From Fidelibacterota bacterium (GTDB lineage: Bacteria; Fidelibacterota; Marinisomatia; Marinisomatales; UBA1611), in the NCBI GenBank assembly GCA_002718655.1, contig PBFM01000023.1, positions 17,426 through 67,436 of the forward strand: a stretch of DNA of 50,011 bases, in the 5' to 3' direction. Each line of letters starts with the position of its first letter. Position 1 is the first letter of the stretch. The position numbers were made by a program, and so were the translations under genes. The notes beneath the pieces are model-generated. The model worked only from the letters and a program-made list of their open reading frames with translations, ran no database searches and was not told the DNA's origin. Shown piece by piece: positions 1-50,011 of the stretch.

Positions 1-572
1 AAAATGCAAATATATTAAACCAAGAAAAAACTTTACATTTATTTCAGGCAAATATTTGCAAAACATCTTCTTATGAAAAAAGAATAACTAATAAATATGA
101 TATTATTGTTATTAGGGATGTCATTGAGCATATTGAGGAAAAAGAACTAGCTCTGAGAAATATATATAATCTTCTTAAACCTGGGGGAAAATTGTTTGTT
201 TCATTTCCACCAAAATATTGCGCTTATGCTGGCCACCAGCAAACAATACCTAAAATATTAGGTAAGCTTCCATATTTACATTTATTACCAAATCCACTAT
301 ACAAGAGATATTTAAGATTCATAGGATGCGAAGAAAAAAAAATAGATTATCTAATTGCAACGAAAAAAACTAGAATTTCAATAAAAAAAATGAAGCATAT
401 TCTTTCTTCAGTTGGTTATTTTATAATCAAAGAAAGTAACTGGATAATAAGACCTGCATACTCATTTAGATTTGGACTACCAAAAGTTCTAAATCCATTT
501 TCATTTTTGCCAATTTTAGATGAGGTTTTTTGCAATGGTATTTTATTTCTGCTGGTAAAAGAGGATAAATAA
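1..572 (+). CDS. Class I SAM-dependent methyltransferase, C-terminal part (5' truncated by window edge)
   Basis: The reading frame is open from base 3 to the TAA at 570-572, so about 189 residues are visible and the start lies outside the window. The first visible third carries the second half of a Rossmann-fold methyltransferase: YDIIVIRDVIEHI matches the acidic strand-4 motif with its D-x-x-E-H signature, followed by LLKPGGKLFVSFPP, the classical post-motif III 'LkPGG' turn. The SAM-binding GxGxG loop must lie upstream. The C-terminal ~125 residues are basic and hydrophobic, as in methyltransferases acting on lipids, quinones or cell-surface sugars. The substrate cannot be named. The next gene starts 1 bp downstream, suggesting one transcript. 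Confidence 0.8.
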   Translation, partial: NANILNQEKTLHLFQANICKTSSYEKRITNKYDIIVIRDVIEHIEEKELALRNIYNLLKPGGKLFVSFPPKYCAYAGHQQTIPKILGKLPYLHLLPNPLYKRYLRFIGCEEKKIDYLIATKKTRISIKKMKHILSSVGYFIIKESNWIIRPAYSFRFGLPKVLNPFSFLPILDEVFCNGILFLLVKEDK

Positions 573-573
573 T

Positions 574-1086
574 ATGGAATGGTTAGGAATATTATTTCTT
601 TATCTTATATCTGGATTACTAAAAAAGCGTGAACAAGACAAAAAACGTAAAGAAATAGAGTCTGATCCTGAATGGGATTATGAACCAAGTCAGGAAAATA
701 AAAAAGAGGATTCTAATTTCAATACTATAATCAATGAGTTGTTTGAACAGAACCCTTTTACACAAAAGCCGAATTATATGGCTAGTGAGGTGCTTACATC
801 TGACAGCAATAATTTTTCATTTGAAGATACTATGGAAGAGAAAGAAAGTATTGCTGAAGATTTAGTTGGGGATAAAAATGATATAACTAAAATTGATGAG
901 CAATCTAAAGAGTTTGAAAGGAATATATACCACTCTAATCTTTCTCAAAGAAAGGAGTTGCACCTAGGAAACAAATGGAAAAAAAGAATTAATATTAAAA
1001 AAGAATTATTTAACACCAAGAAATCATTAAAAAAATCTATGATTATTAAAGAATTATTAGATAAACCACTAGCACAAAGGGATTAG
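574..1086 (+). CDS. Small membrane-anchored charged protein of unknown function
   Basis: 170 residues, not recognised. An N-terminal hydrophobic stretch (about residues 3-15, WLGILFLYLISGLL) is followed at once by a run of Lys/Arg/Glu (KKREQDKKRK), as expected for a single membrane anchor with the rest cytoplasmic. The remainder is hydrophilic and low in complexity, rich in Glu, Asp, Lys and Asn, and probably largely disordered, with a basic C-terminal third. The ATG lies 1 bp after the upstream methyltransferase stop. The stop codon overlaps the convergent coaE stop by 4 bp. Composition and packing support a real gene, but no function can be assigned. Confidence 0.65.
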   Translation: MEWLGILFLYLISGLLKKREQDKKRKEIESDPEWDYEPSQENKKEDSNFNTIINELFEQNPFTQKPNYMASEVLTSDSNNFSFEDTMEEKESIAEDLVGDKNDITKIDEQSKEFERNIYHSNLSQRKELHLGNKWKKRINIKKELFNTKKSLKKSMIIKELLDKPLAQRD

Positions 1087-1676
1087 CTTATTTGATCGAA
1101 TATTTTTTTTGCCTCTTTTGCTAAATCATCTTGAGTGCTGTTATTATGAATGACAAAATCAGCCATATGGATTTTGTCTTCATCGCTCCACTGCAGGTCT
1201 AATCTTTTTAAGAATTCCTCTCTAGTTAAACCACCTCTAGTCATCACCCTTTCTGTTCGCAATCTTAGGTTAGATGTAACCACTACAACATAATCCATAT
1301 GCGTATCCGCACCTGATTCATATATCAGTGCAGCATCTACACAAAAAACATCATGTTTTCCACTCGCTAATATCTCATCAAAAGTTGAATCAATTATCAA
1401 AAATACATATGGATGGATAATTGTATTCAATCTAAGTTGGTGATTTTCATCTTGAAAGGCAATGCGTGCTAATTTTTGTTTTTCTATTTTTCCATCTTTA
1501 TTCAATATATCTGAACCAAATTCAGCAATTATTTCACCTTGGGCTATCTCATTTGTATTCAATATTTCCTTAGCTATTGCATCTGCATCTAGAATGTATG
1601 CGCCCCATTTTTTAAACAGTTTACTAACAGAAGTTTTTCCAGAACCGATACCACCTGTAAGACCTATTTTAAGCAT
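1083..1676 (-). CDS. coaE: Dephospho-CoA kinase
   Basis: Catalyses the last step of coenzyme A synthesis, ATP-dependent 3'-phosphorylation of dephospho-CoA, in the cytoplasm. The 197-residue protein has the usual family length. The P-loop GGIGSGKT is at residues 8-15 and the characteristic DADAIAKE motif at 30-37, with the catalytic Asp. A later Arg-rich LID (LRTERVMTRGGLTREEF) and the C-terminal DFVIHNN segment, usual for CoaE, are also present. It is the last gene of the minus-strand run from the M23 peptidase. Its ATG overlaps the end of adk by 8 bp, so translation is probably coupled. Identification is secure. Confidence 0.95.
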   Translation of the reverse strand: MLKIGLTGGIGSGKTSVSKLFKKWGAYILDADAIAKEILNTNEIAQGEIIAEFGSDILNKDGKIEKQKLARIAFQDENHQLRLNTIIHPYVFLIIDSTFDEILASGKHDVFCVDAALIYESGADTHMDYVVVVTSNLRLRTERVMTRGGLTREEFLKRLDLQWSDEDKIHMADFVIHNNSTQDDLAKEAKKIFDQIS

Positions 1677-2238
1677 TTTTTTCTACAACTTTTAAAATTC
1701 GTTTCGTAACAATATTAATTTTACCAAGACCATTAATATTGTTTAAGATATTTTTTTTCTTGTAAAAATCTAAAATTGGTGCGGTTTGTTCCCAATAAAT
1801 TTTTTGGCGCTCTATTATTATTTTGATGTTATCATCACTTCTTCCAGAATCATTACCTCTTTTTATTAATCTGGATACAAGTTCGTCTTTTTCAGCATAC
1901 AAGCTTATGGCAAAATCTAGGTTATGGCCCATTTTTTCTAGGATTTTTTCTAAACCAGAGGCTTGATCTATTGTTCTTGGGAACCCATCCAATATATATC
2001 CATTATCACAATCTGTTTCTGATAACCTTTTTTTAACCATCGATAGAAGTGTTTTATCGGGAACCAACCTGCCCTTATCAATAAAGCTGCTAGCTACAAC
2101 GCCAATATTTGAATTTTTTCTAATTTCATCACGGAGTAATGAACCTGTTGATATATGCACAATATTAAAATATTCAATAATTTTTTTAGCCTGTGTTCCT
2201 TTACCAACTCCAGGAGGACCCATAATTAATAACTTCAT
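1669..2238 (-). CDS. adk: Adenylate kinase (short-LID type)
   Basis: Interconverts ATP + AMP and 2 ADP, setting the adenylate energy charge. I chose the internal ATG at 2238, giving 189 residues, because it puts MKLLIMGPPGVGKGT at the N-terminus as in all Adk. The longer frame starts at 2271 inside nupC with an unrelated leader. Visible motifs are the P-loop GPPGVGKGT (7-15), the AMP-site STGSLLRD (30-37), DGFPRT (84-89) and a short LID, RGNDSGRSDDN, with no zinc cysteines. This marks the short class common in the Bacteroidota and relatives. It lies 13 bp after nupC and overlaps coaE, within the nucleoside-salvage run, so it can recharge the nucleotides made by the neighbouring kinases. Confidence 0.94.
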   Translation of the reverse strand: MKLLIMGPPGVGKGTQAKKIIEYFNIVHISTGSLLRDEIRKNSNIGVVASSFIDKGRLVPDKTLLSMVKKRLSETDCDNGYILDGFPRTIDQASGLEKILEKMGHNLDFAISLYAEKDELVSRLIKRGNDSGRSDDNIKIIIERQKIYWEQTAPILDFYKKKNILNNINGLGKINIVTKRILKVVEKNA

Positions 2239-2251
2239 AACAAGATGATTT

Positions 2252-3475
2252 TCATAATAATATACCTGCAATTGTTGCTGTTAGCCATGAAGCTAATGCA
2301 CCACCAACCATAGCTTTAAAACCTAGCTTTGAAATATCTTTTCTTCTATTTGGTGCCATGCCTCCAATACCTCCAAGTTGAATTCCAATAGATCCAAAAT
2401 TTGCAAACCCACACAAAGCATAGCTTGCGATTATTGCACTTCGATTTGAGATTTCATTGTTTTTTATTAACTCACTTAGATTGGAATATGCTATTAACTC
2501 TGTTAAAACTATTTTTTCTCCCATTAGGGTACCTACTATTTTGGCTTCGTTCCAAGGAATTCCCATTGACCAAGCAAGTGGCTGAAATATTATTCCTAAA
2601 ATTTGTTGCATATTAATTGAAAACAAAAAAATCAAGAAATAATTAATCATCGTAATTATGGATACAAAAGCGATGAGCATTGCTGCGACATTTGCTGCTA
2701 ATCTTAACCCATTAGTTGCTCCTTGGCCGAGTGCATCCATAACATTTACTGCTTTTTGATCATGACTTAAATTCAAATTACCCATTGTCTCAGAAATTTC
2801 AGTTTCAGGATATATTATTTTTGCAATTGCCAAAGCAGCAGGAGCTGACATTATGCTTGCTGCAAGCAAGTGCCCTGCAATACCTGGTATAGACTGAAGC
2901 CATAAGACATATAAAGCCAGAACAGAACCTGCAGCTGTTGAAAACCCACCAGTCATAATAGACATTAACTCTGATTTAGTCATGTTTTTTATAAATGGAT
3001 TAATGAGAATTGGTGCCTCTGTTTGTCCAACAAAGATGTTTGCAGAAATGCTCAATGTTTCTGCACCACTCGTTTTCATACTCTTTTCCATAATTTTAGC
3101 AACCCATTTTATGAGAAATTGCATAATGCCAAAATGATATGTTACAGCAATAAGACTTGAAAAAAATATAATCACAGGCAAAGCTCGGAAGGCAAAATTC
3201 ACCATAGCTTCATGGTAACCTACATCAGGAATGAAAGAAGAAAAAAGAAAATTGCTTCCTGCATCAGAGAAACTTATGATTTTTTTAAAAATGGTATCGA
3301 TTTGAGTAAACTTTGTTTTAACAAATGGTACTTTTAAAATAATAATTGCAAAAAACACCTGTAACCCGATACCCCAAGCTATTGTACGGATTTTAATTGC
3401 TTTTCTATTATTTGAAAATAAAAATGCTATTCCTAGCAGAACAATGATTCCTAATAAACCTGTTAATTGCATCAT
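2252..3475 (-). CDS. nupC: Concentrative nucleoside transporter (CNT/NupC family)
   Basis: 407-residue polytopic inner-membrane protein, the usual CNT length. Residues 1-25 form the first membrane helix. The conserved core contains the nucleoside/cation-site helices: SANIFVGQTEAPILINP (the G-Q-T-E-A signature), then the M-T-G-G-F motif, then a second repeat with AYSNLSEL and SYALCGFANFGSIGIQLGG. These families import nucleosides with Na+ or H+. It sits between thymidine kinase and adenylate kinase, downstream of cytidine deaminase and uridine kinase, which fits uptake of pyrimidine and other nucleosides for salvage. Its ATG overlaps the tdk stop by 1 bp (TAATG), implying coupled translation. 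The cation and the nucleoside range cannot be read from the sequence. Confidence 0.94.
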   Translation of the reverse strand: MMQLTGLLGIIVLLGIAFLFSNNRKAIKIRTIAWGIGLQVFFAIIILKVPFVKTKFTQIDTIFKKIISFSDAGSNFLFSSFIPDVGYHEAMVNFAFRALPVIIFFSSLIAVTYHFGIMQFLIKWVAKIMEKSMKTSGAETLSISANIFVGQTEAPILINPFIKNMTKSELMSIMTGGFSTAAGSVLALYVLWLQSIPGIAGHLLAASIMSAPAALAIAKIIYPETEISETMGNLNLSHDQKAVNVMDALGQGATNGLRLAANVAAMLIAFVSIITMINYFLIFLFSINMQQILGIIFQPLAWSMGIPWNEAKIVGTLMGEKIVLTELIAYSNLSELIKNNEISNRSAIIASYALCGFANFGSIGIQLGGIGGMAPNRRKDISKLGFKAMVGGALASWLTATIAGILL

Positions 3476-4038
3476 TAAATATCTTTTGGAGCTTTATAAC
3501 AATTTCTACACCTTGCTTCATACTTATCTAACTCGCCTATGACCACTTGATCTGAGTCTAGAGAAGTTCTTTGAGTGTATGATGCTGGGTTTCCGCAAAC
3601 GACACATATTGCTCGAAGTTTATCCAAATAATCTGCTTCACACATTATTTTAGGCATTGGACCAAACGGAATTCCTCTATAATCAGTATCTAGTCCGGCA
3701 ACAATAACCCGTTTCCCCCCCGATGCTAAAGTTTTACAAACTTGAACAAGTTCATCTTCAAAGAACTGTGCTTCATCAATACCCACAACAGCATCATCTA
3801 TAGATTTTTCAACTATCTCTTTTGGTTTATGAATAATATGAGATTGCATTTTTATTTTGTTATGACTAACTATATGTCCAGAACTATAGCGTGAATCAAT
3901 ATTTGGTTTAAATATTGATACTGACATTTTTGCAATTTCTGCCCTGCGAAGTCTACGAATTAATTCTTCGGTTTTCCCAGAAAACATACTACCGCAGATT
4001 ACTTCTATCCACCCCGAGTTTCTAAGAGATTTATTCAT
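3475..4038 (-). CDS. tdk: Thymidine kinase, type II
   Basis: Phosphorylates thymidine (and deoxyuridine) with ATP. The 187-residue protein has the type II TK fold: P-loop GSMFSGKT at residues 16-23, the GIDEAQFF motif with catalytic Glu89, and a lasso domain with four zinc cysteines at C145, C148, C177 and C180. The whole active site is intact. It overlaps the uridine kinase stop by 4 bp (ATGA) and hands over to nupC by TAATG, so it belongs to a coupled salvage operon. Type II enzymes are normally feedback-inhibited by dTTP; this is family knowledge, not seen here. Confidence 0.96.
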   Translation of the reverse strand: MNKSLRNSGWIEVICGSMFSGKTEELIRRLRRAEIAKMSVSIFKPNIDSRYSSGHIVSHNKIKMQSHIIHKPKEIVEKSIDDAVVGIDEAQFFEDELVQVCKTLASGGKRVIVAGLDTDYRGIPFGPMPKIMCEADYLDKLRAICVVCGNPASYTQRTSLDSDQVVIGELDKYEARCRNCYKAPKDI

Positions 4039-4649
4039 CGTTTTAGTGACGTTATTTTTGACTTGATTATCTTTATGATATCCTGTGAGTTTCCGTCTCC
4101 TTCTACAACTATGTCAGCATATTTTCTTGTTGGTTTCACATACAGTTTATGCATTGGTGCAACAGATTCGATATATTGTTTTTCAACGGATTTCTTTGAT
4201 CTACCTCTTTCTAGAATATCTCTAGTTATTCGTCTTTTAAGTCTAATCTTCTCTGGTGTATCAACAAAAATTTTCATCGTATATAATTTACGAAGTGCAG
4301 GGTAATACAAGGAAAAAATTCCTTCAATAATTATCATTTTAGCGAAGGAGGTTATATTAATAATATCACTTCTTACGTGTCTTGAAAAATCATAAACTGG
4401 TATTTTTACACTTTCCCCGCTTATTAATTTGGAAATATGAGTACAAAGTAATTCAATATCTATTGAATCAGGATGGTCAAAATTTATATCAATTCTTTTT
4501 TCAAGGGGGATATGTCCAAGATCATAATAGTAAGCGTCCTGATTTAGAACCAAAACCTCATTCTTTTCAAACGATTTCTTTATCTGATTTGCGATGAATG
4601 TTTTTCCAGAACCAGTCCCACCAGAGATTCCCATTATAACTGGTTTCAT
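4035..4649 (-). CDS. udk: Uridine/cytidine kinase
   Basis: Phosphorylates uridine and cytidine to UMP and CMP. The 204-residue protein has the length and motifs of bacterial Udk: P-loop GISGGTGSGKT (7-17), NQDAYYYDLGHIP with the catalytic/substrate Asp, the NFDHPDSID motif, and the VPVYDFSRHVR-like segment (here IPVYDFSRHVR). The arginine-rich IRLKRRITRDILERGRS closes the ATP site. It overlaps cdd and tdk by 4 bp (ATGA) at both ends, an unusually clean coupled arrangement. With Cdd upstream, imported cytidine can go either directly to CMP or through uridine to UMP. Confidence 0.96.
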   Translation of the reverse strand: MKPVIMGISGGTGSGKTFIANQIKKSFEKNEVLVLNQDAYYYDLGHIPLEKRIDINFDHPDSIDIELLCTHISKLISGESVKIPVYDFSRHVRSDIINITSFAKMIIIEGIFSLYYPALRKLYTMKIFVDTPEKIRLKRRITRDILERGRSKKSVEKQYIESVAPMHKLYVKPTRKYADIVVEGDGNSQDIIKIIKSKITSLKR

Positions 4650-5029
4650 TTTAGGAATGTGTTATCAAAGGCATCGGGAAGAATTTCAATACTATAAACC
4701 GTTTTCATATAGCCAGTTTTATTACAAATGTAGATTGGGATATTTCTACAGAGATCCCATACCACTTGTCTACATGCGCCGCAAGGCATTCCACCATTTT
4801 CTGTAGCGACTGCTAAAGATGTAATTTTTTTATATCCTGCTGAAATTGCGTTATAAATGGCTACTCTTTCTGCACAACATGTGAGGCCATAGCTTGAAGA
4901 CTCAATATTACATCCTCCAAATATTAATCCATTTTCTGTTTGTACTGCAGCCCCGACTTTGTATTTTGAGTATGGAGAATGCGATTTTTCACGCATTGCA
5001 ATCGCCATATCAGTAAGTTTTTTCTTCAT
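4646..5029 (-). CDS. cdd: Cytidine deaminase
   Basis: Hydrolytic deamination of cytidine and deoxycytidine to uridine and deoxyuridine. The 127-residue form is the homotetrameric type. Zinc ligands and catalytic Glu are present in CCAERVA (C52, E54) and PCGACRQ (C83, C86). The substrate-binding motif NIESSSYGLT precedes them. The ATG at 5029 overlaps the 3' end of the rhomboid gene by 20 bp, and the stop overlaps udk by 4 bp. Its place between an envelope protease and uridine kinase puts it at the head of the salvage part of the operon. Confidence 0.96.
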   Translation of the reverse strand: MKKKLTDMAIAMREKSHSPYSKYKVGAAVQTENGLIFGGCNIESSSYGLTCCAERVAIYNAISAGYKKITSLAVATENGGMPCGACRQVVWDLCRNIPIYICNKTGYMKTVYSIEILPDAFDNTFLK

Positions 5030-5681
5030 TATACTTAAACCGAAAAGTTTGAAATATTCTTATTGTACCTATGCCAAAGATAAATCCTCCAATGTGTGCA
5101 AACCAAGCAACACCACCAGTGGTATTTATTCCAATGTTATTTAATCCTTCTGACAATTGTATCAAAAACCAAAAGCCTAATACAATCCGAGCTGGAACAA
5201 TTAACCTCGTAATAAAGAAAATTATTATGGCAAGAACATATACTCTAGCCTTAGGGAATTTTAGCATATATGCACCTAATATACCTGCAATGGCTCCACT
5301 TGCTCCAACCATTGGAATGGCAGATGATGAATCTATGAAAAATTGTGTCATAGTTGCGGCAATACCGCAAAATACGTAAAAATTTAAAAATCTTATATGT
5401 CCGAGAATACTCTCAATATTATCTCCAAAAATATATAAAAACCACATATTACCAATTATGTGTCCAAATCCACCATGCATGAACATTGAAGTAATGATGT
5501 CCATAGGATTAAAGTTATTGGGCACAAATCCAAATTTCAAAATTAATGACCGACCCATATTCGGATTATTTCCTGAAACATAGAATTGAAATAAAAATAC
5601 AATTATGTTTAAAATGATTATTGAATATGTAACAAAAGGATATAATACTCTAGGGTTATCATCTTTATAAGGAAAAAACAC
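5010..5681 (-). CDS. Rhomboid-family intramembrane serine protease
   Basis: 223-residue polytopic protein with six predicted membrane helices, the bacterial rhomboid core. The catalytic dyad is Ser128 in GASGAIAG and His196 in AHIGGF. The oxyanion-hole residues are H74 and N78 in GHIIGNMWFL, preceded by the SMFMHGG loop. The start is GTG at 5679-5681, overlapping the M23 peptidase stop (TAGTG); the MFFPYKDDNP N-terminus it gives is typical of the family. Rhomboids cleave membrane proteins near or within their transmembrane segment. The natural substrate is unknown. Coupling to the upstream secreted peptidase suggests an envelope role for both. Confidence 0.93.
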   Translation of the reverse strand: MFFPYKDDNPRVLYPFVTYSIIILNIIVFLFQFYVSGNNPNMGRSLILKFGFVPNNFNPMDIITSMFMHGGFGHIIGNMWFLYIFGDNIESILGHIRFLNFYVFCGIAATMTQFFIDSSSAIPMVGASGAIAGILGAYMLKFPKARVYVLAIIIFFITRLIVPARIVLGFWFLIQLSEGLNNIGINTTGGVAWFAHIGGFIFGIGTIRIFQTFRFKYNEEKTY

Positions 5682-7939
5682 TAATAAACTGAAAAATAGA
5701 TAGTTTTATTTGTTTTATTACCTAATTTATCTTTAACCATAAAATCAATTTGATGTGAGCCTTTTTCTAAGGGCCTATCCAAGTTGTACGAAATGGTTTT
5801 TTTAAGTGGTTGGTATGCAGGGTACAATTTATTTCCATTGAGGGTAAGTTCAAATGAGCTTTCTTCTGATTCTATGCCAGATATGCTATCTTCTAATTCT
5901 ATTTTGATTCTATTTACATCTACGCTCTGATATTGGCCTCCATTACCAGGGAATAGTTTTTTAATTTTTGGAGAGTCAAGGTCTTGTATGATAGTTACAG
6001 CGTCCATATTTGACAATTCAGCAGTAATAGTTTGTTTTCTACGATTATTTTCTGATTTTGCATATACCCACTTTTCAGACTTTTGATCAAAATAATATAT
6101 TCCAAGATTGGAGTGTTCAATTAGGTCTCTTGGATATCTTATGCTAACTTGAAAATTTCCTTTCAAAGCGAGGTCGTAGGGTTGTATTTGATATACAGAG
6201 GATATATGAAAACCATCATTTACTTTTACATGGTCCTCAACTTTATCAATCCATACTACATTATTTTGAAAAAATGTCCCAGGCTTTGTTTTTATAGAAC
6301 AATTTCTATCATTAGAAAATGCAACATATTCTTTACCAGGTCCCACAAATTCCAAAGGATATAAAAAACGTGTTTCTCTTGAAAGGTTTCCGTTGGCTAA
6401 TTCCACGTCAATGTATTTCATGTTTTCAACGACGTTGTGTGATAATTTTTCAGTAATAAATGTATTTGGCCTAATCTGGTTCATATCATAGGACATAAAT
6501 GTATTGTCATTTGCAAGTCTTAGTCTAGCTATGGCGGGAACAAAATGATCAATATCTATTTGAAAGAAAATTCCTCTTTCCGTATTGGATATTTTTAAAT
6601 CTGGATTTATATCAATTACACTGATTTTTGATTTAATGTTTGTCCAGTGAAATGGCTCAACCATACCACCTATCTGGTTAATGCCAATAATTTGTAATGC
6701 CCTATTATTTATCATTGAAAGTGGAAGTGTTACATGCAGGCTTTTTTTAACTTGCTCCGAATGTACTATTTCAACTTTTTGATCTGGGAAACCATAGGGT
6801 GTGAAATTATAGATTACAGCATCACGAACTGCAAGTCCACCTCTTTTAGGTGTCAATGCTAAAATAATAATTTTATTATCTCTAAAGACTTCCTCAACAT
6901 CAAGGCTCATTGGGAATGTACCTGCCAGTACACCCTTTACAATTGTCTTATTCCTATATGCGTCATAGATTTTGATTTCAACACTATGGTAGCCAGGAGA
7001 AAGACCCAGAATTCCAGATTTATCAGTTTTGTGAATTGAAGTTTTTTTATGCTCAGGTAGGCGGTATAATTTTTGGAATTCACCAAGATTTTTTCTTTTT
7101 AGGTCATATTGAATAATCGTTTTGGCGTGTTTTCCCTGATTAAATGGTATTTTATCATAGCTAATTTCAAATTCTAGCTCACCATCAATAAATAGCTCAG
7201 CTTTGTGAAATTGGTATTTATTTCTGGTTCCCTCTCTTTTGTCAATCGCATTTAAAGCAAGCCCAAATTCTCCAAAAATACTAATTGTATCTCCTGCAAA
7301 ATGATATATTCCTTGTTTGTCTCGAAATAATGGTATGATGTTTGTTAATGGGCTTGCATTAATTAAGGCGCCCTGTGAAATTGGAATAAAAGCCAGCTCT
7401 TTTGGAATAGGTCTAATTTGATCTTCTAAATTATAGGCTGAGGTCAATGGATTTAGTGGAATGCTTTTACTATTTCGATATTCAAAATGTATATGAGGTG
7501 CGAAGGAATGACCTGTATTCCCTGAATAGCCTATTAGATCTCCTTTTTTTAAAGGGAATTCTCTAGAAGAAAATTGAGTATCAACATTATAACTCAAACG
7601 CTTTGCCTGTTGAAGTCTCCAAACCTTTTCGATAATAGGTGTAAATGATTCTAGATGGCCATAAACGACTTCGTGTCCTGTGATTGTTCTCTGGTAGATA
7701 GCTTTACCATAACCATTATAATTGGAACGTATTCTACTAATGTAACCGTCTTCAACTGCAAGCACTTCCATCCCTATCTTCCCTTTGGTCTTTATATCAA
7801 TGCCCATATGAAAATGATCATCTCTATTTTCACCAAAGTTTGAAGTAAAGTGCTTTTCAAGAGTTGTGGGCCAAAGAACTCCTTGTGATGAAGAGGTGCT
7901 AAAGACCACTAGGAAAATTAGAATAAAGTATTGTTTCAT
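5681..7939 (-). CDS. Secreted M23-family zinc metallopeptidase with long C-terminal region
   Basis: 752 residues with a signal peptide (MKQYFILIFLVVFSTSSSQG). The LytM/M23 domain lies near the N-terminus, about residues 25-160, with zinc ligands H44 and D48 (HMGID) and H151 in HIHFE, plus H95 in YGHL and H149. The active site is complete, so it probably cleaves peptidoglycan cross-links rather than acting as an inactive activator. The ~590 residues that follow look like beta-sandwich segments (for example LFPGNGGQYQSVDVNRIKIE near the C-terminus, Ig-like), a layout seen in FCB-group M23 proteins. It is the first gene of the minus-strand run toward coaE. The C-terminal ligand is unknown. Confidence 0.9.
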   Translation of the reverse strand: MKQYFILIFLVVFSTSSSQGVLWPTTLEKHFTSNFGENRDDHFHMGIDIKTKGKIGMEVLAVEDGYISRIRSNYNGYGKAIYQRTITGHEVVYGHLESFTPIIEKVWRLQQAKRLSYNVDTQFSSREFPLKKGDLIGYSGNTGHSFAPHIHFEYRNSKSIPLNPLTSAYNLEDQIRPIPKELAFIPISQGALINASPLTNIIPLFRDKQGIYHFAGDTISIFGEFGLALNAIDKREGTRNKYQFHKAELFIDGELEFEISYDKIPFNQGKHAKTIIQYDLKRKNLGEFQKLYRLPEHKKTSIHKTDKSGILGLSPGYHSVEIKIYDAYRNKTIVKGVLAGTFPMSLDVEEVFRDNKIIILALTPKRGGLAVRDAVIYNFTPYGFPDQKVEIVHSEQVKKSLHVTLPLSMINNRALQIIGINQIGGMVEPFHWTNIKSKISVIDINPDLKISNTERGIFFQIDIDHFVPAIARLRLANDNTFMSYDMNQIRPNTFITEKLSHNVVENMKYIDVELANGNLSRETRFLYPLEFVGPGKEYVAFSNDRNCSIKTKPGTFFQNNVVWIDKVEDHVKVNDGFHISSVYQIQPYDLALKGNFQVSIRYPRDLIEHSNLGIYYFDQKSEKWVYAKSENNRRKQTITAELSNMDAVTIIQDLDSPKIKKLFPGNGGQYQSVDVNRIKIELEDSISGIESEESSFELTLNGNKLYPAYQPLKKTISYNLDRPLEKGSHQIDFMVKDKLGNKTNKTIYFSVY

Positions 7940-8062
7940 TAATAAATATTGTACTGCAATTTATTTAGGGTAAGTGGAATTTGACAATGAGGGATTTGTT
8001 TCATGGTCATAGTTAATGTAAACTCTATAAATTTATTTTATTAATAAAAAAAAGGATTAAGA

Positions 8063-8758
8063 ATGAAGAAAATCATTTCAATTGTACTTTTTTTAATTTC
8101 ATCCTCTATTAGTTTTGGAGCTGTGGGTCTTGGTTTGCAATTTGGACAAGGTCAATTCGTAATTGAGCCATCCCAATCGACCAAAAATCTAACATTGTCC
8201 ACTGCCGTGATGACTACCTCAAAAATTGAAAATCCTTATCAACTAGGTATCTTCGCTTACATTGATGTCCTTCCTTTTATTGATTTTGAGATTGATGCGC
8301 AAGCTCAATGGGCAGAATATCAATTTGATTTTAATAATCCTATAGAAATTGGGCCATATGATTTTATATGGTCCAACGCATCAGTGCACCTGACGGCATA
8401 CAGAGATGCATTGAAATTAGGGATCCCATTTTTGGCAAAAGCTAAATTACTTTATGGTGCTGGGTATGGATTATATCAAACTACGCCATTAATGACCATT
8501 GACTTAATGGAGCAATTATTAGGGGGTGATTTATCAGCAGACCCAACTAATTTAGATCAAAAAGAAATAGTAAATTTTTTAGAAGAAAACACAATAGAAA
8601 ATACAGGTGTCCATGCTCAGTTATCTTTTCAATTCAAAGTATTGTTCATAGATACGCATGTTTTTTATCGCCATGTTTTTTTAGATAGTGATCAAGAATT
8701 GGCACCAGGGATATCCGATTTTGGATCTTTTAATGTTCGTGCTGGAATAGGTTTTTAA
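8063..8758 (+). CDS. Secreted, probable outer-membrane beta-barrel protein
   Basis: 231 residues with a clear signal peptide (MKKIISIVLFLISSSISFG, cleavage before AVGLG). The rest alternates polar and aromatic residues in short strands, for example WAEYQFDFNN and FKVLFIDTHVFYRHVF, and ends in NVRAGIGF. A terminal Phe is typical of outer-membrane barrels. An AAAGGATT ribosome site stands before the ATG. It is a single gene, divergent from the M23 peptidase and convergent with the amidinotransferase. I do not recognise the family. A transport, lipid or structural role are all possible. Confidence 0.75.
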   Translation: MKKIISIVLFLISSSISFGAVGLGLQFGQGQFVIEPSQSTKNLTLSTAVMTTSKIENPYQLGIFAYIDVLPFIDFEIDAQAQWAEYQFDFNNPIEIGPYDFIWSNASVHLTAYRDALKLGIPFLAKAKLLYGAGYGLYQTTPLMTIDLMEQLLGGDLSADPTNLDQKEIVNFLEENTIENTGVHAQLSFQFKVLFIDTHVFYRHVFLDSDQELAPGISDFGSFNVRAGIGF

Positions 8759-8803
8759 TTATACAAAAATAAGATTTGTTAGCCATTTTTTGGTCTTCAA
8801 CAG

Positions 8804-9682
8804 TCAAAGTTCATTTGTAATACAATGGACTGATCCACCACTGAGTTGAAATTGGCTGGTTGGCGTTATGAATGATTTTATTTCTAATTCGCGTAACTTT
8901 TCTTCTACACTTAAATCTGTAAATCGATTTGCTCTTATTAAAACCCCAGGAAGAGGTAATGCATTTGCTGCAAAATTACCTATGCTACTTGCTGTGCCAA
9001 GTGAATCTACTTGGGGAATATCAATTAAGGGAATATTTCTAGATTTAGCAAACTGACATAAACTAGATTCTGAAATTTTTGACAACATTTTTTTACAGGC
9101 TATTAAAGCAATGATACAACCTTTTTTGTCTAATACAGGTGTAAAGAATGTGTCAAGATGATAACCATTACCTTCAATTATTACTAGTTCAGCTACATTG
9201 AATTTTTCGGCGACAAAAGTGGCTCCTTGCATTGTATTCCTCTTTAATCCGCAAAATAGAACATTCTCTTCACGGCAAAAGTAGAATTCTCCGCCGTCAG
9301 CTCTTATTCCTTTTTTATCAGGCATTTCTATGATTTTAATATCCAGTGATTCGAGATAGCTTGTTACTATTTGGTTTTCAATTCTCCTTGATGGTTCCCC
9401 TGCTCTTAATATGATTGCTGTTCCCATTTGGTTGGAAATAAAAGAATCTCTGATGAAAACAAAATCATGTTTAGGATGTTGTTGGTCTAATATCAGGGGA
9501 AAGTCAAATTCAAGAATATTATGTCCACTTTTTTTTATGGCTGAAATCAAAACTTTCCGCTCTTTTTCAGCTAATACGTGGTTTGGTATGAGTCCTTTTT
9601 TCATAGCTGGATTATCATCGTATTTTGGAATTCCTCTTGACCACCAGCCTGAATCAGGTAACTTAGAAATAACTATTTTCAT
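8804..9682 (-). CDS. Amidinotransferase/dimethylarginine dimethylaminohydrolase-like enzyme
   Basis: 292 residues of the guanidino-modifying enzyme superfamily (pentein fold: arginine deiminase, DDAH, amidinotransferases). The sequence shows F-I-R-D at 76-79, GGEF with E132, GYHLDTFF with H175, and the C-terminal nucleophile C287 in SGGSVHCIT; the Cys/His/Glu catalytic set is complete. The length is closest to DDAH-type hydrolases, which convert methylated arginine to citrulline and an amine. Arginine deiminase or an amidinotransferase with a small acceptor are alternatives. There is no arginine-pathway gene next to it and no signal peptide, so the substrate remains open. Confidence 0.85.
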   Translation of the reverse strand: MKIVISKLPDSGWWSRGIPKYDDNPAMKKGLIPNHVLAEKERKVLISAIKKSGHNILEFDFPLILDQQHPKHDFVFIRDSFISNQMGTAIILRAGEPSRRIENQIVTSYLESLDIKIIEMPDKKGIRADGGEFYFCREENVLFCGLKRNTMQGATFVAEKFNVAELVIIEGNGYHLDTFFTPVLDKKGCIIALIACKKMLSKISESSLCQFAKSRNIPLIDIPQVDSLGTASSIGNFAANALPLPGVLIRANRFTDLSVEEKLRELEIKSFITPTSQFQLSGGSVHCITNEL

Positions 9683-9752
9683 TTATTGTTGTGTTTCTAA
9701 CTATAATTTTCTTTCAATCTGTGTAAGAAATAATTTTTGGACATAATTATAT

Positions 9753-10295
9753 TTATTGATAATCCAGGTCAATGGCGACTCTAACAATTTTTTCTTCAAA
9801 GTATATCAATGATTTTTTTATGTTCATTTCAATTTTAATTTTTCCTTTTATAGTTTTCAATTTTATCGTTTCATCTTTTGGTCGAGGCCCTTGAAATTTT
9901 AAACCTTGTTGATAAAGAGAGCTTATGTCAAGCTTACCAAGGCTTTGGTTTTTTCTTTCCATTGTTATGATTGGATTTTCTATCATTAAATTTATAATGT
10001 TATCATCATAGTTGTATTCAACATACATATTCTTATTGATATTTTTTTTTATATTTATCTTTTCTTTTCTATATCTTACAGTAGCGTAGAAACTTGCTTT
10101 CCCTTTTTCAAATTTCACATAAGGGTCGATTATTGACCAAAAAGCTTGGTCATTTTTCCCCCCTTTAGGAATCTCATGACTATCAATTAATTTAAGATAA
10201 TCATTAACAAGTGATTCAGATATTGAAACTGATATTTCTCCTGCACAGATGTGCGAAACAAAACAAAATAAATATATTATGACTTTTTTAATCAT
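9753..10295 (-). CDS. Secreted protein of unknown function
   Basis: 180 residues with a signal peptide (MIKKVIIYLFCFVSHICAG, cleavage before EISVS). The mature part is basic and strand-rich, with repeated patterns such as ASFYATVRYRKEKINIKK and KLKTIKGKIKIEMNIKKSL. No cysteines or catalytic motifs remain after the signal. The pattern suggests a periplasmic beta-structured, perhaps lipid-binding protein, but I do not recognise a family. It sits 8 bp downstream of arsC on the same strand and probably shares its transcript; no functional link is apparent. Confidence 0.7.
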   Translation of the reverse strand: MIKKVIIYLFCFVSHICAGEISVSISESLVNDYLKLIDSHEIPKGGKNDQAFWSIIDPYVKFEKGKASFYATVRYRKEKINIKKNINKNMYVEYNYDDNIINLMIENPIITMERKNQSLGKLDISSLYQQGLKFQGPRPKDETIKLKTIKGKIKIEMNIKKSLIYFEEKIVRVAIDLDYQ

Positions 10296-10303
10296 TCTTT
10301 AAC

Positions 10304-10717
10304 CTATACTAATGAACTTTTAATATGTTCCTCGATTTCATTTAGAGCATTTCTAAAATTAGCTAAATCACTCTCCTTTGATTTCCAACCTCTAAAAGGA
10401 TCTTCGATGCTCCAATGCATCTTTTTTACCGTATCTTTAAAAATAGGACACACTTCTTTTGCATTATCACAAACAGTGATAACAATATCTAAATCCTCCT
10501 CTAAATATTTATCTATGCTATCTGATGAATGGTTTGAAATATCAATTCCTTTTTCTTTCATTACGGTAATCGCAGCTGGATGAACACGGCTTGGGTGACT
10601 TCCTGCACTGAAAACTTCAAAGTCATTTCTTTCCATATTGCGTAATAATCCCTCTGCAATTTGCGAACGGCAACTATTACCAGTACATATAAAAAGTACT
10701 TTTTGTTTATTTTTCAT
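10304..10717 (-). CDS. arsC: Arsenate reductase, thioredoxin-coupled (LMW-phosphatase fold)
   Basis: 137 residues. The low-molecular-weight phosphatase P-loop C-X5-R is CTGNSCR at residues 11-17. The redox pair that distinguishes ArsC from phosphatases is C83 and C90 (VCDNAKEVCP), spaced as in the Staphylococcus-type enzyme. A DPF motif with general acid Asp follows (SIEDPFRG). It reduces arsenate to arsenite using an intramolecular disulfide relay recycled by thioredoxin. No arsenite pump or ArsR regulator lies nearby, so export must be encoded elsewhere, or the gene serves low-level arsenate leakage through phosphate uptake. It shares a short divergent spacer with the deoxynucleoside kinase. 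Confidence 0.92.
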   Translation of the reverse strand: MKNKQKVLFICTGNSCRSQIAEGLLRNMERNDFEVFSAGSHPSRVHPAAITVMKEKGIDISNHSSDSIDKYLEEDLDIVITVCDNAKEVCPIFKDTVKKMHWSIEDPFRGWKSKESDLANFRNALNEIEEHIKSSLV

Positions 10718-10797
10718 AGTTTAATTATTAAAAATTATTTATTATGGTGCAAGAATACATTTATAAAGATTTAATTAATTCTTTCATTTTTATTAAT

Positions 10798-11430
10798 ATG
10801 CAGAAAAATAAACAAAAATCACCTTTCATTGGTCTCGCTGGTAATATCGGGGTGGGGAAGACAACATTCACAAAACTTATGTGTGATAGACTTTCTTTTG
10901 AGCCATTTTATGAATCTGTGCAAAATAATCCATACTTAGATGATTTTTACACTAATATGCGAAGATGGGGTTTTAATCTCCAAATATATTTTTTATATAC
11001 AAGGTTTAAAGCACAAATTAAAATGGATTCTATGTCCAAAGGAATAATGCAAGACAGAACAATATATGAAGATAAAGAGATTTTCGCATGGAATTTGTAT
11101 AAGATTGGTAAAATGTCTAAACGAGATTGGAGGAGTTATTGTGGACTCTTTTCCATTATGGTTTCTCAATTGCGAAAACCTGATCTTATCATTTACTTAA
11201 AAGCCACTACGGATACTCTATTAAAGAGAATAAAAACTAGAGGAAGAGAGTATGAAAAATCTATTGATTTAGAATATCTTCATACACTCAATTTAACTTA
11301 TGAACGCTGGATTAACTCATTAAATGACATACCTGTACTGATAGTTGATACAAACGATTTTAATGTTTTCAATGACCTTAGTCGCTTTTATGCAATTGAA
11401 CAAGATATTCTCAGAAGATTAAATGAATAA
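10798..11430 (+). CDS. Deoxynucleoside kinase (deoxyadenosine/deoxyguanosine kinase family)
   Basis: Phosphorylates deoxynucleosides for DNA precursor salvage. I favour the ATG at 10798 (210 residues), which places the P-loop GNIGVGKT at residues 15-22 as usual. An in-frame ATG at 10744 would add 18 residues and cannot be excluded, as neither has a clear ribosome site. Other family motifs are the DRTIYED catalytic/sugar-site sequence and the LID arginines in TRGREYEKSIDLEYL. Substrate preference (dA/dG versus dC/dT) cannot be read reliably. It complements the thymidine and uridine kinases at 3475-4649, widening the salvage capacity encoded in this window. Confidence 0.9.
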   Translation: MQKNKQKSPFIGLAGNIGVGKTTFTKLMCDRLSFEPFYESVQNNPYLDDFYTNMRRWGFNLQIYFLYTRFKAQIKMDSMSKGIMQDRTIYEDKEIFAWNLYKIGKMSKRDWRSYCGLFSIMVSQLRKPDLIIYLKATTDTLLKRIKTRGREYEKSIDLEYLHTLNLTYERWINSLNDIPVLIVDTNDFNVFNDLSRFYAIEQDILRRLNE

Positions 11431-11448
11431 TTTTAACTAAATTTTAAT

Positions 11449-12264
11449 ATGTCAATTTCATCTGAAAAAAACAAGATATATCACTATAATAATCCCAATG
11501 AGCCTTTCCCTGGTTTGACTATAGATGATTTAAACAGATATCTCCCAGCAATCCAGACAGTTGAAGATATGGCTATGCTTGATGGTATTATAAAGGAAGG
11601 CGTGTTTCTTACAAAGTGCATTGATGGACTAAAAAAAATCCCCGATCAATCAATTGATCTTATAATAGCAAGTCCTCCAAAGAATAGTTGGGATTTAAAT
11701 TCAGATAATTCCATGGGAGAAACATTACAAGAATATTATCAATGGAATCAGTTATGGATTAGTGAATCACATCGAGTATTGCAAAAAACAGGATCAATTT
11801 ACATAATCACACCATGGGAATATTCGGGGATGTATCAAGGACTTCTATCGAACCAATTTCATATACAATCAAGAATAACTTGGAGAGATAAAAATAAAAC
11901 AAAAAATTCGAAAACATGGGTTGATCAAGCTTCTGATATTTGGTTCGCAACAAAAACCGAGGAATTCTTATTTAAACAAAACCCAGTTGGAATCAATACA
12001 ATAGAATCTTCGGAAAATATTGGTGAGGAGTCTAATATTTGGTTAGATCTTCCAAGGTTCGAAGAAAGTGTTGGCAGATACCCTCTCAAACTAATTTCAA
12101 GAATATTAAATGCTAGCAGTTTTAAATTAAATTGGGTCTTAGATCCATTTATGGGATTTGGAGATGTTGGGGTCTCTTGTAAACAAAATGGTAGGAGATT
12201 TATCGGTTTTGAGACAAATAAAGATTATTTACTCTTATCAATGAAGAGAATTGACAAAGGGTAA
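11449..12264 (+). CDS. Solitary beta-class DNA methyltransferase-like protein with altered catalytic motifs
   Basis: 271 residues with the circularly permuted order of beta-class N4-cytosine/N6-adenine methyltransferases: motif IV first (LIIASPPKNSW, S75-P-P-K78), motif I near the C-terminus (DPFMGFGDVG, from D232), followed by RRFIGFETN as in family members. The aromatic residue of (S/D)PP(Y/W) is Lys, and the usual FxGSGTT is FMGFGDV. The fold is clear, but activity on DNA is doubtful. No restriction endonuclease or specificity subunit is adjacent. Its stop lies 1 bp before the yqeY start, tying it to the yqeY-cvpA-dnaG run. It could be an active enzyme with shifted specificity or a SAM-binding relic. 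Confidence 0.8.
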   Translation: MSISSEKNKIYHYNNPNEPFPGLTIDDLNRYLPAIQTVEDMAMLDGIIKEGVFLTKCIDGLKKIPDQSIDLIIASPPKNSWDLNSDNSMGETLQEYYQWNQLWISESHRVLQKTGSIYIITPWEYSGMYQGLLSNQFHIQSRITWRDKNKTKNSKTWVDQASDIWFATKTEEFLFKQNPVGINTIESSENIGEESNIWLDLPRFEESVGRYPLKLISRILNASSFKLNWVLDPFMGFGDVGVSCKQNGRRFIGFETNKDYLLLSMKRIDKG

Positions 12265-12265
12265 A

Positions 12266-12709
12266 ATGGAATTCATAAAAAAAATACAATCAGATATGTA
12301 TGCAGCGATGAAATCGGGGGACCAAGTAGCTACGGATACATTAAGAATATTATTATCAAAGCTAAAAGAGCAAAAAATAAATTCTAAAAATGATATTACA
12401 GAAAGTGAGTGTATTTCCATAATAAAAAAATTGGTTAAGCAAAGAAAAGAATCGGTAGAGATGTATGATAAAGCCAATAGGATGGAACTAGCCGATAAAG
12501 AACAAACTGAACTCTTAATACTTAATGAATATTTGCCTAAAATGATGAGCTATGAAGAAACAAAAACACTAGTGCAAACCATATTAAAAGAAACTAAAGT
12601 TAAAAGAATTTCTGAAATCGGAAAAGTTATGCCGCTGATTATGCAGCAAGGAGGGCAAGAAGTAGATGGTAAAACTGCTAACATGCTCTTAAGAGAATTA
12701 TTGGATTAG
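12266..12709 (+). CDS. yqeY: GatB/YqeY domain protein
   Basis: 147 residues, the usual YqeY size. The start chosen is ATG 12266; a TTG at 12251 inside the previous gene is less likely. Family features are the N-terminal helix with MKSGDQVATDTLRILLSKLK, the RKESVEMYDKANR segment, the EYLPKMM motif and the C-terminal Gly-rich DGKTANMLLRELL. The domain resembles the tail of GatB that contacts tRNA, but the free-standing protein has no settled role. It is followed with no gap by cvpA and then dnaG. In many bacteria yqeY is instead next to rpsU, which here lies about 32 kb away. Confidence 0.93.
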   Translation: MEFIKKIQSDMYAAMKSGDQVATDTLRILLSKLKEQKINSKNDITESECISIIKKLVKQRKESVEMYDKANRMELADKEQTELLILNEYLPKMMSYEETKTLVQTILKETKVKRISEIGKVMPLIMQQGGQEVDGKTANMLLRELLD

Positions 12710-13237
12710 ATGTCGTGGTTCCTAGATGGTCTTGCTTTATTATTTATCCTATTTTTAGGGTATAACGGATTTAAAAAAGGTCTGATTGAAGAATTTGGCC
12801 GTCTTATGGGTTTGATATTAGCGGTTATCATTTCCATTTCAAAAACCACTGAACTTGAAATAAAGCTTAAGGAAATAATACATCTACAAGATTGGGCAGT
12901 AAATTTTTTATCATTTACTATCCTTTTTACGGCAACCTTATTAATTAGTAGGTTAATCACAAAAATGTTTCACATTGCATTATTATCAAAAAGTAATCAA
13001 TCAATGAATAGAACACTTGGATTCACTTTTGGTTTAATAAAAGGATTTTTCATTACAACAATCTTTATTTGGTTTATCACATTGCTGCCACTTCGTAAAT
13101 GGACTATGATAATTGAAAAAAATTCTAAAATTGCAAAACTTGGGAATGAAGTTAGAATATCAGTGGTTGATTTTTTTAATTGGGAGGACCCAATATTGAT
13201 TGGTGAGTCATATATCAAACAAATTACTCAGCCCTAA
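12710..13237 (+). CDS. cvpA: CvpA family membrane protein
   Basis: 175 residues with four hydrophobic segments (about 7-20, 32-45, 64-84, 101-127) and the CvpA signature at the start (FLGYNGFKKGLIEEFGRLMG). CvpA proteins sit in the inner membrane and have been tied to colicin V production, envelope stress and purine-operon context, but the mechanism is unclear. The start codon follows the yqeY stop with no gap, and the stop overlaps dnaG by 1 bp (TAATG), so it is translated as part of the yqeY-cvpA-dnaG unit. Confidence 0.88.
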   Translation: MSWFLDGLALLFILFLGYNGFKKGLIEEFGRLMGLILAVIISISKTTELEIKLKEIIHLQDWAVNFLSFTILFTATLLISRLITKMFHIALLSKSNQSMNRTLGFTFGLIKGFFITTIFIWFITLLPLRKWTMIIEKNSKIAKLGNEVRISVVDFFNWEDPILIGESYIKQITQP

Positions 13238-14991
13238 TGTCAAGAATATCACAAAACATTATAGATAGAGTCAGAGACTCATCTGACATTGTTGATGTAG
13301 TATCACAATATGTAGATTTAAAACAAAAAGGGCCTAACTTTTTCGGTTTGTGTCCATTCCATGATGAAAAAACACCATCTTTTAGCGTTGCACCTGGTAA
13401 ACAGATATACTATTGCTTTGGATGTAATGCCGGAGGAAATGTTTTCTCTTTCTTAATGGATTATCAGCAAATACCATTCCCCGATGCAGTTAAACTTTTA
13501 GCAGACAGATATAACATACCAATCACTGTTGAAAAGGATAATGAGGCTAATGATCTTTTTTCTTCTCTTTATATGCTACATGAGATTGCCCTTGATTTAT
13601 ATCAGGAGAATTTATTCTCTAGTTCTGGAAAAGAATCCTTGGCGTATTTATTGGATAGAGGATTAAGTATAGATATGATAAAGCAATTTAAAATTGGTTA
13701 TGCCAAGAACAGTTGGGACCAACTAACTAAAAGATGTAAAGGTAATGGTTTTACAAAAGCACAAATATTGCAATCTGGTTTGTTTACTGAGACAAAAAAC
13801 GGAATTTTAGACCGATTTAGATCTAGAATAATGTTTCCAATATTTCATCCCTCAGGTAAGGCAATAGCATTTGGAGGTAGGATATTTGATAATGACGACA
13901 ATGCCAAATATTTGAATTCACCTGAAACCCCTCTATATAAAAAGAGTAATGTCTTTTATGGATTACAAGCAACTAGAGATTCGATTAGAAAAGAGGGATA
14001 TGTTATTTTAGTAGAGGGCTATATGGACTTCCTAAAGCTTTATCAGAATGATATTCATCCTGTTCTATCAGTTTCAGGAACAGCATTTACCTCTAAGCAC
14101 GCAATCGCAATCTCTAGATTAACAAAAAAAATTATTTTACTCTATGATGGAGATAAAGCTGGAGGGAATGCGGTCATAAGGGCAGGATGGATTTTATTAA
14201 AGTCAGGGTTAATCCCTTCTGTAGTAAGGCCTCCCAACGGATTAGACCCAGATGATTGGATAAGTAAAAATGGGAAAAACTCAGTTATGGATTCTATTAA
14301 TAATTCTATAGACTTCATGGACTACCATTTGGATTTTAATGATGGCCTTTCCTTATCTGGTGCAAATCGACAAAAATATTTAGAAAATCTCGCAAGAGAA
14401 ATAAAAGTAATAGATAATGGAGTTATCCGCAATGACATTGTAAAGAGTTTATCGCAAAAACTCTCTGTTGATGAACGTGATTTCATTCGATTAGTGAATA
14501 CACAAAGAGTTAATCTTCCGAGAAATTTGGGAAATGATTCTGAAATCAAAGATGATATTTTATTTTCTAGTAAAATTGAAAAAGCACAGATTGAATTGCT
14601 AAAATTATTAATAAATGATAATTCTTCAATAAGAGAATATGTAATTGATCGTATTGAATTAAGTTTATTTAAATCACCATTATTGTGTAAGCTTGCAAAA
14701 ATATTGATGGATGAAGATTTGAATGTGGAATCATCTTCAATAATCGAGTATTTTCAAGATAAGCAGGAGAGGGATTCAATTACCAAAATCTTATTTTCAA
14801 AAAATCAAAGCGGCGAGATTGAAGAAATTGTGTCTGACTGTCTTATAATCTTAAAATCTAATCCTATAAAAGAAAAAATATATCAATTACGTGCAAAAAT
14901 TCGTGAAAAAGAATCAAATGGTGAAAACCCAATGCAAGAGTTGAATGCCATAACAGAACTAAGAGAAAAATTAAATGACCTTAAAAATTAA
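13237..14991 (+). CDS. dnaG: DNA primase
   Basis: Makes RNA primers at the replication fork. The 584-residue protein has the N-terminal CHC2 zinc ribbon (C39, H42, C60, C63 in CPFHDEKTPSF and CFGCNAGG), the catalytic core with FGGRIF, and the Toprim domain with E260 in VEGYMDFL and the DGDKAG acidic pair at 304-306. The C-terminal helicase-binding part, after about residue 430, is divergent, as is common. The usual partners rpsU and rpoD of the macromolecular-synthesis operon are absent; instead yqeY and cvpA precede it and PEGA-domain envelope genes follow with a 17-bp overlap. Confidence 0.97.
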   Translation: MSRISQNIIDRVRDSSDIVDVVSQYVDLKQKGPNFFGLCPFHDEKTPSFSVAPGKQIYYCFGCNAGGNVFSFLMDYQQIPFPDAVKLLADRYNIPITVEKDNEANDLFSSLYMLHEIALDLYQENLFSSSGKESLAYLLDRGLSIDMIKQFKIGYAKNSWDQLTKRCKGNGFTKAQILQSGLFTETKNGILDRFRSRIMFPIFHPSGKAIAFGGRIFDNDDNAKYLNSPETPLYKKSNVFYGLQATRDSIRKEGYVILVEGYMDFLKLYQNDIHPVLSVSGTAFTSKHAIAISRLTKKIILLYDGDKAGGNAVIRAGWILLKSGLIPSVVRPPNGLDPDDWISKNGKNSVMDSINNSIDFMDYHLDFNDGLSLSGANRQKYLENLAREIKVIDNGVIRNDIVKSLSQKLSVDERDFIRLVNTQRVNLPRNLGNDSEIKDDILFSSKIEKAQIELLKLLINDNSSIREYVIDRIELSLFKSPLLCKLAKILMDEDLNVESSSIIEYFQDKQERDSITKILFSKNQSGEIEEIVSDCLIILKSNPIKEKIYQLRAKIREKESNGENPMQELNAITELREKLNDLKN

Positions 14992-16426
14992 ATATATTCA
15001 AGCATTTAGTTCATTTCTTATTGTTTTGTCCATTGGTATGAGTAACCAGGTGCAATTAATTACATCACATACCAAAAGCAACGGTACATTGATTCGCATA
15101 GTTAATAGTTCTGTTTTGGATTTAGATAATATTGCTGGGTGGTCTGGACAAGAAAATTGGTTTTATGTCACTCTAAATAGTTCATACCTAAGTCCAACCG
15201 CTGTTGATTACATTGTAATTGAGCCACCACTGATTGATATAGAGATTACTGAAAATAATGAATCTGTTCAGATTGGATATTTATTTCAAAGGCCTATTGA
15301 AGATTTTGAAATATTTCATTCTTCAGCAAGTAGGATTATTCTTATTCAGGTATGGGAGTCATTAAGTGATAGTATCCGATCTAATGTTAAAGTATCTGAA
15401 AATAGTAATGAAAATAGGGTTTTCTCTTTACCAAAAGAAGAAGCTAAAGGTTCACCTTTTTATGATTCTTTTGTTTATGCCAGAGATAAATATGGACCTG
15501 AAAAATATTTTGTATGGTATAGTAATTGGTATTCAACAGAAGATAGTCTCACAGATAAACAAGATGAACAAAAAGCTAATGACAATAATCAATTAGACAT
15601 AGCCAAAGAAGAACCTAAGCCTTTAGTTATCATAAAAAGGGATAAGATAGAGATTAGTGGGCCTCCACCTCCTAAGAGAAAACAACTAAGCAGGGAATCT
15701 ATAGACATCTCTTTTATCCTAGATAAAGGATTCCTTATGACAGGTGTTCGAAGGCCAAAGGATGTAAAACCTTTGCAAGAAGCTCTAACTTTCTTAGGAT
15801 ATGATTTAGGAGAAGGTGGTGTATTCAAAGATGGCATTGATGGAAGTTTCGGACCAATTACAGAAGATGCTGTTATTCAATTCCAATTGGATAGAGGTTT
15901 TAATGCTACTAATGTAGATGGAATTGTTGGAGAAGGAACCTATAATGAATTGAAAAGAGCCTTGGATGGTCAAAAACCAGTTGTGGTTACTTCGCTAGAT
16001 AAAAAGACCTTTGATGTAAATCAAGAATTTGGCAGTGTTATGCAACAAGCTCGTGAGACTGCTAAGGAGTTACTAAATCAAACCCCTATTACTACACAAG
16101 TCAAAAGAGAAACCCGAAAACTTTCAAATGAAAATGAGGTCAAATTGCTGCCTCCTGATTTGTCAAAGCGAAAGACATTTCTGAGGCTTGCTTGTAACCT
16201 AGAAGGTGCGAATGTTTACATTGATGGATCTCTAATTGGAAAAACACCAATCCCAAAAAAGTTAGCAGTTACACCAGGTTGGCATAGAGTAAGAGTCGTT
16301 GACCCAAATTCACCACGCCCTAAGTTTGCGATGGATATACCTGACTATCAGGATATATATGTTCCAAAGGGGAAAACTCAAAATATTAGAATTAATCTTT
16401 CCCTAAGAGATGAGGAATCTGAGTAA
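14975..16426 (+). CDS. Secreted protein with peptidoglycan-binding and PEGA domains
   Basis: 483 residues with an N-terminal signal/anchor (about residues 8-25). Residues ~30-130 form a strand-rich domain that resembles AMIN-like domains (WSGQENWFYVTLNSS, then SASRIILIQVW). A Pro/Lys-rich linker follows. Residues ~255-330 form a peptidoglycan-binding (PGBD type 1) fold: PLQEALTFLGYDLG, DGIDGSFGPITEDAVIQFQ, then GIVGEGTYNELK. Residues ~400-478 form a PEGA domain (ANVYIDGSLIGKTPIPKKL, TPGWHRVRV). The start overlaps dnaG by 17 bp and the end overlaps the next gene by 17 bp. It looks like a periplasmic cell-wall-anchored scaffold. No catalytic site is seen. Confidence 0.85.
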   Translation: MTLKIKYIQAFSSFLIVLSIGMSNQVQLITSHTKSNGTLIRIVNSSVLDLDNIAGWSGQENWFYVTLNSSYLSPTAVDYIVIEPPLIDIEITENNESVQIGYLFQRPIEDFEIFHSSASRIILIQVWESLSDSIRSNVKVSENSNENRVFSLPKEEAKGSPFYDSFVYARDKYGPEKYFVWYSNWYSTEDSLTDKQDEQKANDNNQLDIAKEEPKPLVIIKRDKIEISGPPPPKRKQLSRESIDISFILDKGFLMTGVRRPKDVKPLQEALTFLGYDLGEGGVFKDGIDGSFGPITEDAVIQFQLDRGFNATNVDGIVGEGTYNELKRALDGQKPVVVTSLDKKTFDVNQEFGSVMQQARETAKELLNQTPITTQVKRETRKLSNENEVKLLPPDLSKRKTFLRLACNLEGANVYIDGSLIGKTPIPKKLAVTPGWHRVRVVDPNSPRPKFAMDIPDYQDIYVPKGKTQNIRINLSLRDEESE

Positions 16427-17306
16427 AAGATTATCAAGTTCTTTCTTCAAAGCTATATCTTTGGGAATAATTATTTGGATTTTTTTTAGCTCGCATTTAT
16501 CAAGCCAAGACTTGCCATTTTTTTTATCTTCAAAAATGAATACAACGGAGACAGGGTTAAGAATGGAATTCGAACTGTCGAGCTTAATTGAAAGGTCAGA
16601 TATATCTAGCTGGATAGAGCAAAAAAATTGGTTCCTTCTAAACTTCTATAATGTAATAAAACCTGAGGTAACATTCTTTAATGATTTAATCGCCTATCCA
16701 GTTCAAGATGTACAACAGCTCTGGTCTCAAAGTTCATTGCAGCTATCAATTCAAATTAATCGTGAAATAGGAATGTTTGATGTTATTTTAGACGATGAAG
16801 GTAAAAAAGTAATAATTGTTTTAACTTTTTCAGACTATGTTAAAGAAAAAGAAGTAAATCCCTCATTTGTTTTTCCTAATCCAAAAGATGCAAAAAAAAA
16901 AGCACATCCAACATCATGGAAAGATGCAAGGGAGAGAACAACCTTGGAAATAATTTGCGATACAAAAGGGTTGCCAATATATGTTGATGGGCATCTTGTA
17001 GGATATTCTCCATTAAAAAACAAGGTAGACGTTTTGCCTGGTTGGCACAAGGTAGGATATTTCCCAAATAATTACAGTGAAGATTCGAATGCTTTGACCT
17101 CAAAAGAAAAATTAATGAATGACATTCTTATAATGGGAAGACTCGATATTTTTGTTGAGGAAGGAGATAATGAGACAATTGTACTGAACTATCAAACTCT
17201 GGATGAGGATGTAATTGATTTTAATAAAAAATTTCAAGTAGGAAGTTGGGTTGGCTTCTCACTATTCTTTGTCATAATAGTTTTGATGAGTTGGGGGATG
17301 GCCTGA
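16410..17306 (+). CDS. PEGA-domain membrane protein, paralogue of the preceding gene
   Basis: 298 residues: a signal/anchor near the N-terminus (SLGIIIWIFFSSHLSSQ), an N-terminal strand-rich domain matching the upstream protein (SDISSWIEQKNWFLLNF beside LDNIAGWSGQENWFYVTL), a PEGA domain at about 177-255 (GLPIYVDGHLVGYSPLKNK, then LPGWHKVGYF), and a C-terminal transmembrane helix (about 277-296, WVGFSLFFVIIVLMSWGM). It lacks the peptidoglycan-binding domain of its neighbour. Shared architecture and adjacency imply tandem duplication and a common complex. It overlaps both flanking genes, so the three are translationally linked. The function is unknown. Confidence 0.8.
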   Translation: MRNLSKRLSSSFFKAISLGIIIWIFFSSHLSSQDLPFFLSSKMNTTETGLRMEFELSSLIERSDISSWIEQKNWFLLNFYNVIKPEVTFFNDLIAYPVQDVQQLWSQSSLQLSIQINREIGMFDVILDDEGKKVIIVLTFSDYVKEKEVNPSFVFPNPKDAKKKAHPTSWKDARERTTLEIICDTKGLPIYVDGHLVGYSPLKNKVDVLPGWHKVGYFPNNYSEDSNALTSKEKLMNDILIMGRLDIFVEEGDNETIVLNYQTLDEDVIDFNKKFQVGSWVGFSLFFVIIVLMSWGMA

Positions 17307-19090
17307 TAAATCGATTACGATTATTCTTTTTTATATTTCTTATTTTTGATGTACTCCTTCTTTTCGGGAATGAAAAAGATACCAATGCGAATGTTGTATC
17401 AACACTTCGAGTAGAATACTATAAATATTGGAATCCATACAGGAGAGTTTTAGACCTGCGTGGAGAGCCGCATGAGTTTTATGGACAGACTTATTATATG
17501 GCCATTTTCAATAAAGATAACCGAATCAAAACTGTAACAAAATTTGGTAAAGATAAAAAACGGAAAATAACATATGATATTATTTGGTCACGATCGGGAG
17601 CAAGGTCAGAGTATCAAGTCCGATTCCATGAAAATGGAAATGTGTCAAAGCTTGACCCAAATCTTTATTCAAATCAATTAAGTTATATGCGATCTGGTTG
17701 GGTTGCAAAATTCAAGAGCAGAAGTGATGGTCGACCTAAAGAGGTTTCCTTTAGTGACTCAGTTGGATTTGAATATTTTTCCTATAATTTTAATTATACG
17801 GTTCTGAAAGAGGATAAACTTTTTTCAGAGGTTACAGAATCATCTTACTTTGATTCGGAGGGTATTTTTGTTGGCAGACATTTACTATTTTGGAAAAAAG
17901 GTGCATTTTTAAAAATGATTCAGTATTTCAATGCGGAGAATGAAATAATAGAGACTAAAGAATTTAATCATGATAGAAACCTTGAAGAGACCATACGTGT
18001 AATAAAAGATAAAAATGGAAAAGAATTAGAAAGGAAGATCATACCCTATATGCCGCCTGATAAATACGCTTATAGATATGAATGGACAGGAAGAGATATA
18101 ATTGATAGAGGTCTTCAGGACTTGCAGAGTTTAGAGCTTGCTTTGGAATTTGCTTCTAGAGCGGAAGATGCTTTAAACAAAGCAGATGAAGAGCTCCAAA
18201 GGGCTAGAGAAGCATTAAATGAGGCAAATGAAAGAGCAAGAACTGCTACAAAGCTTATGCGTAAGGCTGAGGGTCAAGCTAGAGATGTTGAACTATTTAA
18301 AGAGAGGATGGAAAAGGCAAAGATTGAGGCACAAAAAGCAGTAGAGCAATTGTATGATGCAGAGCGAGAAGCTGAAAGAGCAAGATTAGAAGCTGCATCA
18401 GCTACCGCAACGCTTGATGCCATCAAAAAAACTAAAGATATCGAAGATTACGCACAGGATCAAGCAAAAGAAGCTAAAAAAGAAGCTAAACTAGCTAGAA
18501 AAGAAGCAAGGAAAAAAGCAAGAGATGCTAAGCGAGCTCTTCAAGATTCTGTGTTGGGTACCGGGCCAAAATCATACTTAACCTTGGGATATGGGCAACC
18601 TTTCTTGATTGAAGAAACTTTAGAAGGCCACAATGCAGGAATTACTTATTCCTTTTCTTTGGGTCGTCGAAATCTATTCAAATTAGATGGAAAGAATATT
18701 GATGTTGGTCTGGATATTAATTGGTTTGATTTTTACTCAGAACTAGAGGGTCAAAACTTTCAAACCATAGGATATTTTTTAACTGCTCAGATAGACCCTC
18801 GCATAGCATGGTCATGGGTCCCAAGTAATTTGGAGACCGGAATCAAACTTGGGTTAGGATTAGTATCTCCGGGGTATGGCCTTTCCTTAGGTGGGTCAAC
18901 AGTGTTTAATCTATTACCTACCCCAATAATTATTGGTCTAACAATGCAGCATAACCGCGTATGGGGAATTATTGATGAAACTACAAACACTCACTGGACA
19001 TCAATAGGTCTTATGTTTGGTGTTAATCTACAGGATAAGATTTTCGAGATATTTGATATAGACCTTCCCGATATATTTGATATCTTTTAA
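17291..19090 (+). CDS. Coiled-coil protein with C-terminal probable outer-membrane beta-barrel
   Basis: About 599 residues. The start is uncertain: no ATG precedes the signal-like helix, so a TTG at 17291 (chosen) or 17246 is needed. After LRLFFFIFLIFDVLLLF comes a ~240-residue domain with MORN-like DSEGIFVGRH and KDKNGKELERK segments. Residues ~283-420 are an Ala/Glu/Lys/Arg coiled coil (EEAERARLEAASATATLD-like heptads, many Ala). The last ~175 residues are strand-rich with Gly/aromatic alternation (LTLGYGQPFLIEETLEG, GIKLGLGLVSPGYGLSLGG), as in outer-membrane barrels. A periplasm-spanning rod capped by a barrel would fit. It is the third gene of the PEGA cassette and ends at a strong terminator. 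Confidence 0.78.
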   Translation: MGDGLINRLRLFFFIFLIFDVLLLFGNEKDTNANVVSTLRVEYYKYWNPYRRVLDLRGEPHEFYGQTYYMAIFNKDNRIKTVTKFGKDKKRKITYDIIWSRSGARSEYQVRFHENGNVSKLDPNLYSNQLSYMRSGWVAKFKSRSDGRPKEVSFSDSVGFEYFSYNFNYTVLKEDKLFSEVTESSYFDSEGIFVGRHLLFWKKGAFLKMIQYFNAENEIIETKEFNHDRNLEETIRVIKDKNGKELERKIIPYMPPDKYAYRYEWTGRDIIDRGLQDLQSLELALEFASRAEDALNKADEELQRAREALNEANERARTATKLMRKAEGQARDVELFKERMEKAKIEAQKAVEQLYDAEREAERARLEAASATATLDAIKKTKDIEDYAQDQAKEAKKEAKLARKEARKKARDAKRALQDSVLGTGPKSYLTLGYGQPFLIEETLEGHNAGITYSFSLGRRNLFKLDGKNIDVGLDINWFDFYSELEGQNFQTIGYFLTAQIDPRIAWSWVPSNLETGIKLGLGLVSPGYGLSLGGSTVFNLLPTPIIIGLTMQHNRVWGIIDETTNTHWTSIGLMFGVNLQDKIFEIFDIDLPDIFDIF

Positions 19091-19130
19091 GTAATAAAAA
19101 AGCCCCTACAGGGGCTTTTTTATTACTTAA
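19087..19130. terminator. Bidirectional Rho-independent terminator
   Basis: A perfect 21-bp inverted repeat with only AC at its centre. The GC core is AAGCCCCT/AGGGGCTT flanked by an A-run on one side and a T-run on the other, so it works as a terminator on either strand. It contains the stop codon of the coiled-coil/barrel gene and lies 17 bp before the convergent end of the TonB-dependent receptor gene. Confidence 0.93.
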
Positions 19131-19146
19131 CATAAGTTTTCGTTTA

Positions 19147-21942
19147 TTAGAAACGAACTGTTAAACCAGCATTGAAGTATCTTGGAGTACCCAGAAATAC
19201 TTCAGCTGTAGATGCAGAGTGAGAGTTTAAGACATTGTCATTGTCATCTTCAATGTAATATCCATTATATTGACTATTATCAACGGCATCTTGAACATAG
19301 ACAGCGTCTAATGCATTAAAAACATGTAAGAATGCAGATATTTTTGTTCCTGCTATATCGATTGGCAGGTCATAATTAACATGTAGGTTTAGTTTACTAT
19401 ATGAAGGTGCCATATAAACCTGTGCCCTGTCTGCATCGCTATCATCTCCACTATATTCCCTCGCTGAAGGACTCCAATCAGAATAATTCTTATCATAGTA
19501 ATTCAAGAGAGCCTGTATGCTGAGACCTTGTAGTGGTGTTAGTGTTGCACCAAAACTTAACCCAGTCTGAGGCATGTCTCCAACATAGAGGCCTTCTAAA
19601 GCATAGCTATATGTTGTTGATGTTTGACCCGTTTGATTCCCTAAACTATCAAATTCAGCCTCTTGGTATTCACCACTTGCATCACCAACAAATTGCCAAT
19701 TACCCATTCCAAATGCCGCATCCAATCTGAGCATGTCAATGACTTGCATTGAAGCTTCAACCTCAAGTCCAGAATGATCTTGGTCAACACCAGTTAAGAA
19801 TATCACGTCAGTATCACCACTAGACCCTTGTCCTGTCGTTACTGATTTTGTAAGGTTGCGATCCATCCATTTTGTTAAGTAGTAATTTGCTTTTACAGCC
19901 ATTGCACCTGAACTATAATTTACACCACCTTCAAGGCTTGAGAATTTTTCATTTTCAGGGTTTGAAGCTACTGTTCCATCAAAGTAGATAACATTGTCCA
20001 TAATAGGTGGTTTTTCAACAAGTCCGTAGTTTGCAAAAAGACTTATATTGTCATTTAGATCATACATAACCCCACCTTTTAACTGAGTAGCTGTGATGGC
20101 ATCTCCGTGATCAATGACAGCTTTTGCTACAGTAAATGAATCTTGGTATGTATATGCTATTTGTGACCAGCCAAACATACCATATGCAGAGAGCGCACCT
20201 GAAGAGTAAGTCCCTTGACCAAAGAAACCTAACCAATCAACGGTTGTTATGTTGCTGTAAGCAATTTTGTCACCAAGTCTAACAACTTTACCGTCTGGCG
20301 AATTGTCATCAGCAAAGTCAACATAATAATCACCTCCTAACAAATCTCGCACTTCTCTTGCATGTTCAATTCCGGCAGTTCTCCAGTCTACTCCCGCTTG
20401 AAGTTTTACTGATTCATTTAGGTCAAAGTTTAACTTTGAAATTAAGCCATAAGTATCCTGCCTGTTTATTGAATTACGAAGAATTCCCGTGGAACGATTT
20501 TCGCTAGTAGAGTAAGCCGCGTCTATGTTAGAAGAATTTTGAGCAATCTCAGCATCCCAATCCCATTGCCAGGGTGAACTTGCCCACCAATTATTTCCTT
20601 CAACTGCAGGTTTTCTACTGACACTACCATAAGTTCCTGTACCACCACCTGAGCCACCTGACCAATATAATACGGAAGATAGTCTCATTTTATCATTTAA
20701 AGTAAGATAGTGGTTGAAGTTTACAAGTGGCTTGTGAAAGAAATTTTCCCTTTCATTTAGAAAGTTTGGATCATGCCGGTCTTGGGTTTCACCGCCTCCA
20801 AATAATCCACCAACGCCGTACATATACCAATACTGTTTCCCTGTATATGATGAACTAACAGGTGCCCAGTTTTGGTTAAACATTCTTCCACCTTCTGTTT
20901 CAAATTTAGCACCCGCAGCATAGGATGATGCGTCATGGTCTTCCATATCTGCAGCAAGTTCTTGTGCGTATGTAGCAGTATTTTGCTTGTAAAGGTTCTG
21001 TCCATGTCTTTGTGGAGCACCAACAGCATAAAGCTCAAATCTGTTTTTTTCATTCATTTGGAAACTTGCACCAAAATAGTACGCCCAAGCATCAGTCCAA
21101 GTTGCATCAATAATCCCTTCTCCAGTTTTCCTAACTAATGTTGCACTTAACGCTAGTTTGTCATCCATTATAAGACCGGTATTATAATTTAGGGTTGTCT
21201 TTAAGAATGAGCCTGCACCTAGCTCCTGTTTAAATTTTCCACCACTCTTATGTGCCGCAGGATCGGTGATGATGTTCATTGTTCCACCAATTGATGGTGT
21301 TGCAAGATTTACAGCGCTCAAACCTCGTTGCATCTGTATTGATGATGTTGCATCACCAACTCCATCCCAGTTAGACCAGTATACCCAACCATTTTCCATA
21401 TCATTTTGGGGAACACCATTGATCATAACTGCAACGTTTCTTTGGTTAAAACCACGTACGTTTATACGTGCATCTCCAGCGCCACCACCTTGTTGTGTCG
21501 CATAAACACTTGGTGTGGTATTTAAAGACATAGGTATGTCTTGCGATCCCAACCGTGCTTCCATTTCTGCCTTGGTAACAGTTGTATATGCAACAGGTGT
21601 TTTCTCATCTGCCCGAGAAGCAAGCACTTCTAAGCCTGACATTTCAAGTGCGGATGGTGCAAGCCTAAAAGTCATGGAGCTAGATGCTTCCATTGAAACG
21701 CTTGTATATCCAATCATTGATGCAGTTAAAGAAGCACCACTTGGAACATTATTGACTGTAAATTGACCATTTGAACCTGCAGCTGCTCCATTACCAGTTC
21801 CATCTACCACGACATTAGCTCCTGCGAGAGCCTCTCCCGTTTGGGAGTCCTTGACAACACCTGAGACTGTCATTTGCGCCAAGAGTTGTGTTGCGATGGA
21901 AAAGAAGAGAAGACCCGCAAGAATTCGCTGAGAACAATTCAT
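19147..21942 (-). CDS. TonB-dependent outer-membrane receptor with carboxypeptidase-regulatory-like domain
   Basis: 931 residues. Signal peptide 1-22 (ending LLAQ), then a carboxypeptidase-regulatory-like beta-sandwich (about 24-95, VSGVVKDSQTGEALAGANV), a plug domain (about 110-230, with INVRGFNQRNVAVMINGVP and IQMQRGLSAVNLATPSIGG) and a 22-stranded-type barrel to the terminal Phe (NAGLTVRF). It takes up an unidentified ligand through the outer membrane using TonB energy; no SusD-like partner is adjacent, so it is not a classic SusCD pair. A strong ribosome site AAGGAGA lies 5 bp before the ATG. The coding sequence appears less AT-rich than its neighbours, which suggests high expression. A TATAAT box on the minus strand at 21991-21996 is a possible -10 element without a good -35. 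Confidence 0.93.
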   Translation of the reverse strand: MNCSQRILAGLLFFSIATQLLAQMTVSGVVKDSQTGEALAGANVVVDGTGNGAAAGSNGQFTVNNVPSGASLTASMIGYTSVSMEASSSMTFRLAPSALEMSGLEVLASRADEKTPVAYTTVTKAEMEARLGSQDIPMSLNTTPSVYATQQGGGAGDARINVRGFNQRNVAVMINGVPQNDMENGWVYWSNWDGVGDATSSIQMQRGLSAVNLATPSIGGTMNIITDPAAHKSGGKFKQELGAGSFLKTTLNYNTGLIMDDKLALSATLVRKTGEGIIDATWTDAWAYYFGASFQMNEKNRFELYAVGAPQRHGQNLYKQNTATYAQELAADMEDHDASSYAAGAKFETEGGRMFNQNWAPVSSSYTGKQYWYMYGVGGLFGGGETQDRHDPNFLNERENFFHKPLVNFNHYLTLNDKMRLSSVLYWSGGSGGGTGTYGSVSRKPAVEGNNWWASSPWQWDWDAEIAQNSSNIDAAYSTSENRSTGILRNSINRQDTYGLISKLNFDLNESVKLQAGVDWRTAGIEHAREVRDLLGGDYYVDFADDNSPDGKVVRLGDKIAYSNITTVDWLGFFGQGTYSSGALSAYGMFGWSQIAYTYQDSFTVAKAVIDHGDAITATQLKGGVMYDLNDNISLFANYGLVEKPPIMDNVIYFDGTVASNPENEKFSSLEGGVNYSSGAMAVKANYYLTKWMDRNLTKSVTTGQGSSGDTDVIFLTGVDQDHSGLEVEASMQVIDMLRLDAAFGMGNWQFVGDASGEYQEAEFDSLGNQTGQTSTTYSYALEGLYVGDMPQTGLSFGATLTPLQGLSIQALLNYYDKNYSDWSPSAREYSGDDSDADRAQVYMAPSYSKLNLHVNYDLPIDIAGTKISAFLHVFNALDAVYVQDAVDNSQYNGYYIEDDNDNVLNSHSASTAEVFLGTPRYFNAGLTVRF

Positions 21943-22221
21943 GTATATCTCCTTAGTTACTTTATTAATAATGTCAAATATTGACCTTTAATTATAAGAA
22001 TAAGTTTTGGAATGATGTTAGGATTAAATACTAATTTGATTAAAAAAAATATTCTTGTTTTTATTCACTTTTTTGTTGAAAAGTAAAATATAAAAAAAAG
22101 CAAACAAATTAGCTTTCTATTAAATTATCATTTAATCTTAAAATTTATTCTTTGCTATCATTCAAACATATTTTATCGTTGAAGGTTACCTTGTTAAATT
22201 TTGTAATTAATTAGATGTATG

Positions 22222-22926
22222 TTAGATTTTGGTTTGAACGGACTGCTTTAAACTTTTAGAACCTACATTTGGCTCAATACACTTAGCTGAATTGTTTGAT
22301 GCATTATTCACATATTCTCCTACTCTTGCCTGGGATAGATTTAACTTTGAGTTTTCTAACGACTTATCTATTTCTATGTGATAATATTTTTCACAGTCAA
22401 TCCATTTGTTGACCTTACTAGGACATAAAATTAATGGCATTCTATGATGAATATGTGCTATGATATTTGTAGCAGGGATAGTTATTATGGTATAGGTCTG
22501 GACAACAGAAGTATCTGATCTCCATATTGTCCATAGGCCAGCCATTAGGAATAGGGGTTCATTAGATGGGTTAATGTAGTATGGGATTTTCTCTCTATTA
22601 ACTCTTTTCCATTCAAAATATCCATCTGCTAAAACGACACATCTTCTTCTATGTATTAAGTTCTTAAAAGATGGTTTTTCTGATAATGTTTCCGCCCGCG
22701 CGTTTATCATCTTTGATGAAAAGGAATCATTTTTTGACCATTCAGGGATGAGTCCCCATTTCATTGACCTTGCGATTCTTTTTTTCTCTTTCATTAGCAG
22801 TACTGGTGAATATTGTGTTGGGCATATGTTGTAACTAGGGCGATAGTCCCTGATTTTCCATTCGTCAATTTTGAGTTTTTTTACGATTGAATTTTTCGTT
22901 ATGGTAAGTGTTTTTCTTCCACACAT
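22222..22926 (-). CDS. SRAP-domain protein (HMCES/YedK family)
   Basis: 234 residues. The N-terminal catalytic Cys2 (MCGRKTL) forms a thiazolidine link to abasic sites in single-stranded DNA in known members. Other active-site motifs are present: MKWGLIPEW, MINARAET (Asn), DGYFEWKR (Glu) and HHRMPLIL (His). The family protects abasic lesions during replication and often lies near SOS genes. Here it stands alone, divergent from gpmA with a 89-bp spacer and separated from the TonB receptor by 279 bp in which I see no further gene. The C-terminal ~40 residues after about 195 are Ser/Asn-rich and probably flexible. Confidence 0.94.
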   Translation of the reverse strand: MCGRKTLTITKNSIVKKLKIDEWKIRDYRPSYNICPTQYSPVLLMKEKKRIARSMKWGLIPEWSKNDSFSSKMINARAETLSEKPSFKNLIHRRRCVVLADGYFEWKRVNREKIPYYINPSNEPLFLMAGLWTIWRSDTSVVQTYTIITIPATNIIAHIHHRMPLILCPSKVNKWIDCEKYYHIEIDKSLENSKLNLSQARVGEYVNNASNNSAKCIEPNVGSKSLKQSVQTKI

Positions 22927-23015
22927 TATCTAAATATATTAAAAAATCACTTTTGTAGACTATGATAGGATAAGAATTTCTAATGCTATTATTTTATAAA
23001 AAATAAAAAAATTAA

Positions 23016-23762
23016 ATGACTAGATTAGTTTTATTACGACATGGTGAAAGCCAATGGAATATAGAAAACAGATTTACCGGATGGACAGATGTTGACCTTA
23101 CAGTTAAGGGAAAAGAAGAAGCAAAAAACTCAGGAGCTTTGCTTAGAGAAGCAGGTTATGTTTTTGATGAGATACATACATCATTTTTGAAAAGGGCTAA
23201 GCGGACAATGAAAATTTGCATTAATGAAATGGGATTGAAAGATATCCCCGTTCAATCTAGTTGGAGACTAAATGAGAGACACTATGGTGCACTGCAAGGA
23301 TTGAATAAGAAAGACACTGCGAAAAAGTTTGGAGATGAACAAGTACACCTATGGCGAAGAAGCTACGATGTCTCACCTCCAAAATTAGATATTGATGACC
23401 CAAGGCACCCTAGCAAAGATGATCTTTATTCGCAATTATCACAAGATAAACTACCAGGCTCTGAATGCCTCAAGGATACGGTTAATCGGTTTCTTCCATA
23501 TTGGTTCGATAGTATAATGCCCAGTATAAATTTAAAAAAGAGGATATTGATAGTAGCCCATGGAAATTCTCTCAGAGCGCTTGTAAAATATCTCGATAAG
23601 ATTTCCAATGAAGAGATTATGAAGCTTAACATACCTACAGGTGTACCTTTAGTTTATGAATTAGATAAAGAATTAAATCCAATCAATAGTTTTTATCTTG
23701 GTAATCAGGATGAAGTATCAAGAAGAATGGATGAAGTATTAAATCAGACTAAAATTGATTGA
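23016..23762 (+). CDS. gpmA: 2,3-bisphosphoglycerate-dependent phosphoglycerate mutase
   Basis: Interconverts 3- and 2-phosphoglycerate in glycolysis and gluconeogenesis through a phosphohistidine. 248 residues, the standard dPGM length. The phosphorylated His is H9 in LLRHGESQWN. The NRFTGWTDVDLT substrate segment, NERHYGALQGLNK with the acid/base Glu, and the second His in IVAHGNSLRALV are all present. It is flanked by convergent and divergent unrelated genes and is probably monocistronic. The 3' end is only 3 bp from the convergent S1/P1 nuclease stop. Confidence 0.97.
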   Translation: MTRLVLLRHGESQWNIENRFTGWTDVDLTVKGKEEAKNSGALLREAGYVFDEIHTSFLKRAKRTMKICINEMGLKDIPVQSSWRLNERHYGALQGLNKKDTAKKFGDEQVHLWRRSYDVSPPKLDIDDPRHPSKDDLYSQLSQDKLPGSECLKDTVNRFLPYWFDSIMPSINLKKRILIVAHGNSLRALVKYLDKISNEEIMKLNIPTGVPLVYELDKELNPINSFYLGNQDEVSRRMDEVLNQTKID

Positions 23763-23765
23763 AAA

Positions 23766-24527
23766 TCATTTGAAAATTCTATTCAATTCACCAGACAGTC
23801 GTATGCCTCCTTGAAATAATCTCTGCTCAAGCAGCGACTTGTTAACGTAAAAGTATTCCCATTTTAGGTTTGTCTTGTCATACTCATAACACTGGTTACG
23901 AAGATCCCTTGATTCATGTACGTAAACCAAAACACTATCAGCCTGCCAATTTCTTATTTGGCCTCTGTCTTCATCAAGCATTAGATATGAGGAGTATTCA
24001 GTGTAACTTAACTTTTGATGATCTATTAGCTCAGTATCCCAAATACTATGTAGATTGGTTGATTCTCCAAACCATTGAAGCTTAACGTCATTTCCTCCAC
24101 GATCACTGCCGTTACCAACATGGAGAGGCTGGTGCAGATCCCCAATTAAATGAACAAGGAATTTTAACGCAATCTGCTTCTTCTCTTTTGTAGCTTGTTT
24201 ACTTTTTAAAGTTAAAATGAATTCTTTCACTTTCTCAACTGCTAAGCCACCGTGTTTACCTTTTTGGTAAGATTCACCATCCGGGACGGTACACCAATGC
24301 CAGTTATTTGCGTGTTTCCAAGTTGGGTCTGATTTTATTTGATCTGCCCATACGCTGAATCGTGAGAGGTCATGATGTCCCATTAGTTTCTTGATTTGCA
24401 TTTTTGCATTTTTTGTGAGATAGGATTCTGCTACCTTACCAACAATACGGTGTCCAGTACTTCCCCAGGCTAAGATGCTCTGTTTCAAAAGTCCTAGAGT
24501 AAGTATTAACTTCACGAACTTAATCAT
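23766..24527 (-). CDS. Secreted S1/P1-type nuclease
   Basis: 253 residues. The signal peptide is cut just before Trp21, which becomes the new N-terminus and a zinc ligand. W21 and H26 (AWGSTGHR) keep the five-residue spacing of P1 nuclease. Other zinc ligands are in VWADQIKSD, HLIGDLHQPLHVG and NLHSIWDTEL, so the trinuclear zinc site is complete. The family hydrolyses single-stranded DNA and RNA and removes 3'-phosphate, releasing 5'-nucleotides. The ATG overlaps the ENPP-type phosphodiesterase stop by 4 bp, so the two exported enzymes are made together, which fits scavenging of external nucleic acids and phosphate. Confidence 0.95.
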   Translation of the reverse strand: MIKFVKLILTLGLLKQSILAWGSTGHRIVGKVAESYLTKNAKMQIKKLMGHHDLSRFSVWADQIKSDPTWKHANNWHWCTVPDGESYQKGKHGGLAVEKVKEFILTLKSKQATKEKKQIALKFLVHLIGDLHQPLHVGNGSDRGGNDVKLQWFGESTNLHSIWDTELIDHQKLSYTEYSSYLMLDEDRGQIRNWQADSVLVYVHESRDLRNQCYEYDKTNLKWEYFYVNKSLLEQRLFQGGIRLSGELNRIFK

Positions 24528-25753
24528 ATGTCTAAAATATGGATGATGTTTTCAACCTTTCCATCTATTTTTTCATTAGGCGGAATATTTAGAATTTGAC
24601 ATATCAGTGGATAAATATTCACATTCTCAAATGGTGGAACAACCAAACCAGATTTTATCATAGGCCCATTTGCAGCAAATAGTGCATGCATGCTTTTCAA
24701 TTGATTATCGTATCCGTGGGTACCACCTTTCGGTATGTAGGCTCCCGCGCTTGACCTGCTACTTATAGCTTGATTTTTAATGTACCAACCTTCATCAGCT
24801 ATTAAAAGCACTTCCTTGATTCTATGATGATTTTTGAAATGATAACGGTTTGGAATATTGATTTTTTCATACGCTTTTAAGTGTGGAATCTCATTTAAGG
24901 ACTTGACAAGTTTTTCTTTTTTAGAATCATCAATATCAAACAAGAATGAATAAGGCCCAGAGCCTTCTTGTTTTACATTGCTTATGTCGATATGTTTAGA
25001 AATGTCTATGGTTCGATCTGAACTGATTTCTGTCATTCCATGATCTGATAGGATTATTATGTTAAGTCGAGATGACACCTCAAGAACTTTTAGTTTTCTA
25101 ATTAGGTCGCCAAATAAAGAGTCAAGTTGCATTACCTTTTGTTCTGTTTCTTTGCTTTTAGGTCCCTTATTATGACCTGTTTCATCCGGTTCGTGAAAGT
25201 AAAGCAAAGATAAGCGCGGTCTTTCTTTTTCTGGAAGGGCTAGCCATGATACTACAGAATCGATTCTTGATTCAAAAGGAAAATTATGTTCATACCTTTT
25301 CCATTTTGATGGGTACGTCCCCATGATTGGAGCTTCAGACCCGACCCAAAAATAAGATGCAGTTTTCATACCATTTTTTTCTGCTGTTACCCAAATGGGT
25401 TCACCGCCATAGAACCTTGGGTCTTCAACCTTTTTCCTATTACTAAGAGAGTAATTATCATTCAGCACAGGGTCGTAGAAGTGATTTCCAATAAGTCCAT
25501 GGTTTTCAACATAAAGACCTGTTGCGATGCTGTAGTGGTTTGGGAAAGTTTTTGAAACAAAAACAGGAATCAGTCCTTCTGAAATAACACCAGCACTAAC
25601 AAATTTGTCTATGTTGGGAGTTTCATACCAATCGATGTAATCAGACCTAAATCCATCAAACGATATCATTAGAACATACTGTTCAGAATTCTGATTTCTA
25701 CATCCAAATGTGAAAAAAATAATAATGGGAATAATAAAATTAAAAAACTTCAT
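24524..25753 (-). CDS. Lipoprotein nucleotide pyrophosphatase/phosphodiesterase (ENPP family)
   Basis: 409 residues of the alkaline-phosphatase superfamily. The signal has a lipobox-like Cys18 (FFTFGC), so it is probably lipid-anchored. The two-metal site can be traced: D33 in SFDGFRSDY, nucleophile T69 in SKTFPNHYS, HEPDETGH, SDHGMTE and GTHGYDN. These are the residues of nucleotide pyrophosphatases/phosphodiesterases, which split nucleotide phosphodiester or pyrophosphate bonds; some relatives act on lysophospholipids or phosphocholine. It overlaps the nuclease (4 bp) and the phytase-like gene (4 bp). I infer an extracytoplasmic phosphorus-acquisition role. Confidence 0.93.
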   Translation of the reverse strand: MKFFNFIIPIIIFFTFGCRNQNSEQYVLMISFDGFRSDYIDWYETPNIDKFVSAGVISEGLIPVFVSKTFPNHYSIATGLYVENHGLIGNHFYDPVLNDNYSLSNRKKVEDPRFYGGEPIWVTAEKNGMKTASYFWVGSEAPIMGTYPSKWKRYEHNFPFESRIDSVVSWLALPEKERPRLSLLYFHEPDETGHNKGPKSKETEQKVMQLDSLFGDLIRKLKVLEVSSRLNIIILSDHGMTEISSDRTIDISKHIDISNVKQEGSGPYSFLFDIDDSKKEKLVKSLNEIPHLKAYEKINIPNRYHFKNHHRIKEVLLIADEGWYIKNQAISSRSSAGAYIPKGGTHGYDNQLKSMHALFAANGPMIKSGLVVPPFENVNIYPLICQILNIPPNEKIDGKVENIIHILDI

Positions 25754-26733
25754 TTAAAAGATATGAAGCCAAATATCATTCTGGGATGTTTATCTGTAGC
25801 AATCAACAATCCTTTGTCTTCCAATCGAGCGATGGCTTCCCAATTTCTAGGGTTATTTTTTTCTAATTCTAATTGCATTGGTTCTTTATCAGTAAAAACG
25901 ATATTATTGTCTTTTATTTCAAATTCTATTAAACGTTCTACTACATCAGATTTTTTATGTGTTTTACCTTCTTTAGTTTTTTCCAGAATAATATCGCGAG
26001 AAGGCTTTAATAGTTTTTTGTCTCCAGGCCAAAAATAATTAATGGCCCAAAATCTGTTTTTTCCATCGAGTTTTGTTACATCAGTTATGCGATATTCAAC
26101 ATTACTGCAGAGCAGTTCTTTAATTACTTTATTTTTTGAAGAAAACAGAATGTGTGATGCTCCCTCTGGTTGAAGATTGAATCCATTTGCCTCATACATC
26201 ATCAGAACATCCTTTTTGTAATGCAGTAAACTTTCAAATGAAATATTCTTGAGTTGTATGGGTGTTTCAATTTGTTTGATGTTTGTTTCAGGGATTTTTA
26301 TTTCATTCGACCTTGAATTAATTTCCCCCCAAATGAGATAACCCATCATTACTCCATCATACTCTGCCTCTATGCTTATGTATACATTTTTTTTCTTAAA
26401 GCTTATTGCTTCAAAACCGTCAAATCCTTGTATTAATTCTGAATAATCTGGCGCAATAAATCGTGTTTTTTGGGGCCTTATGATTTTTCCATCATCAGCG
26501 TTGATGGCATTTATAATTTCATTTTTCTCTAAAACGAACAAAAATCCATTTTGATTTTCTGGTAAAAGAAATAATTTATTCTTGTACCAATCCATTCCTG
26601 ATATTTCTTGGTCTTTATCATTTATCAATCCTGAAAGCTGAATTTCCTTAAGCTCGAATTCTTGTGATATTAGAATAAGTGGGAAAAAATATATAAATAT
26701 TTTAATGTTTATGTTTTGTCGTACTTGTCGCAT
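25750..26733 (-). CDS. Secreted esterase-like/phytase-like beta-propeller protein
   Basis: 327 residues with a signal peptide (about 10-23, IKIFIYFFPLILISQ). The mature chain looks like the 'esterase-like activity of phytase' propeller domain: an early GMDWYKNKLFLLPEN, FDGFEAISFKKKNVYISIE, a mid FESLLHY segment, and late NWEAIARLEDKGLLIATD. Family activity is poorly characterised; phytase or phosphoesterase action is possible, and assignment is by pattern only. The ATG overlaps the DUF971 gene by 25 bp, and the stop overlaps the ENPP gene by 4 bp, tying it to the nuclease/phosphodiesterase cluster. Confidence 0.72.
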   Translation of the reverse strand: MRQVRQNINIKIFIYFFPLILISQEFELKEIQLSGLINDKDQEISGMDWYKNKLFLLPENQNGFLFVLEKNEIINAINADDGKIIRPQKTRFIAPDYSELIQGFDGFEAISFKKKNVYISIEAEYDGVMMGYLIWGEINSRSNEIKIPETNIKQIETPIQLKNISFESLLHYKKDVLMMYEANGFNLQPEGASHILFSSKNKVIKELLCSNVEYRITDVTKLDGKNRFWAINYFWPGDKKLLKPSRDIILEKTKEGKTHKKSDVVERLIEFEIKDNNIVFTDKEPMQLELEKNNPRNWEAIARLEDKGLLIATDKHPRMIFGFISFK

Positions 26734-27029
26734 AACCTTTTTAAAAATTCATAAGAAAATATTCCATCTTTATGCTGGTCTTTCCAAAATGGTCTTATGG
26801 CATAGTAGCCAACTGGTTGAATTCCCGTAATGACATAGCTATCCTCATTTAGAATCTGTTCAGGCCCTTTATAAATATTGCCAAACACATCAGTTTCTCC
26901 TGAACAGTGGGCACAAGGGCAGGAGTTTCTTAAATTTTTTAAGCTAAGTACATTTTCAGAACTATCATTCCATTTTAATAGAATCATATCATTTAATATT
27001 TCATAGTTCTCAAGTTCTAAGGATTTCAT
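26709..27029 (-). CDS. DUF971 (gamma-butyrobetaine hydroxylase N-terminal-like) protein
   Basis: 106 residues. This small domain is found alone in many bacteria, fused to Mrp/ApbC ATPases, or at the N-terminus of gamma-butyrobetaine hydroxylases. The putative zinc cluster is C37, C39 and C42 (SCPCAHCSGE). The conserved tail is GYYAIRPFWKDQHKDGIFSY. A role in Fe-S protein assembly has been suggested for the family but is not established. It overlaps both neighbours (4 bp and 25 bp). No functional link with the secreted hydrolases downstream is obvious. Confidence 0.88.
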   Translation of the reverse strand: MKSLELENYEILNDMILLKWNDSSENVLSLKNLRNSCPCAHCSGETDVFGNIYKGPEQILNEDSYVITGIQPVGYYAIRPFWKDQHKDGIFSYEFLKRLCDKYDKT

Positions 27030-27940
27030 TTTACAAGAAGAATTTTTCTGGTTATCACTTGATTAGTTGTTTCTAGGACTGAAAAATATACACCACTTGG
27101 ATTTTTTTGGGAATCCCAAATAAATGATTTGATGCCTTTTTCAAGTGGTCCAATGAAAATAGATTCTAAAAGCCTACCTTTTATGTCATAGATGAATAAC
27201 GACAAATCTTCTATTTGCTTTGTGATGGATACTTCTATTTTTATTTGCGAATTGAATGGGTTTGGGTATGTGCGATAGCTCAGAATTTTGTCATCAAATA
27301 TTTCTTTTTTTCTAACTGTTAGTTCCTCTAGAATTGGATTATAAAATTCAAATTCTGCATCATTAATTGTTATGGTGTGTGGTGGAAAATAAAATGCAGG
27401 TTTAATCATTACAGTATTAAAAGTACCAAGTATTAGCGTATCATTTATTTCAAATATTTCTAGTTCTCCTGATAGACCCAAATAAATATCATTGGAAAGA
27501 GAATCAAATATGACTGAAAATACGTCTGTACTATCTCCCTCCGAAGATGTGTCAGTAAAAGCATCGAATAATTCAATTACAAAACTAGAATCAAGCCCGG
27601 GCATGAAAATTAGAAGTGTTTCCAGACTTGTGGGATTTTCCTCATCTCCCTCTCCTGGAATACTCCAAGTCCTAGGCAACATCGGAGATGTTGTATCTCG
27701 TATTATTGCAAGGAAGAGATCAAATTCATTATTTTCCTGTTCACTTATTGATGCGATGAAAAGTGTTGATGTATCAGCTATGTTTTGATTAAAGCTGATG
27801 CCAGATGAAATGGAGTCCTGCGTGAGTGAATTAAAGTATCCATCTTCTGTACCATCATAATTAAATACAACATTACCATTATAAATGGATTGGGCACTAT
27901 AAATGCTTAATAAAAAGAAAAATATTTTAAATTTTTTCAA
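27026..27940 (-). CDS. Secreted protein with C-terminal YPNPFN-type sorting domain
   Basis: I chose TTG at 27940 (304 residues), because it gives a proper signal peptide, MKKFKIFFFLLSIYSAQS, and avoids overlapping the upstream gene. A GTG at 28018 would add an implausible 26-residue leader. The middle is an acidic, strand-rich secreted domain I do not recognise. The last ~75 residues form the type A sorting/FlgD-like Ig domain: RTYPNPFNSQIKIEV, LSLFIYDIKGRLLES, then NPSGVYFSVLE and a basic terminal strand. Such tails direct proteins through the type IX secretion system in Bacteroidota and are common in Marinimicrobia and related phyla. The cargo function is unknown. Confidence 0.8.
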   Translation of the reverse strand: MKKFKIFFFLLSIYSAQSIYNGNVVFNYDGTEDGYFNSLTQDSISSGISFNQNIADTSTLFIASISEQENNEFDLFLAIIRDTTSPMLPRTWSIPGEGDEENPTSLETLLIFMPGLDSSFVIELFDAFTDTSSEGDSTDVFSVIFDSLSNDIYLGLSGELEIFEINDTLILGTFNTVMIKPAFYFPPHTITINDAEFEFYNPILEELTVRKKEIFDDKILSYRTYPNPFNSQIKIEVSITKQIEDLSLFIYDIKGRLLESIFIGPLEKGIKSFIWDSQKNPSGVYFSVLETTNQVITRKILLVK

Positions 27941-27978
27941 TGAAGATGAAAAAAACTGAAGTATTAATTTAAATTGCG

Positions 27979-28788
27979 TTAAAATTCGTATCCGATAGAA
28001 ACACCCCCATCTATCCACCCTGTTACGCCTTCATCCTTGCTTATTATATTAGTTCGACCAGTAATTCTTACCTCAATAGGAAAATCTTCATCATCTAGTA
28101 AAGCACCCATCGGAATATCAAGACTTCCACCAGCGATGAATCCAGATGTTAATTCGCTTTTGTCATTTTGATATACACCTGTACATGCTGTCAAACTGAT
28201 ACTGGCTTGTCCAATGAAAAAACCAGGGCTTACTCCAAGTTGAAATGCAGGTCCACCAAAATTTTGACCATCAAGATTCCTTTTTTGCTGAAAATTGTAA
28301 TACACAAATTCGGCAATAACATTCATAAAAAAGTCTCCTGCAAAAATTCCAAAAGGAGATCCAATCGATAATCCAAAAAGAAAATTGCTTTTATCAAATG
28401 TTTTAAAAGAGGATGCTTTTAGAATAGGGAATCCTGTGTAAAGATTAATACTCCAATTTGGAACTAAAACATATTCTACTTCGTAGTCATCTTCGACATT
28501 TATGATATTATTTACAGTAGTTTTTGGTTCAATAAGCTCTCCGTTTTGGTAAAAAAACATAACATTATTATTCGCTACAATCACTTTCCCATTTGAAAGT
28601 TTTAGAGAATCTACATTCTCCATCCTAATTTGTTCTGGGAATGTTAACCCAAAAGGGGTAATGGATATTGAAGACTCATCTACGCTACTTAGTTCACCTT
28701 CTATTTTTGTTCCATCGTTAAATATGACAATACTTCCGATTGGAAATAAAAGACTGCTGGTCAATATAAAAGTAAATAAAATCTTCAT
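27979..28788 (-). CDS. Probable outer-membrane beta-barrel protein with N-terminal LSm/SH3-like domain
   Basis: 269 residues with a signal peptide (MKILFTFILTSSLLFPIGS). Residues ~20-75 form a small barrel-like pattern (IVIFNDGTKIEGELSSVDE, then MENVDSLKLSNGKVIV), seen at the start of many FCB-group envelope proteins. The rest has paired strands rich in Gly and aromatics (FGLSIGSPFGIFAGDFFMNV, AFQLGVSPGFFIGQASISL) and ends WIDGGVSIGYEF with a terminal Phe. An AGAGGA ribosome site lies upstream. It is the first gene of the minus-strand run down to the S1/P1 nuclease. The ligand is unknown. Confidence 0.75.
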   Translation of the reverse strand: MKILFTFILTSSLLFPIGSIVIFNDGTKIEGELSSVDESSISITPFGLTFPEQIRMENVDSLKLSNGKVIVANNNVMFFYQNGELIEPKTTVNNIINVEDDYEVEYVLVPNWSINLYTGFPILKASSFKTFDKSNFLFGLSIGSPFGIFAGDFFMNVIAEFVYYNFQQKRNLDGQNFGGPAFQLGVSPGFFIGQASISLTACTGVYQNDKSELTSGFIAGGSLDIPMGALLDDEDFPIEVRITGRTNIISKDEGVTGWIDGGVSIGYEF

Positions 28789-28903
28789 TATAAAGTTCCT
28801 CTGGTTATAGTGGAAAATACTTCAAATTAAGTAGTTAAACAAAAATACAAAGAGATAACTCAAATTTGAAAGAATCAAAAGTCAAAGTTGCAATGAATTT
28901 TTA

Positions 28904-28979
28904 TGGTGGGCCCACAGGGATTCGAACCCCGAACCAACAGATTATGAGTCTGCTGCTCTAACCGTTGAGCTATGGGCCC
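28904..28979 (-). tRNA. tRNA with CAU anticodon (elongator Met or Ile2)
   Basis: On the minus strand the cloverleaf is complete: acceptor GGGCCCA paired with TGGGCCC, D-arm TAGCTCAACGGTTAGAGCA, anticodon stem-loop CAGACTCATAATCTG with CAT at 28944-28946, T-arm GGTTCGAATCC, discriminator A and an encoded CCA. The G1-C72 pair and the anticodon stem lacking three G-C pairs rule out initiator tRNA. CAU elongators are either Met or, if C34 is changed to lysidine by TilS, the AUA-reading Ile2. The D-arm and acceptor resemble Ile2 tRNAs somewhat more, but I cannot decide. Confidence 0.95.
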
Positions 28980-29152
28980 ATAAAGTTACTTTATGTAAGT
29001 GAGAGGGTCGCAAATGTACCTCTGATATCATTTTGTAGCAACCAGTTCACTAAGTCTTATTCGCACTATTAGAGAAATTATTATTCAATTATATCAATAA
29101 TGATTATTTTAATTTTTATTTGAACAATGTGATATAAAATTGACATTAAGAT

Positions 29153-29896
29153 ATGACCTTCAAAAAATCAAATGAAAAAACCCATGTCTGCATAGGTATT
29201 AACAATTCCATATCGCTATTAGAGTCAAATCGTTTTTTCATCATGAGTGTTGACATAATGGAGGGTAGTCTGGCTCATAAAGAAAAAAAGATAATTGGTT
29301 CACAATACTTTAATCATATATCAATTTTAAAAAAAACAGATTTTTATAACTCATATCCTGGTAAGCGAACTCAAGGCATTGTTGTCAAGTTTAAAGGTAA
29401 ATTAACCTTGGACTCTTTGCCTAGGTATGATTATCCAGGAGACATTTGCATTTTAGCTTTAGACCGTATTGAAGACCCTCAAAATCTTGGCCAAATAATT
29501 AGAACTGCTGAATGTGCAGGCATTGATGGTATAGTTATTCCAAGGCATAATTCTACTACTGTTACTGAAACAGTAATTCAAGTAAGTCAAGGTGCGTTTG
29601 TTAATATTCCTATTTATGAAATAACTAATTTGAATCAGCTATTTTTAAAATTAAAAAAGAACGGATTTTGGATAATAGGTATCGAAAATAGCGTTGATGC
29701 TAAGCAGTGGCATGAAATAAACTATAGGGATAAAACTGTCATTGTTGTAGGCAGTGAGGGATATGGTATCAGAAAGAAAATTTTGGAAAACTGCGATTTT
29801 GTCTCCACAATTCCAATGCAGGGAAAATCTAGTTCGTTAAATGTAAGTGCTACAGTTTCTGCAATATTATTTGAACGACTTAGACAAATACAGTAA
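29153..29896 (+). CDS. rlmB: SpoU/TrmH-family RNA 2'-O-methyltransferase (RlmB-like)
   Basis: 247 residues of the trefoil-knot SPOUT superfamily. Motif 1 is RIEDPQNLGQIIRTAECAG with the catalytic Asn/Arg, motif 2 VVGSEGYGIRKK, and motif 3 IPMQGKSSSLNVSATVSA. A ~75-residue N-terminal substrate-binding domain precedes them, the arrangement of RlmB (23S rRNA Gm2251). Other 2'-O-methyltransferases of the same layout are possible, so the symbol is provisional. The upstream 173 bp hold only the tRNA promoter side and nothing else I can see. It is followed 9 bp later by the class IV aminotransferase. Confidence 0.88.
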   Translation: MTFKKSNEKTHVCIGINNSISLLESNRFFIMSVDIMEGSLAHKEKKIIGSQYFNHISILKKTDFYNSYPGKRTQGIVVKFKGKLTLDSLPRYDYPGDICILALDRIEDPQNLGQIIRTAECAGIDGIVIPRHNSTTVTETVIQVSQGAFVNIPIYEITNLNQLFLKLKKNGFWIIGIENSVDAKQWHEINYRDKTVIVVGSEGYGIRKKILENCDFVSTIPMQGKSSSLNVSATVSAILFERLRQIQ

Positions 29897-29905
29897 ACAC
29901 AGACT

Positions 29906-30817
29906 ATGCCATCAACACACGACTATATCATAGACAAAAGGAATGAAAATATTCAGATATACATTAATGGTGAATTTTTTCATCGTTTGAAAGCTAAAAT
30001 TTCTGTTTTAGATAGTGGCTACTTATTAGGAGATGGTGTTTGGGAGGGTATACGTTTACATAAGGGAACTTTAATTCATTTAAATAAGCACTTGGATAGA
30101 CTTTATGATGGGGCTAAATCCATTGCAATGAATATTCATAAATCAAAAGAAGAAATAAAACTTGCGATTATTGAAACTCTCAAAATAAATGGAATGGTTT
30201 CAGATGTGCATATTCGGTTGATTGTATCACGCGGAATAAAATCAACCCCATACCAGCACCCAAAGGTCACGATTGGGAAGCCAACTATTGTCATAATCCC
30301 AGAGTATAAAATTGCAAGTAAGGAAGTTAAGAATAAAGGTATAACTATCGCGACGGTAGCTACTATCAGAGATAATCGGACACAAGACCCAAGAATTAAT
30401 TCATTGAGTAAGCATAATTGTATATCTGCTTGCATTGAAGCAGAAAAAATGGGAGTAGATGAAGGACTAATGCTTGATTCTAATGGGAATGTATCCACTT
30501 GTAATTCTACAAACTTTTTCATTATTCGTAATAATGAAGTTTGGACCTCCAAGGGGGAATTTTGCTTGAATGGTGTTACCAGAGGCAGTGTGATAGATTT
30601 ATGCCAAAAAAATAAAATTATAATATATGAAAAAAATTTTGGTCTTAAGGATGTTCATAGTGCAGATGAGGTTTTTGTGACAGGGACTTTTGCTGGAATA
30701 ATTCCTGTTACTTCAGTAGATGGAATTAAAATAGGAAATGGCAGGCTTGGAAAGCTAACCAAACATCTTCAAATACTTTATGATTCAGATATAGAAGGGA
30801 AAACCAAAAAACAATGA
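29906..30817 (+). CDS. PLP-dependent class IV aminotransferase (BCAT-like, atypical subfamily)
   Basis: 303 residues of fold-type IV PLP enzymes (branched-chain or D-amino acid aminotransferases, aminodeoxychorismate lyase). The start of the fold is VLDSGYLLGDGVWEGIRLH, the catalytic Lys is K169 in SLSKHNC, and the phosphate-binding region is GVTRGSVIDL. The usual G-x-V-x-E-x-x-x-x-N-x-F motif reads GNVSTCNSTNFF, with Thr where Glu is normal, which marks a separate subfamily. It overlaps the sulfotransferase-like gene by 4 bp (ATGA), and in eukaryotes similar aminotransferase and sulfotransferase-like domains are associated, as I recall. A substrate beyond common branched-chain amino acids is likely. 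Confidence 0.85.
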   Translation: MPSTHDYIIDKRNENIQIYINGEFFHRLKAKISVLDSGYLLGDGVWEGIRLHKGTLIHLNKHLDRLYDGAKSIAMNIHKSKEEIKLAIIETLKINGMVSDVHIRLIVSRGIKSTPYQHPKVTIGKPTIVIIPEYKIASKEVKNKGITIATVATIRDNRTQDPRINSLSKHNCISACIEAEKMGVDEGLMLDSNGNVSTCNSTNFFIIRNNEVWTSKGEFCLNGVTRGSVIDLCQKNKIIIYEKNFGLKDVHSADEVFVTGTFAGIIPVTSVDGIKIGNGRLGKLTKHLQILYDSDIEGKTKKQ

Positions 30818-31545
30818 ATGGAATAACCATTGCTATGTGGTCGGGGCCAAGAAATATATCTACTGCGATGATGAGATCTTTTGAAAATCGGGAAGATACA
30901 GTAGTGTTAGATGAACCATTTTATGCTTACTACTTAAAAAATACAAATTTGGCACACCCTGGCAAAAAAAAGATTATTGCATCCCAAAATAGCAATTGGA
31001 GTGAAGTAGTAAAGATATGTACAAAATCCTTTCCTAATGAGAAAAAGATATGGTATCAAAAACAAATGGCTCAACACATATTAGATGGGGATAGCATAGA
31101 TTGGATTGATGGCTTAAGAAACTGTTTATTAATTCGTAATCCAAAACTTGTAATCAACAGTTATATGAAACAATTTCCCTTAGAAAACATAAACCATTTA
31201 GGATATCCCCAGTTATGTAAAATACTGGACCATCTTGAAAAAAAAAATGGAGAATCACCACCAATTATAGATGCTGATGATCTTTTAAAAAATCCAAAAA
31301 AAATCTTAAAAAAATTATGTCAAAAACTAGAAATCTGTTTTTCATCCAGAATGTTGTCATGGCCAAAAGGAAAGAGAGAATCAGATGGGGTCTGGGCAGA
31401 ACATTGGTATGGACGTGTTGTCCAAACGACAGGCTTTGATTCACATCGTAAGCGAAAAATAAAACTTGATCCTATATTGATTCCAATATATGACTCTTGT
31501 ATGAAGTATTATGAAAAAATGTACAAGAGAAGAATAACCTTATGA
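30814..31545 (+). CDS. Sulfotransferase-like P-loop protein
   Basis: 243 residues. The N-terminal IAMWSGPRNISTAMMRSF matches the 5'-phosphosulfate-binding loop of PAPS-dependent sulfotransferases (pattern W-S-x-P-R-x-x-S-T). LLIRNPKLVINSYMKQF corresponds to the 3'-phosphate-binding region (R-N-P, then Ser). It overlaps the class IV aminotransferase by ATGA and the DUF422 gene by ATGA, so the three form one translational unit. I infer a small-molecule modification, perhaps sulfation of an amino- or hydroxy-compound or a lipid. The substrate is not readable, and PAPS synthesis genes are not in the window. Confidence 0.82.
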   Translation: MNGITIAMWSGPRNISTAMMRSFENREDTVVLDEPFYAYYLKNTNLAHPGKKKIIASQNSNWSEVVKICTKSFPNEKKIWYQKQMAQHILDGDSIDWIDGLRNCLLIRNPKLVINSYMKQFPLENINHLGYPQLCKILDHLEKKNGESPPIIDADDLLKNPKKILKKLCQKLEICFSSRMLSWPKGKRESDGVWAEHWYGRVVQTTGFDSHRKRKIKLDPILIPIYDSCMKYYEKMYKRRITL

Positions 31546-32378
31546 AAATGAATGAATCTTTACTTGTTATATTTGTATTGCTAACAGGATCAGTTCCATT
31601 TTTATATCGTATGGTTCGTCAAGGTTCATTTTCATGGTTTATTAAAAATGATGACCTCCAATATAATGAGAGTTACAAGAGAGCTGAAAAATTACGTTTT
31701 TTTCAGATTATATTAGGTCTTTGTTATTTTATTGTGCACGGTTCAATAATTTGGGAGTGGGTAAACATCTTAATCTTTATGGGATTAGCATTGATTATTG
31801 GTTTTGCAATGGAGATAATAGGTTCTAAAAGTGGCTTGTTATTTGGAGGTAAGTATGAATATGATATTGAAAAATTTCCTGGGCCAATTTTAGAAGGTGT
31901 TCCATTAATTATTCCAATATCTTGGGCAGGATTAACCTATATGGGTTTAAACTTTTGTAGTTTAATTACAGGAGTCCAGATCGGGGAAAATGATTCTCAA
32001 ACAATTTTACTTATCATTATGACCAGTTTATTTGTTACTAGTTTAGACTTGGTTTTAGACCCATTAGCAGTTAATGAAAAGCGTTGGGGTTGGAAACATC
32101 CCGGATCATATTATAAGGTGCCCATATTAAATTTTGCAGGTTGGTTTTTTACGGTTATCGTAATACTATGTTTATATTCGTTGTTTAATAATGAGAAACT
32201 AGTATCTCAGGATATTGATTCATTTCTTAAATATTCACCTGCTTTATTGTTTTCCATTCTTCCATTAATTGCTTCAAGACCGTGTTTCGAAAGAGGATTG
32301 ATTGTCCCAGGTATTATTGGTCTTATGCTTTCATTGGCTTTCACATTACTCCTGATTATAAAACTAATTTATGCTTAA
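31542..32378 (+). CDS. Carotenoid biosynthesis membrane protein (DUF422, CruF-like)
   Basis: 278 residues with about seven membrane helices. The family signature GFAMEIIGSKSGLLFGGKYEY is at about 87-107, followed by GPILEGVPLIIPISWAGL, VTSLDLVLDPLAV and WGWKHPGSYYKVPILNFAGW, all characteristic of DUF422 proteins. Known members (CruF and the bisanhydrobacterioruberin hydratase) add water to the end group of acyclic carotenoids. No other carotenoid gene is present here, so the substrate could come from elsewhere in the genome or the family member may act on another isoprenoid. It ends 2 bp into a strong terminator. Confidence 0.88.
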   Translation: MKMNESLLVIFVLLTGSVPFLYRMVRQGSFSWFIKNDDLQYNESYKRAEKLRFFQIILGLCYFIVHGSIIWEWVNILIFMGLALIIGFAMEIIGSKSGLLFGGKYEYDIEKFPGPILEGVPLIIPISWAGLTYMGLNFCSLITGVQIGENDSQTILLIIMTSLFVTSLDLVLDPLAVNEKRWGWKHPGSYYKVPILNFAGWFFTVIVILCLYSLFNNEKLVSQDIDSFLKYSPALLFSILPLIASRPCFERGLIVPGIIGLMLSLAFTLLLIIKLIYA

Positions 32379-32414
32379 ATAAAAAACGCGTCGAAATGAC
32401 GCGTTTTTTATTTA
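32376..32414 (+). terminator. Rho-independent terminator of the aminotransferase/sulfotransferase/DUF422 operon
   Basis: A hairpin with stem AAAACGCGTC/GACGCGTTTT extended by AAATAA/TTATTT, loop GAAAT, followed by a T-rich tract. It begins in the DUF422 stop codon. The stem is nearly symmetrical, but the next gene on the minus strand ends 200 bp away, so it mainly serves the plus-strand operon. Confidence 0.92.
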
Positions 32415-32418
32415 TTAC

Positions 32419-32477
32419 TGCCGACCTCACAATGTCAGCACTGTGGATTTATTTTGCTGATTTATTGGAGGTCAGCA
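32419..32477. repeat. Nested inverted repeats downstream of the DUF422 terminator
   Basis: Outer arms TGCCGACCTC (32419-32428) and GAGGTCAGCA (32468-32477) pair with one G-T wobble. Inner arms TCAGCA (32435-32440) and TGCTGA (32455-32460) lie within the loop. The segment is 5 bp past the terminator and lies in a 235-bp gap without a gene. It could be a small structured RNA, the 3' structure of a longer transcript, or the remains of a miniature element; no target-site duplication is visible. Confidence 0.5.
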
Positions 32478-32613
32478 AACTACTTGAATTAGACAACTGA
32501 TCACCCCCTTTTTAAAGTTTAGTTAAAAGAAAAATTCCACCATAAAATTTTAATTTAAAAGTAATATATAAGTCAAAAGGAATTGGTGGTTTTTAGTCTA
32601 GCCAGCAATTCAA

Positions 32614-33177
32614 TCATTTTACAGTATGAGTATATTTTTTGGTTTGTTTCTTCTTTTTTAAATTTTTTGATATTCTTTTTATTTCAACCTTTAGCAAATC
32701 TACTTCATCTAAGGAGAGATCTTTTCCATACTGATTCGTGCTCTTTTCCCATCTGTTTGGCCAAGCTTCATATTGGGCAGTTAGTTGCCGTAAGGCATTG
32801 ATTTCTGAAATCTTTTCTTCTATGGCATCATTATCCTTATCTTTCTTGAAAAAGCGCATAAAACCATTCAATATTTTTTTTAATGTTCCTTTTTCTGATG
32901 GAAATAAATCGTTTTTCTTATTTTGATCAAACTCTATGTGTTTGTTTACAATATTTTCGTATTTGTATATTTCATTTAAAAGCGTAGCTCCAGATGTAGA
33001 TGGCTCTATATCCGGAACATATTCAATGTAAGGAAGAAAACTAAGTTTTTTAATAATATAATTTTTAATGCTTAACATTCTTTCATTTATGTTTGGTTTA
33101 GGTTGCTCAATAGTTAAATAAGACCCACAGCTGCTAAATATTAAGCTGATAATAAGAACCGAAAACCTCTTTTTCAT
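32614..33177 (-). CDS. Lipoprotein of unknown function, basic C-terminus
   Basis: 187 residues from the ATG at 33177; an upstream GTG at 33189 is less likely. The signal peptide MKKRFSVLIISLIFSSC ends in lipobox Cys17 (IFSSC). The mature part is helical and highly charged, with a run FKKDKDNDAIEEKISEINALR and a strongly basic tail (KKKKQTKKYTH). No domain is recognised. It is a single gene, divergent from the S9 peptidase at 33408 across 230 bp. The 218-bp spacer (33190-33407) shows no gene, only AT-rich sequence that must hold both promoters. Confidence 0.65.
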   Translation of the reverse strand: MKKRFSVLIISLIFSSCGSYLTIEQPKPNINERMLSIKNYIIKKLSFLPYIEYVPDIEPSTSGATLLNEIYKYENIVNKHIEFDQNKKNDLFPSEKGTLKKILNGFMRFFKKDKDNDAIEEKISEINALRQLTAQYEAWPNRWEKSTNQYGKDLSLDEVDLLKVEIKRISKNLKKKKQTKKYTHTVK

Positions 33178-33407
33178 TTTTAAATGCACTGTCTAGTTTT
33201 AATTAAAAGTATTCTTATTGGTTAAATTTTGTTACGAAATTTTTTAAAAGCTATATGTTGAGTATCTAATGAGCTTTAATATTTAGTTTAATTTAATTAA
33301 AGGCAAAAATAAAAACTGTTCTAATAAATACTTAGATTCAGGTTTAATTATTTACCAAATATAAAAAGGTAAATTGATTTTCAAAAACTAATGAAAAAGA
33401 AACCAGG

Positions 33408-35540
33408 ATGAAAAAATATTTATTAATTGGAGTGCTTATTATGAACTCTTGCAATCAGCCACTACCACTACCACCTAAAGCTTCAAAAAAGCCATATTCA
33501 ATGACCAACCATGGTGATACCAGAGTTGATGATTATTATTGGATGCGTCTAACAGATGAGCAAAAATTAACCAAGCCATACGATGACCATACTCAGGAAG
33601 TTGTTGATTATATTAATGCAGAAAATTCCTACACCCAAGCAAGTTTAGAGCACACAAAAGGATTCCAAGAAGACATTTTTGATGAGATAGTGGGGCGCAT
33701 TAAGAAAGATGACTCAACTGTTCCTTATATGCAAAACGGATATTATTACTATTCACGGTATGAAAAAGATAAAGAATATCGAATATATTGTAGAAAAAAG
33801 GGGAGTCTTGATTCAAGGGAAGAGATATTACTTGATGGAAATGAATTAGCACAGGGTTACGATTATTTTTCTATCGGAGGTAGAAGTGTTAGCCCCGATA
33901 ATAATTGGCTTGCATATGGGATTGATACACTTAGTAGAAGATTTTATACCATATATTTCAAGAATCTTCGTACGGGAAAAATCTTAGAAGAAACCATATC
34001 AAACGCACAAGGTAGTGTCGCTTGGGCTAATGATAACAAAACTGTTTTTTATACCTCTAAAAACAAGACAACTCTTCTATCCGAAAAAATATATAGACGC
34101 ACAATAGGGAAAGGTGCTGGTAATGATGAATTAATCTATCACGAGAAAGATAATGAATATTATATTGGAGTTGGTCGTTCAAAATCTGGTAGGTACATAG
34201 TAATATGGAACAGCAGTACTCTTGTGAGCGATTATCAATTAATTGACGCTGATAATCCTTATGGCAATTATGAGAACTTTACTCCAAGAGGTACAAAACA
34301 TGAATACTCCATAGTTCATTTCCGAAACAAGTTTTATATCTTAACTAATTGGGAAGCAGATAATAATAGATTAATGGAAACCTCTGAAAATGCGACTGAA
34401 ATGTCTAATTGGAAAGAGGTAATACCACATAATGACAAAGTACATTTATTAAATATGGAAATTTTTGACAATCATTTAGTCCTAAATGAAAGGCGCAATG
34501 GATTGAGAGGATTACGTATCATTAATCTTGCGAGTGGAGAAGAGCACTATGTTGATTTTGGAGAAGAAACGTATGCCGCATGGATATCCACAAACAAAGA
34601 ATTCGATACAAATATATTAAGATATAGCTATAGTTCCATGGTAACGCCGTGGTCAATCTATGATTATGATATGGATGAGAGAAAAAAAGTACTTATGAAA
34701 CAAGATGAGATAATTGGTGGCTATGATATGACCAATTATAATTCTAAAAGAATATATGCAACTGCAAGAGATGGAAAGAAAATTCCAATTTCACTTGTCT
34801 ACAATAAGAATAAAAAGACAGATGGACCTAATAATTTATTATTATATGGTTATGGTTCATATGGTAGTACTAGTGACCCATATTTTAGCATTCCACGATT
34901 AAGTCTTTTGGATCGTGGTTTTATTTTTGCAATTGCACATATCAGAGGGAGTCAGATATATGGAAGAGAATCATACGAAGATGGTAAGTTGTTAAATAAG
35001 AAAAATACATTTTATGATTTCATTGATGCCGGAAAATTTTTAATTGATAAATCTTATACGAGTAGTGATAATCTCTTTTGTTATGGAGGAAGTGCTGGAG
35101 GATTATTGATTGGAGCTGTGATAAACATGGAACCTGAAATGTGGAAAGGTGCCATCGCAGGAGTACCATTCGTTGATGTCGTAACAACAATGCTTGATCC
35201 ATCCATCCCTCTCACATCAAATGAATGGGATGAGTGGGGTGACCCGCGAGAAAAAGAGTTTTATGATTATATGTTATCTTATTCACCTTACGATCAGGTT
35301 CAGGGAAAAAAGTATCCGAATTTGCTTATTACATCTGGTTTTTTTGATTCCCAAGTTCAATATTTTGAACCTTTGAAGTGGATTGCAAAATTACGTGAAT
35401 ATTGGGAGGGTGATAATAAATTATATTTACATATGAATATGGACGCTGGGCATGGTGGTAAATCGGGAAGATTCAGATATTATAAAGAGGTAGCACTAGA
35501 GTATGCTTTTTTATTTGATATTGCAGAAATAGATAAATAG
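33408..35540 (+). CDS. Lipoprotein prolyl oligopeptidase/oligopeptidase B (S9A family)
   Basis: 710 residues. A short lipoprotein signal is seen with Cys15 (LIMNSC). The seven-bladed propeller domain (about 70-420) precedes the alpha/beta-hydrolase domain. The catalytic triad is S562 in YGGSAGGLL, D647 in SGFFDSQVQYFEP and H682 in DAGHGGKSGR. The YYWMRL start and the propeller-gate region fit the S9A group; the acidic residues that give oligopeptidase B its dibasic preference are plausible but were not checked. It trims short peptides, here probably in the periplasm or at the outer membrane. It is not part of an operon. Confidence 0.94.
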   Translation: MKKYLLIGVLIMNSCNQPLPLPPKASKKPYSMTNHGDTRVDDYYWMRLTDEQKLTKPYDDHTQEVVDYINAENSYTQASLEHTKGFQEDIFDEIVGRIKKDDSTVPYMQNGYYYYSRYEKDKEYRIYCRKKGSLDSREEILLDGNELAQGYDYFSIGGRSVSPDNNWLAYGIDTLSRRFYTIYFKNLRTGKILEETISNAQGSVAWANDNKTVFYTSKNKTTLLSEKIYRRTIGKGAGNDELIYHEKDNEYYIGVGRSKSGRYIVIWNSSTLVSDYQLIDADNPYGNYENFTPRGTKHEYSIVHFRNKFYILTNWEADNNRLMETSENATEMSNWKEVIPHNDKVHLLNMEIFDNHLVLNERRNGLRGLRIINLASGEEHYVDFGEETYAAWISTNKEFDTNILRYSYSSMVTPWSIYDYDMDERKKVLMKQDEIIGGYDMTNYNSKRIYATARDGKKIPISLVYNKNKKTDGPNNLLLYGYGSYGSTSDPYFSIPRLSLLDRGFIFAIAHIRGSQIYGRESYEDGKLLNKKNTFYDFIDAGKFLIDKSYTSSDNLFCYGGSAGGLLIGAVINMEPEMWKGAIAGVPFVDVVTTMLDPSIPLTSNEWDEWGDPREKEFYDYMLSYSPYDQVQGKKYPNLLITSGFFDSQVQYFEPLKWIAKLREYWEGDNKLYLHMNMDAGHGGKSGRFRYYKEVALEYAFLFDIAEIDK

Positions 35541-35565
35541 TTTATTTTACTATTAAAAAGTAAAG

Positions 35566-36672
35566 TTACAAAAGATGAGAATTCTTGTTAAGAAAGATCA
35601 TTTCATTAATTATAACTTTTATTACTCCTGCCGCTGGAATAGCAAAAAGCATACCTAGAGGACCTAATAGTGTGCCTCCTAATAAGAGTACTAACATTAC
35701 AACCATGGGATGCAGTCCAACACTATCTCCTACAACTATTGGTGTAATGAAATTATTATCGATTTGTTGAACAATTATAAACATTAATATTATGTCCAAT
35801 ATGTAAAAAGGCGAGGGCAATACACCAAGAATTTGATGGTTAAGTGCAATTTCACTTCCGACATTATTCATCAAAGCTATCATAATTGCCGGAATCATAC
35901 CAATGAATGGACCGACCATTGGAATTAAATTTGCTAGTCCTGCAATGATTCCAATAAAGACAACTAGAGTAACGTTTGCTCCAAGTTGATTTAGTGTGAA
36001 CAATCCAATAATTGATAAGATTGCAACGCTGCTTGCCGCCAGTATTTGTCCCCTAAGATATTTAGAAATTTGCTGCTCTATATTGTAAATCACTCTTAAT
36101 CCAACTTCAAGATATTTATTAGGTAAGAACCAAACCAATGATCGCTTAAAATCATGGTATTCAACCAAGAGAATTATTGTAAAGATTAATATCATAATCG
36201 TAATAAATAACAAGTTCCCCGCTGAACTAAGTAACGATAGAATATTTTGAAAAATATTTATCATTGAACTTTTAGCAATTGAAATCAATTTTTCACTTTC
36301 TGGAATTAAATTGGATAGAAAGTCAGGCAAATTATTTTTCATACTGGCAAAAAGACTCTCTACATTTGATGAAAATTCTTCTTTTTGAATCTTTTTGGTA
36401 AAGGTTTTTATCTGAAATCCTAGGTTTGATATAAAAGTTCCAAGGAATGTAATTGTTAAGGCGATGGTGGAAACCAAGATGAGAATCACACCTAATGCTC
36501 TTGACTTTATATGGCGCTCAAGATAATCAGCGGGTTGAAGAAATATTGTGGTAAATAAAAAAGCAAATATAAGCATTGCCATAATAGGTAAGATTAGTGG
36601 CAATATCTCCAAGCTCACTATTCCAACAAGTACAAACAATAACAATTTGTATATCTTTTGTACATAATTCAT
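35566..36672 (-). CDS. AI-2E family transporter (PF01594-type membrane protein)
   Basis: 368 residues with about eight membrane segments. The family core PMVGPFIGMIPAIMIALMN, then QQIDNNFITPIVVGDSVGLHP and LLGGTLLGPLGMLFAIPAAG is present almost perfectly. Members have been linked to export of autoinducer-2 precursors, and others to Na+ or H+ antiport, so the label does not fix the substrate. Translated 2 bp after the cyclic-nucleotide-binding gene, which may regulate it. The adjacent small TM protein is upstream in the same run. Confidence 0.9.
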   Translation of the reverse strand: MNYVQKIYKLLLFVLVGIVSLEILPLILPIMAMLIFAFLFTTIFLQPADYLERHIKSRALGVILILVSTIALTITFLGTFISNLGFQIKTFTKKIQKEEFSSNVESLFASMKNNLPDFLSNLIPESEKLISIAKSSMINIFQNILSLLSSAGNLLFITIMILIFTIILLVEYHDFKRSLVWFLPNKYLEVGLRVIYNIEQQISKYLRGQILAASSVAILSIIGLFTLNQLGANVTLVVFIGIIAGLANLIPMVGPFIGMIPAIMIALMNNVGSEIALNHQILGVLPSPFYILDIILMFIIVQQIDNNFITPIVVGDSVGLHPMVVMLVLLLGGTLLGPLGMLFAIPAAGVIKVIINEMIFLNKNSHLL

Positions 36673-36674
36673 TT

Positions 36675-37157
36675 TTAATTATTTTTTGTTAATTCTTCAT
36701 TTGTCTTGCGTAGTCTTTCTCCAAGAATCCTTGAAATATTCATTAAAATTACGTTTCCCAGTTCTGGAGATCTTTTCATTAGGGTTAGAAGATCGGTCCT
36801 AAAGAAACCAATTAATTTTGAACTCTCCGTAGCAATTGCAGATGCCATTCGAGGTTCTTCATCTATTAGCGCTAATTCGCCAAAGAAATCACCTGATTTA
36901 AATGTAGTTAGTATAGTATTTGAATCAGGTTCAAAAATATCGACCGCTCCATCTAGCAGTACATACATGCCTTCAGCCGGAGCATTCTTTTTAAAAATAG
37001 ATTCATCCTTTTTATAATCCCTTTGATGAGTGAGCCTTACTATTTCATATAATTCTTTTTGTGATAAATTTTCAAAAACAGCAACATTTTCTATGGTTTC
37101 AAGAATTGGATCAGCATTTTTATTTTTTCTGAAATAATTTTTATAGATTGGCTTCAT
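36675..37157 (-). CDS. Cyclic-nucleotide-binding domain protein (no DNA-binding domain)
   Basis: 160 residues holding one cNMP-binding beta-roll (about 30-145). The phosphate-binding cassette reads GDFFGELALIDEEPRMASAIA, close to the canonical FGE(L/A)AL-x(2)-x-PRxA, so binding of cAMP or cGMP is plausible. There is no helix-turn-helix, which sets it apart from Crp/Fnr regulators. The first 20 residues are basic and may contact a partner. It lies between the AI-2E family transporter and a small membrane protein on the same strand, which suggests allosteric control of the membrane transporter. Confidence 0.88.
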   Translation of the reverse strand: MKPIYKNYFRKNKNADPILETIENVAVFENLSQKELYEIVRLTHQRDYKKDESIFKKNAPAEGMYVLLDGAVDIFEPDSNTILTTFKSGDFFGELALIDEEPRMASAIATESSKLIGFFRTDLLTLMKRSPELGNVILMNISRILGERLRKTNEELTKNN

Positions 37158-37166
37158 TAAATCTAA

Positions 37167-37442
37167 CTACCCTTGGCTAGGGGTAAATGAGCTAGCGATA
37201 ATTATTTCAACAATAACAAAATATATACCAGCCATGAATTTTTCCCAAACTTTTGATTTGCTTTTCCAAGCCCAGTAAGTAAAAAGTATCCCATTGAAAA
37301 AGAAAACCCAAAGAGACAGTACGTTGATTGAAATTTTAAAATCATTAAAAAAAAGTAAAACGAAAAGTATTCCTAGTCCGATACTCACCAGAATGAATTC
37401 GGTAAAATAATGTATAAAGGCTATTTTTTTATTTTCATCCAT
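37167..37442 (-). CDS. Small three-helix membrane protein of unknown function
   Basis: 91 residues with three hydrophobic segments (about 13-30, 38-57 and 68-88), no catalytic motif and a C-terminal SSFTPSQG. It is 9 bp upstream of the cyclic-nucleotide-binding gene, same strand, so it starts that transcript. The family is not recognised. Gene status rests on frame, start codon, hydrophobic pattern and context. Confidence 0.6.
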   Translation of the reverse strand: MDENKKIAFIHYFTEFILVSIGLGILFVLLFFNDFKISINVLSLWVFFFNGILFTYWAWKSKSKVWEKFMAGIYFVIVEIIIASSFTPSQG

Positions 37443-37532
37443 TAAAAACCAAACCGTGGATATGGTGTTTTAAAATAAGATTTTTGACGATGATTCTAAT
37501 CACAGAAAATAACAAATATGATTTTTTAGTCA

Positions 37533-37991
37533 TTAATACGAATCACATTCACTCCACCAGTGGTCTCCGCATTCGCATTCATTCCCATTTTGGTCCCAAC
37601 ATTCTTTATCAATGTGCCATTCAAGAACTTTGCCATCTTTTGTTTTATTATCGTAAAAATATTCCGTGGCCTTGACCCCATTATCATACCAGTATGTCCA
37701 GAGACTATCTTTCTGGCCATTTTTATAAAAACCTTCTAATCGTTTATTGCCATTGTCATACCAAAAAGTCCATAAACCCTCTCTAAATCCATTCTTAAAT
37801 GTACCAACCATCGATTTTGGGCCGGTCATATGAAAAACCTCTTGCTTGATTAGCTCTAAACCATCAGGATTATCTTTATGGTAAGAGATACTGCTTATGT
37901 TTCCATTATTGTATGTTTCTACAGTTCTAGAAGTGTCACTTCCAAAAGCGAATGAGATAATAAATAATGTATTAATTATAATTTTTAACAT
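37533..37991 (-). CDS. Secreted MORN-repeat protein
   Basis: 152 residues with a signal peptide (MLKIIINTLFIISFAFG). At least three MORN-type repeats are visible: GTFKNGFREGLWTFWYDNG, NKRLEGFYKNGQKDSLWTYW and TEYFYDNKTKDGKVLEWH. The YwqK-type 'antitoxin' annotation often given to such proteins rests on weak evidence; no toxin is adjacent. A Cys-rich tail (CWDQNGNECECGDHWWSEC) may be disulfide-bonded or bind metal. MORN repeats contact lipids or proteins. It is single, with its promoter in the 219-bp spacer 37992-38210 shared with the divergent gene. Confidence 0.78.
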   Translation of the reverse strand: MLKIIINTLFIISFAFGSDTSRTVETYNNGNISSISYHKDNPDGLELIKQEVFHMTGPKSMVGTFKNGFREGLWTFWYDNGNKRLEGFYKNGQKDSLWTYWYDNGVKATEYFYDNKTKDGKVLEWHIDKECWDQNGNECECGDHWWSECDSY

Positions 37992-38210
37992 TTTAAGTAT
38001 GTAAATGCTACTTCGTAATCTACAAATGCAATATCATTATAAAAACTAGCACGTTCTGCTGATGAAAAAAACAAACATTCTTTTTTAGTCATGTCAATTT
38101 ATGAAGTGTATTTTTAGTATTAAATATCTTTTGGAACTCTCATAAATGCTTTCAATTAACAAGCGGGGGTACTTAATAATCTGTAATTAAATAAAGAAAA
38201 GGAGTCAAAA

Positions 38211-38552
38211 ATGAATTCATTTTTACAAGGATTAATTACCGGAGCTACACTAACAATCTTGTTCATTCTTTCCATTGGAGCGAACCAACGTTCAGTAGAT
38301 GTTGGTAGATATCAATATTATGTAGATAGTGATAATCTAACAAAGGAACACTATTCTCGTATTTTTGATACTGCTACTGGAGTCGTATATCATAAAAGCT
38401 TCATTCCAGGAGGAGAGCAGGTTGATTTGAAATGGGTCAATGAAGAAAGGATAGAAAGAAAACATTTTAGACCAGACTTAACAATATGGAAAAGTGAGTC
38501 TTGGGATGAATATAAAAGACTTTATGAAGAAAATAGGAATTTTAACGATTGA
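38211..38552 (+). CDS. Small membrane-anchored protein of unknown function
   Basis: 113 residues with an N-terminal helix (about 4-25, FLQGLITGATLTILFILSIG). The soluble part contains a short strand-rich unit (GRYQYYVDSDN, FDTATGVVYHKSFIPGGEQ) with the Y-x-x-F-D-x-x-T-G pattern often seen in small FCB-group envelope proteins. The AAGGAG ribosome site 6 bp before the ATG supports the start. No family is recognised. It is isolated between two divergent or convergent unrelated genes. Confidence 0.7.
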   Translation: MNSFLQGLITGATLTILFILSIGANQRSVDVGRYQYYVDSDNLTKEHYSRIFDTATGVVYHKSFIPGGEQVDLKWVNEERIERKHFRPDLTIWKSESWDEYKRLYEENRNFND

Positions 38553-38714
38553 TAAATTATTTTAAAGAGAAAAATTTAGTTGAACAGATGTTGGCAATTA
38601 CTATTTAAGGTAGGATTAATCTTTCTTCCATATAAATTTGATTTCCTATTTATTTCCAAACCCATTACCCGCAAACAATTCAAAAAATCAAAAAAAAATA
38701 ATTATGGTAAAGGT

Positions 38715-39989
38715 TTAGAGGAGAATCGTACTAATTAAAACTTCAACATCTAGGATGTCGATTTGGCCATCTTTATTTGCATCAGCTCTAAAAAGATGAT
38801 AGATGTTATGGATGTTGTTTACATTGTAAATATAATCGGCTATGTATTGTAGGTCGTATATGTCAATTCGAGAATCTAGATTAGTATCTCCACAAATAAG
38901 ATTCACCTCAAACGCCCAATTATTTTTTCGTACTTTATAGGCTCTATGGAAAAGTGGATATCTTATTTCTAATACTAAATTGTTAGCCGAGTCTACTTCT
39001 GATATCAATGCACCTTGATTACTTATGGTTCCCCAATTAATTAATGTGTTTCCATTTGGTAGGCGTTGAACACTTCCCATTGCAAGGCCTAGTATACTAT
39101 CAGGATGAATGTATTCCCATACTAGATTTGCAGTAAAGTTCTCTTCGTTTATTTCATATTCAATTGCTCTAGATATTGGAGGGCTATGAGTAACCCCATT
39201 ATCAAAAATTGTAATATTTCCATTGTTAATTCTTCTAGCATCATGTTGCATTTTAAATCCGTTTTTTGGATCATTGATAATTGAAAAATCATTCAACGGT
39301 CCCCCAAGGTGCCAGATAACATTACCATTAGTTCTATTTATTTTAATTATTTCATTGCTCCTCCTATTTGATACCAAGAGATTATCATCAAAGTCAACTT
39401 CAATGCTATTTACGTGCATCCAATTAATTATATCAGCCTCCAGATTAAGATTTGTATAATTAGATATGTCCAAGTTGTCCCACGCATTCCATTCAAATAC
39501 TAATTCATCATCAGAATTAAATTCTTGAATTACTACTATTCCTGTTATCCAGGCAACAGGTTGCCCGCCTTCGACAATGGTGCTCATGTTAACGAATAAT
39601 GAATCATAGGCCTGCAGTATGTAGTTACCATTGTTTAATATTTGGAAATCGTGGTAATCTGCAGATTGAGAATTCACACAAATCATGGTGTCAATCTCTT
39701 TCATGAATTCATTCATTAATATCCATGATTTGTTTAATCTGTCAAAATATGTCAGATAAGTCTGATTGACCTTGAAATCTAATCCCAAATTTCCACTGTT
39801 TATGTGCCATTGAACATTCAAGTTGCTGTCAATAATTGCCATATAGCGATTTTGATTGGACATCGTGTGTAAGATGATAGGTTTTTGATAAGGATTTTGA
39901 TTATGTATAATTTCAAAATTTGGATAGTCTTGTGAAGTTGAAATACCCATTCCAACCAGCAATGCTTTTAATATGTTTTTATATAGCAT
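38715..39989 (-). CDS. Arylsulfotransferase (ASST)-like secreted protein with C-terminal dockerin
   Basis: 424 residues. Residues ~25-360 look like the arylsulfotransferase/NHL-like propeller: repeated 'hDaRrl.nGNiTlfDNG'-type blades are visible as QHDARRINNGNITIFDNG, YHDFQILNNGNYILQ and SVQRLPNGNTLINWG. The C-terminal ~65 residues hold two calcium-binding dockerin-like repeats (GDTNLDSRIDIYDLQYI and ADANKDGQIDILDVEVLI), so it probably docks to or is exported with a cohesin-bearing partner or acts as a secretion tail. Activity cannot be inferred with certainty: many ASST-like proteins lack the catalytic His. It is a single gene; the desaturase-like gene is 313 bp away. Confidence 0.8.
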   Translation of the reverse strand: MLYKNILKALLVGMGISTSQDYPNFEIIHNQNPYQKPIILHTMSNQNRYMAIIDSNLNVQWHINSGNLGLDFKVNQTYLTYFDRLNKSWILMNEFMKEIDTMICVNSQSADYHDFQILNNGNYILQAYDSLFVNMSTIVEGGQPVAWITGIVVIQEFNSDDELVFEWNAWDNLDISNYTNLNLEADIINWMHVNSIEVDFDDNLLVSNRRSNEIIKINRTNGNVIWHLGGPLNDFSIINDPKNGFKMQHDARRINNGNITIFDNGVTHSPPISRAIEYEINEENFTANLVWEYIHPDSILGLAMGSVQRLPNGNTLINWGTISNQGALISEVDSANNLVLEIRYPLFHRAYKVRKNNWAFEVNLICGDTNLDSRIDIYDLQYIADYIYNVNNIHNIYHLFRADANKDGQIDILDVEVLISTILL

Positions 39990-40302
39990 AATTTAAAAAT
40001 GGGAACCATGAACACTATCTTTAATTGCATGGTAATAATAACTTATTTGAAAGCGTGAAACAAATAACATCTTCTTTTAAAAAAATTATAAAAACATTTG
40101 ATATTTTTATTATCTCAAATGGAATATGTAATTCCAGGAATCAAATTACTTTTCTTTCCTTATAAAATGAATGGAACTTTTATCTTTTTTTGGCATAAGA
40201 TTATTTCCAAGATAGAAAGACGGAGAAAAGTATTTTAAATCTCCTTGGTTTAGTAAAACCCGCATTACTTTTCTCCGTCTAAAACATATAAAAAGATTAT
40301 TC
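39990..40302. other. 313-bp non-coding spacer with a structured element
   Basis: No ORF of plausible composition in either strand. The spacer must hold the promoter of the ASST-like gene (minus strand) and the 3' region of the desaturase-like gene. The only notable element is the 15-bp inverted repeat at 40218-40280. The rest is AT-rich. Confidence 0.7.
40218..40280. repeat. Inverted repeat: 15-bp perfect stem with nested hairpin
   Basis: Arms AGACGGAGAAAAGTA (40218-40232) and TACTTTTCTCCGTCT (40266-40280) are perfect complements. The 33-base loop contains an inner pair GGTTT/AAACC (40247-40251 and 40256-40260). The T-run is weak, so it is not a standard terminator, though it could terminate the desaturase-like gene 23 bp upstream of it on the minus strand. 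A leader structure or a miniature mobile element are alternatives. Confidence 0.75.
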
Positions 40303-41553
40303 TCATATGGCTTTAAGTTTAAATGTATTATGATAATAATATGTTATTGAAAATGAAAGTAATGAATATAGAACCATTGAGCCGCCATAAATATATGTAA
40401 GTCCAAACCAATGAAAATCCTGAGAATATAACAAAACAAAAATGAAAAAGATTTTCATGAGCTCTGTTTTCATTGAATACCTTTTGTTATCTAATGTAGA
40501 TGTAAAAGAAAACACATGAAATATTATGAAAAATCCATAGCAATAGTTTAATCCCATAGTTTGCTTATGAATTATGGTGAAAAAGTGGAACATGGTTATG
40601 AGTGCAATATTTAGTTGAAAAAATGACCAGGCAATAAAATATGGAGACGTTATAATTGGTTTATATTTATTTTGATTGAAAGGATCAGTTATTGTATCAA
40701 TGGGGTACTTACTTTCTACATCTCTTGGACGCCATCCAGTGGGCATAAACCATATGCGTATTTTATCCCAGTATCTTTGTGCGTGATAAGCATCATTAAT
40801 CAATTGCCATAAGTGTTTGTAATTGATTAATACGGGGTTCCATGTTTTAGCAGGTCTTAGCATCCCATATACAGGTTTTACATCATTAAGCTCTGGCTGA
40901 AATGTGCCAAAAAGCTTATCCCATATAATGAATATTTGACCATAGTTCTTGTCTATGTATTCAGAATTAATTGCATGGTGAACTCTGTGATGCGATGGTG
41001 TAACAATTATATGCTCTAGCCATCCCATTTTATTTATAAGCTTTGTGTGATACCAGAACTGCATAAACAAATGTATTGGACCAAGAAAGGCAAATATTTT
41101 TGCTGGAACTCCTACCAATGCAGCTGGAATCATTAGTATTGCACCAAAGTGAATGGTTTCTGAAATTGATTGACGCAACGCACAGGAAAGATTGAACTCT
41201 TCGCTACTATGATGAATCGTATGCCTATTCCAAAATACGTTTACTCGGTGGTTTAATCTATGAAGCCAATATCCACTAAAGTCTTGAACGATGATTGCTA
41301 CAATGACTGCTAACCAAGTAGGTTGAATTTCAAAGAGCTTCATATGTTTTAAAAAAAAAGAATAGCTTACTAAAACGATACTGATTTTCATACCGTCCTT
41401 TGTGATATTAGTAATGCCAGAACTTAAACTTGAAATAATATCTGTAGAATTATTCACTTTCTTTTTAAGCATCTTTGATGCTATTTGTTCAATAATAATT
41501 AAGGATGTAAAGATTGGAATTACTATAAACAATGACTTAATAAAAAAACTCAT
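40303..41553 (-). CDS. Sterol desaturase/fatty acid hydroxylase family membrane enzyme
   Basis: 416 residues with several membrane helices. The three histidine boxes of the di-iron site are complete: HRLNH (98-102), HTIHH (111-115) and HHRVHH (188-193), with extra His at 161 and 169. This family hydroxylates or desaturates lipids, sterols and carotenoids; alkylglycerol monooxygenase is a close relative by overall layout. After residue ~250 there is an extra helical region of about 160 residues. The preceding gene, PNGase F-like, ends 20 bp upstream on the same strand, so they are likely co-transcribed. Confidence 0.9.
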   Translation of the reverse strand: MSFFIKSLFIVIPIFTSLIIIEQIASKMLKKKVNNSTDIISSLSSGITNITKDGMKISIVLVSYSFFLKHMKLFEIQPTWLAVIVAIIVQDFSGYWLHRLNHRVNVFWNRHTIHHSSEEFNLSCALRQSISETIHFGAILMIPAALVGVPAKIFAFLGPIHLFMQFWYHTKLINKMGWLEHIIVTPSHHRVHHAINSEYIDKNYGQIFIIWDKLFGTFQPELNDVKPVYGMLRPAKTWNPVLINYKHLWQLINDAYHAQRYWDKIRIWFMPTGWRPRDVESKYPIDTITDPFNQNKYKPIITSPYFIAWSFFQLNIALITMFHFFTIIHKQTMGLNYCYGFFIIFHVFSFTSTLDNKRYSMKTELMKIFFIFVLLYSQDFHWFGLTYIYGGSMVLYSLLSFSITYYYHNTFKLKAI

Positions 41554-41573
41554 GGTTATATCTTTATCTTTTG

Positions 41574-43244
41574 TTAAGGGACTTTTCCAACAAGAAAGTT
41601 AAACCTCAGTTCTTCTCCAAAATCAGGGTCAAATTGATGTAGCGTATCACCGTTGTTTGAAACAAATAGCAATTCACCATCAATTCCTACTTTTTCTGGT
41701 GAACTATTTCTATTCCACCAATGTAGAGAAATTCCATCTTCCATTTTATCTTTGAATAAAAATTGATAGGATCCGCTTTTCAATGTGATTTCATAATCAT
41801 ATTCAGTTGAATCTTGAAACTGATCTTTAGCGTAGAATATTTCTCCACTCTCGCCAAAAATTGTAAATGAATTTTCTGTTGAGCGACCAAGGTCATTAGT
41901 TTTTAGAATCATTCTGAAATTATTGGGGAATACTTTTGGAATAAGAATTTCTGCTAATAGGTAATTGTTGATTGGATTTTGATCTTCGTGATTATTAGGT
42001 TTTTTTAAAAATACTTCAAATTCTCTATTTTTCCTTATTCCCTTCCAATTTGGTGGAGGTAATTCTAGGATGGCTTCTTGAAGGAAACTCAAATTCCCTC
42101 TCCAATTATAAAAAGACTTTTTCTTGTTTTTTAATCCATAGATAATTTCTAATGATTTTAAATCATACTTCCCTGTGTTTTTTATTTTAATTTTGGGGTG
42201 GGAAAGATCTGGATTTATTCTTTGGAATCTTTGTTCTGTATTTGGTGAAATGATTTCAACGATTTCTGCATCAATTTCATAATTGGGGGGGCCATATGTA
42301 AAGAGTTGATGTGTCATATGAAAGAAACCATCTTTTTCACCATTATCAGAGTAAGGTTCAATTCCATAATCAAATAAAATCGAATCCCCTGGTGTTACAA
42401 AAGGCGTTAATTCAAAAAAATATTCATCTACTTTCGTACCAGGACACCAACCCGCTCGGTCAAAAGGCCACGTTCCTCCTTGAGGATAAATAGGATTGTT
42501 GCCGCAATCCTTCCAAACGTTCCACCGGAATATTTCCCAACCATCCATATAATATGAATGTGTTTTACTATCCCACTCGCAGCAATTCCGTGGTCCTTCA
42601 TGACCATGACCAGATATGACAGACTTTAATCTGTAACCATTAGCATTTGCCATAAGATGAATAGTTTTCTTCCTTAGTTTTAGGTCATCAGATATGTCTG
42701 AATATTTATACTCTCCAAAGGGATATATATTCTCTACTTTTACAATATCTCTGGATGGATTTCCTTTGATGAATAAAAATTTTAAATCAAGCAATTCTTG
42801 ATTATTTCCAACAATAATCTTGCGTCTTCCTTTTAATATGGGAGCGTAGTCTGTGATGTCATATTTCCAAACCCAGCCCTTCTCTCCCCCTAATTCCAAT
42901 CTTTTTCCGTAAGGAGTTACAAAACTACCAATACAGAAAATCTCTTCTCCTTGGTTATCAGTAATTATCTTTGTGTGCCAAATGTAGTCCCATTCACCGC
43001 AAGGGAATTTATCACCCTTTGTTAGAGAATCACATTTAAGTGTCTGCACCATAAATATTTTATGCCAAGATTCGTTCGATGTAGGAAAATTAACTTGAAT
43101 TTCATATTGGGCATTCCATCCTTCTGGGCTTGGTGTTTTCCAATTGATTGGATGAAATTTTAATGTGTCACCAACGTCTAACTGTTTACATAGCGTTAAA
43201 CAATGTAGTGCAATAAATAAACCAGAAATTTTTAATTTTATCAT
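41574..43244 (-). CDS. PNGase F-like secreted protein (peptide-N-glycosidase F family)
   Basis: 556 residues. The sequence shows PNGase F N- and C-domain landmarks: GDKFPCGEWDYIWHTKI near residue 80, SGHGHEGPRNCCEWDSK near 207, then GGTWPFDRAGWCPG near 255. In the characterised enzyme this region holds the catalytic Asp and Glu residues. A C-terminal extension of ~220 residues (Ig-like and beta-sandwich) follows. The signal region is MIKLKISGLFIALHCLTLC. The family removes N-linked glycans from glycoproteins. It precedes the desaturase-like gene by 20 bp. The active-site acids were not traced individually, so catalytic competence is probable rather than shown. Confidence 0.85.
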   Translation of the reverse strand: MIKLKISGLFIALHCLTLCKQLDVGDTLKFHPINWKTPSPEGWNAQYEIQVNFPTSNESWHKIFMVQTLKCDSLTKGDKFPCGEWDYIWHTKIITDNQGEEIFCIGSFVTPYGKRLELGGEKGWVWKYDITDYAPILKGRRKIIVGNNQELLDLKFLFIKGNPSRDIVKVENIYPFGEYKYSDISDDLKLRKKTIHLMANANGYRLKSVISGHGHEGPRNCCEWDSKTHSYYMDGWEIFRWNVWKDCGNNPIYPQGGTWPFDRAGWCPGTKVDEYFFELTPFVTPGDSILFDYGIEPYSDNGEKDGFFHMTHQLFTYGPPNYEIDAEIVEIISPNTEQRFQRINPDLSHPKIKIKNTGKYDLKSLEIIYGLKNKKKSFYNWRGNLSFLQEAILELPPPNWKGIRKNREFEVFLKKPNNHEDQNPINNYLLAEILIPKVFPNNFRMILKTNDLGRSTENSFTIFGESGEIFYAKDQFQDSTEYDYEITLKSGSYQFLFKDKMEDGISLHWWNRNSSPEKVGIDGELLFVSNNGDTLHQFDPDFGEELRFNFLVGKVP

Positions 43245-43303
43245 CGTGTTAATTTAAAAATCAAATTAGTTTTGTAGGTCATATTACCATAAGGATAATA
43301 TAA

Positions 43304-44059
43304 ATGTTAACTGATACTCACTGTCATCTTTTTTATGATGATTTAAAAAATGATATTCATGGAGTGCTGAAAAGGGCTGATGACTTAGGCGTTAATCGTT
43401 TCATCTGTGTTGCTACTAATTTACAGGATTCAGAAGAGTGCTTGAACCTAAGTAAGTCATTTGATAGTATATATGCTTCTGCTGGTATCCACCCGCATGA
43501 TGCTAAAAATGCACCACAAGATTTTGTAGAACAAATTTATTCATTAATGGATTCTGATCAAATGGTTGCCGTAGGAGAAATGGGCCTAGATTATTTTCGG
43601 AACATTTCTGATTCAGAAATACAAAAAGCTGTATTCTATAAACAAATGGAAATAGCCATGGATTTGAAAAAGCCAATTATTTTTCACAATAGAGATGCTG
43701 ACAAGGATATTTTATCTATTTTAAATTGCTTCCCAGAAGTGTATGGAGTTGCCCATTGTTTTTCAAGTAGTATTGAAACTGCGGAAAAACTTATTGAACT
43801 AGGGTATTATATTTCTTTTTCTGGAAACTTAACTTTTAAAAATAGTCACCTACCTGAAGTGGCAAAACAAATACCATTGGATAGATTGCTAGTTGAAACT
43901 GATTCCCCCTATCTGAGTCCGGCACCATATCGAGGTAAAAAAAATGAACCTGGGCGAGTACGATATGTCGCAGAATTTTTAGCGACTTTGCACAACATCA
44001 CTGTTGAGGAGATAGCTGACATAACATCAGAAAACGCGACTGAGGTTTTCAACCTGTAA
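43304..44059 (+). CDS. tatD: TatD-family metal-dependent hydrolase/deoxyribonuclease
   Basis: 251 residues of the TIM-barrel amidohydrolase superfamily. Metal ligands are seen in DTHCH (residues 4-8), VAVGEMGLDYF, PIIFHNRDAD, VAHCFSSS and VETDSPYLSP. The family includes 3'-5' DNA exonucleases (TatD, YcfH-type) with roles in DNA repair and turnover. An AAGGAT ribosome site is present. It is followed 10 bp later by ksgA, a common bacterial pairing. Confidence 0.94.
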   Translation: MLTDTHCHLFYDDLKNDIHGVLKRADDLGVNRFICVATNLQDSEECLNLSKSFDSIYASAGIHPHDAKNAPQDFVEQIYSLMDSDQMVAVGEMGLDYFRNISDSEIQKAVFYKQMEIAMDLKKPIIFHNRDADKDILSILNCFPEVYGVAHCFSSSIETAEKLIELGYYISFSGNLTFKNSHLPEVAKQIPLDRLLVETDSPYLSPAPYRGKKNEPGRVRYVAEFLATLHNITVEEIADITSENATEVFNL

Positions 44060-44069
44060 ATAAGAAAAA

Positions 44070-44837
44070 ATGGAAAAACCGAAGCAACACCCTTTTAGAA
44101 AAAGATGGGGGCAGAATTTTCTAACTGACATTAATCTATTAGATAAAATAGCTAAAACAATAGACCCTGGAAATAATGACAACATCCTTGAAATTGGTCC
44201 CGGTGATGGATCTCTAACTGAGAGGATATATCCATTTGTTAATGATATGATTGTAGTTGAGATAGACCCATTGCTTGTAAAAAAATTGAAAAACAAACCA
44301 ATATTCAAAGGTTTGCAAATTATCCAAGGAGACATTCTATTAAAAGATATAGAGATGATGCATCTCAATGTTCCTGTAAGAGTCATCGGGAATATTCCTT
44401 ATAATATTACTTCACCAATAATATTTTGGTTAATAGAGCAGTTAGACTATTGGGATGATGCATATATAATGATGCAAAAGGAAGTTGCAGATAGATTAAC
44501 TGCAGACATAAATACAAAGTCATATGGTAGATTGACTGTAGTAGTTGGAGCATATTTAAACATAGAACAATGCTTTACCATCAAGCCAGATGTATTCATC
44601 CCTAAGCCAAAGATTGATTCTGCTTTTGTGAAGTTTACAAAAAAAGAACCACCACTAATTGATGATGATAAATATTTAAAATTTAATAAGCTTGTTAATA
44701 CAGCATTTTCACAAAGAAGGAAGATGCTACGAAATACATTAAAGGGGTGGAATATCTCATCTAAAATAAAAGAGAAAATTGATTTTACTCGTCGTCCTGA
44801 AAGTCTAACGATTAATGAATTTGTATCGATGGTTTAA
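44070..44837 (+). CDS. ksgA: 16S rRNA dimethyladenosine transferase
   Basis: 255 residues. Dimethylates two adjacent adenines in the 3'-terminal hairpin of 16S rRNA during 30S maturation. SAM-binding motif I is LEIGPGDGSLTE, motif IV the catalytic NIPYNITSP, and the N-terminal RKRWGQNFL is the classical start. The C-terminal helical domain with AFSQRRKMLRNTLKG is intact. Gene order tatD-ksgA and the downstream ribosomal protein gene fit a translation-related cluster. Confidence 0.96.
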   Translation: MEKPKQHPFRKRWGQNFLTDINLLDKIAKTIDPGNNDNILEIGPGDGSLTERIYPFVNDMIVVEIDPLLVKKLKNKPIFKGLQIIQGDILLKDIEMMHLNVPVRVIGNIPYNITSPIIFWLIEQLDYWDDAYIMMQKEVADRLTADINTKSYGRLTVVVGAYLNIEQCFTIKPDVFIPKPKIDSAFVKFTKKEPPLIDDDKYLKFNKLVNTAFSQRRKMLRNTLKGWNISSKIKEKIDFTRRPESLTINEFVSMV

Positions 44838-44864
44838 TGCTTGTAAATCAATATTTATTCACTT

Positions 44865-44883
44865 AAAATGCCCGGCATTTTTT
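44865..44883 (+). terminator. Possible weak terminator after ksgA
   Basis: A short palindrome, AAAATGC-CCG-GCATTTT, followed by T residues, lies 27 bp after the ksgA stop and 50 bp before rpsU. The stem is only 7 bp, with little GC, so read-through into rpsU is likely. The 99-bp gap also must hold any rpsU promoter, which I could not define. Confidence 0.4.
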
Positions 44884-44923
44884 AAAATAATGTAAATAAG
44901 AACATAACCACAAACTACACTTT

Positions 44924-44932
44924 GGAGGTGAT
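44924..44932 (+). promoter_or_regulatory. Near-perfect Shine-Dalgarno site of rpsU
   Basis: GGAGGTGAT complements nine bases of the usual 16S rRNA 3' end (anti-SD CCTCC and flanks). The GGAGG core ends 8 bases before the GTG start at 44937. This decides the rpsU start: the frame could open at TTG 44922, but that lies inside the SD site. It is longer than the other ribosome sites of the window, such as AAGGAG at 38198-38205. Confidence 0.85.
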
Positions 44933-44936
44933 TATA

Positions 44937-45182
44937 GTGGTTGAGGTGCAGGTCAAAGAAAAAGAATCGTTTGAAAGAGCTCTCCGTCGATTTAAAAAGA
45001 TGTGGGAAAGAGCAGGAGTTCTTCGAGAGATTAGAAATCGATCATTCTACGAAAAGCCAAGCGATACTAAGAGGGAAGCAAAGAAGAAGACCGTTAGGCG
45101 TATCAAGCGACTCGCTAGGATAGAGGCATTACGGAATAATCCGCGTGCCATCCGACAGCGACGACGAAGACGCCGTAAATAG
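44937..45182 (+). CDS. rpsU: Ribosomal protein bS21
   Basis: 81 residues from GTG 44937, set by the strong Shine-Dalgarno site. Family features: [20 protein letters not shown], with the N-terminal strand and helix, then the basic segment and a very basic C-terminus (QRRRRRRK). bS21 lies near the 16S rRNA 3' end and the anti-Shine-Dalgarno sequence, and assists initiation. It is somewhat longer than the ~65-70 residues typical of Escherichia coli-type proteins. It stands apart from the yqeY-dnaG genes with which it is often grouped. A terminator follows, so it is probably a monocistronic gene. Confidence 0.95.
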
Positions 45183-45203
45183 ACTTTCCAAAAAGAAACT
45201 CGT

Positions 45204-45235
45204 AAGCCCCGTTAAAAAAACGGGGCTTTTCTTTT
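45204..45235 (+). terminator. Rho-independent terminator after rpsU
   Basis: Stem AAGCCCCGTT/AACGGGGCTT with loop AAAAA, followed by TTTTCTTTT. It lies 21 bp after the rpsU stop and isolates rpsU from the phosphohexomutase gene, whose own AAAGGAT ribosome site begins 55 bp downstream. Confidence 0.93.
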
Positions 45236-45289
45236 GGAACAATTTAACCTTCTTGCGAATTTAAATAGTTAATTAAAGGATATATCTAA

Positions 45290-46627
45290 ATGCTAATTCG
45301 CAGCATATCAGGTGTCAGGGGAATAACTGATACGCATTTTACACCATCAGTTATAGTCAATTATGCTAGAGCCCTTCACCATTATTTACCAAAAGGTGTG
45401 ATAGTTTGTGGTAGGGATAGTAGACCCTCTGGAAAAGAATTACAAGAAGTAATGGCAGGTGAATTAGTTCGGTTAGGTAGGACTATTGTTGATTGTGGAA
45501 TAGTTCCTACGCCAACAGTTCAATTTATGGTAAATGATTCTGAAGCAATTGGTGGATATGTTATAACTGCAAGCCACAATCCTATTGATTGGAATGGGTT
45601 AAAATTTTTACGGTCTGATAGTACCTTTTTTAATTCAGATGATTGTAAGAATATTTTTGAATTAACTGATCAAAATATCGATTCAATATTAGCTGATGAA
45701 GACGGCCTTGTCTGGCATGAAAAAAACTCAATACAGAAACATATTATTTCTTGTGCAAGCATTGGTTGTATTGATTTAAATAGAATACAAAATAGAAAAT
45801 TTAAAATTGTAATAGATGCTGTAAATGGTGCTGGTTCAATTGCAATTCCAAAATTATTAGAGACTTTGGGTTGTGATGTTATAAAACTTAATTGTGAACC
45901 AGATGGGAACTTTACAAGGGGTACTGAGCCATTGCCCGAGCATTTAACGGAACTTGGCCAAATTGTTGCGGAAAAAAAGGCAGATGCTGGATTTGCTGTT
46001 GATCCTGATGCAGATCGTTTAGCAATCATAAATGAAAAAGGAGAACCAATAGGGGAAGAATATACATTAGTCATTGCTGCTGATGGATATTTAAAAGAAA
46101 CAAAAAGAAGAGAGAATTTTGTTGTAAATCTTTCTACATCCTTAGCAATAGATAAACTTGCTGACAAAAACAAATGTATGGTTACTCGATCGGCAGTTGG
46201 TGAAATAAATGTTGTGAACAAGATGAACGAGGTGAATTCTGAATTAGGCGGAGAGGGTAATGGAGGTGTGATTCTTAGAGAATGTCATCTAGGTCGAGAT
46301 TCTTTGGTTGCTGCAACAATGGTATTGAACCGTATGTCCTTGTCTGACACTCCTCTGAGCCAGATACATGATGCTCTACCACGATTCAAAATTGTTAAAG
46401 ATAAAATAAACGTTGATGTTGTCGATGTGGATAAAGTAATAAAAGATGTTAGTTCATTATTTAGTGATGCAGTTGTAGATCGGATTGATGGAATTAAATT
46501 TATTTGGGATGACAGATGGGTGCACCTTAGAAAATCCAATACTGAACCAATCATTCGTATTTATGCTGAAGCACCATATCATAAAGAAGCTTTAGAACTA
46601 GTTGACAAGATAAAAACAATCATATGA
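45290..46627 (+). CDS. Alpha-D-phosphohexomutase family enzyme (phosphoglucosamine mutase-like; may be a phosphopentomutase)
   Basis: 445 residues, the length of GlmM and PMM/PGM. The phosphoserine is S95 in TASHNP, the metal loop DPDADR at 238-243, and the phosphate-binding tail KSNTEPIIRI. The sugar-binding loop, usually GEMSG in PMM/PGM and GEQSG in GlmM, reads GEGNG at 321-325, as I recall from archaeal family members. The gene overlaps deoC by 4 bp (ATGA). An archaeal enzyme of this family is a phosphopentomutase, so a role of feeding deoxyribose 5-phosphate to DeoC is possible, besides the usual GlmM role in cell-wall precursor synthesis. No other GlmM is in the window, so I leave the symbol empty. 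Confidence 0.85.
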   Translation: MLIRSISGVRGITDTHFTPSVIVNYARALHHYLPKGVIVCGRDSRPSGKELQEVMAGELVRLGRTIVDCGIVPTPTVQFMVNDSEAIGGYVITASHNPIDWNGLKFLRSDSTFFNSDDCKNIFELTDQNIDSILADEDGLVWHEKNSIQKHIISCASIGCIDLNRIQNRKFKIVIDAVNGAGSIAIPKLLETLGCDVIKLNCEPDGNFTRGTEPLPEHLTELGQIVAEKKADAGFAVDPDADRLAIINEKGEPIGEEYTLVIAADGYLKETKRRENFVVNLSTSLAIDKLADKNKCMVTRSAVGEINVVNKMNEVNSELGGEGNGGVILRECHLGRDSLVAATMVLNRMSLSDTPLSQIHDALPRFKIVKDKINVDVVDVDKVIKDVSSLFSDAVVDRIDGIKFIWDDRWVHLRKSNTEPIIRIYAEAPYHKEALELVDKIKTII

Positions 46628-47265
46628 ATTCCATAAATAATTATATAGACCATACAAATCTCAAACAGGATGCGATTGAGTCTGATATTACTACCCTATG
46701 TAAAGAAGCAATTCAACACGGTTTTTTTTCAGTATGTGTAAATCCTTTTTACGTGCCGCTAGCTGCAATTAATCTAAAAGAACATAAACCTAAAGTAGGA
46801 ACTGTGATTGGATTCCCTCTAGGTGCAGATTCAGGAGAAATGAAATATGCTGAAACAAGGTTTATGATACATCAGGGGGCAGAAGAAATTGATATGGTAT
46901 TAAATATTGGTGCTTTGAAAGAGCGTAGCTTTGAAGTTATAAGGAAGGAAATAAATAAAGTTGTTGAAGCGTCTGACGGTAATTGTGTTAAAGTAATCAT
47001 TGAAACTTGCTTGTTAAATAATGAAGAAATAAAAATAGCCTGCAACATTGCAAAAGATGCTGGAGCAACATTTGTAAAAACTTCTACTGGTTTTTCGAGT
47101 GGAGGTGCTACTATCGAAGATGTTAAGCTCATGCGAAAAACAGTTGGAGCTGACATGGGTGTCAAAGCAAGTGGTGGTATAAGATCATTAGAACATATTG
47201 AATTATTGATTGATGCTGGAGCAAATCGCATTGGAACAAGTAATGCAGTTGAGATTTTAAAATGA
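46624..47265 (+). CDS. deoC: Deoxyribose-phosphate aldolase
   Basis: 213 residues, a TIM-barrel class I aldolase. The Schiff-base Lys is K152 in FVKTSTGF and the second catalytic Lys is K181 in GVKASGGIR. The phosphate-binding GTSNAVEIL tail is intact. It cleaves 2-deoxyribose 5-phosphate to glyceraldehyde 3-phosphate and acetaldehyde, the last step of deoxynucleoside breakdown. It overlaps the phosphohexomutase (4 bp) and rlmD (4 bp). No nucleoside phosphorylase is in the window, so the link from imported deoxynucleosides is incomplete here. Confidence 0.96.
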   Translation: MNSINNYIDHTNLKQDAIESDITTLCKEAIQHGFFSVCVNPFYVPLAAINLKEHKPKVGTVIGFPLGADSGEMKYAETRFMIHQGAEEIDMVLNIGALKERSFEVIRKEINKVVEASDGNCVKVIIETCLLNNEEIKIACNIAKDAGATFVKTSTGFSSGGATIEDVKLMRKTVGADMGVKASGGIRSLEHIELLIDAGANRIGTSNAVEILK

Positions 47266-48668
47266 GCGATGCACCATTGATAAAACGAGGTTCTGAACTT
47301 GTACTAAAGATAGAATCTTTAGCTTATGGGGGGATGGGCCTTGCGAGAGAAAGCAATTTTGTCATTTTCGTTAAGCAAGCCATTCCTGGTCAGAAAGTTT
47401 TGGTAAGAGTTTATAAAAAAAGAAGAGGGTATGCAGAGGCTAGGGTAATAAAATTATTAAATGAATCTCCAAACGCTATAGATGTTTGTTGCAATCATTA
47501 TTGGATATGTAGCAAATTACAAAGTCTGTCTTACTCCGAACAATTAAAAGAAAAATCTGCCCAAGTTGAAGATGCGTTTAATAGAATTGGTGGATTTCAT
47601 GATTTTAAGTTAGAGAAAGTGAGGCCCGCCAAAAACATTTACCATTATCGAAATAAAATGGAATTTACCTTTTCTCCTAATCGTTGGGTTCTTGCTTCAG
47701 AGCCGGAAGGTGTAGATCGTTCATTTGCTCTTGGCCTTCACATACCAGGTCGTTTTGATAAAATTCTTGATATAAAAAATTGTCACATACAGCCTGAAAT
47801 TGGGAATAAGATTTTATCACTTACCAGAGAAGTGTGTTTGAAACACTCTGAACTGAGACCATATGACCCGAGATCGCATATTGGATTTTTACGGTTTTTA
47901 ATGATTCGATATGGTATTAATACAGGAAATCTAATGGTAAATCTCGTAACGTCATATCATGACATAAATAAAATATCTCCATTGACTGATGCTCTTCTTG
48001 AAAATTTTCCAGAGATAACCTCTCTTGTAAACAACGTCAATACTCGAAAGGCAGATGTTGCGTTTGGAGAATATGAAACTTTATTGTTTGGAGAATCATT
48101 TATCAGGGAAAAAATAGATGATCTTACATTTGAGATATCAGCAAATTCTTTTTTTCAGACGAATACTTTTCAAGGGGAGATTCTGTATGAAGAGGTTAAA
48201 AATTTAATTGGTCTAAAGGGAGATGAAATCGTATATGATCTTTATTGTGGTACTGGAACAATTGCTTTATTTTTATCAAAAAATGCAAAAACTGTTTATG
48301 GTTTTGAAGTCATACGATCAGCTCTTGATGATGCAGAAAAAAATGCTGACATAAATGATATCTCAAATGTCCATTTCATTAAAGCAAATCTAGATACTTA
48401 TTTCAAATCGGGTCAACTTCCAAAACGAATCCCAAAACCTGATGTAATAGTGGTCGACCCACCTAGAGCTGGACTCCACAAGGACATGTCAAGCTATCTG
48501 CCAAAATTAAAAGCAAAAAAAATTGTCTATATTTCGTGTAATCCTACAACTCAAGCAAGAGATGCAAAGATTCTTTTTGAAAACGGATATGAAATCACAA
48601 GATCAGTTATGGTCGATATGTTTCCTCATACACCCCACATAGAAATGGTTTTATTATTTTCTAAGTAA
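47262..48668 (+). CDS. rlmD: 23S rRNA (uracil-5)-methyltransferase, RlmD/RumA family
   Basis: 468 residues. An N-terminal TRAM domain (about 12-65, GMGLARESNFVIFVKQAIPG) is followed by the catalytic part with SAM motif YDLYCGTGTIALFLSK, VVDPPRAGLH and nucleophile C426 in YISCNPTTQARD. The usual Fe-S cluster motif C-x5-C-x2-C is incomplete: C76/C77 and C83 are followed by SKLQ, with the third Cys apparently lost through a two-residue deletion. The cluster may be absent. Target uridine (U1939-type or another) cannot be told. The 15-bp overlap with the convergent LolA-like gene is in the last codons. Confidence 0.9.
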   Translation: MSDAPLIKRGSELVLKIESLAYGGMGLARESNFVIFVKQAIPGQKVLVRVYKKRRGYAEARVIKLLNESPNAIDVCCNHYWICSKLQSLSYSEQLKEKSAQVEDAFNRIGGFHDFKLEKVRPAKNIYHYRNKMEFTFSPNRWVLASEPEGVDRSFALGLHIPGRFDKILDIKNCHIQPEIGNKILSLTREVCLKHSELRPYDPRSHIGFLRFLMIRYGINTGNLMVNLVTSYHDINKISPLTDALLENFPEITSLVNNVNTRKADVAFGEYETLLFGESFIREKIDDLTFEISANSFFQTNTFQGEILYEEVKNLIGLKGDEIVYDLYCGTGTIALFLSKNAKTVYGFEVIRSALDDAEKNADINDISNVHFIKANLDTYFKSGQLPKRIPKPDVIVVDPPRAGLHKDMSSYLPKLKAKKIVYISCNPTTQARDAKILFENGYEITRSVMVDMFPHTPHIEMVLLFSK

Positions 48669-49394
48669 AGCTTTTGAGAATCGAGATTTTGGGATTTCTG
48701 AATCAAATTTTATATTTTCTATAATCCATTCAGTCCCCTTACTATTTCTTTTTAGTTCATCCTTATAATTGAATTTAGTGGGAAACCAGCGGGCACCAAC
48801 TTTTTTGAAATCGCTGAGGGTTGATGTTTTTAAAAGTTTACCACTTTTTGCATAAAGTTCCTCTTTTGAGGGTAGAAAATATTCTTTATCGACCCATACT
48901 TTTCTTTTTGGGTATGGCAAGCCCTTTACTTTTGCTTCCATTTCAATAACCCAATGATCTCTATTATCAGTTTTTTCTGAGCCCACAATTTTTGCAATAT
49001 ATATTTCTTGCATTGGGCGATCTTCCATCATGTCATTATAGGACATGTCTGAACCCATCACAGATTGTCGAAGCATATGACCAGATATTTGAATTACGCG
49101 GTCAGTTTGTGGCGAGTATGTCCACAGCTTGCTGTCAAGTTTTAGCATTTTTGTTCCTGCCTCTCTTGCTGGAGAAAGATATTCTGTAAAAGCTTTTTCT
49201 GAACCTATAACCCAACTTTTTGACTCAATTGTCCTGCTTGAGCGACGACCATGGACAATCATCTTACTGCTCGTAATTCTAGTCTTTGCATTTAAGTTCT
49301 CATCCATTTTATTGATGATTTCATCTATGTTAATTGATTCATTTTGAGAATGAATGAATGAGGTCAAACCTAAAAATGCTAATCGTTTAATCAT
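48654..49394 (-). CDS. Outer-membrane lipoprotein-sorting (LolA-like) protein
   Basis: 246 residues. The signal peptide is short (MIKRLAFLGLTSFIHSQ). The mature part has the half-barrel lipid-carrier pattern of COG2834 proteins: MIVHGRRSSRTIESKSWVIG, EAGTKMLKLDSKLWTYSP, HMLRQSVMGSDMSYNDMME and YPKRKVWVDKEYFLPSKEE, all typical of the 'outer membrane lipoprotein-sorting protein' family. It overlaps the upstream FtsX-like permease gene by 4 bp, so the two are made together. I infer a lipid or lipoprotein shuttle working with that transporter. Confidence 0.9.
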   Translation of the reverse strand: MIKRLAFLGLTSFIHSQNESINIDEIINKMDENLNAKTRITSSKMIVHGRRSSRTIESKSWVIGSEKAFTEYLSPAREAGTKMLKLDSKLWTYSPQTDRVIQISGHMLRQSVMGSDMSYNDMMEDRPMQEIYIAKIVGSEKTDNRDHWVIEMEAKVKGLPYPKRKVWVDKEYFLPSKEELYAKSGKLLKTSTLSDFKKVGARWFPTKFNYKDELKRNSKGTEWIIENIKFDSEIPKSRFSKALLRK

Positions 49395-50011
49395 ATTTCA
49401 AGTTCCTTGAATAGTTGAGCCATTTCGCGCTTATATATGCCTAGGCCCGCCAACATGGTTCCTAAGACTGTAGCCAAAACGCCAGGTATGAATCCAATAT
49501 AGAAAAGAGCGGGTGTAATCTGGGCGTAGAATATATTTGGCATGACTATGGACGAATTCGAAAGAGCTTCTATGCCCTTTGTATAATCTATACCATTCTC
49601 TTGTACATAGTAGGTGAGTGCAAGCCCAATCCCAGTACCAACCACTGTCCCTGTTAAACCTATGATTATCGCTTCAGAGATCATAGAGCGGTATACCTGC
49701 CCCTTGGATTCACCCATGGCCAGTCGTAGACCTACTTCTCCATAGCGGCGCAGGCCGTTCATAAGACCCATGTTCCAAAGAACAATCATGACAATTACTA
49801 GAAAAATCCCACCCATGATTGACATCATTGCGTTACTTATGTCTACCATGTTTCCCATCTGATTCCCATCCCGCAGGGCGAGCATGAAGGGGCTGAAAAT
49901 ATCCAAACTGTCACTTTTAATATTATTATAATCAGTACGCATTGCAACAGCAGTTTCATCATCGTAATATAATGAGTGGGTAAAGCCAAATATTGCCGAA
50001 GCAGCATTATC
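49391..50011 (-). CDS. ABC-transporter permease of the FtsX/MacB type, C-terminal part (truncated by window edge)
   Basis: The frame is open to base 50011, so the start lies outside. About 206 residues are visible. They contain the last membrane helices of an FtsX-like domain: a helix at MMSIMGGIFLVIVMIVLW, then RRYGEVGLRLAMGESKGQVYRSMISEA (the R-x-x-E-I-G-L-(R/K)-x-A-x-G signature of the family), a second helix IIIGLTGTVVGTGIGLALTY and a third, FIPGVLATVLGTMLAGLGI. Permeases of this type extract or export lipoproteins and peptides. The coupled LolA-like gene strengthens a Lol-like or MacB-like role in outer-membrane lipid or lipoprotein traffic. The ATPase would be further upstream, off the window. 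Confidence 0.88.
   Translation of the reverse strand, partial: DNAASAIFGFTHSLYYDDETAVAMRTDYNNIKSDSLDIFSPFMLALRDGNQMGNMVDISNAMMSIMGGIFLVIVMIVLWNMGLMNGLRRYGEVGLRLAMGESKGQVYRSMISEAIIIGLTGTVVGTGIGLALTYYVQENGIDYTKGIEALSNSSIVMPNIFYAQITPALFYIGFIPGVLATVLGTMLAGLGIYKREMAQLFKELEI

Follow-up and report, generated by a model that had tools for sequence, protein, structure and literature searches.

Nearly all PLP aminotransferases have one Schiff-base lysine in common. In the fold type IV enzyme Halhy DAAT this residue is K143, Y147 bonds the PLP phenol oxygen and E176 binds N1, and a tyrosine at the Y147 position is a hallmark of the BCATs; we take these roles, as well as those of the phosphate-binding Arg and Thr residues of fold type IV, from PMC8401098. 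The closest solved relative of the aminotransferase-like protein considered here (AT) is the 'aminotransferase-like protein' of Variovorax paradoxus (PDB 7z79), which shares 45% identity with it, a TM of about 0.95, the CNSTN motif and an Asn at the Schiff-base lysine position, but which has Arg in place of Lys169 of AT and belongs to a nested clade found in ABC transporter operons, mostly without the sulfotransferase (ST) that accompanies AT. PDB 9j32 is titled as the N174K mutant of 7z79 and differs from it at the Asn165-equivalent position, so those who deposited 7z79 had evidently noticed that the lysine is missing; our literature search found no paper on the 7z79 protein. The closest solved relatives of ST, by profile as well as by fold, are the sulfotransferase domains of CurM and the olefin synthases (OLS; 4gbm, 4gox), which share with it the R...S of the 3'-phosphate site and which activate a hydroxyl for elimination (PMC3903477). 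These are polyketide-synthase domains working on beta-hydroxyacyl-ACP, whereas ST is short and free-standing and resembles them only weakly overall (TM 0.54-0.59). The third gene of the locus encodes a protein with family-level likeness (PF04240) to CruF, or bisanhydrobacterioruberin hydratase.

The window, by which we mean the whole stretch of 50,011 nt analysed, comes from a Fidelibacterota bacterium whose genome is available as a 2.1 Mb draft, 80% complete. The genes of interest and their surroundings are as follows.

29153-29896, + strand: RlmB-type SpoU methyltransferase, ending 9 nt before AT
29906-30817, + strand: AT, protein of the class IV aminotransferases (PLP fold type IV) that lacks the Schiff-base lysine, 303 aa
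30814-31545, + strand: ST, Sulfotransfer_5 family protein, 243 aa
31542-32378, + strand: PF04240 membrane protein ('carotenoid biosynthesis' family), 278 aa
~32376-32414, + strand: hairpin with a U-rich 3' arm, likely terminator, -21.1 kcal/mol, z = -7.0

The consecutive ORFs of AT, ST and the PF04240 gene share ATGA overlaps and run into a strong hairpin, just as the sequence-only reading had described them; a simple terminator scan does not list this hairpin, apparently because the U-tract was counted within the stem. On account of the overlaps and the terminator, that reading considered the three genes a dedicated unit. The run begins earlier, however: with the RlmB gene immediately upstream on the same strand, the co-directional run consists of four genes, which makes 'three-gene dedicated unit' inexact. 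In our neighbourhood comparison RlmB adjoins AT in most loci from the window's family.

AT has the class IV fold of the BCAT and DAAT enzymes (5mqz, 5cm0, Halhy DAAT), matching PF01063 (Aminotran_4) at 8e-42, and its AlphaFold model (pLDDT 93.5) compares at TM 0.95 with 7z79 and at about 0.89 with canonical and archaeal BCATs. The likeness extends to the phosphate-binding Arg and Thr residues, R65, T225 and T261, which are conserved in the AT family, and to the carboxylate-site Arg, retained as R104. In contrast, three other positions of the cofactor site depart from the BCAT/DAAT pattern.

30398-30400, + strand: codon of Asn165, which stands where the catalytic Schiff-base lysine would be (aligned to the K of IKSLNYLNN in 5mqz/5cm0)
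30410-30412, + strand: codon of Lys169, four residues past Asn165, where BCATs have the tyrosine contacting the PLP phenol oxygen
30497-30499, + strand: codon of Thr198, at the position of the pyridine-nitrogen Glu (profile alignment to VSEGSG(DN) of 5mqz/5cm0)

Asn165 is invariant in the alignment of family members (112/112), position 169 is Lys in 111 of the 112 and Arg in the remaining one (Variovorax type only), and position 198, where a Glu would bind pyridine N1, is Thr in 111/112 and Ser in one. Judged from these alignments, the catalytic Lys, the pyridine-N Glu and the O3' Tyr have been changed together, to Asn, Thr and Lys, and the changes are fixed across phyla. The sequence-only reading had pointed to the missing Glu in the STCNSTNFF motif and had placed AT in a separate subfamily; our alignment, in which the Glu falls on Thr198, bears out both statements, although the larger anomaly, the replacement of the Schiff-base lysine by Asn165, had been overlooked. 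Since a lysine at the Y147 position would sit close to C4' of PLP, it is reasonable to infer that Lys169 might serve as a relocated Schiff-base or acid-base residue. The source genome carries a separate BCAT (L002) with the normal GNAKAIGNY lysine motif, so AT is not the housekeeping enzyme.

ST matches PF19798 (Sulfotransfer_5) at 2.8e-51, and in a profile search against solved structures only CurM (4.8e-9) and the olefin-synthase sulfotransferases (4.2e-8) are significant. The top 19 Foldseek matches (E <= 0.001) of its AlphaFold model (pLDDT 95.3) are all sulfotransferases, many with PAP bound, which points to a sulfotransferase fold; TM values of 0.42-0.59 indicate that ST is distant from the solved members. 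Two motifs make up the predicted PAPS site.

30841-30864, + strand: SGPRNIST loop, candidate 5'-phosphosulfate-binding segment; S, G, P, R and the first S of ST invariant in 106 sequences
31135-31161, + strand: R108...S116, candidate 3'-phosphate-binding residues, invariant in 106 sequences

The second of these aligns with the CurM motif LVRHPxxVIxSF. At the level of sequence motifs and predicted structure, ST keeps both the PAPS-site residues (the SGPRNxST loop and R108...S116) and a PAPS-type sulfotransferase fold.

As for the supply of PAPS, the source genome holds two fused ATP sulfurylase-APS kinase genes, and in genome G045 (L117:8807-12120) AT, ST and a fused ATP sulfurylase-APS kinase gene (sat/cysC) lie in one run, with ST overlapping sat/cysC. 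Outside family f1, APS kinase is present in 14/15 genomes with ST versus 7/13 without it (p = 0.03). Among the ST-bearing relatives it is found in 22 of 35 and is absent from 13, and several ST-bearing genomes, including G005 (96% complete), G010 (95%) and all three of genus g4, have neither Sat nor APS kinase, making PAPS doubtful as the donor there; draft incompleteness is unlikely to be the cause of every one of these absences. G030 and G056 each have a further APS kinase candidate in the vicinity of AT-ST; both were rejected, one lying beside an M1-like peptidase gene with a Wzz-like gene in the stretch and the other being a weak match.

The strongest regularity of the locus is the pairing itself. 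A scan of GTDB species genomes with the AT alignment confirmed at least 583 relatives, and in 72 of the best 80 of these ST lies directly downstream of AT on the same strand; because the 80 loci were ranked by similarity to the query AT, the figure applies to those members of the AT family that come with an ST. They include Marinimicrobia, Gamma- and Alphaproteobacteria, Bacteroidota, Actinobacteria, Chloroflexi, Planctomycetota and MGII/MGIII archaea. Approached from the other side, all 30 ST loci fetched from the source genome and the window's order, the window's own locus included, have AT adjoining ST. The two genes overlap in 62 of 102 pairs and are within 50 nt of each other in 98, and no fusion was seen in 103 prokaryotic pairs. 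The AT and ST distance matrices correlate with r = 0.71 against a permutation maximum of 0.12, a correlation to which shared host ancestry contributes. Clustering of 1,112 neighbouring ORFs from the 80 loci gave no third neighbour conserved across phyla that would name the substrate; the neighbours that do recur are lineage-bound, namely PDH genes in Sphingomonadales, SAICAR synthetase in MGII archaea and HemL or OAH sulfhydrylase in a few loci. Viral carriage was not seen among viral contigs at the patterns used, and our search of published work on 7z79, lysine-less fold IV proteins, Sulfotransfer_5 and AT-ST fusions found none on the pair. AT and ST are thus an ancient, widespread two-gene core. 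The sequence-only reading, which had supposed the partnership to be old and meaningful on the ground that similar domains occur together in eukaryotic BCAT-like proteins, was right and indeed understated the case: an atypical aminotransferase is paired with ST not in this strain only but across many phyla and two domains of life.

AT is also found on its own. The Variovorax-type clade, whose residue 169 is Arg, has 100% support in our tree and branches from within the AT family; ST is absent anywhere in the genome from 8 of 10 of its genomes searched, and a polar amino-acid ABC transporter adjoins AT in 12/12 of its loci (L159, L161-L171). Some operons of this type include a GntR regulator, and now and then a CLC anion channel or P5C-reductase-like gene is present. 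The loss of Lys169 and the loss of the ST partner coincide on this one branch, which is suggestive only, because it is a single event. Four genomes have a Lys169-type AT without any ST, and plasmid copies from Rhodobacterales and other Proteobacteria (43-49% identity) have no ST alongside in the six records read, those of Rhodobacterales adjoining transporter genes instead; AT can therefore act alone. The Rhodobacterales plasmid type (L157, L158, L160) keeps the Asn/Lys signature but carries the motif TTNACN; TRAP or ABC transporter genes are found nearby, ST is not. In one Marinimicrobia locus (L034), which has AT but no ST, an alanine racemase gene comes after AT. A halide leaving group, which CLC channels next to plasmid copies might have hinted at, was rejected because the hint was not repeated in the chromosomal Variovorax-type loci.

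On balance we lean, by no great measure, towards the view that AT and ST form an ancient two-enzyme module which adds sulfate to a small amino- or oxo-acid. AT would still bind PLP (or PMP) together with a small amino or oxo acid bearing a carboxylate, yet it would not act in the manner of a usual transaminase, and Lys169 would take over as the Schiff-base or proton-transfer residue. ST would transfer sulfate to a hydroxyl or an amine of the same metabolite, either before or after the AT step, and the sulfate might be the mark of an end product or a leaving group as in CurM/OLS. The PF04240 gene would be a local hitchhiker. A sulfated amino-compound, as proposed earlier, is possible as the product.

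Let us consider the other ways in which these observations might be put together. ST might O-sulfate an amino acid with a beta- or gamma-hydroxyl group, and the sulfate might be eliminated or replaced by the AT-like protein. We consider this unlikely, even though the only solved profile relatives of ST are activating sulfotransferases, two SAR11-like loci have an O-acetylhomoserine sulfhydrylase gene ahead of AT, and the ST-free Variovorax type, residing in amino-acid uptake operons with an occasional CLC channel, would suit substrates that bring their own leaving group. However, CLC genes occur in a minority and are absent from the sampled Variovorax-type chromosomal loci, the structural kinship of ST leaves its role unfixed, and no eliminase activity is known for the AT family. 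Rather less probable is that AT is a normal transaminase for amino acids or D-amino acids in which the substitution is tolerated, next to an ST that sulfates an unrelated product, the adjacency reflecting co-regulation only. The PRK08320 and ilvE models do match AT strongly, yet under their cut-offs, and its overall fold is BCAT-like, but three PLP contacts are altered together and fixed across phyla, and its adjacency to ST holds in bacteria and archaea alike, far above chance. A little further down in our estimation comes the idea that the AT-like protein catalyses nothing itself and serves the sulfotransferase as a partner subunit for binding, regulation or substrate presentation; the loss of the catalytic lysine, as in pseudoenzymes, and the tight gene coupling are what one would expect from it, whereas near-invariance of the active-site residues (R65, H102, R104, K169, T198, N200, T225 and R226) is rare among pseudoenzymes and some genomes have AT without ST.

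The PF04240 gene had been taken as a pathway partner of the other two, for which we find no support. The domain match is clear (Caroten_synth, 4.4e-34), but against the NCBIfam CruF equivalog cut-offs the protein scores 76.7/154.7, 63.5/400 and 62.7/300, far below what they require. It lies 3' of ST only in nine genomes from three genera (g1, g4, g11) of one family, and phytoene synthase (PF00494) was found neither in the source genome, at 80% completeness, nor in 59 of 60 sampled relatives, so a carotenoid role for the PF04240 gene is unlikely. Elsewhere in the order the gene sits away from AT-ST, again in Marinimicrobia-like genomes that lack phytoene synthase. At L138, L140, L143-L145, L148, L150 and L151 PF04240 genes are found beside GGR-like FAD oxidoreductases or CMAS-like methyltransferases. 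These associations suggest a non-carotenoid isoprenoid substrate, and it seems more likely that the PF04240 protein modifies some other isoprenoid lipid. We regard the gene as probably a lineage-specific neighbour outside the AT-ST core, and with its local occurrence, its sub-cut-off scores and the missing phytoene synthase, the sulfated isoprenoid product suggested by the sequence-only reading is left without support. A three-gene pathway to a sulfated isoprenoid or carotenoid, for which the contiguity in nine genomes of one family would speak, is very improbable, considering that in all other lineages the PF04240 gene is not beside AT-ST, that the host and nearly all sampled relatives have no phytoene synthase, and that elsewhere in the order the gene keeps the company of geranylgeranyl-reductase-like and methyltransferase genes.

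Annotation pipelines at present hide whatever this pair does under 'branched-chain aminotransferase' and 'sulfotransferase'. A large, conserved family that lacks the lysine at its usual place and has a Lys fixed four residues on lends itself well to testing how far that residue can be moved. In its boldest form, our proposal would be that of a widespread fold type IV class with its catalytic lysine moved by four residues, to the place of the O3' tyrosine, coupled to a sulfotransferase acting on its amino- or oxo-acid substrate, the sulfate possibly being a leaving group; we hold this form with little confidence, but, if it is true, marine bacteria and archaea would share an enzyme mechanism and a sulfated intermediate that are both new. 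The strict AT-ST pairing itself suggests that these organisms have a small molecule that is sulfated, or a step that sulfate activates.
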